Assembly (NCBI GenBank): GCA_943788515.1
Contig: CALSQM010000011.1
Coordinates: forward strand, 23,005-87,004
Direction: 5' to 3'
Length of the DNA: 64,000 nucleotides
Source of the DNA: an uncultured SAR86 cluster bacterium
GTDB lineage: Bacteria; Pseudomonadota; Gammaproteobacteria; Magnimaribacterales; D2472
Part shown: in pieces, positions 1-64,000 of the stretch
How positions within the stretch are numbered: the first letter of the stretch is position 1
Layout of the letters: the number at the start of each line of letters is the position of its first letter
Made by a program: the position numbers and the translations under genes
Notes under the pieces: model-generated
Databases searched by the model: none
What the model saw: the letters and a program-made list of their open reading frames with translations, nothing else
Told to the model about the DNA's origin: nothing

Positions 1-429
1 TGGAGATGGTTTGAATTACTTAGCTTTATTTCAGAGCAAGAGATAAGCGCTCTTAAGAAGAAGATGGAAGAAGGAACCAACCCAAGAGATATTAAATTTC
101 TTTTAGCAGAAGAATTGGTGGATAGATTCCATTCAGAAGGCGACGGTACTAAATGTAAGGAAGCTTTTCTTCAAAGATTTCAAAAAGGCCAAATGCCTGA
201 CGATATACCTTCCATGTCAGTTGATGTTGGAACTGAGGGCATGCCGTTAGCGAACCTTTTAAAGAATTGTGATATGACATCAAGCACATCTGAGGCAATG
301 AGGCTTGTTAAACAAGGTGGAGTCAAAATCGACTCTGTAAAAATAGAAGATCCAAAAATGCTAATCATGAAAGGGCAGGAGTCTATTTATCAAGTTGGCA
401 AAAGAAAATTTTTAAAAATTAAAACATAA
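1..429 (+). CDS. tyrS: tyrosyl-tRNA synthetase, C-terminal part (5' truncated by window edge)
   Basis: Frame is open from base 1 (WRWFELLSF...) and ends in an S4-like C-terminal domain (LLKNCDMTSSTSEAMRLVKQGGVKID). Confidence 0.9.
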   Translation, partial: WRWFELLSFISEQEISALKKKMEEGTNPRDIKFLLAEELVDRFHSEGDGTKCKEAFLQRFQKGQMPDDIPSMSVDVGTEGMPLANLLKNCDMTSSTSEAMRLVKQGGVKIDSVKIEDPKMLIMKGQESIYQVGKRKFLKIKT

Positions 430-893
430 TGAAAAATAAAACAGTCCAAATATTTCTTCTTCTTTTTATAGTTGCCTGTAATCAGGATAGCCCTAATATT
501 AAACAGATTAGCAATATGCAGTATTTTATCGACAATGAAATAAGGGAAGGGATTTATTCTGTTGAACCAGGTCTTCAATACTCAATTATCCAAAATGGCG
601 AAGGTAATTCTGACTCTCCATTACTAGAGGATACGATTACAGCTCACTTTCACGGCACTCTTACAGATGGCTCAGTTTTCTGGAGTTCTGTTGAGATGGG
701 CGAGCCATTAACTGTTCAGCTCTCAGGATTAATTGTTGGATGCCAAAAAATAATTTCTATGATGAAAAAAGGAGATGAATGGAGAGTATTCATTGATCCA
801 AGCATGGCATATGGAGACGAAGCCAAGCCAGGAATACCTTCTAACTCAATTTTAATATTCGATATCGAATTACTGGATATTCAAAAAAATTAA
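429..893 (+). CDS. FKBP-type peptidyl-prolyl cis-trans isomerase, predicted lipoprotein
   Basis: Lipobox-like LFIVACN; FKBP core (DTITAHFHGTLTDGSVF ... YGDEAKPGIPSNSILIFDIELLDI). Confidence 0.88.
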   Translation: MKNKTVQIFLLLFIVACNQDSPNIKQISNMQYFIDNEIREGIYSVEPGLQYSIIQNGEGNSDSPLLEDTITAHFHGTLTDGSVFWSSVEMGEPLTVQLSGLIVGCQKIISMMKKGDEWRVFIDPSMAYGDEAKPGIPSNSILIFDIELLDIQKN

Positions 894-3004
894 TCCTTGT
901 CCATAACAGACAAAGCATATCCATAAACCTCAGCAACCTGATTAATAATTTTATCTTTAGGTGTGCCAGCTCCATGCCCGGCCCTTCCCTCAACTCTGAT
1001 CAATATAGGATTATCACAACCCTGATACTCTTGAAGTTTCGCAGCGAATTTGAATGAATGCGATGGAACCACTCTATCATCTCGCTTAGCAGTTGTAATA
1101 AGTGTAGTTGGATAACATTCACCCTTAACAATATTATGCAGAGGTGAATAGGCTAGTAAGTTTTCAAATTCATCTTTCTTATCAGGAGAGCCATAGTCGC
1201 TTTCCCAGGCCCATCCAATTGTAAACTTGTGAAACCTCAACATATCCAAAACACCAACTTGTGGAATTGCAACTTTAAATAAATCAGGATTTTGTAACAT
1301 GGTTGCTGCCACTAACAAGCCTCCATTAGAACCACCTTGAATAGCAGTTGATGATGGAGAGCCAATTTCTTGTGAGTGTAAAAATTTAGCAGAATATGCA
1401 AAGTCATCAAAAACATTTTGCTTATTAAAAAGCCTACCTGCATCATGCCAGTCATCACCATATTCACCACCACCTCTTAGATTAACTACAGCAACTATTC
1501 CCCCTTGGTTCATCCAAGTAAGATAGCTTTTACTAAAACCAGGCAGTCTTGAAATATTAAAACCACCATATCCATACAAGAGTATTGGAGTATTGCTATC
1601 TATTTTTAAGGACTTTTTGTAACTAAGATGGATGGGTATTTGTGTTCCATCTTTGGATGGGAAGAATTTAAAGTCAGATACAAATAGACTTGAATCATAT
1701 CCTTTAAGATCTTCTTTCCAAAAAAGTTCTTGTGACATATTTGTTAGATTAATTTTGTATATTTCTCGAGGAGTTACAAAATTTGTAAATGAAAAATAAG
1801 ATACTTCATCATCAATTTCACCACCAAAACCACCCATTGTTCCTTTTCTTTCTGTTGCTAGCTTATTTTTATATACTCCTTCTAAATCAAAGAAGTGAAC
1901 CTCAGTAAAAGTATCAACTAGATAAGAAACTACAATTGAATTATTTATAAAGCTAACGCTTCTAATAGAATTAGTACTTTCACTAATAACATCGTCCCAA
2001 ACCAATGATCCATTTTTTATTGTAAGTGATACTACTTTTCCATTTGTAGCATTTTCAGTTGAGTAAAACCAAAAAGTATCATTCTTGCTTTCTAAAAAGC
2101 TATAAGCGCCAATTAGCTCATCTACTAAGGGTATAAAAGGCTGATCAGGGCTTAGCTGAACATAGAGTCTATTTCTTTCATCTGTGCCTTCACCAATAGA
2201 GAGAAACTTGATCTTAGAATCTTTTACAACACTTATTCCCCAGCTCCATCTTGGCTTTTCAGGATTTTCATAAATAATAACGTCCTCATCCTGAGCAGTA
2301 CCAATTTTATGGAACATTAACTTTGGAGCAGTGTTAATATCTTTTAAGAGCTCTTCAGATGGCTCATCATATTTTTGGTAATAAAATCCAGAATCATCAT
2401 TTTCCCATGAAGCACCTGAAAATTTTGCCCATTCAATCCTATCATCAAGAGTTTTTCCAGATTCAATATTAAGCACTTTCCAGGTTCTCCAATCAGATCC
2501 ACCATCTGATATTGAGAATGCTAGAAGAGAGGCATCATTACTAACACTAGTACTTGCAAGAGAGATAGTTCCATCCTCTGAGAACTTATTTGGATCAAGT
2601 AAAACCCTTTCTGGGCATTCTTCACAATCCTTAATCATCAGCTTACTTTGTTGCCATGATCCATCATTGAAGTAATAGAACGTCTTTTTATTAACTTGAT
2701 AGGGCATGCTTATTGAATCTGTATCCCAAACTGCGTGCAGGTTTTTGGCAATAGACTTTTTATATTTATTTTTCCCTATAAATTTTTGTGTGAAATTATT
2801 TTGTCTTTCGACCCAGTCTGTTGATTCCTCACTTGTAAAATCTTCCATCCATCGATAAGCATCATTTATTACATATCCATGAACTTCTTCGCTAAAAGGT
2901 ACTTTATTTGATTCAGGATATTCAAAATTATCTATTTGATTTGAGCAGCCAACTAAAATTAATAGAGCTGCCATGTGTATATATTTATTGTGCATAAAAA
3001 TCAT
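890..3004 (-). CDS. prolyl oligopeptidase family serine peptidase (S9A), predicted lipoprotein
   Basis: GGSNGG nucleophile motif, RDDRVVPSHSFKFAA, GHGAGTP; lipobox-like LILVGCSN. Confidence 0.92.
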   Translation of the reverse strand: MIFMHNKYIHMAALLILVGCSNQIDNFEYPESNKVPFSEEVHGYVINDAYRWMEDFTSEESTDWVERQNNFTQKFIGKNKYKKSIAKNLHAVWDTDSISMPYQVNKKTFYYFNDGSWQQSKLMIKDCEECPERVLLDPNKFSEDGTISLASTSVSNDASLLAFSISDGGSDWRTWKVLNIESGKTLDDRIEWAKFSGASWENDDSGFYYQKYDEPSEELLKDINTAPKLMFHKIGTAQDEDVIIYENPEKPRWSWGISVVKDSKIKFLSIGEGTDERNRLYVQLSPDQPFIPLVDELIGAYSFLESKNDTFWFYSTENATNGKVVSLTIKNGSLVWDDVISESTNSIRSVSFINNSIVVSYLVDTFTEVHFFDLEGVYKNKLATERKGTMGGFGGEIDDEVSYFSFTNFVTPREIYKINLTNMSQELFWKEDLKGYDSSLFVSDFKFFPSKDGTQIPIHLSYKKSLKIDSNTPILLYGYGGFNISRLPGFSKSYLTWMNQGGIVAVVNLRGGGEYGDDWHDAGRLFNKQNVFDDFAYSAKFLHSQEIGSPSSTAIQGGSNGGLLVAATMLQNPDLFKVAIPQVGVLDMLRFHKFTIGWAWESDYGSPDKKDEFENLLAYSPLHNIVKGECYPTTLITTAKRDDRVVPSHSFKFAAKLQEYQGCDNPILIRVEGRAGHGAGTPKDKIINQVAEVYGYALSVMDKD

Positions 3005-3023
3005 AATACTTTACAATTACTCA

Positions 3024-3698
3024 ATGAATCAATTCATTCAAGCATGGAAATTTTTTGCAAGTAATTGGAATTTTTTTATTATACTTGCCGCTCCAGTTAT
3101 GATGCTAGAAATAGCAACCGCATCTATGCTAGCTCCAATTCAAAATGCGACTCAGCCTGAGGATATTGTTAATTATTTTGCAGAAAATTTAATATCCTTA
3201 CTTTCTATTGCCCTGCTGGGCCTAGTTTTAAGCAATGCTTTCATGGGAGCAATTTTCATTGCATATGCTTCAATCGATTCAGATAGTAAAGTTGAACCTC
3301 TAAATACTCTATTTTTAGGGGTAAAGAAATTTTTTCCACTTTTTAGCAGCTCTTTAATTACACTTGTAGCAGTAACTTTTGGTTTTTTACTTCTTGTAAT
3401 CCCAGGATTTTATGTGTTGGCTAGGCTCTCTCTATTTCCAGCTTTTATTATGCTTGAAAATAAAGGCACTTTAGAGTCACTTCAATTATCATGGGAAAAA
3501 ACAGAAGAGCATGGCTGGACTTTATTTGGATTAACCATTATATTTTTCTCTTTGACCTTAATCCTTTCCCTTGTTACTCAATCTATTCTCAGTCCTGGGC
3601 TAACCTTACTAGTAGTTCTTGCAATAATTGAATACGTTATAAAAATTCCTTGGGGTTATGTATATTTTAGTTTGTATAAGTCTTTAAAAAGGTATTAA
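3024..3698 (+). CDS. multi-TM membrane protein, YciC/BPSS1780-like
   Basis: Hydrophobic segments; start at MNQFIQAW preferred over the ORF-track start at 2973, which overlaps the divergent gene. Confidence 0.6.
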   Translation: MNQFIQAWKFFASNWNFFIILAAPVMMLEIATASMLAPIQNATQPEDIVNYFAENLISLLSIALLGLVLSNAFMGAIFIAYASIDSDSKVEPLNTLFLGVKKFFPLFSSSLITLVAVTFGFLLLVIPGFYVLARLSLFPAFIMLENKGTLESLQLSWEKTEEHGWTLFGLTIIFFSLTLILSLVTQSILSPGLTLLVVLAIIEYVIKIPWGYVYFSLYKSLKRY

Positions 3699-3810
3699 TT
3701 AGATTAGCTAAAAGAAATTAATACAAACCTTTTCGTTTACAAAGAAACACACCACTCTTATAATCCATGATCCAAAGATTTGTGATTTGTTGATTCATGC
3801 AAATAACTTT

Positions 3811-3888
<78 letters not shown>

Positions 3889-3961
3889 TTCTTTTAACAT
3901 TCTTCCCTTTTTAAGTTTTAACATACTTTCTAACACACCGTTTTTTAGGCATACTATTAGT

Positions 3962-4294
3962 ATGAAGAAATTATTACTAGTAACTTTTTTTATTACTTCC
4001 TTTAATTTAACCGCTCAAAGCCAAGATGAGTTAATTTTAAGGTGCCCAATGAATGATGTCGATCTAGTCGCAATATATAAAATTAATTTTAAAAATAATA
4101 TTGTTCTATCATCTATGGAAGGTTTCGGTTCATCTAAAGAATATCCCTTTTCCTTCAGAGATAATAAAATCTTTATACCTCCATCAGAATTTGGTGAAGA
4201 AGTAATCAATTTATCTAATTATGAAGTTAACACTAGAGCAGGTTATGAAGGTGCTAGTTGGAAATCATATAAATGCGCAAAACTTGAACTTTAA
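3962..4294 (+). CDS. small predicted secreted protein of unknown function
   Basis: 110 aa ORF with a signal-peptide-like N-terminus (MKKLLLVTFFITSFNLTAQSQ); lies between the tRNA and its degenerate partial copy. Confidence 0.55.
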   Translation: MKKLLLVTFFITSFNLTAQSQDELILRCPMNDVDLVAIYKINFKNNIVLSSMEGFGSSKEYPFSFRDNKIFIPPSEFGEEVINLSNYEVNTRAGYEGASWKSYKCAKLEL

Positions 4295-4327
4295 TTTTAT
4301 AAAGTTAGAAAATTTAAATTTTAGCAG

Positions 4328-4381
4328 CCCCTGATAAGAGTGAGATCTGTGGCTCGAGCCCACACAGACTAACCATTCTTT
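4328..4381 (+). repeat. degenerate direct repeat of the tRNA-Ile 3' half and its downstream flank
   Basis: CCCCTGATAAGAGTGAGATCTGTGGCTCGAGCCCACACAGACTAACCATTCTTT matches 3841..3894 at about 46 of 54 positions by hand alignment, without gaps. Confidence 0.9.
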
Positions 4382-4436
4382 GAGCTCTAACTTTCATTTC
4401 CTTTATACTTATTCTTAACTAAATAAGGAGAGTATT

Positions 4437-4529
4437 ATGGCTAAAGGTTTAGACAAGCAAAAGAACAACAAGAAGAAAGGTAAAACTCTTAAAGAAAAAA
4501 GAGCAGCAAAAAAAGAAAAAAAGAAATAG
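4437..4529 (+). CDS. 30-aa lysine-rich basic microprotein
   Basis: AAGGAG ribosome-binding site just upstream; translation MAKGLDKQKNNKKKGKTLKEKRAAKKEKKK*. Below the ORF-track length cutoff. Confidence 0.6.
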   Translation: MAKGLDKQKNNKKKGKTLKEKRAAKKEKKK

Positions 4530-4547
4530 TTTTTTAGAAGGCTATTG

Positions 4548-5225
4548 CTATCTAGTCGACCTAGAGACGTCTTTGAAATCTATTTTAAAGAACAACATTA
4601 TTCCGGTCACCGAACTCACTAAAGCTAATATAGAAAATATTTTTAAAAGAAGGTTGTCGATATTATCTCTTTCTTTCCAATCCATAATATGAAACCCCCA
4701 CATAAGATCCCATATCTTCCATTTATTAGATCTAATGGCCAAAATTTCTCCTGAATAAACATTGATGTAAACGTTCACTTCAGCACTTTTACTATTTTTA
4801 CTTTTTACTTTATAAATTGGAAGTGATCTTCCTCTGTATTCAGATCCTGATTTTTTATTTGTCACTTCTTCAGCAGCAAATGGCAAAAGGGTTGTTTGGC
4901 TTGAAACAGAATCCATCGCATCTTTTGTAGAGATTTTTGTTACAGGCTCTCCAAGCATATCCAGATACCTTGTCGTACCCTTTGTTTTAATGATAACGAT
5001 CTCTTGACCTAGTCTTTTTTTGAATTCAACCTCTTCGGCCTTTTCTATTTCAAAACCTAACTTACTTAAATCAAAAGATGTTTCTTTGAGGTTGAGGTAT
5101 TGTTCGCCTCTTACAAGTTCAATCTTATTAAAAGCAAAATATATGCCTGAGATAGTCCATAGTAATAATTGAAGAGAAATAAAAAAGCTAAGATACTTAT
5201 GTATTTTTCTAACTAAAAAGTTCAT
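4548..5225 (-). CDS. PepSY domain / PepSY-associated TM protein
   Basis: N-terminal TM helix (HKYLSFFISLQLLLWTISGIYFAF), PepSY-like repeats (VYINVYSGEILAIRSNKWKIWDLMWGFHIMDW), C-terminal TM helix. Confidence 0.75.
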   Translation of the reverse strand: MNFLVRKIHKYLSFFISLQLLLWTISGIYFAFNKIELVRGEQYLNLKETSFDLSKLGFEIEKAEEVEFKKRLGQEIVIIKTKGTTRYLDMLGEPVTKISTKDAMDSVSSQTTLLPFAAEEVTNKKSGSEYRGRSLPIYKVKSKNSKSAEVNVYINVYSGEILAIRSNKWKIWDLMWGFHIMDWKERDNIDNLLLKIFSILALVSSVTGIMLFFKIDFKDVSRSTR

Positions 5226-5482
5226 CTTTTCATAATCTTCATTATTTCATCAATTTTGATATCAAACTCATCATCACCTTTAAGAGATTCTTTAATGCAT
5301 TCCCGTAAATGTGTTTTAAGAATCTTTCCTTCAACAGTAATAATTGAATTCTTTAATGCTTTTATTTGATTGAGAATATCAACGCAATACTTGCCTTCCT
5401 CAATCATTCCTTGAACGCCTCTTACCTGGCCCTCTATTCTTTTTAAGCTTGTTAATTGTTCTTTATGACATGGATGTTTCAT
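5222..5482 (-). CDS. CsoR/RcnR (DUF156) family metal-sensing transcriptional repressor
   Basis: LKRIEGQVRGVQGMIEEGKYCVDILNQI...LKTHLREC; C33-x24-H58-x3-C62 has the same spacing as the CsoR Cu(I) site. Confidence 0.93.
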   Translation of the reverse strand: MKHPCHKEQLTSLKRIEGQVRGVQGMIEEGKYCVDILNQIKALKNSIITVEGKILKTHLRECIKESLKGDDEFDIKIDEIMKIMKR

Positions 5483-5484
5483 TT

Positions 5485-5859
5485 TTATAAAAACCTCGGA
5501 ACTATATATGTAAAGATTGTAGCGAATAAAAAAATTGATACAGATGCATAGTACAGATACCTAGATTTTTTTCTAGTCTCAGAACATACTCTGCCTAGCT
5601 CAGGATCTGCAGGACAAGGCATATGATAAGTTTTATAGTTAACATAGCCTGCAATGACTATCATCACCAAAGCAAATAGAGTTATATAAAATTTATATTG
5701 AGATAGAGTAATTAAAAATGGAAATACAGTTACCAGGCTTGCAAAACTTGCTCCTGCGCCAAGCGCAACAAAAATTGCTGGCAAAGCACAGCATATTAAC
5801 GTAGACGAAGATGCAAACAATGAAAAGAAATTTGATGACTTGTCATTCATAGTTATCAA
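5485..5859 (-). CDS. MerT-like mercuric/heavy-metal transport membrane protein
   Basis: Vicinal CC in the first TM helix (LICCALPAIFVALGAGA) and a later C..C pair (HMPCPADPELGRVC). Confidence 0.7.
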   Translation of the reverse strand: MITMNDKSSNFFSLFASSSTLICCALPAIFVALGAGASFASLVTVFPFLITLSQYKFYITLFALVMIVIAGYVNYKTYHMPCPADPELGRVCSETRKKSRYLYYASVSIFLFATIFTYIVPRFL

Positions 5860-6263
5860 ATTTCTAGGATTTGAAGATCAGACATATTTTGACCATTAGA
5901 AAGAATTTTCTTTTCAATTTCAGAATAAGTAATCTCTTTTGATTTAGAAAAGGCAATTACGACCTTACCATTATCAAGGTCGACATCTATTTTTTTAACA
6001 TTTTTATCTTTCAAAAAAGTTTTTGAAATACCCCTTGCACAGAAATCACAAACCATTCCCTTTACACTTACTATTGCTATATTTACATTTGATAATTCTT
6101 TAACAAACATATCAAATCTTTCAGGGTTAACATCAAGACCTTTCCCATCAACCATAGTTTCATGTAAATGCCCTTCATGAGAGTGCCCATGCATTCCACT
6201 ATGATCATTCTCAGCAGCGATGAGGCTACTTGAAAATAAAGTAATTAATAATAATTTTTTCAT
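5856..6263 (-). CDS. heavy-metal-associated (HMA) domain protein with His-rich N-terminus, predicted periplasmic
   Basis: Signal peptide-like start, HSGMHGHSHEGHLHETM, then KGMVCDFCARGISKTFLKDKNVKKIDVDLDNGKVVI (HMA fold with CxxC). Confidence 0.8.
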   Translation of the reverse strand: MKKLLLITLFSSSLIAAENDHSGMHGHSHEGHLHETMVDGKGLDVNPERFDMFVKELSNVNIAIVSVKGMVCDFCARGISKTFLKDKNVKKIDVDLDNGKVVIAFSKSKEITYSEIEKKILSNGQNMSDLQILEI

Positions 6264-6275
6264 ATTTTTCTCCCT

Positions 6276-6881
6276 TTAAAATCTGTACATAAAATGTAAA
6301 TCCCAGTCAGTGACAGCACTATAGCCAAACTCAACAAGGGTATTACCATAAAAAAATTTCAATTCTGGATATGTGGATGATTTATTCGTTACAGTATTTT
6401 TTTTAGTTTTAACCATAATCCATGTATGTAAATTATTGTAATCAGCAACGTAAGGAGCGAAACCTAGTTGTATATATTCTTCCTTATAGTCTTTGCTAAA
6501 TTTATTGTTAATATCCTTTAACCCAAAACCCGCATACCACTTACGAGTTTCCCAGTCACCATGTATGCCATAAAAATTATTTTCAACACCTCCAGGCACA
6601 ACTCCTGATTGAAAATATAAATTTCTTTGGGATTTAAAAGTATTTTTTCTATTCACTAAATAAGTAAAACGAAAATAGTTTTCTGTATTTTTATAAAATT
6701 TATTTTTAGCCCTTTCTAGACCTATGGAATATTTATAGGTTGGTGAATAGTGGAGGTAAACAGAATCATTAAAGGTATCTGATTTATACATTATGGTTGT
6801 TCCACCAGAATAGGATATTGGTCTTGCATCAGCATTAAGGACTGTTAAAAAGACTAGAATAATTATTTTATATATACCCAT
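6276..6881 (-). CDS. predicted small outer-membrane beta-barrel protein
   Basis: Signal peptide, alternating aromatic/polar strands, terminal ...WDLHFMYRF (C-terminal Phe). Start codon uncertain because the candidate operator overlaps it. Confidence 0.5.
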   Translation of the reverse strand: MGIYKIIILVFLTVLNADARPISYSGGTTIMYKSDTFNDSVYLHYSPTYKYSIGLERAKNKFYKNTENYFRFTYLVNRKNTFKSQRNLYFQSGVVPGGVENNFYGIHGDWETRKWYAGFGLKDINNKFSKDYKEEYIQLGFAPYVADYNNLHTWIMVKTKKNTVTNKSSTYPELKFFYGNTLVEFGYSAVTDWDLHFMYRF

Positions 6882-6891
6882 AGGGGGTATA
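6873..6891 (-). promoter_or_regulatory. candidate CsoR-type operator TATACCC-ATAGG-GGGTATA
   Basis: Perfect 7-bp inverted repeat with a 5-nt spacer at the 5' end of the metal operon; G/C tract flanked by AT resembles DUF156-family operators. Confidence 0.65.
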
Positions 6892-6909
6892 CTATCATAA
6901 AATAGTAAA

Positions 6910-8262
6910 TTAATTTCTGGTATCTCTCCAAGCGCCTCTTTTTAATGCTAAAACCATTAGAACACCAAACAATATCATCGCAATTGCGGATGAATAAAAT
7001 ATCCCAACTATGCCAGTTGATAGCCAATATACAGAAATTATAGCTGCAACTGTGAATACGATAAATCTCAATGCTGTAATAATAATAGGCCACTTCATAG
7101 CATTTGCTCCCTGAGATGCAAAGTAAAGAGACAATCCAAGCCCTTGGAATAAATAACAAACTCCAAGTATTTGAATGTACTGTTTCGTGACCATTAGTGC
7201 TGCTTGGTCTGAGGTAAAAATTTTAATCCAAATATCAGGAGTCAAGGCTAGAATGAGTCCTATTGCTCCTGAAAGCAGACCTGCTGATGTAGCCCCTGTT
7301 ATTCCAATTTTTTCCGCCCTATCAATATTATTAGCGCCAATATTAGTTCCAACCATGGTTGTCATGGCAGTACCAATACTAAATACAATAGGTATAAGTA
7401 AGAACTCTACTCTAGAACCTATTCCATATCCTGCGATTGCAGATGTACCAAATTGACCAATTAAACCAGTAAGCACAAGCACAGTTCCAACTGTAAAAAT
7501 TGGTGAAAGAGATGCAGGAAGTGCAACAGAAAAGATATCTTCAAATAGATCTTTTTCAAAAGAAATTTTCTGGATTTTTAGTTTCACAGAACTGTCCTTG
7601 CTAATAAGTTTTATGATGCATGCTAAAGCCATAAATGAAGAAGTTGCTATCATCGACCACGCAGAGCCAACTAAGCCTAGCTTAGGGAATCCAAACCAAC
7701 CAAGAATAAAACCCGCCGATAGGAATATTTGTATACCCGCACAAACCACAGTTAGTTTTGCTGGAAACTGCATATCTCCCATACCTCTGATGGCTGCAGT
7801 TAGACTACCTGATAGCCACACAACTAATCCACCCGATAAATAAACCAAACAATATGCTAAAGACTCTTTTAGTAAATTCCCAGACCCACCTAAAGTAACT
7901 AGAAGCCATTCACCAAAAAAGATGAAAACTAAAAAGAAGACTAATGCTCCTAAAAATGAAATATATAAAGAGTGCCATAATAACCTTTCTGCTCTATTTA
8001 AATCATTTGCTCCTAAGCTTCTCGATATAGACGAAGAGACAGCACCGCCAAGGGCCCCAAAAGCCATTTGTTGTGTAAGCATAATTGCAGGAAATGCCAA
8101 TGTAATTGCTGCTAAAGGAATGATACCGAGCTGGCCTATAAACCAAAATTCAGCCAATACTACAAATGCATTTATTAAGAATGCCATCGTATTTGGAGCA
8201 GACATCTTTATCAGAAGAGGAAAGATTGGGTCTTTTAGAAGTTGCTCTGTTCTTTTATCCAT
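6910..8262 (-). CDS. MATE family efflux transporter
   Basis: 450 aa, 12-TM-like pattern, N-terminal PLLIKMSAPNTMAFLINAFVVLAEFWFIGQLG typical of MATE. Confidence 0.9.
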   Translation of the reverse strand: MDKRTEQLLKDPIFPLLIKMSAPNTMAFLINAFVVLAEFWFIGQLGIIPLAAITLAFPAIMLTQQMAFGALGGAVSSSISRSLGANDLNRAERLLWHSLYISFLGALVFFLVFIFFGEWLLVTLGGSGNLLKESLAYCLVYLSGGLVVWLSGSLTAAIRGMGDMQFPAKLTVVCAGIQIFLSAGFILGWFGFPKLGLVGSAWSMIATSSFMALACIIKLISKDSSVKLKIQKISFEKDLFEDIFSVALPASLSPIFTVGTVLVLTGLIGQFGTSAIAGYGIGSRVEFLLIPIVFSIGTAMTTMVGTNIGANNIDRAEKIGITGATSAGLLSGAIGLILALTPDIWIKIFTSDQAALMVTKQYIQILGVCYLFQGLGLSLYFASQGANAMKWPIIITALRFIVFTVAAIISVYWLSTGIVGIFYSSAIAMILFGVLMVLALKRGAWRDTRN

Positions 8263-8415
8263 ATAAGTGCAATTCCTAGTTTGTATATGAAGATGTTATT
8301 AAAAGTCTCATATTACCTGAATAGAGGTAAAGAAGCTTAATTAAGATTGTCTTTTGAAAAGAATAATTATTATGTTCCTTGATTTTAGTTAAATAGATTT
8401 ATAATATTAACTAAC

Positions 8416-8495
8416 TGTAAAGGGGTGGCTAAAAAGCCTGAGATCTTCGGAAACTCTTTGAACCTGATCCATACAATAATGGCGGAGGAATTACA
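8416..8495 (+). promoter_or_regulatory. TPP (thi-box) riboswitch
   Basis: TGTAA-a-GGGGTGGCT...AGCCTGAGA...CTTTGAACCTGATCCAT...ATGGCGGAGGAA-TTACA; conserved CTGAGA and CCTGATC elements; P1 TGTAA/TTACA. Confidence 0.95.
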
Positions 8496-10606
8496 TGAAA
8501 ACCATTAAAAATAATTCAATCTATTTAACATTCTTAATATATTTTTTGAGTATAGGAATTAACTCTCAAACTATCGAAGAAATAGTTATTAAAGGAAATT
8601 GGAGAGATACCAATCTTTCAAAAGAAGATTCTAGTATTGCTGTGCTTAATTCTAAAACTATCGAATCTCAGGCTTTAAAACATTTTGAAAATCTTTCGTA
8701 TCTAGTGCCAAATTTAAATTTTGCTGCAAGTGATTCTAGGGCAAGACATTTTCAAATAAGGGGAATCGGAGAAAGATCAGGTTATGAAAGAACTCCAAAT
8801 TCAGCAGTAGGTCTTTTGATTGATGATATAGACTTTTCTGGGCAAGGAGGGATTGCTACAACCTTTGATGTTGATCAAATTGAAGTCCACAGAGGTCCCC
8901 AGGGAGCAAGAATAGGATCTAGCGCAATGGCAGGGCTGATATATATTTCTACAAAAGAGCCAACAGAAAACTTTGAAGGTAAGAGTGAAATAGTTATGGG
9001 AACATATGGAACTATTAATTCTGGAATTGCTTTTGGCGGTCCTGTAAATTCTAATAAAGACCTTACTTATAGGTTGGCTATAAAGAAAGATTATTCTGAT
9101 GGGTTTAGAAAGAATTTATTTTTCAATAAGTCTGATACTTCTAAAAAAGATGAGAGCACTTTTAGATTAAAAGTGAATTGGATATCTGATAACCAAACCA
9201 CTTATAAATTTCTAGTATCTCGAATAGAGTTAGATGACCCTGCAGATATATGGACTATAGACGGAAGCCTAAATACCTTATCTGATAAGCCTGGAATGGA
9301 TTCTCAAAAAAGTAATGCCTATGGAGTAAAAATTTATCATCAATTTGAAAAATTTGAATTTCAAAGTCTATCAAGTGCAACAAATACTGATGTTGTTCTT
9401 AGTTATGATGCTGATTGGGGCAATCCTGAGTCTCATTCACCCTATATTTATGACTATTTTTCGGAAACTATAAGAAATAGAGACACTTATAGCCAAGAAT
9501 TTAGACTTGTATCCCAATTCTTAGATAAAAATACAAAAAAAAGTATCGAATGGGTTATTGGAGCTAGTTTTGTAGATATAAATGAAACAAATGCTAAAAA
9601 AGATACTGGTATTTATGGAGATCCATCAGATCCATATGGTCCTTACTCAAGTAATTCTTCATCTTTGAGCGATTTTTCTTCTAGAAACTATTCTTTATTT
9701 GGAAATGTTGATTATTTATTTAATGAGACAACAAAAATTTCATTTGGTGGAAGATGGGAAAATTTTGAATCTAATTATTTTGATTCTTATGACGAATCAT
9801 TCTCGCCTTCAAATAAAATGACTGGTGGGAAATTGTCACTAGTAAAAACCCTTAATAATAATTCTAATATTTATTTTAATATTGCTAGAGGTTATAACCA
9901 GGGTGGATTTAATTTAGGGCTTGGTCTTGATAAAAATTCATCAAATAGAAATTTATATTACGATCCAGAATTTTTAACTAATTATGAAGTTGGAATTAAT
10001 AGTAAATTTTTCCAGTCAAAATTGAACCTTGGAGCAGTTCTTTTTTATTCTGATCGAAAAAATCAACAGGTCTTAATTTCAACCCAGGTTGATCCTTCAG
10101 ATCCCAACACTTTTTTATACTTAACCCAAAATGCTGCAGAAGGAATCAACAATGGCTTAGAGGTAAATATAGATTTTGCATTGAGTGAATATCTGGATGT
10201 ATTTGCTAATTTTGGATTGCTAAATACAGAAATAAAAAATTGGATTTCAAGACCAGATATAGAAGGTAGAGAACAGGCACATGCCCCAAAAAATAGTTTT
10301 TCAATAGGCATCAATTGGAAGCCAACAAACCAATCTTATTTATCATTGAATGTTGTTGGTAAAAGTAAGTTTTATTACTCTGATTCTCATAACAATACAT
10401 CTGAGTCATACAACTTAACTAACATTAATTATGGATATGAATATGGACAATGGACTTATTCATTATGGGCAAGAAATATTTTTGATAAGTACTATTCAGT
10501 AAGAGGTTTTTACTTTGGGAATGAAGCACCTAATTTCATAGATACTCTTTATAGAAGACATGGAGATCCAAGACATATAGGAGTCATGGTCCAATATGAT
10601 TTCTAA
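8495..10606 (+). CDS. TonB-dependent outer membrane receptor, probable thiamine/precursor uptake
   Basis: Plug domain (QIRGIGERSGYERTPNSAVGLLIDDID ... VDQIEVHRGPQGARIGSSAMAGLIYI), C-terminal ...VMVQYDF; directly behind the TPP riboswitch. Confidence 0.92.
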   Translation: MKTIKNNSIYLTFLIYFLSIGINSQTIEEIVIKGNWRDTNLSKEDSSIAVLNSKTIESQALKHFENLSYLVPNLNFAASDSRARHFQIRGIGERSGYERTPNSAVGLLIDDIDFSGQGGIATTFDVDQIEVHRGPQGARIGSSAMAGLIYISTKEPTENFEGKSEIVMGTYGTINSGIAFGGPVNSNKDLTYRLAIKKDYSDGFRKNLFFNKSDTSKKDESTFRLKVNWISDNQTTYKFLVSRIELDDPADIWTIDGSLNTLSDKPGMDSQKSNAYGVKIYHQFEKFEFQSLSSATNTDVVLSYDADWGNPESHSPYIYDYFSETIRNRDTYSQEFRLVSQFLDKNTKKSIEWVIGASFVDINETNAKKDTGIYGDPSDPYGPYSSNSSSLSDFSSRNYSLFGNVDYLFNETTKISFGGRWENFESNYFDSYDESFSPSNKMTGGKLSLVKTLNNNSNIYFNIARGYNQGGFNLGLGLDKNSSNRNLYYDPEFLTNYEVGINSKFFQSKLNLGAVLFYSDRKNQQVLISTQVDPSDPNTFLYLTQNAAEGINNGLEVNIDFALSEYLDVFANFGLLNTEIKNWISRPDIEGREQAHAPKNSFSIGINWKPTNQSYLSLNVVGKSKFYYSDSHNNTSESYNLTNINYGYEYGQWTYSLWARNIFDKYYSVRGFYFGNEAPNFIDTLYRRHGDPRHIGVMVQYDF

Positions 10607-11192
10607 TTTTATAAGTGAATTTTGGATGGAAATAGCAGCTGTTATACTTGCTATTATTTATTTATTACTTGCTGTAAAACAAGACGTAAAGTGTTGGTTT
10701 GCGGCTATAATTAGTTCAACATTATATTTCTTTATTATGTATGATGCAGGCTTATATATGGAAGCTTACCTGCAAATTTTTTATATCATGATGGCCTTTT
10801 ATGGGCTTCAACAATGGAGAGGTGTTGATAATGATGCTCCTCAATTTATTGTTAGAACATGGGATAAAAGGATGCATATCAAGACCATCACATTAATAGT
10901 TATCATGACTTTAATATCTGGATTTCTATTAGAAAAATATACTAATGCTGTCTTGCCATTCATAGATGGGCTAACGACATGGGGAGCAATAGTTGCGACA
11001 TACATGGTTGCTAAAAGACTTCTTGAAAATTGGATATATTGGTTTGTTATAGATTTTATTTCTATCTTTTTATTCATGTCCAGAGGACTTTTTTTAACCT
11101 CAGGATTATTCTTTATTTATCTTGTAATAATATATTTTGGTTACATGTCATGGGTAAAAATAAGAGACGAGATAAGTGCAGAATCTTCATAA
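10596..11192 (+). CDS. pnuT: PnuC/PnuT family transporter, probable thiamine transporter
   Basis: Multi-TM PnuC-like pattern (KQDVKCWFAAIISSTLYFFIMYDAGLYMEAYLQIFYIMMAFYGLQQW; ENWIYWFVIDFISIFLF); TPP-riboswitch operon context. Confidence 0.88.
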   Translation: MISNFISEFWMEIAAVILAIIYLLLAVKQDVKCWFAAIISSTLYFFIMYDAGLYMEAYLQIFYIMMAFYGLQQWRGVDNDAPQFIVRTWDKRMHIKTITLIVIMTLISGFLLEKYTNAVLPFIDGLTTWGAIVATYMVAKRLLENWIYWFVIDFISIFLFMSRGLFLTSGLFFIYLVIIYFGYMSWVKIRDEISAESS

Positions 11193-12003
11193 AAATCTAG
11201 TTTTAAAGAATCATAATCTAGAGATTATTGAAACAATCAAATCAGGCCCTGTCTCTGAAATATCTATTTGTAATTTTGATAGCATCAAAGCAATCTTAAG
11301 AATTGATTATCCATGTGCAAGTGAAATAAATGTTGATCGAAAAAATGAAATTTTTACGCTTAGTCGGATTAAAGTTTTAGGCAATACGCCAGAAGTTTTG
11401 TTCAGTGATTTGCCTCATGGAATTTTAGTATGGAGATATATCGAGGGTATTGAATTTTCACTTGATGAGGATTCCAATAAAGTTTTTTTAAAAACACTTG
11501 GAACCCAATTAAAAAAAATTCATGATATTGATCTTCCCATAAGCAAAAAAAAATATTTTAACAATGACATAAATTTTTATAGAAATTTACTAAACGAGGT
11601 CCCTGAAAATATAATTCTTCATAGAGGATTTGATTTATATGACAAACTCAATAAATCTGATAATTATGTTTTCTCTCATAATGACTTGAATAAGACAAAT
11701 CTTCTTTGGAGAGATAGATTATTTTTTTTAGACTGGGAGTACTCGAGTTTTAACAATCCTTTTTTTGATATTGCTTCGATATCGAATGCTTATAACTTAT
11801 CAAAAGTTGATAGGGCAATTTTATGGAAAGCTTATACAAATAATGAATATTCAGCATTAAATGATAAAAATCTTAGAGAATGGATGCTTTTTTGTCATTA
11901 TTTAGAGTACATATGGAGCATTTCGTTAATCCAAAATGGAAAAATTGATCAGAATGTCCTAAATCTAAAAAAATTAGAGAAAAAATTAGAAAATATTATT
12001 TAA
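11176..12003 (+). CDS. aminoglycoside/choline-type phosphotransferase, probable thiamine kinase
   Basis: VFSHNDLNKTNLLW ... LFFLDWEYSSFNNPFFDIASI (Brenner and DxD-like motifs); overlaps the pnuT stop. Confidence 0.8.
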   Translation: MQNLHKNLVLKNHNLEIIETIKSGPVSEISICNFDSIKAILRIDYPCASEINVDRKNEIFTLSRIKVLGNTPEVLFSDLPHGILVWRYIEGIEFSLDEDSNKVFLKTLGTQLKKIHDIDLPISKKKYFNNDINFYRNLLNEVPENIILHRGFDLYDKLNKSDNYVFSHNDLNKTNLLWRDRLFFLDWEYSSFNNPFFDIASISNAYNLSKVDRAILWKAYTNNEYSALNDKNLREWMLFCHYLEYIWSISLIQNGKIDQNVLNLKKLEKKLENII

Positions 12004-12078
12004 ACTTCAAGTATTGCGCATCCTTTAGTTCTTGTTTTACTATTATGTAAGAAATTTACATTTAAATGGGGGTTTGAT

Positions 12079-13275
12079 ATGAAAATTTTATGTGTCTTAT
12101 ATGATGATCCAAAAACAGGTATGCCAGAGAGGTACGCCAGAGACGATTTACCAAAGTTAGATAAATATCCTGATGGAATGACACTTCCATCTCCAAAAGC
12201 TATAGATTTTACGCCCGGTGAATTGCTTGGTTGCGTATCTGGAGAACTCGGACTTCGAAAGTTTCTTGAAGATGCCGGCCATACGTTAGTTGTTACTTCT
12301 GATAAGGATGGAGAGGGATGTGAGGCTGACAAAGAATTAGTAGATGCCGATATTGTAATATCTCAACCTTTCTTTCCGTACTATTTAACAAGAGACAAAA
12401 TGCAAACAGCACCTAATTTAAAAATGGCAATTACCGCTGGCATTGGATCCGATCATGTTGATCTTCAAGCAGCTATGGATAATAACGTTGATGTTGTTGA
12501 AGTGACTTATTGTAATTCTCGCTCGGTAGCTGAACACATTGTGATGATGATCCTATCTATGGTTCGTGACTATCACACTCAGCATAGAATTGTTAAAGAG
12601 GGTGGATGGAATATAGCTGACGCAGTCCAGCGATCTTATGATGTAGAGGGTATGCATGTTGGAACAGTAGCTGCTGGAAGAATTGGTATCGACGTTTTAA
12701 GAAAGATGAAGCCATTTGATGTGCATTTGCATTACTTTGATATTCATAAACTCTCTGATGAAATAGAAGCAGAACTAAACCTTACTTATCATGATTCTGT
12801 AGAGTCATTAGTTGCTGTCTGCGACGTAGTAAATATTAGTTGCCCATTGCATCCTAAAACTGAACATTTATTCGATGATGAAATGATCAGTAAAATGAAA
12901 AGAGGTGCATATATTATTAATACTGCTCGTGGAAAGATTTGTGATAAAGATGCAATTGTAAGAGGTTTAGAGTCTGGTCAGTTAAGTGGATATGCTGGAG
13001 ATGTTTGGTTTCCACAGCCCGCTCCAAATGATCATGTATGGAGAACAATGCCTAATCATGGTATGACTCCTCATACTTCAGGCACCTCATTATCTGCACA
13101 AACAAGATATGCCGCTGGGGTTAGAGAAATTCTAGAATGTTACTTTGCTGGTGAGCCAATTAGAGACCCATATTTGATTGTTCAAAATGGTGATCTTGCA
13201 GGTATGGGCGCCCACTCTTACACAAAGGGCACAGCCACAGATGGATCAGAAGAGGCCGCTAAGTATAAAAAATAA
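12079..13275 (+). CDS. fdh: NAD-dependent formate dehydrogenase
   Basis: MKILCVLYDDPKTGMPERYARDDLPKL..., TAGIGSDHVDL, VGTVAAGRIGIDVLRKMKPFDVHLHYFD, PQPAPNDHVWRTMPNHGMTPHTSGT; characteristic of single-subunit NAD-FDH. Confidence 0.93.
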   Translation: MKILCVLYDDPKTGMPERYARDDLPKLDKYPDGMTLPSPKAIDFTPGELLGCVSGELGLRKFLEDAGHTLVVTSDKDGEGCEADKELVDADIVISQPFFPYYLTRDKMQTAPNLKMAITAGIGSDHVDLQAAMDNNVDVVEVTYCNSRSVAEHIVMMILSMVRDYHTQHRIVKEGGWNIADAVQRSYDVEGMHVGTVAAGRIGIDVLRKMKPFDVHLHYFDIHKLSDEIEAELNLTYHDSVESLVAVCDVVNISCPLHPKTEHLFDDEMISKMKRGAYIINTARGKICDKDAIVRGLESGQLSGYAGDVWFPQPAPNDHVWRTMPNHGMTPHTSGTSLSAQTRYAAGVREILECYFAGEPIRDPYLIVQNGDLAGMGAHSYTKGTATDGSEEAAKYKK

Positions 13276-13278
13276 TTT

Positions 13279-14247
13279 TTAGAACTTACTTAGCCTCTCT
13301 TTAATTATAGAGTCTGCCTCTACCATAATGCTATGCATTAATTCTTCCACTGTCGGGATGTCATTAACTAGTCCAGCAACCATTCCACATGACCAGGCTC
13401 CAACCTCCATAGTTCCTTCATGCATAATTTTTGGGTAGACTCCTGCAACCTCATCCACAATATCAGCAAAAGTTAATTCATCACCAAGAGCTTTTTCTTT
13501 TTCAATCAATCTCTCAACAGCTTCATTATTGAGAACCCTTTCTGTATTTGTTAATGATCTCATGATAAGTCTAGTATCTAGCTCAGAGGCATTTACGATA
13601 GCCTCTTTTACATTCTGATGAACAGGTGCATCTTGAGTAGCAATGAACCTAGTTCCCATATTCATCCCTTCAGCACCAAGGGACATAGCAGCAACCAAGC
13701 TTCTCCCATCTGCCATTCCACCCGACGCAACAAATGGTATTTCAAGCTCGTCTGCTGCTCTAGGTAAGAGTATGAAATTAGGAATGTCATCCTCTCCTGG
13801 GTGTCCGCCACACTCAAAACCATCTACAGAAACAGCATCGCAACCTATTGCTTGTGCTTTTAATGAGTGCCTTACAGAGGTGCATTTATGAATAACCTTT
13901 ATTCCTGCTTCTTTTAAAGCTGGGAGATATTCTGCAGGGTTTCTTCCAGCAGTCTCTACGACAGGAACCCCTGCATCAATAATTACTTTTATTAAACCAG
14001 GATAGTCTGGAGGTGTTAGTGATGGTAAAAATGTTAAATTAACAGCAAATGGCTTATTAGTCATTTCTTTGCATCTGGCAATTTCATTTGCTAATTTCTC
14101 AGGCGTACCCTGTGTTAGACCAGTAATTGTTCCAAGCCCACCTGCATTTGATACTGCCGCTGCAAGCTCGGCAAAACCAACATGGTGCATTCCACCTTGA
14201 ATGATTGGATGTTCTATACCAAATAATTCAGTTATTTTAGTTTTCAT
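13279..14247 (-). CDS. nitronate monooxygenase / NPD-type flavin oxidoreductase
   Basis: IEHPIIQGGMHHVG, GCDAVSVDGFECGGHPGEDD, ASGGMADGRSLVAAMSLGAEGMNMGTRF. Confidence 0.88.
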   Translation of the reverse strand: MKTKITELFGIEHPIIQGGMHHVGFAELAAAVSNAGGLGTITGLTQGTPEKLANEIARCKEMTNKPFAVNLTFLPSLTPPDYPGLIKVIIDAGVPVVETAGRNPAEYLPALKEAGIKVIHKCTSVRHSLKAQAIGCDAVSVDGFECGGHPGEDDIPNFILLPRAADELEIPFVASGGMADGRSLVAAMSLGAEGMNMGTRFIATQDAPVHQNVKEAIVNASELDTRLIMRSLTNTERVLNNEAVERLIEKEKALGDELTFADIVDEVAGVYPKIMHEGTMEVGAWSCGMVAGLVNDIPTVEELMHSIMVEADSIIKERLSKF

Positions 14248-14256
14248 AATACTCTC

Positions 14257-15045
14257 CTATTTATCTTCCATTGGGGTTAAAAAATCTTCATATTGAGTTT
14301 GAAGTCTTTGCATGCCACTTATCCACCTATCTCTGTCATTCCCTTTTCTTTTAACATATTCTAGAACCTCGCTATGAGGAGTTACTAAAAACCTCTCCTC
14401 CTCGATGGCGTTAAGAACATCTTTTGCAACAATATCAGCTTCCATCATGCCATCAACTCCTGCTACGCCAGGACCATTTGCAGTCATAGCAGTTCTAACT
14501 GCTTGAGGGCATAAACAGGAAACGCCGATACCTTTATTTCCATATGTAATTTTTATCCACTCAGCAAAACTTACAGCCGCAGCTTTTGTAACTGCATATC
14601 CAGCTGCACCTAGTTGAGTTAAAAGACCGGCCGCTGAGGATGTATTCATAAGATAGCCCTCACCTTGTTCTATCATTTGAGGAAGTACATGTTTTGCAGC
14701 ATGAATATGAGACTGAACATTTACACCCCATATCATGTCCCAGTCTGAAGTATCTGCTTCAAAAAATCCTGGCTTTCCACCGATACCTGCATTTGAACAA
14801 AATATATCGATACCACCAGAAAATTCGTTAGCCTTTTGTATAACATTTATAATGTCGCTTTCTTTGGAAACATCAGCACTTACTGCAAGCCCATTAACAC
14901 TCTTGGCTGCTTCCTCTGCCCCATTTAAATTCATATCAACACATACTATAGAACTTGCCCCAGATGCATGAAACTCTTCACATAAAGCTTTGCCAATTCC
15001 ACTGGCAGCCCCTGTAACCACGACTCTTTTATTATTAATTTTCAT
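14257..15045 (-). CDS. SDR family oxidoreductase
   Basis: TGAASGIGKAL, CSNAGIGG, YAVTKAA. Confidence 0.9.
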   Translation of the reverse strand: MKINNKRVVVTGAASGIGKALCEEFHASGASSIVCVDMNLNGAEEAAKSVNGLAVSADVSKESDIINVIQKANEFSGGIDIFCSNAGIGGKPGFFEADTSDWDMIWGVNVQSHIHAAKHVLPQMIEQGEGYLMNTSSAAGLLTQLGAAGYAVTKAAAVSFAEWIKITYGNKGIGVSCLCPQAVRTAMTANGPGVAGVDGMMEADIVAKDVLNAIEEERFLVTPHSEVLEYVKRKGNDRDRWISGMQRLQTQYEDFLTPMEDK

Positions 15046-15198
15046 AAATTGACCTTACTTTTTAATTTTTTTTAAATAACTCTATTGCTTAGATAGTTTA
15101 TTACAAAACAACAATACTTAATATTGCAAAATCGCACACCCATCTTTATAAATTTATTGCTATTATTAGTTCTAGAAAATGAAATATTGGGACTTAAT

Positions 15199-15912
15199 AT
15201 GAAGAATGTTGCTGTTATTGGCTCTTCCGGGGCAATAGGAAAAGCCTTTATTGATAGCTATATCAATGATGATGATGTTGAAAATATATTTTCATTTTCA
15301 AGAACAGGCCTTTCCATTGAGGATAAAAAACTCCAGAGTTTTTTTATTGATATTGAGGATGAGACTAGTATTTGTGATGCCGCAGAGAAGATAGACAAGT
15401 CCTCAATCGATGAAATTATCGTCGCAAGTGGAATACTTCATAATAAAGATTTTGGGCCAGAAAAAAGTATTAGAGATTTAAAGGCAGATAACCTTTTAAA
15501 GGTCATTAAGGTAAATACTATCGGCCCAACAATTGTTGGGAAGTATTTCATTCCATTGCTTAATAAAAAAGAAAAAAGCGTCTTAGCATTTTTAAGCGCA
15601 AGAGTCGGCAGCATTTCTGATAATAAGACAGGTGGTTGGTATGCATATAGGGCGAGCAAAACTGCACTTAATCAAATCATTAAAAGTTTTAGTATTGAAT
15701 TACGAAGAACTAATCCAAATGCTATTGTTTTTGGTCTACAGCCAGGAACAGTAGATAGTGAATTAAGCGAACCTTTTAAAAGAAATGTAAAAGAAGGTAA
15801 TTTATTTACTCCAGAATATAGTGTGTTGCAGCTAAAAAATATTATTGATATAGCAAGTCCATCTTATTCAGGCAAACTAATTTCTTGGGATGGGGAAGAG
15901 ATTCAGCCATAG
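15199..15912 (+). CDS. SDR family oxidoreductase
   Basis: MKNVAVIGSSGAIGKAF..., YAYRASKTALNQ; start placed at 15199 rather than 15124. Confidence 0.8.
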   Translation: MKNVAVIGSSGAIGKAFIDSYINDDDVENIFSFSRTGLSIEDKKLQSFFIDIEDETSICDAAEKIDKSSIDEIIVASGILHNKDFGPEKSIRDLKADNLLKVIKVNTIGPTIVGKYFIPLLNKKEKSVLAFLSARVGSISDNKTGGWYAYRASKTALNQIIKSFSIELRRTNPNAIVFGLQPGTVDSELSEPFKRNVKEGNLFTPEYSVLQLKNIIDIASPSYSGKLISWDGEEIQP

Positions 15913-15960
15913 TTGGTTATGAATATATTTCCATATTAGAATAAATTTTTAGGGGAAAAA

Positions 15961-17475
15961 ATGAGTATTAAATATTATGATTGGTCTAAATTTCAGGCCA
16001 ACACTAGGCCAAATAAAGTTGCCATAAGAGAGCTAGATAATAACAAGATTTATACCTACGGAGAATTGGATAAAAGGTCATCAAGGCTTGCATCACATCT
16101 TCAGAGTTCAGGAATAAAAAAAGGAGATCGTATTGCGATATTATCGCTAAATTGTTCAGAATTTTTTGAGCTAGAATTTGCTTGCGGAAAGATTGGGGCA
16201 ATAGAGATACCATTAAATTGGAGATTAACGAAACCCGAACTCAGTTATATTCTTAATGATAGTGAGCCAAAAACTCTAATTTATGATGTTCAGTTTGAAG
16301 AAATGGTAAGAGAGCTAAAAGAAGAATGTAATATTTCTGAAATCATAGCTCTTGACCAATCTGACCAAGAAAGTGATTATGAAAATTTTTTGAGTAATGC
16401 TTCAGACATTTATCATCAGGAAGAAGTTGATCTAGAAGATAACATTATGATTATGTATACCTCTGGAACAACCGGTCACCCTAAAGGCGCCATGATCACG
16501 CACAAAATGCAGCTTTTTAATGTTATTAATTTAGGTATTTCAGCAGCTGTTTCTCCCGAATCAGTCCATTTAGTTGTTCTTCCTTTATTTCATACTGGTG
16601 GAATGAATTGTTATTCAAATCCAATTCTTCATGCTGGTGGCGAGTTAATATTACTTAAAGAGTTTGAGCCTGGAAAAGTTCTATCAATTATCGGTAGCTC
16701 TGACTATGGAGTCACCCATCTGTTTGCAGTTCCGGCCCCTTATCAATTTATGATGAATCATCCAGATTTTGAATCAACAGATTTGTCAGGAGTTAAGTAT
16801 GCTGGAGTTGGCGGCGCACCTTGTGCAGAGGCTATTTTGAAGACTTACATAAGTAAGGGTGTTTCGATGCAGCAAGGCTGGGGTATGACAGAAACTAGTC
16901 CAGGTGCTACTGGGCTTGAATCGTCCGAGGCTGAAAGAAAAATAGGATCTGCAGGCAAACCTCTTTTGCATACTGAGGTAAAAGTAGTTGGAGAAGATGG
17001 CAGTAAGCTTCCTGCTGGTGAGGTGGGCGAGATTTATATTAAAGGACCAAATATCACACCAGGCTATTGGAGAAAAGAGGAGGCTACCAGAGATTCTTTT
17101 GAGGATGGTTGGTTAAAAACAGGTGATGCTGCTTATTTTGATGATGAAGGTTTTTTATACATAGTTGACAGATGGAAGGATATGTATATCTCTGGCGGAG
17201 AAAATGTTTATCCAGCTGAAGTTGAAAATGTTATCTACCAGTTACCACAGATTGCAGAAGTTGGAGTTATTGGTATTGATAGCCCCTTGTGGGGTGAAAC
17301 TGGAAAGGCCTTTATTGCTTTAAAATCCAACAATGAATTGACAGCAGAAGAGGTGATAGACCATTGTTTAAAGAATTTAGCAAAGTATAAGATTCCAGAA
17401 GCGATTGAGTTTATTGAGGCTCTTCCAAGAAATGCTACAGGCAAAGTTCTTAAAAGAACATTAAGAGACATGTAA
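15961..17475 (+). CDS. long-chain fatty acid--CoA ligase / acyl-CoA synthetase
   Basis: AMP-binding motif MYTSGTTGHPKGAMITHK, GWGMTETSPG, DRWKDMYISGGENVYPAEVE, PRNATGKVLKRTLR. Confidence 0.93.
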   Translation: MSIKYYDWSKFQANTRPNKVAIRELDNNKIYTYGELDKRSSRLASHLQSSGIKKGDRIAILSLNCSEFFELEFACGKIGAIEIPLNWRLTKPELSYILNDSEPKTLIYDVQFEEMVRELKEECNISEIIALDQSDQESDYENFLSNASDIYHQEEVDLEDNIMIMYTSGTTGHPKGAMITHKMQLFNVINLGISAAVSPESVHLVVLPLFHTGGMNCYSNPILHAGGELILLKEFEPGKVLSIIGSSDYGVTHLFAVPAPYQFMMNHPDFESTDLSGVKYAGVGGAPCAEAILKTYISKGVSMQQGWGMTETSPGATGLESSEAERKIGSAGKPLLHTEVKVVGEDGSKLPAGEVGEIYIKGPNITPGYWRKEEATRDSFEDGWLKTGDAAYFDDEGFLYIVDRWKDMYISGGENVYPAEVENVIYQLPQIAEVGVIGIDSPLWGETGKAFIALKSNNELTAEEVIDHCLKNLAKYKIPEAIEFIEALPRNATGKVLKRTLRDM

Positions 17476-17490
17476 TATTTTTTAAACCAA

Positions 17491-17518
17491 AAAAAACCCA
17501 GCTTAAGCTGGGTTTTTT
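17491..17518. terminator. bidirectional intrinsic terminator
   Basis: AAAAAACCCAGCTTAAGCTGGGTTTTTT between convergent acyl-CoA ligase and proteorhodopsin genes. Confidence 0.92.
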
Positions 17519-17544
17519 ATTTAACTATTTAAAGTTATTTAATG

Positions 17545-18336
17545 CTAAGCATTTGAAGATTCTTTAACAGCAACATGCCATATAATTAAACCAAATAGAA
17601 TCTTGTTAACAAAGTCAGCAAGATTGTATATTAAGTTCAAATTAGCAGTATCGACACCTGTCATTAAGTAACCTGCGGCATACCCAATAGGATATATTGA
17701 CCAACCTACTATTACGATCCACATCATAGCGCTATAAGCTGAATTAACAGCAGGACTTGCAGATGTTACAGCTGATTTGCCTTCACCCATCCATAGTTCA
17801 TAAATCATGTATAACCATGCAGCCATTCCTATAGCAAAAGGAAGCATAACGCCAGTAACAGCTACTCCAGAATCTATCGCAGCGGATCCATTAGACTCGC
17901 CAATGTACCCAGCGATAAGCATAACCAAAGAAGCACCAAGTAGTTTTTTAAATAATGAACCGGCAACATTTGTGCAAGCAGCAAGTATTAAATAGAACTC
18001 TACCATTAGCAATGGAACTGTTAACAACCAGTCAACATATCTAAATACTATTGGAGAGTCTCCAACACCTACAGGATCGACTCCCATACTAGTTACCCAG
18101 ACATTCCTCATATACATATAATGCATAAATGCTATACCTGTAACTAAACCAGCAACAGTAAGTGATGTTTTCCACTTAGCACTTACATTATCTCTTTCAA
18201 CAAAGAAGAAAACCGTAGAAGCCAACATAGCAGCAGAAACAAGCCAGAAAGAAACTCCAGTCAGATCTCCTGCGTCAAGATCAGCAGCAAAAGCAGGAAG
18301 CGCAAGAACACTACCTAGTATTAGTAATAATTTCAT
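17545..18336 (-). CDS. proteorhodopsin, green-tuned (Leu105) proton-pump type
   Basis: RYVDWLLTVPLLMVEFYLIL (acceptor Asp, donor Glu, Leu at tuning site), NLADFVNKILFGLIIW (retinal Lys), signal peptide MKLLLILGSVLALPAFAA. Confidence 0.98.
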   Translation of the reverse strand: MKLLLILGSVLALPAFAADLDAGDLTGVSFWLVSAAMLASTVFFFVERDNVSAKWKTSLTVAGLVTGIAFMHYMYMRNVWVTSMGVDPVGVGDSPIVFRYVDWLLTVPLLMVEFYLILAACTNVAGSLFKKLLGASLVMLIAGYIGESNGSAAIDSGVAVTGVMLPFAIGMAAWLYMIYELWMGEGKSAVTSASPAVNSAYSAMMWIVIVGWSIYPIGYAAGYLMTGVDTANLNLIYNLADFVNKILFGLIIWHVAVKESSNA

Positions 18337-18537
18337 ATATAACTCTCCTATATTAATGATAGGAAGCATAATTACTCCCCCCTAATTAAATATGAATCTT
18401 TATATTAACTAATAATAAAAGAGGTTACAAATAAAAGCATATATTTTCTTTATGAGAATTTCTTGCAAAAAAAACCTTAAATTATCAAATTTAAAATTTA
18501 TTTTGCATAAATAGACTTGTTTAGTATTATGTTAATT

Positions 18538-19020
18538 ATGAAAGTTGCTATATATCCCGGTTCATTTGATCCTATTACTAATGGCCATACAGATATTATT
18601 GATAGGGGCTGCGTTCTTTTTGATAAGATTGTTGTTGCAGTAGCCAAAAGCGAATCAAAAAACCCTCTTTTCAGTTTAGAAGATAGAATTCACCTAGCAC
18701 AGTCTATTTATGAAGGAAATGATAAAGTAGAGGTCGTTGGTTTTCCAAGACAGTTAACAGTTGATCTTGCAAAAGAATATGGAGCTTGTGCAATTATAAG
18801 AGGCCTTAGGGCAGTATCTGATTTCGAATACGAATTTCAATTAGCAACAATGAATAGGTCATTAGCCCCTAATATTGAAAGCATTTTTTTAACACCAAAA
18901 GAAAGTCTCATTTATGTATCTTCTAGCTTAATTAAAGAAATATCAGACCTAAAAGGGGATATATCTAAGTTTGTTGATCCTATAGTAGAACAGGCGCTTC
19001 GAGCTAAGCTAGATACTTAA
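18538..19020 (+). CDS. coaD: phosphopantetheine adenylyltransferase
   Basis: MKVAIYPGSFDPITNGHTDIIDRG, IIRGLRAVSDFEYEFQLATMNR, YVSSSLIKEI. Confidence 0.97.
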   Translation: MKVAIYPGSFDPITNGHTDIIDRGCVLFDKIVVAVAKSESKNPLFSLEDRIHLAQSIYEGNDKVEVVGFPRQLTVDLAKEYGACAIIRGLRAVSDFEYEFQLATMNRSLAPNIESIFLTPKESLIYVSSSLIKEISDLKGDISKFVDPIVEQALRAKLDT

Positions 19021-19829
19021 CTCTGACAAGTTTCACAAAAAAAAGTAGCTCTTTGATTGATTGTCATTTTACAAACAGTGCCCTTACACTTATTGCAGCG
19101 TTCGCCTTCTCTACCATATACATTTAACTTAAATTTAAAATATCCTGGACTACCATCAGCTGAATAGAAGTCTTTTAATGTAGTTCCTCCAAACTCTATT
19201 GCTTGCTCTAGTATCTTTTTTCCAGCAGCTACTAATCTTTTACAAGCATCTAAATCTAACTCATTGGCATTTTTTATCGGATTAATTTTAGCTAAGAAAA
19301 GGCTTTCAGACGCATAAATATTGCCGATACCAACTACATTTTTTTGATTCATTAAAAAGCTTTTAATATTTGTTTTAGATTGAATGCATGCTGAAAAAAA
19401 ATCTTTTGCATTAAAATTTTTAGAAAGAGGCTCAGGCCCAAGGTTTTTTATTAACTTATGTTTATCGATATCAGAAGTAAGATGCATTGATCCAAACCTT
19501 CTGGGATCATTATAAATAATTCTTTCCTCATCAAAAATTAATTCAATATGATCATGTTTGATAAAGAAGTTTTCATTATTTTTTGCAATTCTAAGACTGC
19601 CAGACATTCCTAAATGAAGAATAATTTTTTTATCATTAGATAGTTTAAAAATTATATATTTTGCTCTTCTTTCTAAACTTTCGACAACTTGTTCTTTTAC
19701 TGAAGTTTCAAAGCTATCCACCACTTTCCATCTAAGATTTCTGTTGTGTACCTTTGCCTCTTTTAGCAAAGAGCCTTTAAATTTTTTAATTGCTCTCAGG
19801 GTTGTTTCAACCTCTGGAAGTTCGGGCAT
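19017..19829 (-). CDS. mutM: formamidopyrimidine-DNA glycosylase
   Basis: MPELPEVETTLRAI, DPRRFG, GIGNIYASE, C-terminal zinc finger CNKCKGTV...FFCETCQ. Confidence 0.97.
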   Translation of the reverse strand: MPELPEVETTLRAIKKFKGSLLKEAKVHNRNLRWKVVDSFETSVKEQVVESLERRAKYIIFKLSNDKKIILHLGMSGSLRIAKNNENFFIKHDHIELIFDEERIIYNDPRRFGSMHLTSDIDKHKLIKNLGPEPLSKNFNAKDFFSACIQSKTNIKSFLMNQKNVVGIGNIYASESLFLAKINPIKNANELDLDACKRLVAAGKKILEQAIEFGGTTLKDFYSADGSPGYFKFKLNVYGREGERCNKCKGTVCKMTINQRATFFCETCQS

Positions 19830-19831
19830 TT

Positions 19832-21160
19832 TTAACTGAGTAAATTATTAATTTTTACTATGTCAGCTGGTGTAATTGTTCCCGATGCAAGCCCAAGTCT
19901 TAGGTTGGCAAGAATATAATCATATTTTGCATTAGCGAGATTTTTTTCCGCACTGTATAAGTTTTTTTCTGCTTGCAAGAGATCAACAACGTTTCTTGTT
20001 CCAACTCTGTAGCCAACTTGAGTCGCTTCTAGGGCACTAGTGGCCGAAATCACTGCTTGTTTTTGAGCATTTACATTTGCAACTAATGTTAAAACATTTG
20101 AAAACTGGGATCTAACTTCTTGAATAATCCTTCTTTCAGTAAATAGTGTATTTTCATTTGCTCTTTCATACTGAGAATATGCTTGCTTTCTTCTTGAGTT
20201 AACGGCTCCACCTTGAAAGAGTGGCATACTTAGCTGAATTGCATAATTCCTTCTTCCTGTTACTGATGGAACTGGAATGCCTTGGCCATTAATATTAAAA
20301 CCTTCATAGTTAAATTGGTTTGTTTCAGACTCTGACTGACTTCCAACAATGTCTATCTTAGGTAAATGATTTGAAGCCACACTTCTTGCACTGCTTTTCG
20401 CTGCTTTCTTTCTTAAATATGCTGCTTTCAACTGGTAGTTATTTTCCAATGCTAATTCAACCCATTTCTCTTTTGAACTTGGTGTTGGTAGGTCAATAAG
20501 CAAACCATCTCCCAATTCATTTAAGCTGAATATTTCTCTACCAATCAGAGCATTTAAAGATTCTCTTGCAGAATAAAGGGATCCTTCTGTTCTAATTCTT
20601 GCGGCCTTACTTAGATCAAATGCCAATTGAGCCTCTTGAACTCCAGTAATGGCTGATAATCCAACTTCGAATCTTTGTTTTGCTTGATCAAGTTGTTTTT
20701 TAATAGCTTTTTCTTCAGATATTGCTGCATTTAGATTATCAATAGCTCTAAGTACGCCAAAATAAAGCTCAGCAGTTCTAACTAAAAGATTTTGCTGCTC
20801 AAATGCAAAGTCTGCTTCTGCGGCATCTGTAAGAGATTTAGATTGCCTATATTGAAACCATGTATCTAGTCTAAAGAGCGGCTGAGTAACCCTGGCAGAT
20901 GTAGAAAAAGAGTTATATTGCTGCTGCAGCTCTTTGTTTTGATAGTATTCGTTCCAGTTAGTTGATCCACTCAAGGTAATACTCGGGAGAAGCGCAGCTC
21001 TTCCTTGAACTTTAAGCTCTTTATCTGCTAAATACGAATATTCCGCTGCTTTATATGTAGGGTCATTCTCAAGCGCCTCATTATAGATATCCAAAAGACT
21101 TTCAGATGAAATATTAAATGAGATAAAAAGTGCTAAAAATGATTTTGTGTAAATTTTCAT
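19832..21160 (-). CDS. tolC: TolC family outer membrane channel
   Basis: TolC-like repeats, GYRVGTRNVVDLLQAEKNLYSAEKNLANAKYDYILANLRL. Confidence 0.92.
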   Translation of the reverse strand: MKIYTKSFLALFISFNISSESLLDIYNEALENDPTYKAAEYSYLADKELKVQGRAALLPSITLSGSTNWNEYYQNKELQQQYNSFSTSARVTQPLFRLDTWFQYRQSKSLTDAAEADFAFEQQNLLVRTAELYFGVLRAIDNLNAAISEEKAIKKQLDQAKQRFEVGLSAITGVQEAQLAFDLSKAARIRTEGSLYSARESLNALIGREIFSLNELGDGLLIDLPTPSSKEKWVELALENNYQLKAAYLRKKAAKSSARSVASNHLPKIDIVGSQSESETNQFNYEGFNINGQGIPVPSVTGRRNYAIQLSMPLFQGGAVNSRRKQAYSQYERANENTLFTERRIIQEVRSQFSNVLTLVANVNAQKQAVISATSALEATQVGYRVGTRNVVDLLQAEKNLYSAEKNLANAKYDYILANLRLGLASGTITPADIVKINNLLS

Positions 21161-21182
21161 AACTTATTTTAACCTATTAATA

Positions 21183-21201
21183 ATGTTTGCAGTGCAAACA
21201 T
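21183..21201. promoter_or_regulatory. perfect palindrome upstream of tolC, candidate TetR operator
   Basis: ATGTTTGCA-G-TGCAAACAT; 16-17 of 19 positions match the two tetR/RND intergenic sites (reverse complement). Confidence 0.7.
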
Positions 21202-21299
21202 TTAATTTTTTTTAATTTTATTGAATTTATTTTATATTTCTTAGAGTAGAATATCTCTAACAAGTTCAATAATTTTTTATAATAAAAAGGCTTTAAAAA

Positions 21300-23195
21300 T
21301 TGGCTAAAAACTCATATGACGCTCAGGCAATTGAAGTCTTATCTGGACTAGATCCTGTCAAAAAAAGACCTGGGATGTATACGGATACATCTAACCCAAA
21401 TCATTTAATTCAAGAAGTTCTTGATAATTCGGTTGATGAAGCTCTATCAGGTTATTGTTCAAACATAAAAGTATCTGTTCTAAAAGATGGCTTTATTAAG
21501 GTCTCTGATGATGGAAGGGGCATGCCAATTGATGAGCACCCGGAACATAAAGTTTCAGGTGTTGAGCTCATCCTTTGTAAACTTCATGCTGGAGCGAAAT
21601 TCTCTGGAGATGATTATAATTTCTCTGGCGGCCTTCATGGTGTTGGAGTTTCTGTTGTAAATGCTCTATCTGATGAATTAGAGGTTAGAGTGAAAAGAGA
21701 TTCTAAAGAATACCAAATCACTTTTAATAATGGAGATAAGTCTTCTGAATTAAAGCCAATTGGAGAAGTGGGGCTCAGAAATTCTGGGACATCAATCAAA
21801 TTCAAACCAAATCCTATATATTTTGAAACTATAGAGATTCAGATAAAACAGCTTAAGCATTTATTAAAGGCCAAAGCAGTTCTTTGCCCTGGATTAACAA
21901 TAGAGTTCGTTAATGAAAACAAGACTGATGATAAACAAAAGTGGTATTTTGAAGATGGGCTCAAAAGCTATTTGATTGATTTCTCCGAGGGAGCAGACTT
22001 GGTTTTGCTAGATTCAATCGTATGCTCTAAAAAATCTCAAGCTCAAGAGCTTGAGTTTGCAATCAATTGGTCATTAAGACCCCCAAAAAATAAACTTGAT
22101 GAAACCTATGTAAATCTCATACCCACTGCTCAGGGTGGCTCACATTTAAACGGCTTTAAGGCTGGGCTTTTAGATTCATTAAAAGAATTTTGTGAATATA
22201 GAAATCTATTGCCTAAAGGTTTAAAAATTAATGCAGACGATGTTCTTAATAATGCAATTTTTATAATCTCATCTAAGCTTCAGAATCCTCAATTTGCAGG
22301 GCAAACCAAGGAAAGACTAGATTCAAAAGATCACATGTCATTCGTCTCAAGTACGACAAAAGACATTTTAAGTATTTGGCTTAATACTCATACTGAAGAA
22401 GGCGAAAGAATAGCAGAACTCGCAATTATGTCTGCGCAAATGAGAGCAAAAGTTTCTAATATAGTTGAAAGAAAGAAAACCTTTAGAGGCCCAGCATTAC
22501 CTGGAAAACTTTCGGACTGCAATAGCCAGGACTTAAATGAAACAGAGCTTTTTTTAGTTGAGGGGGACTCAGCTGGCGGATCCGCAAAACAAGCAAGAGA
22601 AAGATCTTTCCAGGCAATCATGCCTTTAAGAGGGAAGATTTTAAATACTTGGGATTTAGAGAGTGCAGAAATAATAAAATCTCAGGAGATAAAAAACCTC
22701 TCAACTGCAATTGGAGTTTTGCCAGGAAATAACGACCTTTCATCACTAAGATACGGAAAAATTTGTATTCTTGCAGATGCTGATTCAGATGGTCTGCATA
22801 TTGCAACTTTACTCTGTGCATTGTTTCTAAGGCATTATAAATCTTTAGTACAAGAGGGAAGGATATATATTTCAATGCCTCCTCTATATAGAATCGATTC
22901 TGGTAAAGATGTTCTATATGCACTTGATGATAAGCAGCGAGATGAAATAGTTACTGAATTTAAAAAGAAGAAGGGCAAGCCTAAAGTAAACATTCAAAGG
23001 TTTAAAGGGCTGGGTGAAATGAATCCACCACAACTAAGAGAGACTGTAATGGATCCTGCTACTCGTCAGCTTGTTCAGCTTTCTGTCAGTTCAAGCGATA
23101 ATGCAAATTCCATGATGGACTTACTTTTGTCCAAAAAGAACGCACCAGCAAGAAAAGAATGGCTTGAAAAGAAAGGGTCTCTAGCAAAAATATAA
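21300..23195 (+). CDS. parE: DNA topoisomerase IV subunit B (TTG start)
   Basis: GHKL ATPase ([20 protein letters not shown]), [42 protein letters not shown]. Confidence 0.96.
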
Positions 23196-23197
23196 AT

Positions 23198-25454
23198 ATG
23201 AAGGAACAAGAACAAATAACCTCAATTAGCCTCAAGCAATATGCTGAAGAGTCTTATCTTAACTATGCAATGTATGTCATTTTAGATAGAGCTTTGCCTA
23301 ATATTGGAGATGGCCTTAAGCCTGTTCAAAGAAGAATACTCTATGCAATGTCTGAGCTTGGGCTTGATGCTGGCTCAAAGTACAAAAAATCAGCAAGAAC
23401 TGTTGGAGATGTAATAGGAAAATTTCATCCCCATGGAGACGGTGCTGCATATGAAGCCATGGTTTTAATGGCTCAAAATTTCTCATTCAAATACCCTTTT
23501 GTAGATGGTCAAGGTAACTGGGGTTCCCAGGATGATCCAAAATCTTTTGCCGCAATGAGGTATACAGAATCTAAGTTAACTAAATTTGCAAATCTTTTAA
23601 TCTCTGAATTGAAGTCTGGAACAGTCGATTGGCAGCCTAATTTTGATGGCTCTCTTTTAGAGCCAGTAATTTTTCCAGCCAAACTCCCGTCTATTTTATT
23701 GAATGGCACTTCTGGAATTGCAGTAGGAATGGCAACAGATATTCCATCTCATAATATTAATGAAATTATTGATGCCACAGTGCATCTTATTGATAATCCA
23801 AAATCACAGTTGGTTGATTTACTAAAGATAATTAATGGCCCTGATTTCTCAAATAATTCGCCAATAATCGCTAGCAAAGATGAGTTGAATGAAATTTATT
23901 CGACTGGAAAAGGCGGCTTTAAAGCTCAAGCCCAATGGGCGCAAGATAAGAATCAAATCGTTATCAACGCATTACCTTATCAAGCATCTGGATCTAAAAT
24001 TTTAGAGCAAATAGCTGATCAAATGCTTAAGAAAAAAATTCCAATGGTAGTTGATCTTACTGACGAAGGAGACCACAAGGAGCCAGTAAGGCTTGTCATA
24101 ACTTTAAAATCGAACAGAGTAAATGCTGAAGATGTAATGAATCACCTTTTTGCATCAACTGATTTACAAAAAAACTATAGAGTAAATATGAATTTGATTT
24201 CATTGAAAGGTGGACCAAAAGTTTTCTCCCTAGCCGATTTATTGAAAGAATGGTTAGTCTTTAGAAAAGAAACTGTAACAAGAAAACTTGAACATAGACT
24301 CGACCAGGTAAACGATAGGCTGCATATCCTTGAGGGGTTATTAATTGTTTATTTAGATTTGGATAAAGTAATAAAGATTATTAGAGAATCAGATGAGCCA
24401 AAGAAAGATATTATTACAGCTTTTAAACTTTCTGATATCCAGGCAAATGCAATCCTTGAGATTAGGTTAAGGCAACTAGCCAAGCTGGAACAAATCAAGT
24501 TAGAACAAGAAAGAGATGCTTTGGGAGCAGAACAAACTAGATATTGAAAAAATACTAAGTTCTAAGACAAGACTTAAAACATTAATTAAAAATGAGCTTA
24601 TTGAAATAAAAGATGAGTTTGGAGAAGAAAGAAAATCTCCAATAAAAGAAGCAACAGAAGCTAAAGTTTTCTCTGAAGAGGAAACTCTTGTCACTGAACC
24701 TATTACAGTAGTCTTGTCTGCAGCTGGCTGGATCAGAAGTGCCAAAGGCCATGAGATAGACCCCAGCTCACTTTCCTATAGGGGAGAAGATGTACTTCAA
24801 GATTATGGAAGAGGAAAGAGCAATCAAGTTTCAGTTTTTCTTGACTCAAATGGGAAGGCTTACTCACTTGCAAGTCACTCTCTTCCATCTGCTAGAGGAA
24901 TGGGTGACCCTATTACCGGAAGGGTATCTGCAGATTCTGGAGTAAAGTTCATTTCTTCATTGATTGGTAATGATGAAGACAAATTCATGATTATGAATAC
25001 TGCTGGATATGGTTATATTTCAGAGTTTAAAAATATGGTTTCTAATAAGAAGTCAGGAAAAGCATTTATGAAAATTCCTCATGAAGCAGACCTTCTTAAA
25101 GCCATTAAAGTAAGAGATGATCATTTGTATATAGCAGCAGTTTCAAATATTGGCAGACTTTTAATTTTTAAGATTGATGAATTGCCAATTCTTGGAAAGG
25201 GCAAAGGGAATAAAATAATAAATATACCAACCGCTAAATTTATAGCAAAAGAAGAGTTAATGACTCATGCGCAACTTGTTTCTGAGGCTAGCTCTTTGAG
25301 GATTGAAAGCGGGAAGAGATTCCTCACTTTAAAACTTAAAGATCTAGAAAACTATATTTCTACAAGAGCAAAAAGGGGTAACATGCTTCCACAAGGATAT
25401 AGAAAGGTAGATAAAATGATCGAAGAGGTTGAACTAGAAGTTAAAGAAGACTGA
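23198..25454 (+). CDS. parC: DNA topoisomerase IV subunit A, interrupted by an apparent +1 frameshift near 24523
   Basis: ORFs 23198..24547 and 24516..25454 together cover one ParC; removing one G from GGG at 24523..24525 restores ...[20 protein letters not shown]... Confidence 0.93.
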
Positions 25455-26641
25455 TTATAGATTTCTCAAAGATTTTCAGACCCTCATCAACTAGCTCATT
25501 TTCTATTATTAGGCTTGGAGAAAACCTAACAGTAGATGCATTCGCCTTGAGAATCATCAACCCATTATCATGAGATTTTTTTATTAAATCATCTATTTGA
25601 ATTTTGCTATCCTTGTTTACCTCCACCCCGACCCATAAACCAGCAGAAGTTATTTTTTCAAAACATTTGTGCTTCTCATTTATTTTATTCAACAAATTGA
25701 TAAATCTAACTTCTTTCTTTAAAACCTGATTTAAAAATGATTTTTTAGAAATGGTATCTATAACTTCATTACCTATGGCACATGCAATTGGGCCTCCTCC
25801 AAAAGTCGTGCCATGAGACCCTGCCGACATATGTTTTGAAACTTTATCTGAAGTAAGAATGCCTCCTAGTGGGAAGCCATTAGATATACCTTTAGCAAAA
25901 CAAAGAATATCAGGAGTAATGTTAAATTGCTCATAGGCAAAGAGTGTTCCAGTCCTACCAATCCCAGATTGAACTTCATCAATTATGACAAGTGCCTTAT
26001 GTTTTTTTGCAAGTTTCTTTATTTTTGCTATAAATTTTTTATCTGCTTTTGTTATTCCAGATTGCCATTGAACCAGTTCTAAGATAACCGCTGCCGTCTT
26101 ATCTGAAAAAACCTTTTCTAGATTACTAATGTCATTATATGGATGATTTTTTATCCCTCTAGGCAGAGGCGCAAAACCCTCTGTAAGATGCTTAGCTTTA
26201 GCTAAAGCTATACCAAGCATAGTTCTTCCATGAAATGACGTTGAAAATGAAATGACTCTCATTTTTATTTTTATTAAATGTTGATGAGCAAAATTTTCTT
26301 GCTATCTTAACTGCAGCCTCAATTGACTCTGCCCCTGAATTGCAAAAAAATACTTTATCTGCAAAAGAATTCTTGCATAACTTTTTTGCCAAAGTAACTG
26401 AGGGCTCATTTATGTATAGATTTGATAAATGCCAAAGCTCCTCAGATTGCTTTTTAAGAATTTTTATTAGATCTTTATTTGAATGACCAAGGTTGGTGAC
26501 GGCAATGCCTGCCGTGAAATCAATATATTTCTTATTATTTAGGTCCCATACATGCGAGCCACTTGCTTTTTTTACAACAAAATCTGCAGGAGCGTAAAAA
26601 GGCACCATATAATTAGTATATTCTTTAATTATTTCTTTCAT
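25441..26641 (-). CDS. argD: acetylornithine/ornithine-type class III aminotransferase, interrupted by an apparent +1 frameshift near 26262
   Basis: ORFs 26198..26719 and 25441..26262 are halves of one PLP aminotransferase (NSGAESIEAAVKIARKF | SFHGRTMLGIALAK ... IIDEVQSGIGRTGTLFAYEQF); removing one A from an A5 run joins them. Confidence 0.87.
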
Positions 26642-26655
26642 AAATATATTGTATC

Positions 26656-27156
26656 GTGGTTTCAGTTCAAAAATTAAATGACCAAAAATTTCTAATATCT
26701 TTAAAACCAAACAGCTCACTCATTGGTGTTAATAGAATAATATTTATTTCTAGTATATCTATTGTATGCGGTGGCATAGCATTGATATTTTTCTTTTTTG
26801 GAGCAACGCTCATTTTGCCTTTTGCTGGTTTAGAGCTTGGCATTCTATTCACTGCATTTTATTTAAGTTTTAAATGGAGTGATAAAAAAGAAAAAATATT
26901 TATTTCTCAAGATCTTGTAACTATAGAAAAAGGCTCTAATTATGCTGAATATAAATGGGAAGAGTTCAGGTCATTTACCTCTTTCCAGGTTTCAAAAGAT
27001 AGAAGAGAACTTCTTAAACTAAGCTTTAGATCTAAAGGCGAGGATGTTGAGGTTGGTAGCTTTCTAAATGAAGATGATAAAAATGTATTAATAGAAGAGC
27101 TAACTCAGATTATAGATACATTAAATCTTGATTCCTTCTCAAACCCAGAGCTTTAA
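26656..27156 (+). CDS. DUF2244-like integral membrane protein (GTG start)
   Basis: Two central TM helices and family-like C-terminal half (RSFTSFQVSKDRRELLKLSFRSKGEDVEVGSFLNEDDKNVLIEEL). Confidence 0.6.
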   Translation: MVSVQKLNDQKFLISLKPNSSLIGVNRIIFISSISIVCGGIALIFFFFGATLILPFAGLELGILFTAFYLSFKWSDKKEKIFISQDLVTIEKGSNYAEYKWEEFRSFTSFQVSKDRRELLKLSFRSKGEDVEVGSFLNEDDKNVLIEELTQIIDTLNLDSFSNPEL

Positions 27157-28390
27157 TTTCTTTTTAACTTCTTTTAGTTTTAATTCTTTTATTTCAGGGA
27201 TGCCATTTCTAAAATTTGGAAATGATTCTCCCTGTATTAATGGCATAAGATATGCAATTGCCTTTGGGGTAACATCCATGCCATTTTTAGCTATAAAAGA
27301 TTTTGGTAATTTCTTTTCTAAATTAGCTATTTTTGCCAGTGGAGCTGGTTCAATTGTCCAGCTATATTTTTTAGTTTTACCTCTAACTATTATGGGCATA
27401 ACACCATTCATGCCTTCTACCGCATACTGAACTGCCTTGGCCCCAACAGCCATAGCTTGTTCTAGGTCTGTTTTGGAGGCAATATGTCGTGCACTTCTTT
27501 GAAGATAGTCAGAAACAGCCCAATGATTTTTTAGTTTTAATTTATCAGTAATTAAGTTGGCAATATAAGGCGCAACTCCACCAAGTTGAGCATGACCAAA
27601 TGCATCTTTTGTTGCTGATTCTGAAAGAAATTTGTTCTTATTATTTTTCAACCCTTCGGATACCACAACAACACAGTAGCCATTTTTTTTAACAACACTT
27701 TTAACTTCTGCTAGAAATTTTTTTTGATTGAAGGTTATCTCAGGTAATAAAATTATATGAGGCGCATCTCCTTTTTCTTTTCTTGCAAGAGAAGATGCAG
27801 CTGCCATCCAGCCAGCATGCCTGCCCATAACTTCTAATATAAAAACTTTTGTTGATGTTGCTGCCATTGACTGAACATCTAATGAGGCTTCTAGAGTTGA
27901 TGTTGCTATATATTTAGCCGCCGACCCAAATCCAGGACAGCAGTCTGTTAATACCAAATCGTTATCAACAGTTTTTGGAATGGCTATACAGTTAATTGGA
28001 TAGTTTAATTTTTTACTTATCTGTGAAACTTTAAATGCAGTATCAGCTGAATCATTACCACCATTGTAAAAAAAATATCCTATATTGTGCGCCTTAAAAA
28101 CATCAATAAGCCTTTTATACTCTCTTTCGCTTGATTCAAGATTCTTTTAACTTAAACCTACATGACCCAAAAGCCCCACCAGGCCTATATTTCAATGACT
28201 CTAATGCAGATATTGATTCTTTTGATGTATCTATAAGTTCCTCATGCAGCGCACCCAATATTCCATTCTTGCCTGCATAAATTTTACCGATATCTTTATG
28301 CTTCTTGGCCTCTAAAATTAGAGCACTAGCTGTAGCATTTATAACTGCGGTAACGCCGCCGGATTGAGCATAAAATGCATTTTTTTTCAT
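27139..28390 (-). CDS. pyrophosphate-type 6-phosphofructokinase, interrupted by an apparent +1 frameshift near 28145
   Basis: MKKNAFYAQSGGVTAVINATA...RPGGAFGSCRFKLK | NLESSEREYKRLIDVFKAHNIGYFFYNGGNDSADTA...IPKTVDND LVLTDCCPGFGSAAKYIA; removing one A from the A4 run restores one frame. Confidence 0.87.
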
Positions 28391-28443
28391 TTTTTCTCCA
28401 TCAAATGTACTGAAATAAAAATATGTAAAGTATTATAACTAAT

Positions 28444-29754
28444 ATGCGAATACATATCTTAGGAATCTGCGGAACCTTTATGGGTGGCCTTGCTCAGATA
28501 CTTAAAGAGTCAGGGCATGAAATATCTGGATCAGATATTCAATTTTATCCTCCCATGTCAGACTATCTTGATAGCTTTGATATTGAAATGATAAAGGGCT
28601 ATGACATAAAAAGCATGCCAGATGCCGACTTGTATGTGATTGGTAATGCGCTTTCTAGAGGCAATGAATCCGTTGAGTATATTTTGTCCAATTCTCTTCC
28701 GTATAAGTCAGGCCCTGAAATGCTTGGAGAGATTCTAAAAAATAAAAAAGTTTTGGCTGTATCTGGAACGCATGGCAAAACAACAACCTCATATATGTTG
28801 ACTCATATTATGTTAGATCAGGGTAGGGATATCGGTTTTCTAGTTGGTGGAATATCAAATAATATATCTGGCTCTGCATCCCTTGGGTCAGATACAACTT
28901 TTGTGATTGAGGCAGATGAATATGATTCTGCATTTTTTGATAAAAGGTCAAAATTTATCCACTATTCACCAAGCACTATAGTTATCAATAATATTGAATT
29001 TGATCATGCTGATATTTTTAATAATTTAGATGACATTAAAAGACAATTCCACCATCTAATTAAAATAATTCCATCAAATGGAAATGTTATTTATTTTGCT
29101 GATGATAAAAATATAAGAGATCTTATTGATATGGGAATTTGGTCAAATCAGATAGCAATTAATAATAATGCTCATTCAATTGAGGCAGTTTATTCTGATA
29201 AGACTCTAAAATATGAAGGAAGTATTTATTCATTAAGTGAGTTACCTTTAATAGGCGAACATAATTTTAAAAACTACATTGCGGCTATTTTGGCAGCAAA
29301 GTCAGATGGAGTTCAAATTCAAGATTCCATTAAATCATTAGCTAGCTTTGATGGCGTAAAAAGAAGATTGGAACATATAGGAAGTTTTGATGGTATAGAA
29401 ATTTATGATGATTTTGCTCATCATCCAACCGCAATAGAATTTTCTTCTAATGCCCTTGTAACAAAAAATCCATCAAAAAAAATACTTGGTCTCATTGAGT
29501 TAGGTTCCAATACTATGTCTGGAGGGTCTCATGGCTTATCCTTGGTAGAGTCTGCAAAATCTTTGACCCATGTTATCTGGCTAGATCATAATAATGTCTT
29601 ATCAGAGAATTCTAGTATTGAATCTACAAACAACACTGAAGATTTTATTTCTTTGGCGATGTCTGCTATCTTAGATTATGATGTTGTTATTTTGATGACC
29701 AACAAAGATAGTCAAAAAATACTAAAACCTATTAAAGATTATTTTGAAAAATAA
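28444..29754 (+). CDS. mpl: UDP-N-acetylmuramate:L-Ala-gamma-D-Glu-meso-DAP ligase
   Basis: MRIHILGICGTFMGGLAQILKESGHEISGSD, SGTHGKTTTSYMLTHI, EADEYDSAFFDKRSKFIHY, DDFAHHPTAIE. Confidence 0.95.
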   Translation: MRIHILGICGTFMGGLAQILKESGHEISGSDIQFYPPMSDYLDSFDIEMIKGYDIKSMPDADLYVIGNALSRGNESVEYILSNSLPYKSGPEMLGEILKNKKVLAVSGTHGKTTTSYMLTHIMLDQGRDIGFLVGGISNNISGSASLGSDTTFVIEADEYDSAFFDKRSKFIHYSPSTIVINNIEFDHADIFNNLDDIKRQFHHLIKIIPSNGNVIYFADDKNIRDLIDMGIWSNQIAINNNAHSIEAVYSDKTLKYEGSIYSLSELPLIGEHNFKNYIAAILAAKSDGVQIQDSIKSLASFDGVKRRLEHIGSFDGIEIYDDFAHHPTAIEFSSNALVTKNPSKKILGLIELGSNTMSGGSHGLSLVESAKSLTHVIWLDHNNVLSENSSIESTNNTEDFISLAMSAILDYDVVILMTNKDSQKILKPIKDYFEK

Positions 29755-30334
29755 TAATTTACCGGTTTTTCCTTTAGGAATAGTAGCGCTTCCAGGCAGC
29801 ATTCAATCTCTTCAAATTTTTGAACCTAGATATATTCAAATGGTTAAAACATGCTTATCCCAGAACCATGGATTTGTGATTGTTTTTAATGCAAGCAATG
29901 AATCACAAGACAATTTCAATTTCTCTAAGAAGGGGAGTTTTGTTGAAATCATAGACTTTAATAATTTACCAAATGGCCTTCTTGGAATAACTGTAAAATC
30001 TATAAATAAGGTGATAATCAGTAACATATGCCAATTAGAAGATGGTCTACATATTGCTGACATAAGGCCACAGGTTGATCCAGAAGTTGATAACCAAGCA
30101 GTTTTGGCAGAGTATCCTGAGATATCAAGCATTCTTTCTCAGCTCATAAAACACCCTAAGATTATCAATCTTTCTATTAAAGTTGATTTTAGTTCTGCTG
30201 ACTCTGTTGCATATCACTTAGCGGGTCTCATACCTCTAAGCTCTAGTGAAAAACAAAAACTTTTAGAAGCATACGATGCGGCACAGCGTATGAGAATCCT
30301 TTCAGATTATATAGAAAAGATTTCTGATAATTAA
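29744..30334 (+). CDS. LON peptidase substrate-binding domain protein
   Basis: LPVFPLGIVALPGSIQSLQIFEPRYIQMVKTCL. Confidence 0.88.
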   Translation: MKNNNLPVFPLGIVALPGSIQSLQIFEPRYIQMVKTCLSQNHGFVIVFNASNESQDNFNFSKKGSFVEIIDFNNLPNGLLGITVKSINKVIISNICQLEDGLHIADIRPQVDPEVDNQAVLAEYPEISSILSQLIKHPKIINLSIKVDFSSADSVAYHLAGLIPLSSSEKQKLLEAYDAAQRMRILSDYIEKISDN

Positions 30335-30339
30335 ATTAC

Positions 30340-30771
30340 TTATCTTCTTAATTTTATTGGCGGCTTATTTGACTTGGCTCTAAGCCAGTTGATAGATTTA
30401 AAAACCGCAGGTATCTTTATAAATTTTTTTTCAATATAGTATTTTCCTGGGTAATTACTAAGCATTAACCCAATAATAATTGTAAATAAACCTTGCCCAG
30501 GCAATACAAGCATCATAACTCCCCCAATAACAAGAGAATACCCTAAGATATTTTTTATGATTAGAACCAAATACCACAAGAAAGAATTATTGACCCTAAA
30601 CTTTGATGTGTTTTTTCTTATAAAATAATCACTTGGTATTAACCCAGCAAGCCATCTCATGCTTACAAGACTAAATAAAAAGATAAATAAAGATATTGAG
30701 CTCAGCCAAAGTATAAGGCCTTTATAAGGCTCAAAAAAAATTACGACGGTATTCAGAGCATTAAAATCCAT
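30340..30771 (-). CDS. PGPGW-like small transmembrane protein
   Basis: GGVMMLVLPGQGLFTIIIGLMLSNYPGK between TM helices. Confidence 0.6.
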   Translation of the reverse strand: MDFNALNTVVIFFEPYKGLILWLSSISLFIFLFSLVSMRWLAGLIPSDYFIRKNTSKFRVNNSFLWYLVLIIKNILGYSLVIGGVMMLVLPGQGLFTIIIGLMLSNYPGKYYIEKKFIKIPAVFKSINWLRAKSNKPPIKLRR

Positions 30772-30855
30772 AATTACCCACCTTTTTAATTAATAATGAT
30801 TTAGTATAGCAATGACTAAAAATAAATTTAAAAAATAGATAAATATACAATAATT

Positions 30856-31200
30856 TTGTTAAAAAGAGCCTTAAATCATATTTGTACTGAAACTCTCAGC
30901 AATAATAAAGCCGAAAATGTAATATCACTCGATATTAAGGGCATTTCTTCTTTTGCTGATAACATCATTATTGCCAGCGCAACATCAAACAGGCATGCAA
31001 AATCGCTATCTGAAAAACTTATTGAGGAAATAAAAGCTAATAAAATTAGCATTATTGGAGTAGAAGGAAAGATAGAATCAGGATGGATATTGGTAGACTG
31101 TGGCGAGGTTGTAGTAAATATTATGAAAAATGATATTAGAGAGTTTTATGACTTAGAAGGTCTTTGGGGCGAAAATACCCTAATTGATTCTTCGAAATAA
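30856..31200 (+). CDS. rsfS: ribosome silencing factor (TTG start)
   Basis: DIKGISSFADNIIIASATSNRHAKSLSEKL...GWILVDCGEVVVNIMKNDIREFYDLEGLW. Confidence 0.94.
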   Translation: MLKRALNHICTETLSNNKAENVISLDIKGISSFADNIIIASATSNRHAKSLSEKLIEEIKANKISIIGVEGKIESGWILVDCGEVVVNIMKNDIREFYDLEGLWGENTLIDSSK

Positions 31201-31665
31201 ATGCTCTTAAATATTATAAGTGTTGGTAACCAACCCTCACCTTGGGAGTCAACAGGAATAGAGTATTACACTAAGCAGATTCCAAAAGAAATCAGTCTTA
31301 ACTGTATAAATGTAAAGGGGCAGCAGCACCCTAAGAGATCTATAAAGGAAGTTTTAAAACTTGAATCCAAACTAATCTCTTCCAAAATAGATCCCAATGG
31401 ATATATTGTTTGCTGGGATTCAAAAGGAGAAATGTTAGATAATTTTGAATTCAGTAAATTTTTTGAAGAATCTTTGCTTCAGAACATGAAGCTTTATTTT
31501 ATAATTGGCGGTTCTTTTGGACTACCACTCGATATTCTTGGTAAATCTAATAAGATAATATCTATATCAAGCCTTACATTGCCTCACAGACTTTTTAAGA
31601 TAGTTCTTTTAGAACAAATCTTTAGGTCTTTTTCAATTCTTAAAAACCTTCCATACCACAAATGA
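31201..31665 (+). CDS. rlmH: 23S rRNA (pseudouridine1915-N3)-methyltransferase
   Basis: IIGGSFGLPLDILGKSNKIISISSLTLPHRLFKIVLLEQIFRSFSILKNLPYHK. Confidence 0.96.
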   Translation: MLLNIISVGNQPSPWESTGIEYYTKQIPKEISLNCINVKGQQHPKRSIKEVLKLESKLISSKIDPNGYIVCWDSKGEMLDNFEFSKFFEESLLQNMKLYFIIGGSFGLPLDILGKSNKIISISSLTLPHRLFKIVLLEQIFRSFSILKNLPYHK

Positions 31666-33500
31666 TTGATTTAAATAAAAGAGATATTGAAAAACAGAGT
31701 TTTTCTAGGAGATTGCTGCTTATATATTTCTTTTTTGGCTTGATATTTTTAATTTTGCTATTCAAAACTTATTCTTTGCAGATTTCTAGCTATTCTGAGT
31801 ATGAATTAGCTGCGCTTAAGAATAAAACAAAAGAAGTTTTAGTTCAGCCTACCAGAGGAGTTATATATGATAGAAATGGAAATATTCTTGTTAATAATGT
31901 ACCTACATATGACTTAATAATCCAACCATCAAAAATTAGAAATTTGGATGATTTCCTTAGCAATATTTCTAAAATAATAGAGCTATCAGCTGCAGAAATT
32001 GAAAATATTAATAAAAATTTTAAAAGGAAAGCAAATTACAATAGAGAGCTAACAATTAAAAAAGATCTCTCGAATGAAGAAATAGCTAAATTTGAAGTAA
32101 GAAGTTACCAATTTCAGAATGCATTTATAGATGTTAGATATAGTAGAGAAAACAAATATCCTTATTTATTTTCACATGCACTTGGTTATGTTGGCGGCCT
32201 AAGTAACGAAGAAATTCAATCAATTTTAGAAAACCAAAATTTAAAGCAATCCGAAACAACTTTTAAGTATTCAGGCGGGTTTATTGGTGGAAAAACAGGA
32301 TTAGAGAATATATATGACTCAAGCCTTAGAGGGTTTTTTGGAAAAAAATTATATGAAGTTGATGCGAGGGGAAGACTTTTAAAAGAATTAAGTTTTAAGA
32401 AACCCATTAATGGAAATAATCTTTTTACTAATCTAGATTTAAATGCACAAAGAAAAGCTTTTGAAAAAATGGCCAACAGAAGAGGAGCGGTTGTTGCCTT
32501 AGAGCTTAAATCTGGTTCTATAGTTACCTACCTAAGCACCCCAAGCTTTAATGCAAATGGCCTTTCTAATGGCATGTCATCATTAGAATTTAATAAACTA
32601 ATTAATGATGCTAACAAGCCATTTTTTGATAGAGCAGGGCAAGGAAGATACTCTCCAGCTTCTACAATTAAACCAGCTATAGCACTATTTGGTATTAAGG
32701 AAAAAATAGTAGATTGGAACTTCACACTTAAAGATCCAGGATATTTTGTGTTGCCAGAAGATCAAAGGATTTATAGAGGATGGAAAAAAGGAGGCCATGG
32801 AACAATCGGTATGAAGGATGCGATCATAGAAAGTTCTAATACATTTTTCTTTTCTCTTGCTTATAAATCTAACATTAGTGATTTAATTAACCACCTTTCT
32901 GAATTTGGTTTTGGTAGGAATGTTTGCAAAGATTGCTTTAATCCAGATTCTGGATTACTCCCAACACCTGAATGGAAAATGAATAACCTTAATTTTGGTT
33001 GGTTCAAGGGAGATACCGTTAATTTAGGAGTTGGGCAGGGGTATATGAGCGCTACCCCAGTTCAACTTGCATATTATTCTGCATTTCTTGCAAAAAAAGG
33101 GAATCTTCAAGACTTGTCTTTTATAAAGAATGACATTATTAACGACTCTGACTTTATAAATAATTTAAAGATAGATGAATCAGATTGGAATAAAATTCAC
33201 TCTAGCATGATAGGAGTTATTGAAGATCCTAAAGGAACTGCTAAAAGATTAAAACCTTTAAAATCATATTTTGTTGCTGCAAAATCTGGAACTGTTGAGC
33301 TTGTAAGCACAGAAACCAAGGAAGATTATAAATTAGTAAGACAAAATATTGGCAACAGAGACCATGCAATCATTATAGCTTTTGGCCCAATGCCAAACCC
33401 AGAATATGCGGTAAGTGTTATTATTGAAAACGGTGAAAGCGGGGGTTCTGTTGCAGGACCTGTTGCTATAGCTGTCTTAAATGAGCTTATAAACGAATGA
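31662..33500 (+). CDS. mrdA: penicillin-binding protein 2
   Basis: QPTRGVIYDRNGNILVNNVPTYDLIIQPS, YSPASTIKPAIALF, AKSGTVE. Confidence 0.96.
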   Translation: MIDLNKRDIEKQSFSRRLLLIYFFFGLIFLILLFKTYSLQISSYSEYELAALKNKTKEVLVQPTRGVIYDRNGNILVNNVPTYDLIIQPSKIRNLDDFLSNISKIIELSAAEIENINKNFKRKANYNRELTIKKDLSNEEIAKFEVRSYQFQNAFIDVRYSRENKYPYLFSHALGYVGGLSNEEIQSILENQNLKQSETTFKYSGGFIGGKTGLENIYDSSLRGFFGKKLYEVDARGRLLKELSFKKPINGNNLFTNLDLNAQRKAFEKMANRRGAVVALELKSGSIVTYLSTPSFNANGLSNGMSSLEFNKLINDANKPFFDRAGQGRYSPASTIKPAIALFGIKEKIVDWNFTLKDPGYFVLPEDQRIYRGWKKGGHGTIGMKDAIIESSNTFFFSLAYKSNISDLINHLSEFGFGRNVCKDCFNPDSGLLPTPEWKMNNLNFGWFKGDTVNLGVGQGYMSATPVQLAYYSAFLAKKGNLQDLSFIKNDIINDSDFINNLKIDESDWNKIHSSMIGVIEDPKGTAKRLKPLKSYFVAAKSGTVELVSTETKEDYKLVRQNIGNRDHAIIIAFGPMPNPEYAVSVIIENGESGGSVAGPVAIAVLNELINE

Positions 33501-34597
33501 AGAAAAAAATAGATTTTAAGAATTTCAGCATTTATTTTGATCAATATTTATTTATTGCGATAACTCTGTTATCTGTCATGGGCCTATTTTTCTTATACAG
33601 CGCCTCACAAGAAGATATCAGTACTGTTGCAAAGCAAGCTATATTCGTTGGTTTTGGTTTGCTGTTAATGTTTTTAGTTAGCCAGCCAGACCCTGATTTT
33701 TATAAAACATTCTCAGGCCTATTTTTAATTTTTTCACTCTTGCTAATTTTCTTAACTATGATTTTTGGCAAAGAAATCAATGGAGCCAAAAGGTGGCTTG
33801 ACTTAGGGTTTTTTACTTTACAATCTTCTGAGATTATCAAAATATCTTTGCCAATTTTCTTATCATCATATTTATACAATAAGCCTCTTCCAATAAGTTC
33901 TAAACATACTTTTATTTCATTGATATTAATAGGTTTTATATTTGCACTTGTAGCTAGACAGCCAGACTTAGGAACCAGTTTAGTAGTATTTATGTCAGGA
34001 GGTTATGTATTATTTTTAGCAGGTTTAAGCTGGAGGTTTATTGGCTCTGCAGCAGCCTTATTCTTATTATCTCTACCTTTTTTATGGAATAATTTTCTAG
34101 CACCATTCCAGCAAAAAAGAATTTTAACTTATTTAAACCCAGATACAGATCCTTATGGCACTGCATGGAATATAACTCAATCAAAAATAGCAATAGGATC
34201 AGGAGGAATTAATGGAAAAGGATATCAAGAGGGCTCTCAAGCGCATCTTGATTTTTTACCTGAGACAGAAACCGATTTTATTTTTGCTGTTATTGCTGAA
34301 GAATTTGGTTTTATTGGAGTTTGTATTTTACTATCAGTATTTTTCTTTATATTGCTCAGATGTTTATATTTAGCATTTAATGCAAGAGATAGGTTTTGTA
34401 GATTGGCTATTGGAGGCCTTAGTCTGGTTTTTGCATCTACATTATTTATCAATTTGGCAATGGTTGTTGGTGTTGTTCCTGTGGTTGGAATGCCTTTGCC
34501 ATTTATCAGCAAAGGCGGCTCATCTTTGCTATCCTTTTATATAGCTTTTGGGATTATAATTTCTATGGCGACACATAAAAAATTAATGCAAAGATGA
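33497..34597 (+). CDS. rodA: rod shape-determining protein RodA
   Basis: SEDS protein: GAKRWLDLGFFTLQSSEIIKI, LPETETDFIFAVIAEEFGFIG, PLPFISKGGSSLL. Confidence 0.96.
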   Translation: MKKKIDFKNFSIYFDQYLFIAITLLSVMGLFFLYSASQEDISTVAKQAIFVGFGLLLMFLVSQPDPDFYKTFSGLFLIFSLLLIFLTMIFGKEINGAKRWLDLGFFTLQSSEIIKISLPIFLSSYLYNKPLPISSKHTFISLILIGFIFALVARQPDLGTSLVVFMSGGYVLFLAGLSWRFIGSAAALFLLSLPFLWNNFLAPFQQKRILTYLNPDTDPYGTAWNITQSKIAIGSGGINGKGYQEGSQAHLDFLPETETDFIFAVIAEEFGFIGVCILLSVFFFILLRCLYLAFNARDRFCRLAIGGLSLVFASTLFINLAMVVGVVPVVGMPLPFISKGGSSLLSFYIAFGIIISMATHKKLMQR

Positions 34598-35481
34598 AAA
34601 AAATTATACTTATAACTTTAATATTTACTATTTCAATTACTGCAGACTATTCTAATCACAAAGATAGCCAAATGGTAATTGATGAACTGGTCACAAAACA
34701 CGGCTTTAAGGAATCTTATGTTACTGCAATCTTAAAAAATGCAAAAAAGCGTGATGAGATGCTCCAATCAGTTGCTAACCCTGCTGAAAAAACAAAAACA
34801 TGGGATGAATATAGAGCGATTTTTATAAAAACAAAAAGAGTTTCAGAAGGCAAAAAATTTATAAAAAAAAATATTAATGCTTTAGAGAGAGCTGAGAAAG
34901 AATTTGGAGTTCCTAAAGAAATAATTACTGCTATTTTAGGTGTAGAAACTAATTATGGTAGCAATAAAGGTGGATACAGAGTTTTAGATAGTCTTACCAC
35001 TCTAGGTTTTGATGACCCGCGTAGATCTAATTTTTTTAGAAGAGAGCTTATAGAATTTTTCCTTTTAACAAGAGAAAATAATTTAGATATCAAAACAACC
35101 AAAGGCTCATATGCCGGAGCTATGGGATATGCACAATTTATATCGTCTAGCTACCGAGCCTATGCTGTAGACTTTGATGGAGATGGCTATGTTGATTTAT
35201 TTAATTCTGTTGATGATGCAATTGGAAGTATTGCAAATTATCTTTATGTTCATGGGTGGAAGAGGGATGGAAAGGTCGTAACAAAAACTTACCCAAACAA
35301 TGTTAGAAAATTTTATAAACCTCATGAGTCTTTAACAAGGTTCATACCCTTAACCTTTAATGAAGATGGAAAAGATCTTTTTTTTATTGGTGATGATAAC
35401 TTTAGGGCTATTGCTAAGTATAATATTAGTGATGTCTATGCAATGGCAGTTTATTATTTATCAGAAGAGTTAAAAAAATGA
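34594..35481 (+). CDS. mltB: lytic murein transglycosylase B
   Basis: AILGVETNYGSNKGGYRVLDSLTTLGFDDPRRSNFFRRELIEF, GSYAGAMGYAQFISSSYRAYAVDFDGDG. Confidence 0.95.
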   Translation: MKKIILITLIFTISITADYSNHKDSQMVIDELVTKHGFKESYVTAILKNAKKRDEMLQSVANPAEKTKTWDEYRAIFIKTKRVSEGKKFIKKNINALERAEKEFGVPKEIITAILGVETNYGSNKGGYRVLDSLTTLGFDDPRRSNFFRRELIEFFLLTRENNLDIKTTKGSYAGAMGYAQFISSSYRAYAVDFDGDGYVDLFNSVDDAIGSIANYLYVHGWKRDGKVVTKTYPNNVRKFYKPHESLTRFIPLTFNEDGKDLFFIGDDNFRAIAKYNISDVYAMAVYYLSEELKK

Positions 35482-36635
35482 AAAAATTATTATTCACATT
35501 ACTATCAACCTCAATATTTATTCAAGCACAGAGTTTTGTTCCAGATTCTCCTGAGTTAGATCTTAAGAGCTATATCCTAATTGAGCCAAACACTAACACT
35601 GTTATTGCAGAATTTAATTCAGACTTGGAAATAGAACCAGCTAGCATGACTAAAATTATGACTAGCTATGTTGTGGCTGATCAGATTGCCAATGGTTTAA
35701 TATCTCCTGATGACGAAGTATTAATTAGTGAAAAAGCATGGAGAATGAAGGGGTCTAAGACCTTTATAGAAGCTGGAAAAAAAGTTACAGTATCTGATCT
35801 TTTAAAAGGTATCATGATTCAGTCAGGCAATGACGCCTCTGTTGCAATTGCAGAATATTCAGGCGGCACTGAAAGAGGTTTTGTTGACTTAATGAACTCT
35901 TATGCTGCTTCTTTGGAAATGAATAATACAATCTTTCAGAATTCAACAGGGCTTCCAAATGAAAATCATTTTTCATCAGCAAAAGATTTAGCCAATCTGA
36001 CAGCTAACTACATTAATAAATTTCCAGAAGAGTATGCTTTATATAAGCAGAAGCAATATACTTTTAACAATATTAAGCAATTAAACAGAAATAAGCTTTT
36101 ATGGAGAGACGATTCAGCAGATGGTGTTAAAACCGGTCATACAGAAGCTGCTGGATACTGTTTAGTTGGCTCAGCAAAAAGGGGCGGTATGAGGCTTATT
36201 ACAGTTGTTGCAGGAAGTAAGTCCGATAATGATCGTTTTTTATCTTCCCAAAGATTGCTTGAGTATGGATTTAGATTTTTTACAACACAGAAGATGTTAA
36301 GTGCAAAAAAAGAATATCATCATATTACAGTTTGGGGTGGGCAAGAAAAGGTGCTTGGCGTTGGCGTTTTAGAAGATGTATCTATCACTCTTCCTAGAAC
36401 AAGCTTCAAAAATGTTGAAACTGTTTATAAGGTTAATAACAATATCCAGGCTCCTATTGTAGTTGGTCAAAAAGTTGGGACTCTAGAAATAATTAGTAAT
36501 GATGAAGTTGTTCTTGTTACAGATTTAGTTGCTTTAAGAGATATTGAAGCTAAAGGTTTTTTTGGAAGAATGTGGTCGAAGTTCGTTCTTTGGGTATTTA
36601 GCTTATTTGGCCTAACAGATGAAAACACCACTTAA
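35478..36635 (+). CDS. dacA: D-alanyl-D-alanine carboxypeptidase (PBP5/6 family)
   Basis: EPASMTKIMTSYVVADQI (SxxK), SGNDASVAIAE (SxN), DGVKTGHTEAAGYC (KTG). Confidence 0.96.
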   Translation: MKKLLFTLLSTSIFIQAQSFVPDSPELDLKSYILIEPNTNTVIAEFNSDLEIEPASMTKIMTSYVVADQIANGLISPDDEVLISEKAWRMKGSKTFIEAGKKVTVSDLLKGIMIQSGNDASVAIAEYSGGTERGFVDLMNSYAASLEMNNTIFQNSTGLPNENHFSSAKDLANLTANYINKFPEEYALYKQKQYTFNNIKQLNRNKLLWRDDSADGVKTGHTEAAGYCLVGSAKRGGMRLITVVAGSKSDNDRFLSSQRLLEYGFRFFTTQKMLSAKKEYHHITVWGGQEKVLGVGVLEDVSITLPRTSFKNVETVYKVNNNIQAPIVVGQKVGTLEIISNDEVVLVTDLVALRDIEAKGFFGRMWSKFVLWVFSLFGLTDENTT

Positions 36636-37449
36636 AGGCGTTTTTAATGGGGTTTTTGATACTGTAGATAATATAAAAATATCACCCTTTTCTCGAGCAT
36701 ATACTTTTTCTGATAGTGTATATGAAGTAGTACCTTTCTTTAATTCAACTGCAATTGCTTTCGATGAGCATATAAAAAGATTAGAATTTTCTGCTAGTCA
36801 ATTAGCGATGGCCGTAGATTTAAAAGAAGTTATATTTGAAATTAATTCTTTAATAACATCCTCTGAATTTAGTAATGGCTATGTCTATTATCAAGTTACT
36901 CGAGGCGTTGATCCAGTAAGATCTCATATCCATGAACCAAGTCTAAAAATAGAAACCTTTGGTTATGCAAAGGCGCACTTATTCCAATGGAAGCCATTAA
37001 GAGTATCAGTGTGTGATGATATTAGGTGGGGTAGATGTGATATTAAATCAACATCATTGCTTGGTAATATTATGAACATGAATGCAGCAAAAATAGATAA
37101 TTGTGATGAAGTTATTATGCACAAAGATAATTTGTTGACCGAGGGTGGCGCATCTAATCTTTTTTTTGTAAAAAATGACTCAATCTGCACCCCGGCTCTA
37201 AATGGAAATATACTTCCCGGCATAACGAGAGCATTACTAATTAATGAATTAAAAAATTATAATATAGAGGTCATCGAAGATAACTTCAGGCTAGAAGATT
37301 TATCTAATGCTTCTTGTGCATGGCTCACAAGCGCTACGAAAGGGCTGGCTCCCATTTCTGAAATTAGTAACCTAGAATCTCACTTAGATTTATACCATCC
37401 TCTTTTTAAAAAGAGTGAAGAAATTTTTAATAAGAAGTTCCTTAGCTAG
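36619..37449 (+). CDS. class IV PLP aminotransferase (D-amino-acid aminotransferase-like)
   Basis: YYQVTRGVDPVRSH, DIKSTSLLGNIMNMNAAK, LTEGGASNLFFVKND. Confidence 0.88.
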   Translation: MKTPLKGVFNGVFDTVDNIKISPFSRAYTFSDSVYEVVPFFNSTAIAFDEHIKRLEFSASQLAMAVDLKEVIFEINSLITSSEFSNGYVYYQVTRGVDPVRSHIHEPSLKIETFGYAKAHLFQWKPLRVSVCDDIRWGRCDIKSTSLLGNIMNMNAAKIDNCDEVIMHKDNLLTEGGASNLFFVKNDSICTPALNGNILPGITRALLINELKNYNIEVIEDNFRLEDLSNASCAWLTSATKGLAPISEISNLESHLDLYHPLFKKSEEIFNKKFLS

Positions 37450-38428
37450 AAGTCAGTTTAATAACTATATTATCAAGCTCGTACCAAAAATCTTTATCAC
37501 TAAGACCTTTATTTGCAAGATCGAGCTCAAATACATTTTTTTGGAGCTGTATTAAGTTTCGTAGTTTGTGATTTTTAATAAAATGCATATATTCAGAAGT
37601 TTTATTTTTCCAAACTCCAGATTTAATTAGACTATCTACAGGATTTTTACTTTGTCTAGCATTGGCTGCACTGTTAATAATTTTACCAACTATCCAAACT
37701 AGAAGAGGTGCATAATGATCTTCCACTGATTTTATTGAATGGATAATTTTTAAAGCTTGCTTGGTATTATTTGAAATAATTTTATCCTCAAGCTCAAATG
37801 GCATAAATTCTGCAGACTCCGCAGAAGATTTTCTTTCCTGGCCATCACCATCCTTGTAAGTCAGTCTTAGAAGCTTTACTTCATTCTGTTGGGCAACTAA
37901 GTTTCCGGAGTTCATTTCAGATATATTTTGCACCAAAGAGGGCCTGTCTTTTTCAGAAATAAAAGATAGTTGATGCTTAAGCCAAATCTTTTCTTCAAAA
38001 GATTTAAGTTTCCCGCAATCAATGATTAGGGCTATCTCATCCATCTGTTTTACCCATTTAGTTGTGAGATTAAGCTTTTCATTACTTGAATTAATAATTA
38101 TTGCAATATTATCCATATGGTTAATATTTTCAATTTGGGATATTTTAATTATTTGATCAGGGATTTTTCCTTGATCATGATTAATCTCAACTATTATTTT
38201 TGAGCCAAATAAAGATCCAGAAGCATTTTCAATAATAGTCTGATCTATTTTATCAAACCCATCTTTATTAATAATTATTTTTTCTTTGAACCCCTTATTT
38301 GATAAATGCTTGAGCAAAAGATCTTTAGAGTTATTTTTTAGGACAACCTCAGATCCAAAAATAAAGAAGATATTTTGTGACTGATCTAAATATTTTTGAG
38401 TTGTCATTGCCTCACATTTCAAAAGCAT
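37442..38428 (-). CDS. holA: DNA polymerase III subunit delta
   Basis: FFIFGSEVVLKNNSKDLL, SGSLFGSKIIVEI; adjacent to lptE and leuS as in conserved gammaproteobacterial synteny. Confidence 0.87.
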   Translation of the reverse strand: MLLKCEAMTTQKYLDQSQNIFFIFGSEVVLKNNSKDLLLKHLSNKGFKEKIIINKDGFDKIDQTIIENASGSLFGSKIIVEINHDQGKIPDQIIKISQIENINHMDNIAIIINSSNEKLNLTTKWVKQMDEIALIIDCGKLKSFEEKIWLKHQLSFISEKDRPSLVQNISEMNSGNLVAQQNEVKLLRLTYKDGDGQERKSSAESAEFMPFELEDKIISNNTKQALKIIHSIKSVEDHYAPLLVWIVGKIINSAANARQSKNPVDSLIKSGVWKNKTSEYMHFIKNHKLRNLIQLQKNVFELDLANKGLSDKDFWYELDNIVIKLTSS

Positions 38429-38876
38429 TCACCTCAAAAATTATTTGATCAATTAACTCCTTCTGCATTTCAGACTCAAGAGATTTAATCATTTGATCTT
38501 GTGCAAATGGATTAAGTTCATTCGATTTATATCTTTTGTAACTAATAAGCTTTTTACTTATTTGTTTATTTCCAATCATTTTTATATGTATTTCTAAATT
38601 AATTTCTCCTTCAAGGGCTCTAAGAGAAGAGCCTCCATAGATATCATATTTATTTAAAATATAGTCTTGTATTAGAATCTGATTTTGACGATTCTCAGCT
38701 TTTTTTTCTGTATCGAAAAGGATTGCTAGCTTTTGCTCAAAAGAATTAGGGACGCTACTATCAAACTGAAAATTAAATAGAATTTTTTTATCTAGATCTA
38801 TATTTAGTTGATTAAATTGGCAGCCAGTTAAAGATACCAACATACAAGTGTATAAAAAGAAAGGTCTTAGTTTCAT
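38412..38876 (-). CDS. lptE: LPS-assembly lipoprotein LptE
   Basis: Lipobox LVSLTGCQF, short protein between leuS and holA. Confidence 0.8.
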   Translation of the reverse strand: MKLRPFFLYTCMLVSLTGCQFNQLNIDLDKKILFNFQFDSSVPNSFEQKLAILFDTEKKAENRQNQILIQDYILNKYDIYGGSSLRALEGEINLEIHIKMIGNKQISKKLISYKRYKSNELNPFAQDQMIKSLESEMQKELIDQIIFEVNAFEM

Positions 38877-38920
38877 AACCTCATAGTATCTATCAGAAGA
38901 ACATATATCAAAGATTAATT

Positions 38921-41335
38921 TTAAATAACAAAATTTATTATTTTTTCTTTAATATAAATAGTTTTTTTAATAGCAGAATTGTTTATTGTTGATGCCACAT
39001 TATTGATAGCCAGTGCTAAATCTTCTATATCTTTTTGCTCAAGGCTTTTATTTATCATGACCTTACCTCTGACCTTTCCATTTACTTGAACTATTAAATT
39101 AAATTCAGAAACTTCTAATAACTCCTCTCTAAGAATAGGCCAAGAAGATTCAATTTCTTCGTTTGCAAAGTCAAAGTAAAAATTATTCCATAAATGTTGT
39201 GAGATATGAGGCGCAATAGGATTGAGAGTTTTAAGAATAATTATTATTGCCTCATTAAGACAATATTGATTTGAGGTCGACGCATTATCTTCTTTAAAAG
39301 AATCAGGTATAAAGTTAACTAGCTCCATTATTGAAGCAATGGCTGTATTAAATGAGTATCTTGTTTCAAAGTCATTTGTAACCTTTTTAAGAGTATTATG
39401 TGATTTTCTTCTAAGCTCTACTTCTTGTTTTGAAGGGTCTTTGGGCTCTTCTAGGTCAATAAATTTTCTATTGCTGACTAAGTTCCATATTTTTTTCATA
39501 AACCTTGAAGCACCTTCTACAGATGACTCTGACCATTCTAGACTTTGCTCAGGGGGAGCTGTAAACATCATATAAAGCCTTACAGTATCAGCGCCATACT
39601 TTTCTATATAAGATTGAGGATCTACAGTATTTCCTTTTGATTTGGACATTTTAGCCCCATCTTTAAGAACCATGCCTTGTGTAAGAAGCTTTTTAAAAGG
39701 CTCATTGCCTTCAACTAAATCCATATCTCTAAGCGCCTTATGAAAAAATCTTGAATATAGTAAGTGCAGTATCGCATGCTCAATACCTCCTATATATAGA
39801 TCAACAGGCAGCCAATATTTTGAATTTTTATCAAACATTTCATCTGCATTGTCTGATGAAGTAAATCTTGCGTAATACCATGATGAGTCCATAAATGTAT
39901 CAAAAGTATCTGTCTCTCTTTTTAGTCCATCAGAAATATTATAAAAATTTTCATTTTGACTTAAGGGAATAGGTGCCGAGTTCTTTTTTAGCTCTGGAAG
40001 CACTACAGGCATATCTTTTTCATCAAGAACTCTTGGTTCACCATTTTCATAAATAACCGGAATAGGGCAACCCCAATACCTTTGTCTGCTCACGCCCCAG
40101 TCTCTTAATCTGAACTGGATTAACTGCTCACCAAGCTTTGCATCTGCTAAATCCTTAATAATTGCAAGAGATGCCTCATCAGAGTACATCCCATCATATT
40201 TATCAGAGTTTATTAATTTGCCTTTTTGTACAACTGGAAGTTCATTATTATTATCAGAACTAATAACTTGAGGAATCTCTAAATCATATTTTGATGCAAA
40301 TTCGAAATCTCTTTGATCATGAGCAGGAACACCCATCACTACTCCGGTTCCATAATCAAGAAGTACAAAATTTCCAATCCATACGGGTATTTTTTTCTTT
40401 GTAATTGGATGAATTACATGCATTCCACTATAAATTCCAAGTTTTTCAGCTTTAGCCATATCAGCTTCAGCAGCTTTCACTTCTTTGCATTTGTTTAGAA
40501 AGTTTTTTATCGATTCATTATTTTTTGACAACTCTATCGATATAGTGTGATTTGGTGATATTGCTAAAAAAGAAACACCAAAAATTGTATCTGGCCGTGT
40601 TGAAAATGCCATTAAAGAATCATCAGAACCCTCAATCATGTATTTAATCTCTGCTCCGTGAGATTTCCCAATCCAATTCTTTTGCATTGTTTTAACATTC
40701 TCAGGCCAATCTACTTCATCTAAAGATGTTAAAAGTTCGTCCGCATAGTCTGTAATTTTTATAAACCATTGATCAATTTCTTTTATTTCAACTTGCGCCC
40801 CAGACCTCCATCCTTTTCCATCTATAACTTGCTCATTTGCTAAAACTGTTTCATCAACTGGATCCCAGTTCACTAATGATTTTTTCCTATAGACCAGACC
40901 TTTATCATAAAACTTTTTAAATATTAACTGTTCCCACTTATAGTATTCCGGCTCACATGTTCTAAGCTCTTTCGACCAATCATATCCAAGGCCCAGGGAT
41001 ATAAGTTGCTGTTTCATGTGTTCAATATTTTCATTAGTCCAATCTTTTGGACTAACTTTATTAGCAATCGCTGCGTTTTCAGCGGGAAGCCCAAATGCGT
41101 CCCAGCCCATAGGCTGAAAAACATTAAAGTTATTCATTCTTTTATATCTAGATATGACATCACCAATCGTATAATTTCGAACATGACCCATATGCAATTT
41201 ACCTGATGGATATGGAAACATTGATAGACAATAAAATTTTTCTCTATCATCAGGACTGGCTTTAAACTTGTCTTCTTTTAACCATTCATTTTGAATAGTT
41301 TTCTCTATTTGACTCGGGTTGTATTCAGGATTCAT
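38921..41335 (-). CDS. leuS: leucyl-tRNA synthetase
   Basis: [55 protein letters not shown]. Confidence 0.98.
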
Positions 41336-42675
41336 TTTTTTAGGAACTCATTTTCTAAGTAATTAATAGTATGTCTATTTTCTTTAAAGGTATCATCATG
41401 AAGAATCCTCTGGTGAAGAGGATGATTTGTTTTAATGCCCTCTATAAAAAACTCATCTAAAGCACTAAGCATTCTTTTAATGGCCGAGCCTCTAGAATTT
41501 GCCTGAGTAATAATTTTTGCTAGCAGTGAGTCATAGTGAGGAGGGACCTTATATCCTCCATAAATATGAGAATCATACCTTATGCCAAAACCTCCAGGTG
41601 TATGCATTTTTGTAATTGTTCCCGGGGATGGTTGAAAATTATCCGGATCTTCTGCATTAATTCTGCATTCTAGTGAGTGGCCATAAAAATTAATATCATC
41701 TTGATTTAGCTCAATTGGCATTCCAAGAGCAATTCTCAGTTGTGCTTTTACTAAATCAAAGCCAGTTATCATTTCTGTTACTGGATGTTCAACCTGAATT
41801 CTTGTATTCATTTCTATAAAATAGAATTGATTGTCTTCGTACAAAAATTCAATAGTGCCTACTCCTTCATAATTTATCTCTTCACATAAATTGATACAAG
41901 CTATCAGTGTTTTATTAAGAGCTTCTTGATTTATATTAAGTGCTGGAGCCTCCTCAATTATTTTTTGATGTCTTCTTTGCATACTGCAATCCCTAGTACC
42001 TAAATGAATCGCCTTTCCTTTGCCATCACCAACAATTTGAACTTCAATATGCCTAGGATTCCCAATAAATTTTTCAAGATAAATGGTTTCATTGCCAAAT
42101 CCATTTTTAGCTTCCTGCATTGTTATTTCTGCATGGCCAATAAGATCTTCCTCTCTTTCAACAACTCTCATTCCTCTTCCACCACCACCAGCAGTCGCCT
42201 TAATCATAATTGGGTAACCTATATCTCTAGCAATTTTTTTAAACTCATCATTATTAGATGGAATCTCATCTTTATAACCTGGCACGATTTGAATTCCGGA
42301 TTTTTCAGCCAGTGTTTTTGCAGTTATTTTGTCGCCCATTTTTTGGATTGTTTCTGAAGTTGGCCCAATAAATTTAAATCCACTTTTTTCACACATTTCT
42401 GCAAAATTATGGTCTTCGGCAAGGAACCCATATCCAGGGTATATCGCATTAGCACTTGTAAGTTCTGCAGCAGAGAGAATAGCAGGTATATTTAAATAGC
42501 TTTGAGTCGGAGATGCGGGGCCAATACAAACTGTTTCATCAGAGAACTTTAAATGTTTTAGATCTTTATCGGCTTCTGAGTAAACAGATACTGTCTTGAT
42601 GCCAAGCTCTTTACAGGCCCTGATAGCACGAAGAGCAATTTCACCACGATTGGCAATAAGAACTTTGTAACTCAT
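41332..42675 (-). CDS. accC: acetyl-CoA carboxylase biotin carboxylase subunit
   Basis: [57 protein letters not shown]. Confidence 0.98.
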
Positions 42676-42676
42676 T

Positions 42677-43120
42677 TTAATTAACAGTTATTATTTTTTG
42701 CCCAAATTCAACTGGACTTCCATCTTCCACATCAATGCTGGCAACTTTGCCATCAAACTCTGATTTAATTTCATTCATCATTTTCATAGCTTCAACTATA
42801 CATAGAACGTCACCGATCTGGACGCTGTCTCCTACTTTTACAAAAGGATCTTTTTCTGGGCTTGGGCTTCTATAAAAAGTTCCAACTATTGGCGAAGTAA
42901 CAGCATTTCCTGTAATAGGTTGTGTAACTTGATTAAATTGATGAGTGTCTGGGGAGCTAACTGGATCATTTTTAACTATAACTGGCTTTGAAATAAACTC
43001 TTGATGAGAACTGTTATCTCTAGAAATTCTTACAGACTCGTCTCCCTGACTTACTTCGATTTCTTTAAGATCTGATTCTTGAAGCATCTCTATAAGTTTT
43101 TTTATTTTTCTAATATCCAT
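42677..43120 (-). CDS. accB: acetyl-CoA carboxylase biotin carboxyl carrier protein
   Basis: [24 protein letters not shown] biotinylation motif. Confidence 0.97.
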
Positions 43121-43561
43121 TTATTTACTCCTGTATTTTAGAATGCCTTTAAGCATAGCTTCTTCATATCCCTTAGCGCCCAACCCTGTTATTACTTCTT
43201 CAGCTATATCTGACAGATAAGAAAAATGTCTATATTTCTCTCTAGTCTGTATATCTGAAAGATGAACTTCGTAGAATGGTATCTTGACACCAAGAAACGC
43301 ATCTCTTATTGCTATACTCGTATGAGTGTATGCAGCAGGGTTTATGATCACAAAATCTATTTTTGCTTCAACAGCACCATGAATTGAGTCTATTATTTCA
43401 TGCTCTGCATTACTTTGAAATGTTAATAAATTGCATTGATGTTCGTTTGCTAAGACTAACAAATCTTGCTGAATATCTTCAAGTGATTTGCTTCCATATA
43501 ATTCTTTTTCTCTAGTTCCGAGAAGGTTAAGATTAGGGCCATTAATAAGCAATATATTCAT
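43121..43561 (-). CDS. aroQ: type II 3-dehydroquinate dehydratase
   Basis: [59 protein letters not shown]. Confidence 0.97.
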
Positions 43562-43612
43562 AAATTAGATTTTAACAGAAATTAAACGATTTTTGCGGAT
43601 TTTATAGATAGT

Positions 43613-44029
43613 TTATAAGAGTTTATTTTTTTGCATGGGATAGCAAAACCCTGCCTCTGAACACCCTTGATAGTATATAAAAACTTCTGATAAGTTCAAT
43701 GACGGATTTACATTAATAGTTATTACAAATTTATCCCTAAGAATTTCAGTTTCACCAAAAAACTCATCTTTATATAGCTCTTTCTTTGATTCAAGAATCC
43801 TGAATGGAATCAACTCATTTTTATATTTAAACTCAATACTATCCAAATACATATAATAACCATCTCTTATTTGCCAGCTTACAAGTGCTGCATTCATTTC
43901 TATATTACTTGATAGAGAAAATACTTCTTTGGCAATTGGTATTGTATTTTGTTCCTCAAAAAGGCTTGCTGAATTTAATTCAAATACAACTATATTACAT
44001 AGTAGTATAATTAATAATCTGTTAGTCAT
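43613..44029 (-). CDS. stand-alone DsbD N-terminal (alpha) domain protein
   Basis: VSWQIRDGYYMYLDSIEFKY..., YYQGCSEAGFCYPMQKN; no DsbD transmembrane or thioredoxin domain follows. Confidence 0.75.
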   Translation of the reverse strand: MTNRLLIILLCNIVVFELNSASLFEEQNTIPIAKEVFSLSSNIEMNAALVSWQIRDGYYMYLDSIEFKYKNELIPFRILESKKELYKDEFFGETEILRDKFVITINVNPSLNLSEVFIYYQGCSEAGFCYPMQKNKLL

Positions 44030-44100
44030 ATAGGATAAAGAATAAACCCCAAAGAAGTTAAAATAAAGATTTTATTAAATAATATGGTAAATACAAACTC

Positions 44101-45108
44101 ATGCTACAGATCTTCGCACTAAAACTTTTCTTTTATGTACCTATTTGGCTTTTAAAAATAGTTTTTTATAAAAAAAGAAAAATATTAAGAGGCCATCAAT
44201 TCGACGCTCAAGCAGCTGCACTTTTGTTTATTACTCCAAAAACTGATTTATCTGTTCTTGCAGACAACGAAATACCAAATACCAGAAACTCAATTAATAA
44301 AAATAGAAAAAAAACTAAACTTTCATTAATACCCTCAAGAGAGGTAAAAAAAATTGACCATGTTTTACCAAATCATAAGTTACTTTTGAGGGAATATCAG
44401 CCTGTTAATTTAGATAAAAAAAGAGCGGTACTATATTTTCATGGAGGAGGATATGTTCTCAGTTCTGTTGATACCCACGATGATATGGTGTCATACATGT
44501 CGGACAGTGTGGGAGTAAAGTTTTATTCACTAGACTATAGGCTTTCACCAGAGAATAAATATCCTGACTCTCTAGATGACGCATTAGAAGCATATGCATG
44601 GCTAATCAAGCAAGGCTTCAATCCTAAAGAAATTTCAGTTTGTGGAGACAGTGCAGGTGCACATTTAGCAGCCTCATTAGTTCATGATCTCTCAAACCGA
44701 GATGAAAATCTTCCAGCAAGTCAATTTTTGATATACCCGATGTGCGATCCATCTTGTTCTTCAAAGTCATACGAATTGCTCTCATCAGGATACTTACTTA
44801 CAAAAAATAATATGATTTGGTTCTGGGATAAGCTCAGAGGCTCCAGAAAAGATGATATTAATCCAACATTTAATCTATTAAAATTTAATTTTGAAAAAGC
44901 GCTTCCGCCTACAATAATCGTAACAGCTGGCTTTGATCCACTTTGTGATGATGGAGAAATATATGCATATTTATTACATAAAGGTAAACATAATGTGAAA
45001 CAATTACACTATCCAACATTGTTTCATGGTTTTGCATCTGTAACTAAGTTAAAAGCAGCTCAAACTGCTGTTGAGGATTTTTTAAAAGAATATAAAAAAA
45101 TATTATGA
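44101..45108 (+). CDS. alpha/beta hydrolase (hormone-sensitive lipase-like)
   Basis: [25 protein letters not shown]-like GDSAG nucleophile elbow, late His in LFHGFAS. Confidence 0.92.
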
Positions 45109-46703
45109 GTAAAATTTTAGAAGTAAATAATTTAAGCATCAATTTTTCAACAAGAGATGGATTGTTCAATGCTGTGGATGACATAAGTTTTGACATTGAA
45201 AAAAATCAGACATTAGCCTTAGTTGGTGAATCAGGTTCGGGTAAATCTGTAACTGCTATGTCAATTCTTCAACTTCTTCAAAAACCTCAAGCTTCTTATT
45301 CCAAGGAATCTTCTATTAAGTTCAATGGCGATGAGATTATAGATGCTAAGTATGAGAAGCTGCTCTCTTTAAGAGGAAATATTATATCTATGATATTTCA
45401 AGAGCCTATGACTTCACTGAACCCGTATCATAGAGTAGGAAACCAAATCACTGAATCAATATTACTTCACTCCAATAGCTCAAAGAAAGAAGCTTTAGAT
45501 GAAGCAAAAAAATTAATGGCGCTTGTTGAGATTGATGATGTTGAGAGGCGTTTTTACGCATACCCTCATGAGCTTTCTGGCGGGCAGAGGCAAAGGGTTA
45601 TGATTGCTATGGCGCTAGTTAATAAACCTGAGCTATTGATAGCTGATGAGCCAACGACTGCTCTTGATGTGACTATTCAAGCCCAGATACTGGATCTTAT
45701 GTCTAAGCTAAAAAATGAACTAGGCATGTCAATACTTTTTATTACTCATGATCTTGGACTTGTTCAAGAATTTTCTGACAATGTTTGTGTTATGAAAAAT
45801 GGCAAAATAGTTGAAAAAGGAAATACTATTGAAGTATTTGATAATCCCTCTCATGAATATACAAAAAAACTTTTAGATGCAGAACCGCAACCAAAAGAAG
45901 ACAACCCTGTAAGTGATGATCCGATAATTGAGATCAATGACTTAAATGTTTACTATTCAATACCCTCAACGAATTTTTTTAAAAAAAATAGCTTCCATGC
46001 AGTTAAAAATACCTCATTTAGCATATACAAAAATACTACGATTGGTTTAGTTGGAGAATCTGGCTCAGGCAAGTCCACCCTGGGCAAGGCCATAGCAAAT
46101 TTAATTGCCTTTGAAGGAAATATTAAATTTAACGGAAAAGATATTGATTCAAATTCGCAAAAAGAAAATAAAGAATTGAAAAAAAATGTCCAAATTGTTT
46201 TTCAAGACCCATATGGTTCTTTATCGCCTAGAATGACGGTTGGAGAAATAGTTGGCGAGGGTTTGGGTGTTCACTTCAAACTTTCAAAAAAAGAAAGAGA
46301 TGAAAAGATAGATAAGGTGCTTTCAGATGTTGGTATCGAAATAGCAGCTAAGAACAAATATCCACATGAGTTTTCAGGGGGTCAAAGGCAGAGAATTGCA
46401 ATTGCTAGGTCTTTAATTATGAATCCTGCTTTTATGATTCTTGATGAGCCAACATCAGCATTAGATAGATCTATTCAAATCCAAGTAATAGACTTGCTAA
46501 AAGAGATACAAAACGAATATAGACTTACTTATCTATTTATCAGTCATGATTTGAAGGTTATTAGATCGATGTCAGATTTTATTTTTGTTATGAAGAATGG
46601 TGAAATAGTAGAATCAGGACCTTCTTACCAGGTCTTTGAAAACCCAGAGCAAGACTATACTAAAAAATTACTCTCAGCTGCTTTAAAATATGCATCCGAA
46701 TAA
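45105..46703 (+). CDS. fused double ABC ATPase, oligopeptide type (YejF/GsiA-like)
   Basis: Two NBDs: [11 protein letters not shown] ... [15 protein letters not shown] and [11 protein letters not shown] ... [15 protein letters not shown]. Confidence 0.93.
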
Positions 46704-46718
46704 TTTAATATATTAAAT

Positions 46719-48380
46719 ATGACAAATAGAAAATATTCTAAAGAGCTTGTCGATGGACCAAATCAAGCGGCATCCAGATCAATGCTTAGAGGGGTAGGAT
46801 TCACATCTGAGGATTTTACAAAACCATTTGTTGGAATTGCTTCCACAGGAGCAAAAGTAACCCCATGCAATATGCACATAAATCAACTTTCAGAGATTGT
46901 TGAAAAATCAGTTGATAGCTCCGGTGGTAAGGGAGTTCTTTTTAACACTATTACTGTTTCTGATGGAATTTCTATGGGCACACAGGGTATGAAATACTCT
47001 CTTGTCTCCCGAGAGGTAATTGCTGATTCAATAGAAACTGTTGTGGGTTGTCTTGGGTATGATGGAGTTATTGCTGTCGGCGGTTGTGATAAAAATATGC
47101 CTGGTTGCATTATTGGAATGGCAAGATTAAACAGACCATCAATATTTATATATGGCGGCTCTATAAAACCCAGTAAAGAAAATACTGACTACGTTACAGT
47201 TTGTGAGAAAACTGGAGAATACTCAAAGGGTGATCTTAAAGAATCCGAACTGATTTATGTTGAAAAGATTTCCGTAAAAGGGCCTGGGTCTTGTGGCGGC
47301 ATGTATACAGCAAATACCATGGCTTCTGCAATTGAGGCTCTGGGTATGAGTCTTCCTGGAAGCAGTAGTCAAGACGCAACCTCAGGTGATAAAGAAAACG
47401 ATTGTGCTAAAGCTGGCGAAGCAATAATGAACTTATTGGAAAAAGATATTAAGCCATCAGATATTATGACTAAAAATGCTTTTGAAAATGCTATAACAAT
47501 GGTTATATCGCTTGGGGGATCAACAAATGCAGTTTTGCATTTATTGGCTATGGCGCACTCTATTGGCGAAGACTTAGAGTTAGATGACTTCACAAGAATA
47601 GGTAAGAAAACACCTGTAATGGCAGATCTCAAGCCCTTTGGTTCCCACTATATGTCAGAACTTAATGCTAACGGTGGTATTCAGCCCCTAATGAAGACTT
47701 TACTCGAAAAAGGTTTATTGCATGGGGAATGTCTTACGGTTACTGGAAAAACCCTGGCTGAAAATCTTGCTGAAATAAAGCCTTATGATGCTGATCAAGA
47801 CATAATAAAATCATTTAACAATCCAATTAAGGCAAACAGCCATCTTAGGATTCTGTATGGCAATTTAGCTAAAGATGGTGCCGTTGCAAAAATTACAGGA
47901 AAAGAAGGAACCTCTTTTAAAGGAAGTGCCCGTGTTTTTGATTCAGAAGAAGAGGGGGTAGAAGCAATCCTATCAAAATCTATAAAAGCTGGAGATGTTG
48001 TGGTAATTAGATATGAGGGGCCAAAAGGAGGTCCGGGCATGAGAGAAATGCTAAAACCTACATCTGCCATAATGGGTCAAGGTCTTGGCGATAAGGTAGC
48101 TTTTATAACAGACGGTCGTTTTTCAGGAGGCACTCACGGATTTGTTGTTGGGCACATTACTCCTGAGGCTGCAGATGGCGGCTTAATTGCAATAATTGAA
48201 GATGGTGACTCTATATTAATCGATGCAGATTCAGATAAGTTAATTCTTAATATTTCTGAGGATGAAATTTCAAATAGACTAAGTAGATGGGTAAACCCAA
48301 AAACACCTCCCAAAAAAGGAGTCTTAGCAAAATTTGCAAAAAGTGTTAAATCAGCTAGTCTTGGAGCGGTAACAGATTAA
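46719..48380 (+). CDS. ilvD: dihydroxy-acid dehydratase
   Basis: [63 protein letters not shown]. Confidence 0.97.
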
Positions 48381-48382
48381 AT

Positions 48383-49381
48383 ATGTATTTTAAAAGAAAA
48401 TTTCCCAATAGTAGACTAAGAAGAATACGTCTCAATTCAAATCTTAGAGACTTGCTTGCTGAAGTTAGATTGTCTACAAATGATTTAATTCAGCCTTTAT
48501 TTATAAAAGAAGGCTTGAGTGGAAAAGAGGCTATTGAAAGCATGCCCAATATTAATAGATATGGACAAGATTCAATTTTTGCAGAAATAGAAGAGCTACT
48601 AGAGCATGATATAAATACGATTGCTCTATTTCCAGTTATTAATCACTCCAAGAAAAATAGCACTGGAGATGAGGCTATCAATGCATCTAATTTGATGTGT
48701 GAAACTATTAGTAATATAAAGAAACGATTCCCTGAAATAATCTTAATATCTGATGTTGCTCTAGATCCATATACCGATCATGGGCATGACGGTATTTTAA
48801 AAAATGATTATGTTGATAATGATGAGACTTTAGCTGTTTTAAGGAAGCAATCACTAACATTGGCTCAGGCTGGGACAGACATAATTGCACCATCAGATAT
48901 GATGGATGGAAGAATAGGCTCTATAAGAGAGGCATTGGACGAAATGGATTATAAAAATACGATCCTACTATCATATGCAGCAAAATATAATTCAAAGTTT
49001 TATGGTCCATTTAGAGATGCTGTTAATTCAGCTTCAAGTCTAGGTAAGTCTTCAAAAGCCAGTTATCAAATGTCACCAAAAAATATAAATGAAGCTCTCC
49101 ATGAAGTTGCTATGGATATTAATGAAGGTGCAGACATAGTAATGGTTAAGCCGGGTATGCCTTATCTAGATATAATTTCAAAAGTAAAAGAAACCTTCAA
49201 AGTACCAACCTTTGCATACCAGGTTAGTGGTGAGTACAGCATGCTTAAACTGGCGATCGATAAAGGATGGCTTGAAAGCGATGTTATGTTAGAATCATTA
49301 ATAAGCTTTAAGAGAGCTGGAGCTGATGCTATTCTAACGTACGCAGCTAAAGAAATTTCCAAGGAGATAACTAACAAATGA
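48383..49381 (+). CDS. hemB: porphobilinogen synthase
   Basis: LISDVALDPYTDHGHDG, DIIAPSDMMDGRIGSIR, ADIVMVKPGMPYLD. Confidence 0.97.
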   Translation: MYFKRKFPNSRLRRIRLNSNLRDLLAEVRLSTNDLIQPLFIKEGLSGKEAIESMPNINRYGQDSIFAEIEELLEHDINTIALFPVINHSKKNSTGDEAINASNLMCETISNIKKRFPEIILISDVALDPYTDHGHDGILKNDYVDNDETLAVLRKQSLTLAQAGTDIIAPSDMMDGRIGSIREALDEMDYKNTILLSYAAKYNSKFYGPFRDAVNSASSLGKSSKASYQMSPKNINEALHEVAMDINEGADIVMVKPGMPYLDIISKVKETFKVPTFAYQVSGEYSMLKLAIDKGWLESDVMLESLISFKRAGADAILTYAAKEISKEITNK

Positions 49382-49704
49382 CCAACGTGATAGAAATTCA
49401 TGATGAAGAAAACTTTAATAACGACGTTTTAAATTCAGAAAAGCCTGTATTGGTTGATTTTTGGGCTGAATGGTGTGGACCTTGCAAACAGCTTGCACCT
49501 ACTGTTGAGGCAGTTGCCGCAGAAAAATTAGAAACATTAAAGGTTTGCAAAATGGATGTTGACTCAAATAGAGAAATTGCTGCCAAATATGGAATAAGGT
49601 CAATACCTTCATTAATAATTTTTAAAAATGGAGAGCCTGCAGGAGTTGAGGTAGGAGCGCTAACTAAACAACAATTAGAGGATTTTATAAGTACAGTAGT
49701 TTAA
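49378..49704 (+). CDS. trxA: thioredoxin
   Basis: VDFWAEWCGPCKQLAP, KYGIRSIPSLIIFKNGE. Confidence 0.97.
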   Translation: MTNVIEIHDEENFNNDVLNSEKPVLVDFWAEWCGPCKQLAPTVEAVAAEKLETLKVCKMDVDSNREIAAKYGIRSIPSLIIFKNGEPAGVEVGALTKQQLEDFISTVV

Positions 49705-49833
49705 CTTTGCAAAGAGTTCTTTGCATATTGCAAGAAATAGGATTATCATTTCAACTTCTTCGGCTTTAAGCCATCTAAAACAAAAACTCACTTTTTCAAT
49801 CACAAAAACAACAATTAGAACGGAAATAATTAA

Positions 49834-51111
49834 ATGAATCTTACTGAAATTAAAATAAAACCAATAAATGAACTTGTGGATATAGCTACTGAGCTTGGGC
49901 TTGAAGATGTTGGAAGGCTTAAAAAGCAAGAGATAATATTTAGAATTTTTAAGCATAAAGCTTCTGAGGGTGTTGATATCTATGGCGGCGGAGTTCTCGA
50001 GATTTTAAATGATGGTTTTGGATTTCTACGTTCCCCAGAGGGTTCTTACTGTGCTGGTGAAGATGATATCTATGTTTCACCAAGTCAAATCAGAAAGTTT
50101 AGCCTTCGAAAGGGAGACTCAGTTGCTGGAAAAATTAGAACGCCTAAAGATAAAGAGCGCTATTTTGCATTAATTCAAGTTGATACAATTAATGGTGAAG
50201 AGCCAAGAAATACCAAAAATAAGATTCTCTTTGAAAATTTAACTCCTCTTTTTCCTAATGAAAGACTAATCCTCGAGCAAGGCACAGGATCTAATGAAGA
50301 TTTATCCTCTCGAATAATTGACTTGATTGCTCCGATCGGAAAGGGGCAGCGTGGCCTTATTGTTTCTCCACCCAAGGCTGGTAAAACATTAATGCTCCAA
50401 AGCATAGCTCATTCGATAAAAAGCAATAACCCAGAAGTTGAGCTTATAGTTCTTTTGATTGATGAAAGGCCTGAAGAGGTGACAGAGATGTCAAGAACCG
50501 TAAAAGGAGAGGTTGTAGCTAGTACTTTTGATGAACCGCCTACTCGACATGTTCAAGTCGCAAATATGGTTATTGAAAAAGCCAAAAGACTTGTTGAGCA
50601 TAAAAAAGATGTAGTTATCTTGCTAGATTCTATTACTCGTCTTGGAAGAGCTTATAACTCAGTTCAACCTGCATCAGGAAAAATCTTGAGTGGTGGAGTT
50701 GACTCTAATGCATTAGAAAGACCAAAAAGGTTTTTTGGTGCAGCTAGAAATCTTGAAGAGGGTGGAAGTCTTACTATTCTTGCTACAGCCCTAGTAGAAA
50801 CAGGATCGAAGATGGATGAGGTTATTTATGAAGAGTTTAAAGGCACAGGCAATATGGAAATTCATCTTGAAAGAAAAATAGCAGAAAAAAGAATATATCC
50901 AGCTATTAATATCAGAAGATCAGGAACAAGAAGAGAAGATTTACTGACTGCTGAAGATGAGTTGCAAAGAATGTGGGTTTTGAGAAAAATTCTAGATGAT
51001 ATGGAAGATGCTCAGTCAATTCAATTCTTAATAGATAGATTGAAATCACACAAAACAAATGATGAATTCTTTACCTCAATGAAAGGAGGTAATGGCAAGA
51101 AAACTAGATAA
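49834..51111 (+). CDS. rho: transcription termination factor Rho
   Basis: [14 protein letters not shown]-like cold-shock domain, [31 protein letters not shown]. Confidence 0.97.
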
Positions 51112-51808
51112 AGTTTTTTACCATCTCAATCATCATCTCGTCTGATGGGCTAGATGATACATAAACCTCTAACTCTTTCGAGTCATCTCTCAATTTCTTT
51201 TTGATATTTTCTGATGCAACAATAAATATCTTTTTTTTCAAAATAGTTTCATCTAAATGATCAATTAAAAATTTAATAGTACCAAAGTTATAAATAAGTA
51301 CTATTTCCTTGTTATTGTTTATTTTTTTTAATTCTTCAGCCAGATAGATCACCTCATAACACACAATTTCATCTAAATCTTTTCCTAGGTTGTCTTGAAG
51401 GATTCTGTTGGAGTTATTCCCACAAAATAAAAGACTTTTACCAGGAAAATTAGTGCGAATTAAACCTAGGATTCCTTCAGATGAGAGCTCATTAGGAAAA
51501 ATAGACTGAATACCTTTTTTTAATAGTTTATCTGATGTCGTTGGTCCGGTCGTGAGAATATTATGATGAAGCAAATCTATAACATTTAAAGACTTAATAA
51601 TTTCTAGCCCATTTATAACCGAATTCTGACTTGTAAAAATTATATTGTTATACAAATGAATATTTTCAATTTTTTTAATAGATCTTTTATCAGGGTTAGT
51701 AGACACAATTTTAGAAAGATGAATATTACTTATTTTTATGCCTTGATCGTTAGATAAGTTTTTTAGGTTACTAGATAAGTTTTTTGGTCTTGTATTAATA
51801 ATTATCAT
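51104..51808 (-). CDS. hemD: uroporphyrinogen-III synthase
   Basis: [37 protein letters not shown]; adjacent to hemC. Confidence 0.85.
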
Positions 51809-52707
51809 TTCAAAATCAAAGTCTTTGCTCCTTCCGAAATAAATTTATTAGCAAATAAAACTATATCCTTTTTGATATCTTTGAAAGAAGATTTTGTTTC
51901 CTTGTAGATCAATTTATCGCCCTCATAAGAAAGAACTTTGCCAATAATTTTTATCTCATCACCAGAGTCCTGACAAAGAATTGCAATTGGAGAAAGGCAA
52001 TCACCATCCATTAAAGCAACAAATAACCTTTCTGCATTTGCAAGAATTAATTCCTTAGAATCTCCTATATTTTCCAGTATTTTTATCATGCTTTTATTGC
52101 TGGATAAGCATTCTATTGCAATGTGACCTTGAGACGCCGCAGGCAACATTTCATCAATTGAAAACTCATATGAATTTTTTTTTAAACCCAACCTGGTCAC
52201 AGCTGCTTTTGCAACAACTAAGCCATCAAATTGACCTTGTTTAAGTTTGTTTATTCTTGTGGCAATATTTCCCCTTACGGGAATGGTTTTTATATCAGGC
52301 CTTAAGTTATTTATTTGTGCTTTTCTTCTTGGCCCAGATGTTCCTATTGTTGCATTCTCTGGAAAATCATAAAATGGCTTGCCATCATGAGACAAAAGCA
52401 GATCACCAGGTGATTCCCTTTTAAAAACACTTACAATTCTGAATTTGGGGTCTAGTCTTGCAGGAACATCTTTTAGACTATGAACAGCAATATCTGCTTT
52501 ATTAGATTCAAGAGCAGATTCTAATGTTGAGATAAAAAGACCCTTACCACCTATCTCATGAAGTGGTTTATCGGTCTGATCTCCTTCCGAGGTCATTGGG
52601 ATTAATTCAATCTCAACATTTTTTATGTTATTTTTAATCTCATTAGCAACAAAATTAGCTTGGTACATTGCTAATTCTGATTGACGGGTAGCTATTCTTA
52701 TTTTCAT
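51805..52707 (-). CDS. hemC: hydroxymethylbilane synthase
   Basis: KIRIATRQSELAMYQANFV, VHSLKDVPARLDP, GTSGPRRKAQINNLRPDI, DGDCLSPIA. Confidence 0.97.
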   Translation of the reverse strand: MKIRIATRQSELAMYQANFVANEIKNNIKNVEIELIPMTSEGDQTDKPLHEIGGKGLFISTLESALESNKADIAVHSLKDVPARLDPKFRIVSVFKRESPGDLLLSHDGKPFYDFPENATIGTSGPRRKAQINNLRPDIKTIPVRGNIATRINKLKQGQFDGLVVAKAAVTRLGLKKNSYEFSIDEMLPAASQGHIAIECLSSNKSMIKILENIGDSKELILANAERLFVALMDGDCLSPIAILCQDSGDEIKIIGKVLSYEGDKLIYKETKSSFKDIKKDIVLFANKFISEGAKTLILK

Positions 52708-53258
52708 TTTTTCTTTAGTAAAAGAGCTCTAACATCACCTACATTTTTATCTTTTAAAATTTCAAATTCTTCGGGAACTTCAACTATAGTAAATTTACTA
52801 TGTTCTAGGTATATTTTACATGATGGCTTTATATCACTTTTACGAGCAATTAACTTAAGAATTTTCATTTCAAAATCTTGATTAAAAGGAGGGTCTAGTA
52901 ATATGAGATCAAAATAAGATAAGTCATTTTTCCTTACCCATTCAAATGCATCTTTAAATATAACTTTAGATTTATCTTTTATATTTAAAAGCTTGATATT
53001 TTTTGTTAATACTGAATAATTTTTTTTATTAAGCTCTACAAAAAAAACTTTTTTTGAATTTCGTGATATTGCTTCAATTCCAAGAGATCCAGTTCCAGCA
53101 AAAAGGTCTAGACAAACCATGTCATTGATTTCAAATTGCAGCCAATTAAAAATGATTTCTTTGAGCTTATTTGAAGTTGGTCTCAGAGTATCCTTGAAAT
53201 CAAAAAGAATTTTTTTTCCTTTAAGATGGCCTCCAGAAATTCTAATATTATTCTTCAT
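52704..53258 (-). CDS. rsmD: 16S rRNA (guanine966-N2)-methyltransferase
   Basis: RISGGHLKGKKI, LRPTSNKLKEIIFNWL, LDLFAGTGSLGIEAISR, LILLDPPF. Confidence 0.95.
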   Translation of the reverse strand: MKNNIRISGGHLKGKKILFDFKDTLRPTSNKLKEIIFNWLQFEINDMVCLDLFAGTGSLGIEAISRNSKKVFFVELNKKNYSVLTKNIKLLNIKDKSKVIFKDAFEWVRKNDLSYFDLILLDPPFNQDFEMKILKLIARKSDIKPSCKIYLEHSKFTIVEVPEEFEILKDKNVGDVRALLLKKK

Positions 53259-53336
53259 TGCTTATGTGCAAAACATGTATGCATATTCACCGAAAATTTA
53301 TAGTTAAAAGTCATTTAAACTAAGTATAATTCATCC

Positions 53337-53801
53337 ATGAGCTTACAAGATACTTTTAGACAAGCAATGAGAAGCTATATTTACTCAGTAAGCGTTATGT
53401 CAAATATTGATTCCTATGGAAAGCATAGTGCCATTACAGTTTCATCAGTTACCTCTGTTTCTCTAGACCCGCCAAGTTTATTGGTATGTATAAATAAATC
53501 AGCAGGTATCCATGAAACTATTCAAGAAGGGTCTAGTTTTTGCATCAACCTTTTAACAAAAAACCAAGAAGATATTTCAAACTTATGTAGTTCATTTCAA
53601 ACAGAAGGAAAAAGATTTAATGATCAGGACTGGGATTTAAAAAATATTCCATTTTTAAAAAGCGCTCAAGCTAATATTTTCTGTACTGTTGATAAATTAA
53701 TTCCATATCATACACATACTATTGTTATTGGACATGTAACAGATTCTTTTAGCAATCAAGAAATTAATACACTGACTTACGTAGATGGCTCTTATCAATA
53801 A
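53337..53801 (+). CDS. flavin reductase family protein
   Basis: [17 protein letters not shown]...[31 protein letters not shown]. Confidence 0.9.
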
Positions 53802-54270
53802 AAACTTTAGAAAAGTATTTCTAGTCTTGATATTTTTTAGTACCTCTGTGTCTGCCTCTAACGGATCTTCAAATTTGAATGACTGCCCGGAAAAACCAAG
53901 TGTTTTCATAATTTCTCCACAAAATGGCTTCATTTCAGACTCTAATAATGTGAAGGTTGTTTTTGGTTCAAAGAATGTAGAGATTAATCCAGCTGGTAAA
54001 GGAGAAATTGCAACTAATAAATGCTTTGCAAGCGGACATCATCATTTATTAGTTAATATCGAAAGCCCTCCAGAAAGCTTTATCCCTTTTGATAAAGGTT
54101 ATTATCATTTTGGAGGAGGTCAAACCGAAACAGTTCTTGATTTAGAGCCTGGAACCTATTCTCTTCAACTCATTCTTGGTTCATATGTGCATAATTCAAA
54201 AATGCAGGTAAATGATTTTGCAGGACAAGGACCCTTTTTGTCTAAAAAAATAATTATTAAAGTTAATTAG
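53785..54270 (+). CDS. DUF4399-like predicted periplasmic protein
   Basis: Signal-like N-terminus; [21 protein letters not shown]...GHHHLLVN...[15 protein letters not shown]...[13 protein letters not shown]. Confidence 0.8.
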
Positions 54271-54877
54271 AGATTAGACCACTTATAACTTTATCTAGAT
54301 GCTCTTCTAGGTTATCAGCAATCTTACTCGCAGTTGAAATCGGGCCAGAACCTTCATCGAAATCATCACCTGCCACATTTACTTTTCTTATGATTCCTAC
54401 AAGGCCGTGCAACATTGACCATAGAGTTATACATTTAAAGGCAACCTCTTCCTCAGAATCATTTGCTAAATTCGAAAAATTATCTTTCATATTATCGTAT
54501 GTCTGGTTCGCAGAAAGAAGAAGATCAGGGAAGTCGGCAAAGTTACCAACAGACGTCCCAAACATCAAATCATATGTATTTGCATTGTTTAAACCAAATT
54601 CTATATATTTACTTGAACTAGCAATAATTGTTTTCTTTGTAACCTTCTCACTTCTATTAAAAAAAACAAGCTCATTGAGTTTTTTAAAACCCACTGTTGC
54701 AACGGCTGCATATACACATTCTTTTGTTTTAAAATGTCTGTAAGGAGCAGTTTGAGAAACACCACTTTCCTTCGCAAGTGATCTAATGCTTAATTTAGTA
54801 TAACCGTCTCTATCACAAAGCTTACAAGCACATGCGATGAGCTCTTCTTTTAGGTTTCCGTGGTGATAGGTATTCAT
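54263..54877 (-). CDS. TetR/AcrR family transcriptional regulator
   Basis: [35 protein letters not shown]. Confidence 0.93.
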
Positions 54878-54889
54878 TATTTAAATTTA

Positions 54890-54908
54890 ATGTTGACACT
54901 GCTAACAT
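54890..54908. promoter_or_regulatory. candidate TetR operator 1
   Basis: ATGTTGACACTGCTAACAT, imperfect palindrome between divergent tetR and RND genes; overlaps TTGACA. Confidence 0.7.
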
Positions 54909-54921
54909 GTACTATGTTATT

Positions 54922-54940
54922 ATGTTTACACTGCTAACAT
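54922..54940. promoter_or_regulatory. candidate TetR operator 2
   Basis: ATGTTTACACTGCTAACAT, near-identical to operator 1; 32 bp centre to centre. Confidence 0.7.
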
Positions 54941-54977
54941 TAAGTTTATTAAGAATAAAAGTCAAATAAATATATAC

Positions 54978-55961
54978 ATGAACATAACAAAAACAAATAA
55001 AACTAGAATAGCTTTTTTGCTATGCAATATATTTTTAATAAATCTTGAAGCTTTAGAAGTTCTTGAGATTAAAATTCTTGACGAATATTCTGTAACTCGA
55101 GAATTTCCAGGAAAACTTATACCGACAGAGCAGTCTAAGTTGGCATTTGAAATACCTGGAAAAATAAATACCATTAATGTTGATATTGGAGATGAAGTTC
55201 TCTTTGGTAATGAGCTTGCTACATTGGATGATAGAGAGGCTCTAGCTCAACTCAATCAATCCAAAGCTAAATTTGATTTAGCTGAACAATTACTGGCTAG
55301 ATATATAGATTTAAGAAAGGATGGGCACATATCTATTCAAGATCTTGATAAAGCCAAGTCTGATCAAATAGTAGCTAAGTCACAATATGATTTCTATAAG
55401 GTTAAATTGGATCAAACTAAGCTATTAGCTCCTTTTAACGGAGTGATTCAGAATAGATTTCTAGATACTGGATCAGTAATCAACTCAGGCGCTCCTGTTT
55501 TAGAAATTTTGGGCTCTAGTAATGTTGAAGCCAGAATTTCAATCCCAACAAATTATATGAACAAAATTAAGATTGGAGATGAGTATGAATTTGATATCAA
55601 TGGGATATTTGCAAAGGCTAAATTAGCTAGGCTTGCTCCTATGTCAACTGGAGGCTCTAATAATAGATTGGCAATTTTTAGATTCGATACTTTCTTTAAT
55701 CCAGGATCAATAGTAAAGCTCAAGCTCAGTATTTCTCAAAAAGCAAAAGGTACATGGGTTCCAATTAAATCATTGTCTCAATCGGAGCAGGGTATTTGGG
55801 CTATTTATACTATTAATGAACAACAAGTGGTAGTTAGAGACTTGGTTGATGTTATTTATTTTGAAGATGAATATGCTTTTGTTAGTGGCACAATTAAAGA
55901 TGGCGATTTAGTAATTTTAGGTGGAGCTCAAAAGATTATTGAAGGCAAGATAATAAAATAA
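54978..55961 (+). CDS. RND efflux periplasmic adaptor (HlyD/MFP family)
   Basis: FEIPGKINTINVDIGDEVLFGNELATLDDREALAQLNQSKA...LLAPFNGVIQNRFLDTGSVI. Confidence 0.93.
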   Translation: MNITKTNKTRIAFLLCNIFLINLEALEVLEIKILDEYSVTREFPGKLIPTEQSKLAFEIPGKINTINVDIGDEVLFGNELATLDDREALAQLNQSKAKFDLAEQLLARYIDLRKDGHISIQDLDKAKSDQIVAKSQYDFYKVKLDQTKLLAPFNGVIQNRFLDTGSVINSGAPVLEILGSSNVEARISIPTNYMNKIKIGDEYEFDINGIFAKAKLARLAPMSTGGSNNRLAIFRFDTFFNPGSIVKLKLSISQKAKGTWVPIKSLSQSEQGIWAIYTINEQQVVVRDLVDVIYFEDEYAFVSGTIKDGDLVILGGAQKIIEGKIIK

Positions 55962-55962
55962 A

Positions 55963-58900
55963 ATGAGTGTTATTAATTTTTTAATAGAAAAACCTAGAAT
56001 ATTATTTCTTACTCTAGCATTTATATTACTTTCTGGGATTTCTTCTGGGCTATCGGTTCCAATTCAAGAAAATCCTGAACTGGCGGAAAGATGGGGAGGA
56101 GTTCGTATATTTCTTCCTGGTGCATCTCCTGAAAGAATAGAAACAGAAATAGTTAATGCTCTAGAAATTAAACTTAGAGAAGTTGAAGAAATACTTGAAC
56201 TTGAATCAATAATTACTCAAGGCTTTTCAACGATTGTAGTTGAATTAAATCAAAGTGTTTCACCTATGCTTATTGAAGAGACTTGGTCTAAAGTGCAAGA
56301 CAAGCTGAATCAAATACTCATTCCGCAAGGAGCAGAAATATTTCTTGATAGAAGCAGTGGACCGCCTATTACCGTTCAGTATGCTGTTACTTGGAACGGC
56401 GATGGAGAAGTTCCACTTATAATGATGTCTAGGCTGGCAAACCAGCTTAAGAGGAAGTTAAGCTCGATAGGTTCTTCTCATCAAACTGCAATTTTTGGTG
56501 AAGCAGATGAAGAAGTTCTGATTGAACTAGACTCATCAAAGTTATCTTCACTTGACTTGTCATTCCAAGATATCTCAATAGCCATTCAATCCTTAGATGC
56601 TAAAAAACCCATTGGAGTATCCTCAAATAATAATTCTGAACTTTTATATAGACTTAAAGACAACATACAGAGTGTTCAAAAGATCTCAGAAATTCCTATT
56701 AAAGTTATTAATGAATCAGAGATTATCCAATTAGACGATGTGGCATCTATTACAAAAGCCCCAGTTTCTCCCGTTGAAGATATATTTTTGTTCAATGGAA
56801 AGGTAGTTGTTTCTGTTGCTGGAACTGGATCGTTTTCTCAAAGAGTTCATGATTATGTTGACCGAGCAACAATCGTTGTTGATGATATGAGAGAAACTCT
56901 TCCTAGTGAGATCTCTATAGATTTGGTTTACGACGAGTCTGCATACACAACTAAAAAATTCAACGAACTTGTCAAAAGCTTTTCATTGGCAATATTTCTT
57001 GTTTTAAGTTTAAGCCTTTTCTTTCTTGGAATAAGATCAGCAATAATTGTCACTCTCATCCTTCCGTTTTCTATTTGTTTGGTTATGGTAGGTTGTAGGC
57101 TTATAGGCTTACCTCTTCATATGACATCTATCACTGGGATTATTATTGCTCTCGGCTTGCTTATAGATAATGGAATTATTGTTGTTGAAGATTACAAAAA
57201 CAGAAGAGCATCTGGATTAAGTATCAACGACTCAATTTCTCAAGGGTTAAAAAACTTATCTGCACCTCTGGCGGCTGCAACAGCCACAACTGTATTTTCT
57301 TTTCTTCCCATAGTTACTGGAGAAGGGTCAAGTATAGAATTCGTAGGTGGCATGGCAATGACAGTGATTATGTCAATTACCTCTTCTTTGGTTTTAGCAC
57401 TATTAATGGTTCCAGTTCTGATGAGCTATATGGAGAAGATTCCTTACTTTCATAACCGAGACATAAGTCAGGAGGGATATAGAAATGAAAAAATCCTTAA
57501 GACATATAGGGCTTTTTTAAACTGGGCATTCTTGGTTCCCAGACGAGCAATTATGATATCGCTTGCTTTGCCTGTTTTAGGATTTCTGCTTTTCAATTCC
57601 CTGCCTAAAGATTTTTTTCCGGCTCAAGATAGAGATATGTTTAGAGTTAATATAGAACTTCCTTCTAATGCATCTTCACAAAAAACAATGGAGAGAGTAA
57701 AAGAAATAAGGGAAGACATTTTTAAGAGTGGGCTAATTTCAATAGAAAAAGATTATTCATTTATAGGCAGAATGATGCCAAGAGTTTTGATGAATGTTGT
57801 AGGCGGTGAAGAAAAACAAGGATCCAATAATATTGCACAGTCTGTATTTTTTGCAACAGATTATTATGAGATGATTGAAAACCTTCCGGAGCTATCAAGA
57901 AGACTTGTTAAAAATAATCCAGATATCATAGTTCTGGTTGATAGCTTCTCTTCTGGGCCACCAGTTTTTTCAGATGTCAGTTATGTAATCTTTGGAGATG
58001 ATCCAGACTTGCTTAAGTCTCTCGGTGAAGAGCTCGAACTAATCATTAATAATTCACCTGATGTGAATCTTACAAAGTCTGCAACTTCAGACTCAACTAC
58101 CAATGTAGAGTTTGAACTTAATAGCTCAAATATTTCACTGTCTGGTAAAAATGCAAATGATCTTATCAATGAAATGTTTACAGCAAATAATGGAATAATC
58201 GTTGGTACCATGCTCGATTCGAACAAAGAAATTCCAGTTCGCTTGAAGGGCCTATCCAATAAAAATAATCTCACCGGGAATACTGGTTTTATAACAATAC
58301 CCTCTCAAGATGGTTTTGAGTATTTTGATAGTTTTGGTAAGAGCTCATTAACAAATAAATCATCGACAATCACCAGGCTTGATGGTCAAAGAACAAATGA
58401 TGTAGAGGGTTGGATTTGGACGGGCACACTTCCATCAGCCACCGAAGAAGCTATTAAAAAAGATGTTCAAGATTTTGAATCAAGACTGCCAATAGGGTAT
58501 TCATTAAAACAACTTGGCGAAGCAGAAAGCAGAGGCCAATCTCAAGCCTCATTATTTTCTTCAGCATTTATGTATTTCATTCTTATAATAGTTGGCTTGG
58601 TAATGGCGCTCAATTCCTTTAGAGAAGCTGGCCTAATTCTCTCTGTTGCATTTTTATCAATTGGATTATCTTTTCTTGGTTTATTTGTAGGCCAGCAAAA
58701 CTATGGATTTATTGGAACTATAAGTGCTGTAGGGCTAATAGGCTTATCAATAAATGATTCAATTATTGTTTTATCGCATATCAAAGAAGAGGCTGACAAG
58801 AAATCAATAACTAAAGCTGAACTTATTGAGGTTGTTATAAGGTCTACACGACATATCATTACCACTTCTTTAACAACACTTGGTGGATTTTTTCCACTTA

Positions 58901-59025
58901 TCTTTGCAAGTGTGTTCTTTAAACCGCTTGCTTGGGCAATGAGTATTGGAGTTTTAGGAGCAACTATTACAGCCTTATTATATATTCCTGCAATGTTTAT
59001 GATTATGAGAAAGGTTAAGTACTAG
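55963..59025 (+). CDS. RND efflux permease (AcrB/AcrF family)
   Basis: 1020 aa; GIIIALGLLIDNGIIVVEDYKNRRASGLS, ATATTVFSFLPIVTGEG, FFPLIFASVFFKPLAWAMSIGVLGATITALLYIP. Confidence 0.96.
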   Translation: MSVINFLIEKPRILFLTLAFILLSGISSGLSVPIQENPELAERWGGVRIFLPGASPERIETEIVNALEIKLREVEEILELESIITQGFSTIVVELNQSVSPMLIEETWSKVQDKLNQILIPQGAEIFLDRSSGPPITVQYAVTWNGDGEVPLIMMSRLANQLKRKLSSIGSSHQTAIFGEADEEVLIELDSSKLSSLDLSFQDISIAIQSLDAKKPIGVSSNNNSELLYRLKDNIQSVQKISEIPIKVINESEIIQLDDVASITKAPVSPVEDIFLFNGKVVVSVAGTGSFSQRVHDYVDRATIVVDDMRETLPSEISIDLVYDESAYTTKKFNELVKSFSLAIFLVLSLSLFFLGIRSAIIVTLILPFSICLVMVGCRLIGLPLHMTSITGIIIALGLLIDNGIIVVEDYKNRRASGLSINDSISQGLKNLSAPLAAATATTVFSFLPIVTGEGSSIEFVGGMAMTVIMSITSSLVLALLMVPVLMSYMEKIPYFHNRDISQEGYRNEKILKTYRAFLNWAFLVPRRAIMISLALPVLGFLLFNSLPKDFFPAQDRDMFRVNIELPSNASSQKTMERVKEIREDIFKSGLISIEKDYSFIGRMMPRVLMNVVGGEEKQGSNNIAQSVFFATDYYEMIENLPELSRRLVKNNPDIIVLVDSFSSGPPVFSDVSYVIFGDDPDLLKSLGEELELIINNSPDVNLTKSATSDSTTNVEFELNSSNISLSGKNANDLINEMFTANNGIIVGTMLDSNKEIPVRLKGLSNKNNLTGNTGFITIPSQDGFEYFDSFGKSSLTNKSSTITRLDGQRTNDVEGWIWTGTLPSATEEAIKKDVQDFESRLPIGYSLKQLGEAESRGQSQASLFSSAFMYFILIIVGLVMALNSFREAGLILSVAFLSIGLSFLGLFVGQQNYGFIGTISAVGLIGLSINDSIIVLSHIKEEADKKSITKAELIEVVIRSTRHIITTSLTTLGGFFPLIFASVFFKPLAWAMSIGVLGATITALLYIPAMFMIMRKVKY

Positions 59026-59236
59026 AGCACCTATCTGAGCAATAACTCTTCCCTAGTTTTTTTATGACAAGTGATTCGTGAGTATAAGTCTCACAAGAGT
59101 CACATTTAATCATAGAGTTATCAATCTTATTTTTATGAGTATTTGATATAAGAGATCTAAAAAAGAATACAGCAGGTATTATCAATATAAATATGACCAA
59201 TGGAATCAAAAATAATATTGATTTTAATAAGGTCAT
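59015..59236 (-). CDS. short single-TM protein with a C-terminal four-Cys zinc-ribbon-like motif
   Basis: N-terminal TM helix then CDSCETYTHESLVIKKLGKSYCSDRC. Confidence 0.6.
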   Translation of the reverse strand: MTLLKSILFLIPLVIFILIIPAVFFFRSLISNTHKNKIDNSMIKCDSCETYTHESLVIKKLGKSYCSDRCSST

Positions 59237-59238
59237 TT

Positions 59239-60066
59239 TTAGTCACTAGATGCTGGTTTACTATTTCTTATAAAATTCCAAGACCAACCAGAGTTGTCTT
59301 CAGATTTTTTTGATTGCTCATCTTGGTAGTTAATAGAAATTATTTTTTTAGTATCTTCAAGCAATTCAACATATCCCAAAGACTCGTATGAAGCCTCCAA
59401 TATCTTAAGAGCTCTGAAATTTTCACTTGAGTTAGGAATATTTTCAATTACATAGTTAGCTCTTCTTATCGCCGCAATATGTGCATCAACACTAACATAA
59501 TAATCGGCTGCTGCAAGTTCATTTCTTGCAATCATATTCCTTAGGTAGATATTTCTTTGTTTAGCATATGTAGCATATTGGCTGTCTGGAAATCTAGTTA
59601 AGAATTCAGTTAATTCTGAGAATGATTCCTTTGCCCCAGAGATATCTCTATTAGATAAATCAGTATCAGTCATTCTTACAATGAAACTATTATCTCTTGT
59701 ATAGCTAGAAAGGCCCTTCATAAAATATGCATAATCAATATTTGGATGCCTAGGATGAAGTCTTATAAATTTTTCTGCTGCAGCATGCGCAGCTTCAGTC
59801 TCAGCATTCATAAATTGAGCATAAATAAGCTCTACTTGCGCCTGTTCAGCATATTTACCAAAAGGATACCTTGATTCAATTGCTTCTAATGAATCAATAG
59901 CGCCAAAATAATTTTTTCCAGCCATTCTTCTTTGGGCTTGATCGTAATAAATTTTTTCAGGCTGTTCTATTTCTGGGCCATCAGAATTACAACTAATCAA
60001 TAACAGAGTTACAATTGGCAATACTATAAATAGTTTTAAAATTAGTTTATCTTTCATTATTTGCAC
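59239..60066 (-). CDS. bamD: outer membrane protein assembly factor BamD
   Basis: Lipobox LLLISCNS, TPR-like YDQAQRRMAGKNYFGAIDSLEAIESRYPFGKYAEQAQVELIYAQF. Confidence 0.95.
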   Translation of the reverse strand: MQIMKDKLILKLFIVLPIVTLLLISCNSDGPEIEQPEKIYYDQAQRRMAGKNYFGAIDSLEAIESRYPFGKYAEQAQVELIYAQFMNAETEAAHAAAEKFIRLHPRHPNIDYAYFMKGLSSYTRDNSFIVRMTDTDLSNRDISGAKESFSELTEFLTRFPDSQYATYAKQRNIYLRNMIARNELAAADYYVSVDAHIAAIRRANYVIENIPNSSENFRALKILEASYESLGYVELLEDTKKIISINYQDEQSKKSEDNSGWSWNFIRNSKPASSD

Positions 60067-60137
60067 ATTCTACCTGCATTATCGTAATTTAAGCTTGAAA
60101 ACATCTATTTAGATTAATTTTTTTATAATAAGTTCAT

Positions 60138-61070
60138 ATGATTGTTAAAAATGTTCCAAATGATCTCTCTTCAATGAGGCTAGACAAAGCTACAGCAGAA
60201 ATGTTTACAGATTATTCCAGAACTCAGATAAAAAAGTGGATTGAGGAAGGTAGAGTTCTTATAAATGGAGAGGTATCCCAGCCAAGAGATAAAGTTTATG
60301 AGAATGATCAGATTGAATTAAGCCCTAAAGAAGAACAAAAAGTATCATGGGAAGCCGAAGATATAAATTTTGAAATTCACTTTGAAAATAAAGACTTTAT
60401 TATAATTAATAAACCGGCTGGCTTAATAATGCATCCAGGTTCTGGTTGCTATGATGGAACTCTTGCAAATGGGCTCATTTATAAATTTCCAGAATTGGTC
60501 AATATTCCAAGATCAGGAATTGTGCATCGTTTAGATAAAGACACTTCAGGTATATTACTAGTTGCTAGAAATGAGTCTTTTAGGAACTTCTTTATAAATG
60601 AGATGCAGGAGAGAAGAGTTGTAAAAAAATACACCTCTGTTGTAATTGGCTCTACTCTAGGGAGCTTTTCTATTGAGGACTCTATTGGAAGAGATAAAAA
60701 CAATAGAACCAAAATGGCAATTCGAGAAGATGGCAAAGATGCTTTAACTTTTGTGAAGCTAAAAGAAAATATTGGAAATTACTCTGTGCTGGATATAAGA
60801 ATAGAGACAGGAAGAACTCACCAGATTAGAGTCCACTTGTCTTCAAAAAAATTACCAATAGTTGGTGATAAAACCTATGATCCAAGCAGGTCTATTGCAA
60901 GAGACACACCTGAAGAACTAATTAATACTATTCGAAGCTTCCCAAGACAGGCATTGCATGCAACTCATCTCTCATTCAATGACCAAAAAACAAATAATAT
61001 TCTTTCTTTCGATATCCCTACTCCAAATGATATGGAGGAGTTGCTTGAAGAGTTAAGAAAATTTAACTAA
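60138..61070 (+). CDS. rluD: 23S rRNA pseudouridine synthase
   Basis: S4 domain, GIVHRLDKDTSGILLVARNE, ETGRTHQIRVHL. Confidence 0.95.
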   Translation: MIVKNVPNDLSSMRLDKATAEMFTDYSRTQIKKWIEEGRVLINGEVSQPRDKVYENDQIELSPKEEQKVSWEAEDINFEIHFENKDFIIINKPAGLIMHPGSGCYDGTLANGLIYKFPELVNIPRSGIVHRLDKDTSGILLVARNESFRNFFINEMQERRVVKKYTSVVIGSTLGSFSIEDSIGRDKNNRTKMAIREDGKDALTFVKLKENIGNYSVLDIRIETGRTHQIRVHLSSKKLPIVGDKTYDPSRSIARDTPEELINTIRSFPRQALHATHLSFNDQKTNNILSFDIPTPNDMEELLEELRKFN

Positions 61071-61144
61071 TAGTAACTAAAAACTTGTTTTTTGATGCAT
61101 AAAATAATATAAACCTTATTCCTAAGAGTATTTTTGGTAAGAAA

Positions 61145-62874
61145 TTGAAATTATCTGGCGCAGACATGCTAATGCAGGCACTTCATGATGAAGGTGTTGA
61201 GCTTATTTTTGGCTATCCAGGTGGAGCAGCGCTTCATATATATGACGCAATTTTTAGACAAGATAAGATAGACCATATTTTAGTAAGACACGAGCAAGGC
61301 GCAACCCATGCTGCAGATGGATATTCTAGGGCTACAGGTAAACCCGGAGTTGTTTTAGTAACATCTGGTCCAGGTGCTACAAATGCTATTACAGGCATAG
61401 CTACTGCATTCATGGACTCCATCCCAATGGTGGTTATTTCTGGCCAGGTAGCTAGTCACTTAATTGGTACCGATGCCTTCCAAGAAACAGACATGATTGG
61501 CGTATCTCGACCAGTTGTTAAACATAGCTACACAGTTTTTAATGCTGAAGAAATACCGAAGATAATTAAAGAAGCTTTTTATGTTGCAACTTCAGGAAGA
61601 CCTGGTCCTGTTGTTATAGATATCCCAAAAGATATGACAGCGCCAGATAATCTTTTTGATTACTCATATCCTGAAGAAGCTATAATAAGATCATATAATC
61701 CACCAATTCAACCAGAACAAGATCAAATAGATAGGGCAGTAGAAGCTATATTGATTGCAAAAAAACCTGTCATATATGCTGGTGGCGGAGCGATTGCCAG
61801 CAATGCTGAAAAAGAATTATTTGAACTAAATAAAATTATTGATGCGCCTGTTACAAACACCTTAATGGGATTGGGGATTTATCCAGCCAGTCATCACAGA
61901 TTTCTTGGCATGCTTGGAATGCACGGAACATATCAAGCAAACATGGCAATGCATAATGCAGATTTAATCATTGCTATTGGTGCTAGATTTGACGATAGGA
62001 TTACAAATAAACCATCCAAGTTTGCACCCAATGCTAAAGTAGTTCACTTAGATGTAGACCATTCATCTGTATCAAAAATTATAGAAGCAAATGTGGCTGT
62101 TTTTGGACAAGTAAAAAATTCTTTAAAATTAATTAAGGATACCCTCGAGAAAAAATTAGATTCTTATAATTCAGCGACTATTCAGCCTTGGCATGAGCAG
62201 ATAAAAGAATGGAAATCACAACATGGCTTAAATTATGATCTTTATAAAGATCAATCGGATAGTCATCCTATTTTACCTCAGGCTGTAGTTCAACATGTTC
62301 ATGAGATCACAAATGGAGAGGCATATGTAACTTCTGATGTTGGCCAGCATCAAATGTTTGCAGCTCAATATTATCATTTTGATAAACCAAGAAGGTGGAT
62401 TAACTCCGGGGGTCTAGGAACCATGGGTTTTGGATTGCCAGCAGCAATGGGTGTGAAGTTAGCTTTCCCAAAAGATGAAGTTGTTTGCATTACAGGTGAG
62501 GGTAGCATTCAAATGTGTATACAAGAATTATCCACATGCCTTCAATATAATCTCCCGATAAAGATAATTAATATCAATAACGAGGCGCTTGGGATGGTTA
62601 AGCAATGGCAGGATATGAATTATGGTGGCAGACACTCTGAAAGCACTTATCAAAACTCGCTACCAGATTTTATAAAACTGGCAGAATCATATGGTCATGA
62701 AGGAATTAAAATTGAAAAAAATTCTGAATTGAAAGATGGCCTAAAAAAAGCTTTTGCAATGAAAGATAAACTTGTCTTTGTTGATATCTATGTTGATCCA
62801 TCGGAGCATGTTTACCCAATGCAAGTTGCGAATGGCAGCTTAGAAAATATGTGGCTATCAAAGGATAAACAAAC

Positions 62875-62878
<4 letters not shown>
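61145..62878 (+). CDS. ilvB: acetolactate synthase large subunit (TTG start)
   Basis: GYPGGAALHIYDAI, HEQGATHAADGYSRATGKPGVVLVTSGPGATN, GDGS-equivalent GEGSIQMCIQELSTCLQYNLPIKIININN. Confidence 0.95.

Positions 62879-64000
<1,122 letters not shown>

Follow-up and report, generated by a model that had tools for sequence, protein, structure and literature searches.

SAR86 bacteria are abundant in surface ocean waters and difficult to culture, and no description of a regulon of efflux genes in these organisms was found in the literature searched. Local TetR repressors of RND pumps, such as AcrR, MtrR, TtgR and SmeT, usually guard a single drug-export pump. In the stretch of SAR86 DNA analyzed here (64 kb, hereafter the window), a palindrome upstream of tolC resembles two sites located between a tetR gene and the adaptor gene of an RND pump. 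This raises the question of whether one TetR protein could control both the pump and a separately encoded outer-membrane channel, and how far such control might extend.

Palindromes and neighboring genes in the window

The tolC gene (19832..21160, minus strand) was assigned by profile search to a TolC-family outer-membrane efflux channel of 442 aa (Pfam OEP, 1.9e-61; NCBIfam type_I_sec_TolC, 315 bits, over the cut-off). The putative TetR operator in its promoter region, ATGTTTGCAGTGCAAACAT on the plus strand (21183-21201), is a perfect palindrome, with two perfect 9-bp arms separated by one central base. The tolC ATG begins at 21160, and the gap to the palindrome is 22 bp, instead of the 23 bp given in a sequence-only reading of the window. 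Two further putative operators are located between tetR (54263..54877, minus strand) and the gene of an RND periplasmic adaptor (54978..55961, plus strand; 327 aa; NCBIfam RND_mfp, 164 bits, over the cut-off), the putative target. Operator 1, the tetR-proximal site, is ATGTTGACACTGCTAACAT on the plus strand (54890..54908) and includes TTGACA at 54893-54898; operator 2, the adaptor-proximal site, is ATGTTTACACTGCTAACAT on the plus strand (54922..54940). The two are spaced by 32 bp, the tetR ATG lies 12 bp from operator 1, and the adaptor ATG lies 37 bp from operator 2. Their reverse complements are identical to the tolC site at 16/19 and 17/19 positions, and both these identities and the sequences of all three sites were as first reported. 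The adaptor gene shares an operon with the gene of a 1020-aa RND inner-membrane transporter (55963..59025, plus strand; Pfam ACR_tran, 1.1e-103). Thus, tetR adjoins the adaptor-RND genes with palindromic sites between them, which is the layout of a local RND-pump TetR repressor and is shared with AcrR, MtrR, TtgR and SmeT. On its other side, a gene for a DUF4399 secreted protein (window 53785-54270) is convergent with tetR, their 3' ends sharing 8 bp.

The tetR product, a TetR-family regulator of 204 aa and presumably a repressor, matched the Pfam TetR_N and TetR_C_33 domains (PF00440, 33.4 bits, cut-off 24; TetR_C_33, 27.5 bits, cut-off 26.8). Its AlphaFold model (mean pLDDT 91.9) has the all-helical TetR fold, and the best PDB matches were 3on2 (TM 0.71/0.74) and 1zk8 (TM 0.73/0.84). 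None of the NCBIfam TetR equivalogs (FabR, MtrR, AcrR and others) matched over its cut-off, the best being FabR (32.3 bits versus 151), and the weak match to MtrR (3vib; E=4e-4) covered residues 9-59, that is, the DNA-binding region only.

A scan of the window on both strands, allowing up to three mismatches, gave six matches in three places, compared with a mean of 0.76 in shuffled sequences. When a relaxed palindrome with up to two mismatches was used, exactly the tolC place and the two tetR/adaptor places were recovered and nothing else. The tolC gene is a separate transcription unit, which the sequence-only reading had called unlinked to tetR; the distance between the two genes is held at ~30-37 kb across genera, so they are not truly unlinked.

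Rarity, target genes and conservation of the sites

Pattern searches, together with fetched stretches, covered the whole genome (79% complete; 18 contigs, 1.12 Mb). Without mismatches, the degenerate pattern occurred only at the three window places, and the near matches included a one-mismatch site at C1:64734 and a weaker pair at C10:46069 and 46099, all upstream of genes. The relaxed palindrome ATGTNNRCASTGYNNACAT had just five forward matches in the 1.12 Mb. A match at C9:3438 was located inside a secA-like reading frame and was treated as background, as were the matches with two or three mismatches in coding regions; the three-mismatch matches that were checked were considered background because they were either inside reading frames or weak by matrix score. 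A genome-wide scan had been proposed as the way to expose a motif of background frequency; it revealed rare sites instead, all assigned ones of which precede the same few operons. Across the family, about 263 sites of ATGTNNRCASTGYNNACAT were found in 91 of 108 genomes, and TetR was present in 97 of the 108. Only 4 of 96 genomes in other families of the order contained the pattern (family versus rest, Fisher p about 1e-34), and a reversed control pattern gave no match in any of the 204 genomes of the order, including the 108 of the family.

To define the target genes, 155 strict sites were placed against gene positions across the family. Almost all of them (153) were located from -5 to 160 bp upstream of four genes, namely tetR (53 sites), tolC (40), the gene of a ferritin-like diiron protein (31) and that of a PAN-domain protein (29). 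The other two, plus one at G104:C8, precede a second adaptor-RND operon. Thus, the sites expected for a pump-plus-channel regulon stood, and the proposed scope was too narrow, as the diiron gene, the PAN gene and, for some relatives, another RND operon have to be added. Given that the genome is incomplete, the regulon may be larger still.

In this genome, the site at C1:64734 directly precedes the gene of a 368-aa ferritin-like diiron protein, a distant relative of AurF, R2-like oxidases and aldehyde-deformylating oxygenases. Its first 238 aa scored 28.0 against the AurF profile, under the cut-off of 29.6, and the scores for R2-like oxidase (36 versus 194) and aldehyde oxygenase (24.4 versus 222.65) were also below the cut-offs; the structure model (pLDDT 67) is too uncertain for fixing the enzyme class. 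Many family genomes have a paralog of the diiron protein with about 60% identity, and the diiron gene has a partial tandem duplicate in G050 (C1:1156616-1158607) and is split in G045 (C1:63808-64898). The C10 pair (46069, 46099) precedes a gene whose product is a small secreted protein with a PAN domain. In G050 and in genus g5, this gene and a rhodanese-like gene point away from each other, with an operator between them (L114, L116, L118-L121 and L209); regulation might therefore extend to the rhodanese gene. The second adaptor-RND operon was compared at G091:C37:1221, G092:C39:3918, G104:C8, L314 (G102) and L323 (G103). Some species of genus g1 have an operator there and others do not, including the organism studied here, in which the operon is present with no site upstream; this difference is the gain or loss of a putative regulon member.

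Conservation was measured with a scoring matrix built from the tetR sites alone in related loci, with a threshold that about 0.2% of shuffled sequences pass. This matrix found a site at 30/30 tolC loci, 21/30 diiron loci and 23/30 PAN loci, a sample that leans to close relatives because loci were taken as best protein matches. Site pairs lay between the divergently oriented tetR and adaptor genes in 29 of 30 tetR loci, the remaining one being N-masked, and the tetR-proximal site ended with GTCAACAT in all 30. Overall, the operators form islands of conservation (1.6-1.8 bits versus 0.3-0.9 in flanks), and the tolC operator columns reached 1.82 bits versus 0.5-0.9 in flanks after similar flanks had been removed. 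Weaker tolC sites could be identified in further genera (G001, G022, G030, G032, G046, G050, G054 and G106), and the site was also weak in g8 (15.8 bits). No tolC site was found in G079, in any g3 genome read or in four of the five g7 genomes read (G049, G051, G052 and G053). Both g3 and g7 nevertheless retain tetR operators. Thus, control of tolC is not universal, and the conservation check suggested in the sequence-only reading showed the tolC and tetR/adaptor sites kept together across most of the SAR86 family. Co-evolution of the operator in g3, where tetR is about 32-37% identical, was considered and rejected: sites of the strict pattern are absent there, yet degenerate tetR operators are present and only the tolC site is gone, so no sign of a shared operator in altered form was seen. 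What looked like in-frame stops in tetR of g3 was just the terminal stop within the alignment.

Regulator and promoters

If the palindromes are operators, the protein that binds them should travel with them. In the sister family, G125 and G126 each have one strict site between orthologous tetR and adaptor genes and, 28 bp from it, another site that is slightly degenerate, and G113 has a variant site upstream of its tetR ortholog. Among 27 genomes of other families, 3 had both TetR and the motif, 1 had TetR only, 1 had the motif only and 22 had neither (Fisher p=0.005). The genome encodes two further TetR_N proteins (C1:80289 and C4:67620), which leaves room for a different regulator, either another TetR or an unrelated factor, that co-regulates all the operons with the TetR at 54263 merely as one target. 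We consider this unlikely: no site is located near either of the other two genes, the motif stays with this tetR and its pump in the sister family and co-occurs with TetR across families, and the presence of sites, typically as a pair, in the divergent tetR-adaptor interval of all tetR loci read is the usual arrangement for autoregulation. Most likely, one TetR would repress tolC and two or more additional operons as well as the pump encoded beside it. The earlier suggestion that a single TetR serves both pump and tolC thus gained support from sites that are rare, precede the same operons, are conserved together and follow TetR into the sister family.

A tetR promoter was predicted by reading the sequence at 54937..54965 (minus strand), with TTGACT (54965-54960) and TAATGT (54942-54937) separated by 17 bp, and its -10 overlaps operator 2. 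TTGACT or TTGACA is kept in most of the distinct tetR upstream regions compared. A generic promoter scan did not list this promoter, and generic sigma-70 scans gave no more promoter matches than shuffled sequences. Operator 2 adjoins the predicted -10 elements of the two divergent promoters or overlaps with them, and the adaptor promoter is likely to use the TTGACA within operator 1 as its -35; this would account for the unchanged GTCAACAT there in 30/30 loci. Upstream of tolC, G030 and G034 have TTGACA-17-TCTAAT running into the operator (TCTAATG), and in g9 loci a -10-like hexamer (TATAATG) overlaps or directly precedes it. Such overlap of operators with -10 or -35 elements fits steric repression released by a ligand.

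In this genome, no strong -35 was evident upstream of tolC in the promoter scan, so the exact tolC promoter is uncertain. Besides a -10 next to the operator, as in relatives, a second possibility is a -10-like TAAAAT located 5 bp before the ATG (GTTAAAAT AAGTT ATG, window 21158-21172), which would give a leaderless transcript. The same TAAAAT lies 5-8 nt ahead of several start codons, including that at L315 upstream of the second adaptor, and this spacing suggests that leaderless transcripts may occur in SAR86. It should be noted that the sign of control is not readable from sequence and that the promoter scan gave no strong canonical tolC promoter. TetR could then bind at tolC and activate or modulate it, or have little regulatory effect. 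This is quite improbable, even slightly more so than control by a different regulator, given the position of the operator in relatives, over or just behind a -10-like hexamer: a protein bound there would obstruct RNA polymerase.

The palindrome could also act as RNA, since positions 21182-21202 plus the TAATTTTTTT tail score as terminator-like on the plus strand. A hairpin or intrinsic terminator whose match to the tetR sites is accidental would serve only plus-strand transcription out of tolC antisense. Moreover, the bases are conserved as sequence, beyond pairing, and the same sequence occurs at several other promoters. We rejected the terminator reading because the T-run is missing in most of the relatives compared while the sequence is kept, and its probability is negligible.

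Proposed control and known systems

From the observed sites, and from their rarity, positions, conservation and co-distribution with TetR, we infer binding, repression and a type of ligand. The palindrome is very probably the operator of the TetR encoded at 54263-54877, which would control the pump, tetR, tolC, diiron and PAN genes by ligand-released repression. Without inducer, a TetR dimer would occupy both tetR/adaptor operators and keep the pump operon and tetR silent; it would also bind the single operator in the tolC promoter and lower tolC transcription, as well as the matching operators before the diiron gene (C1) and the PAN gene (C10). A small toxic or hydrophobic ligand would free TetR, and the pump, the channel and the two accessory products would rise together. 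The diiron partner, rather speculatively, points to a hydrophobic or aldehyde-like ligand, and the two accessory genes may reveal the exported substrate of the pump. A more far-reaching reading, less likely than not, is that this TetR serves as a master switch for detoxification in the streamlined SAR86 genomes, with one or two RND pumps, a shared TolC, an oxygenase-like diiron enzyme and a secreted PAN protein as targets that vary among lineages, and with a signal that may be fatty-aldehyde-like or otherwise hydrophobic. Target turnover of this kind would include the second pump under an operator in some genus-g1 species and the absence of the tolC operator in g3 and most of g7. Derived purely from sequence, with about 263 conserved sites across 108 genomes, the regulon offers a concrete circuit for testing, and would be a clean case of a local pump repressor whose reach came to include the shared TolC channel in the majority of lineages but not in the rest.

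In Escherichia coli, MarA, SoxS and Rob control tolC and likewise coordinate AcrAB with a separately encoded TolC; however, they are AraC-family activators acting on mar boxes, whereas a TetR-family repressor and a palindromic operator are proposed here. The local pump repressors such as MtrR differ from the SAR86 TetR in operator sequence and in its extra targets. In Salmonella, EnvR (AcrS), a TetR protein encoded beside acrEF, represses the distant acrAB operon, and binding to the acrAB promoter was shown by EMSA (PMC9780535). EnvR thus also sits beside one RND pump and reaches a distant efflux operon, but its distant target is another pump (PMC9780535), whereas the predicted one in SAR86 is the outer-membrane channel. 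The TetR-family AtrR of Vibrio cholerae (VCA0767) represses vexRAB and tolC, and its loss raises both (PMC10805010). It therefore resembles the SAR86 regulator in acting on an RND pump operon plus a separately encoded tolC, but it is not described as a pump-adjacent local repressor and acts through or with VexR (PMC10805010). The text of that study contains no operator or binding assay (PMC10805010), whereas in SAR86 each promoter carries the shared palindrome and non-pump genes are putative targets too. On the basis of AtrR and EnvR, this kind of control is already known. Relative to the papers searched, the novelty would lie in an operator shared directly with the channel gene, in the addition of diiron and PAN genes to the targets and in conservation across the family, and the predicted target set appears wider and better conserved than expected for the known type of control. 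The AtrR-like trait, a putative operator of the regulator at the tolC promoter, was present in all 30 of the closest tolC loci.
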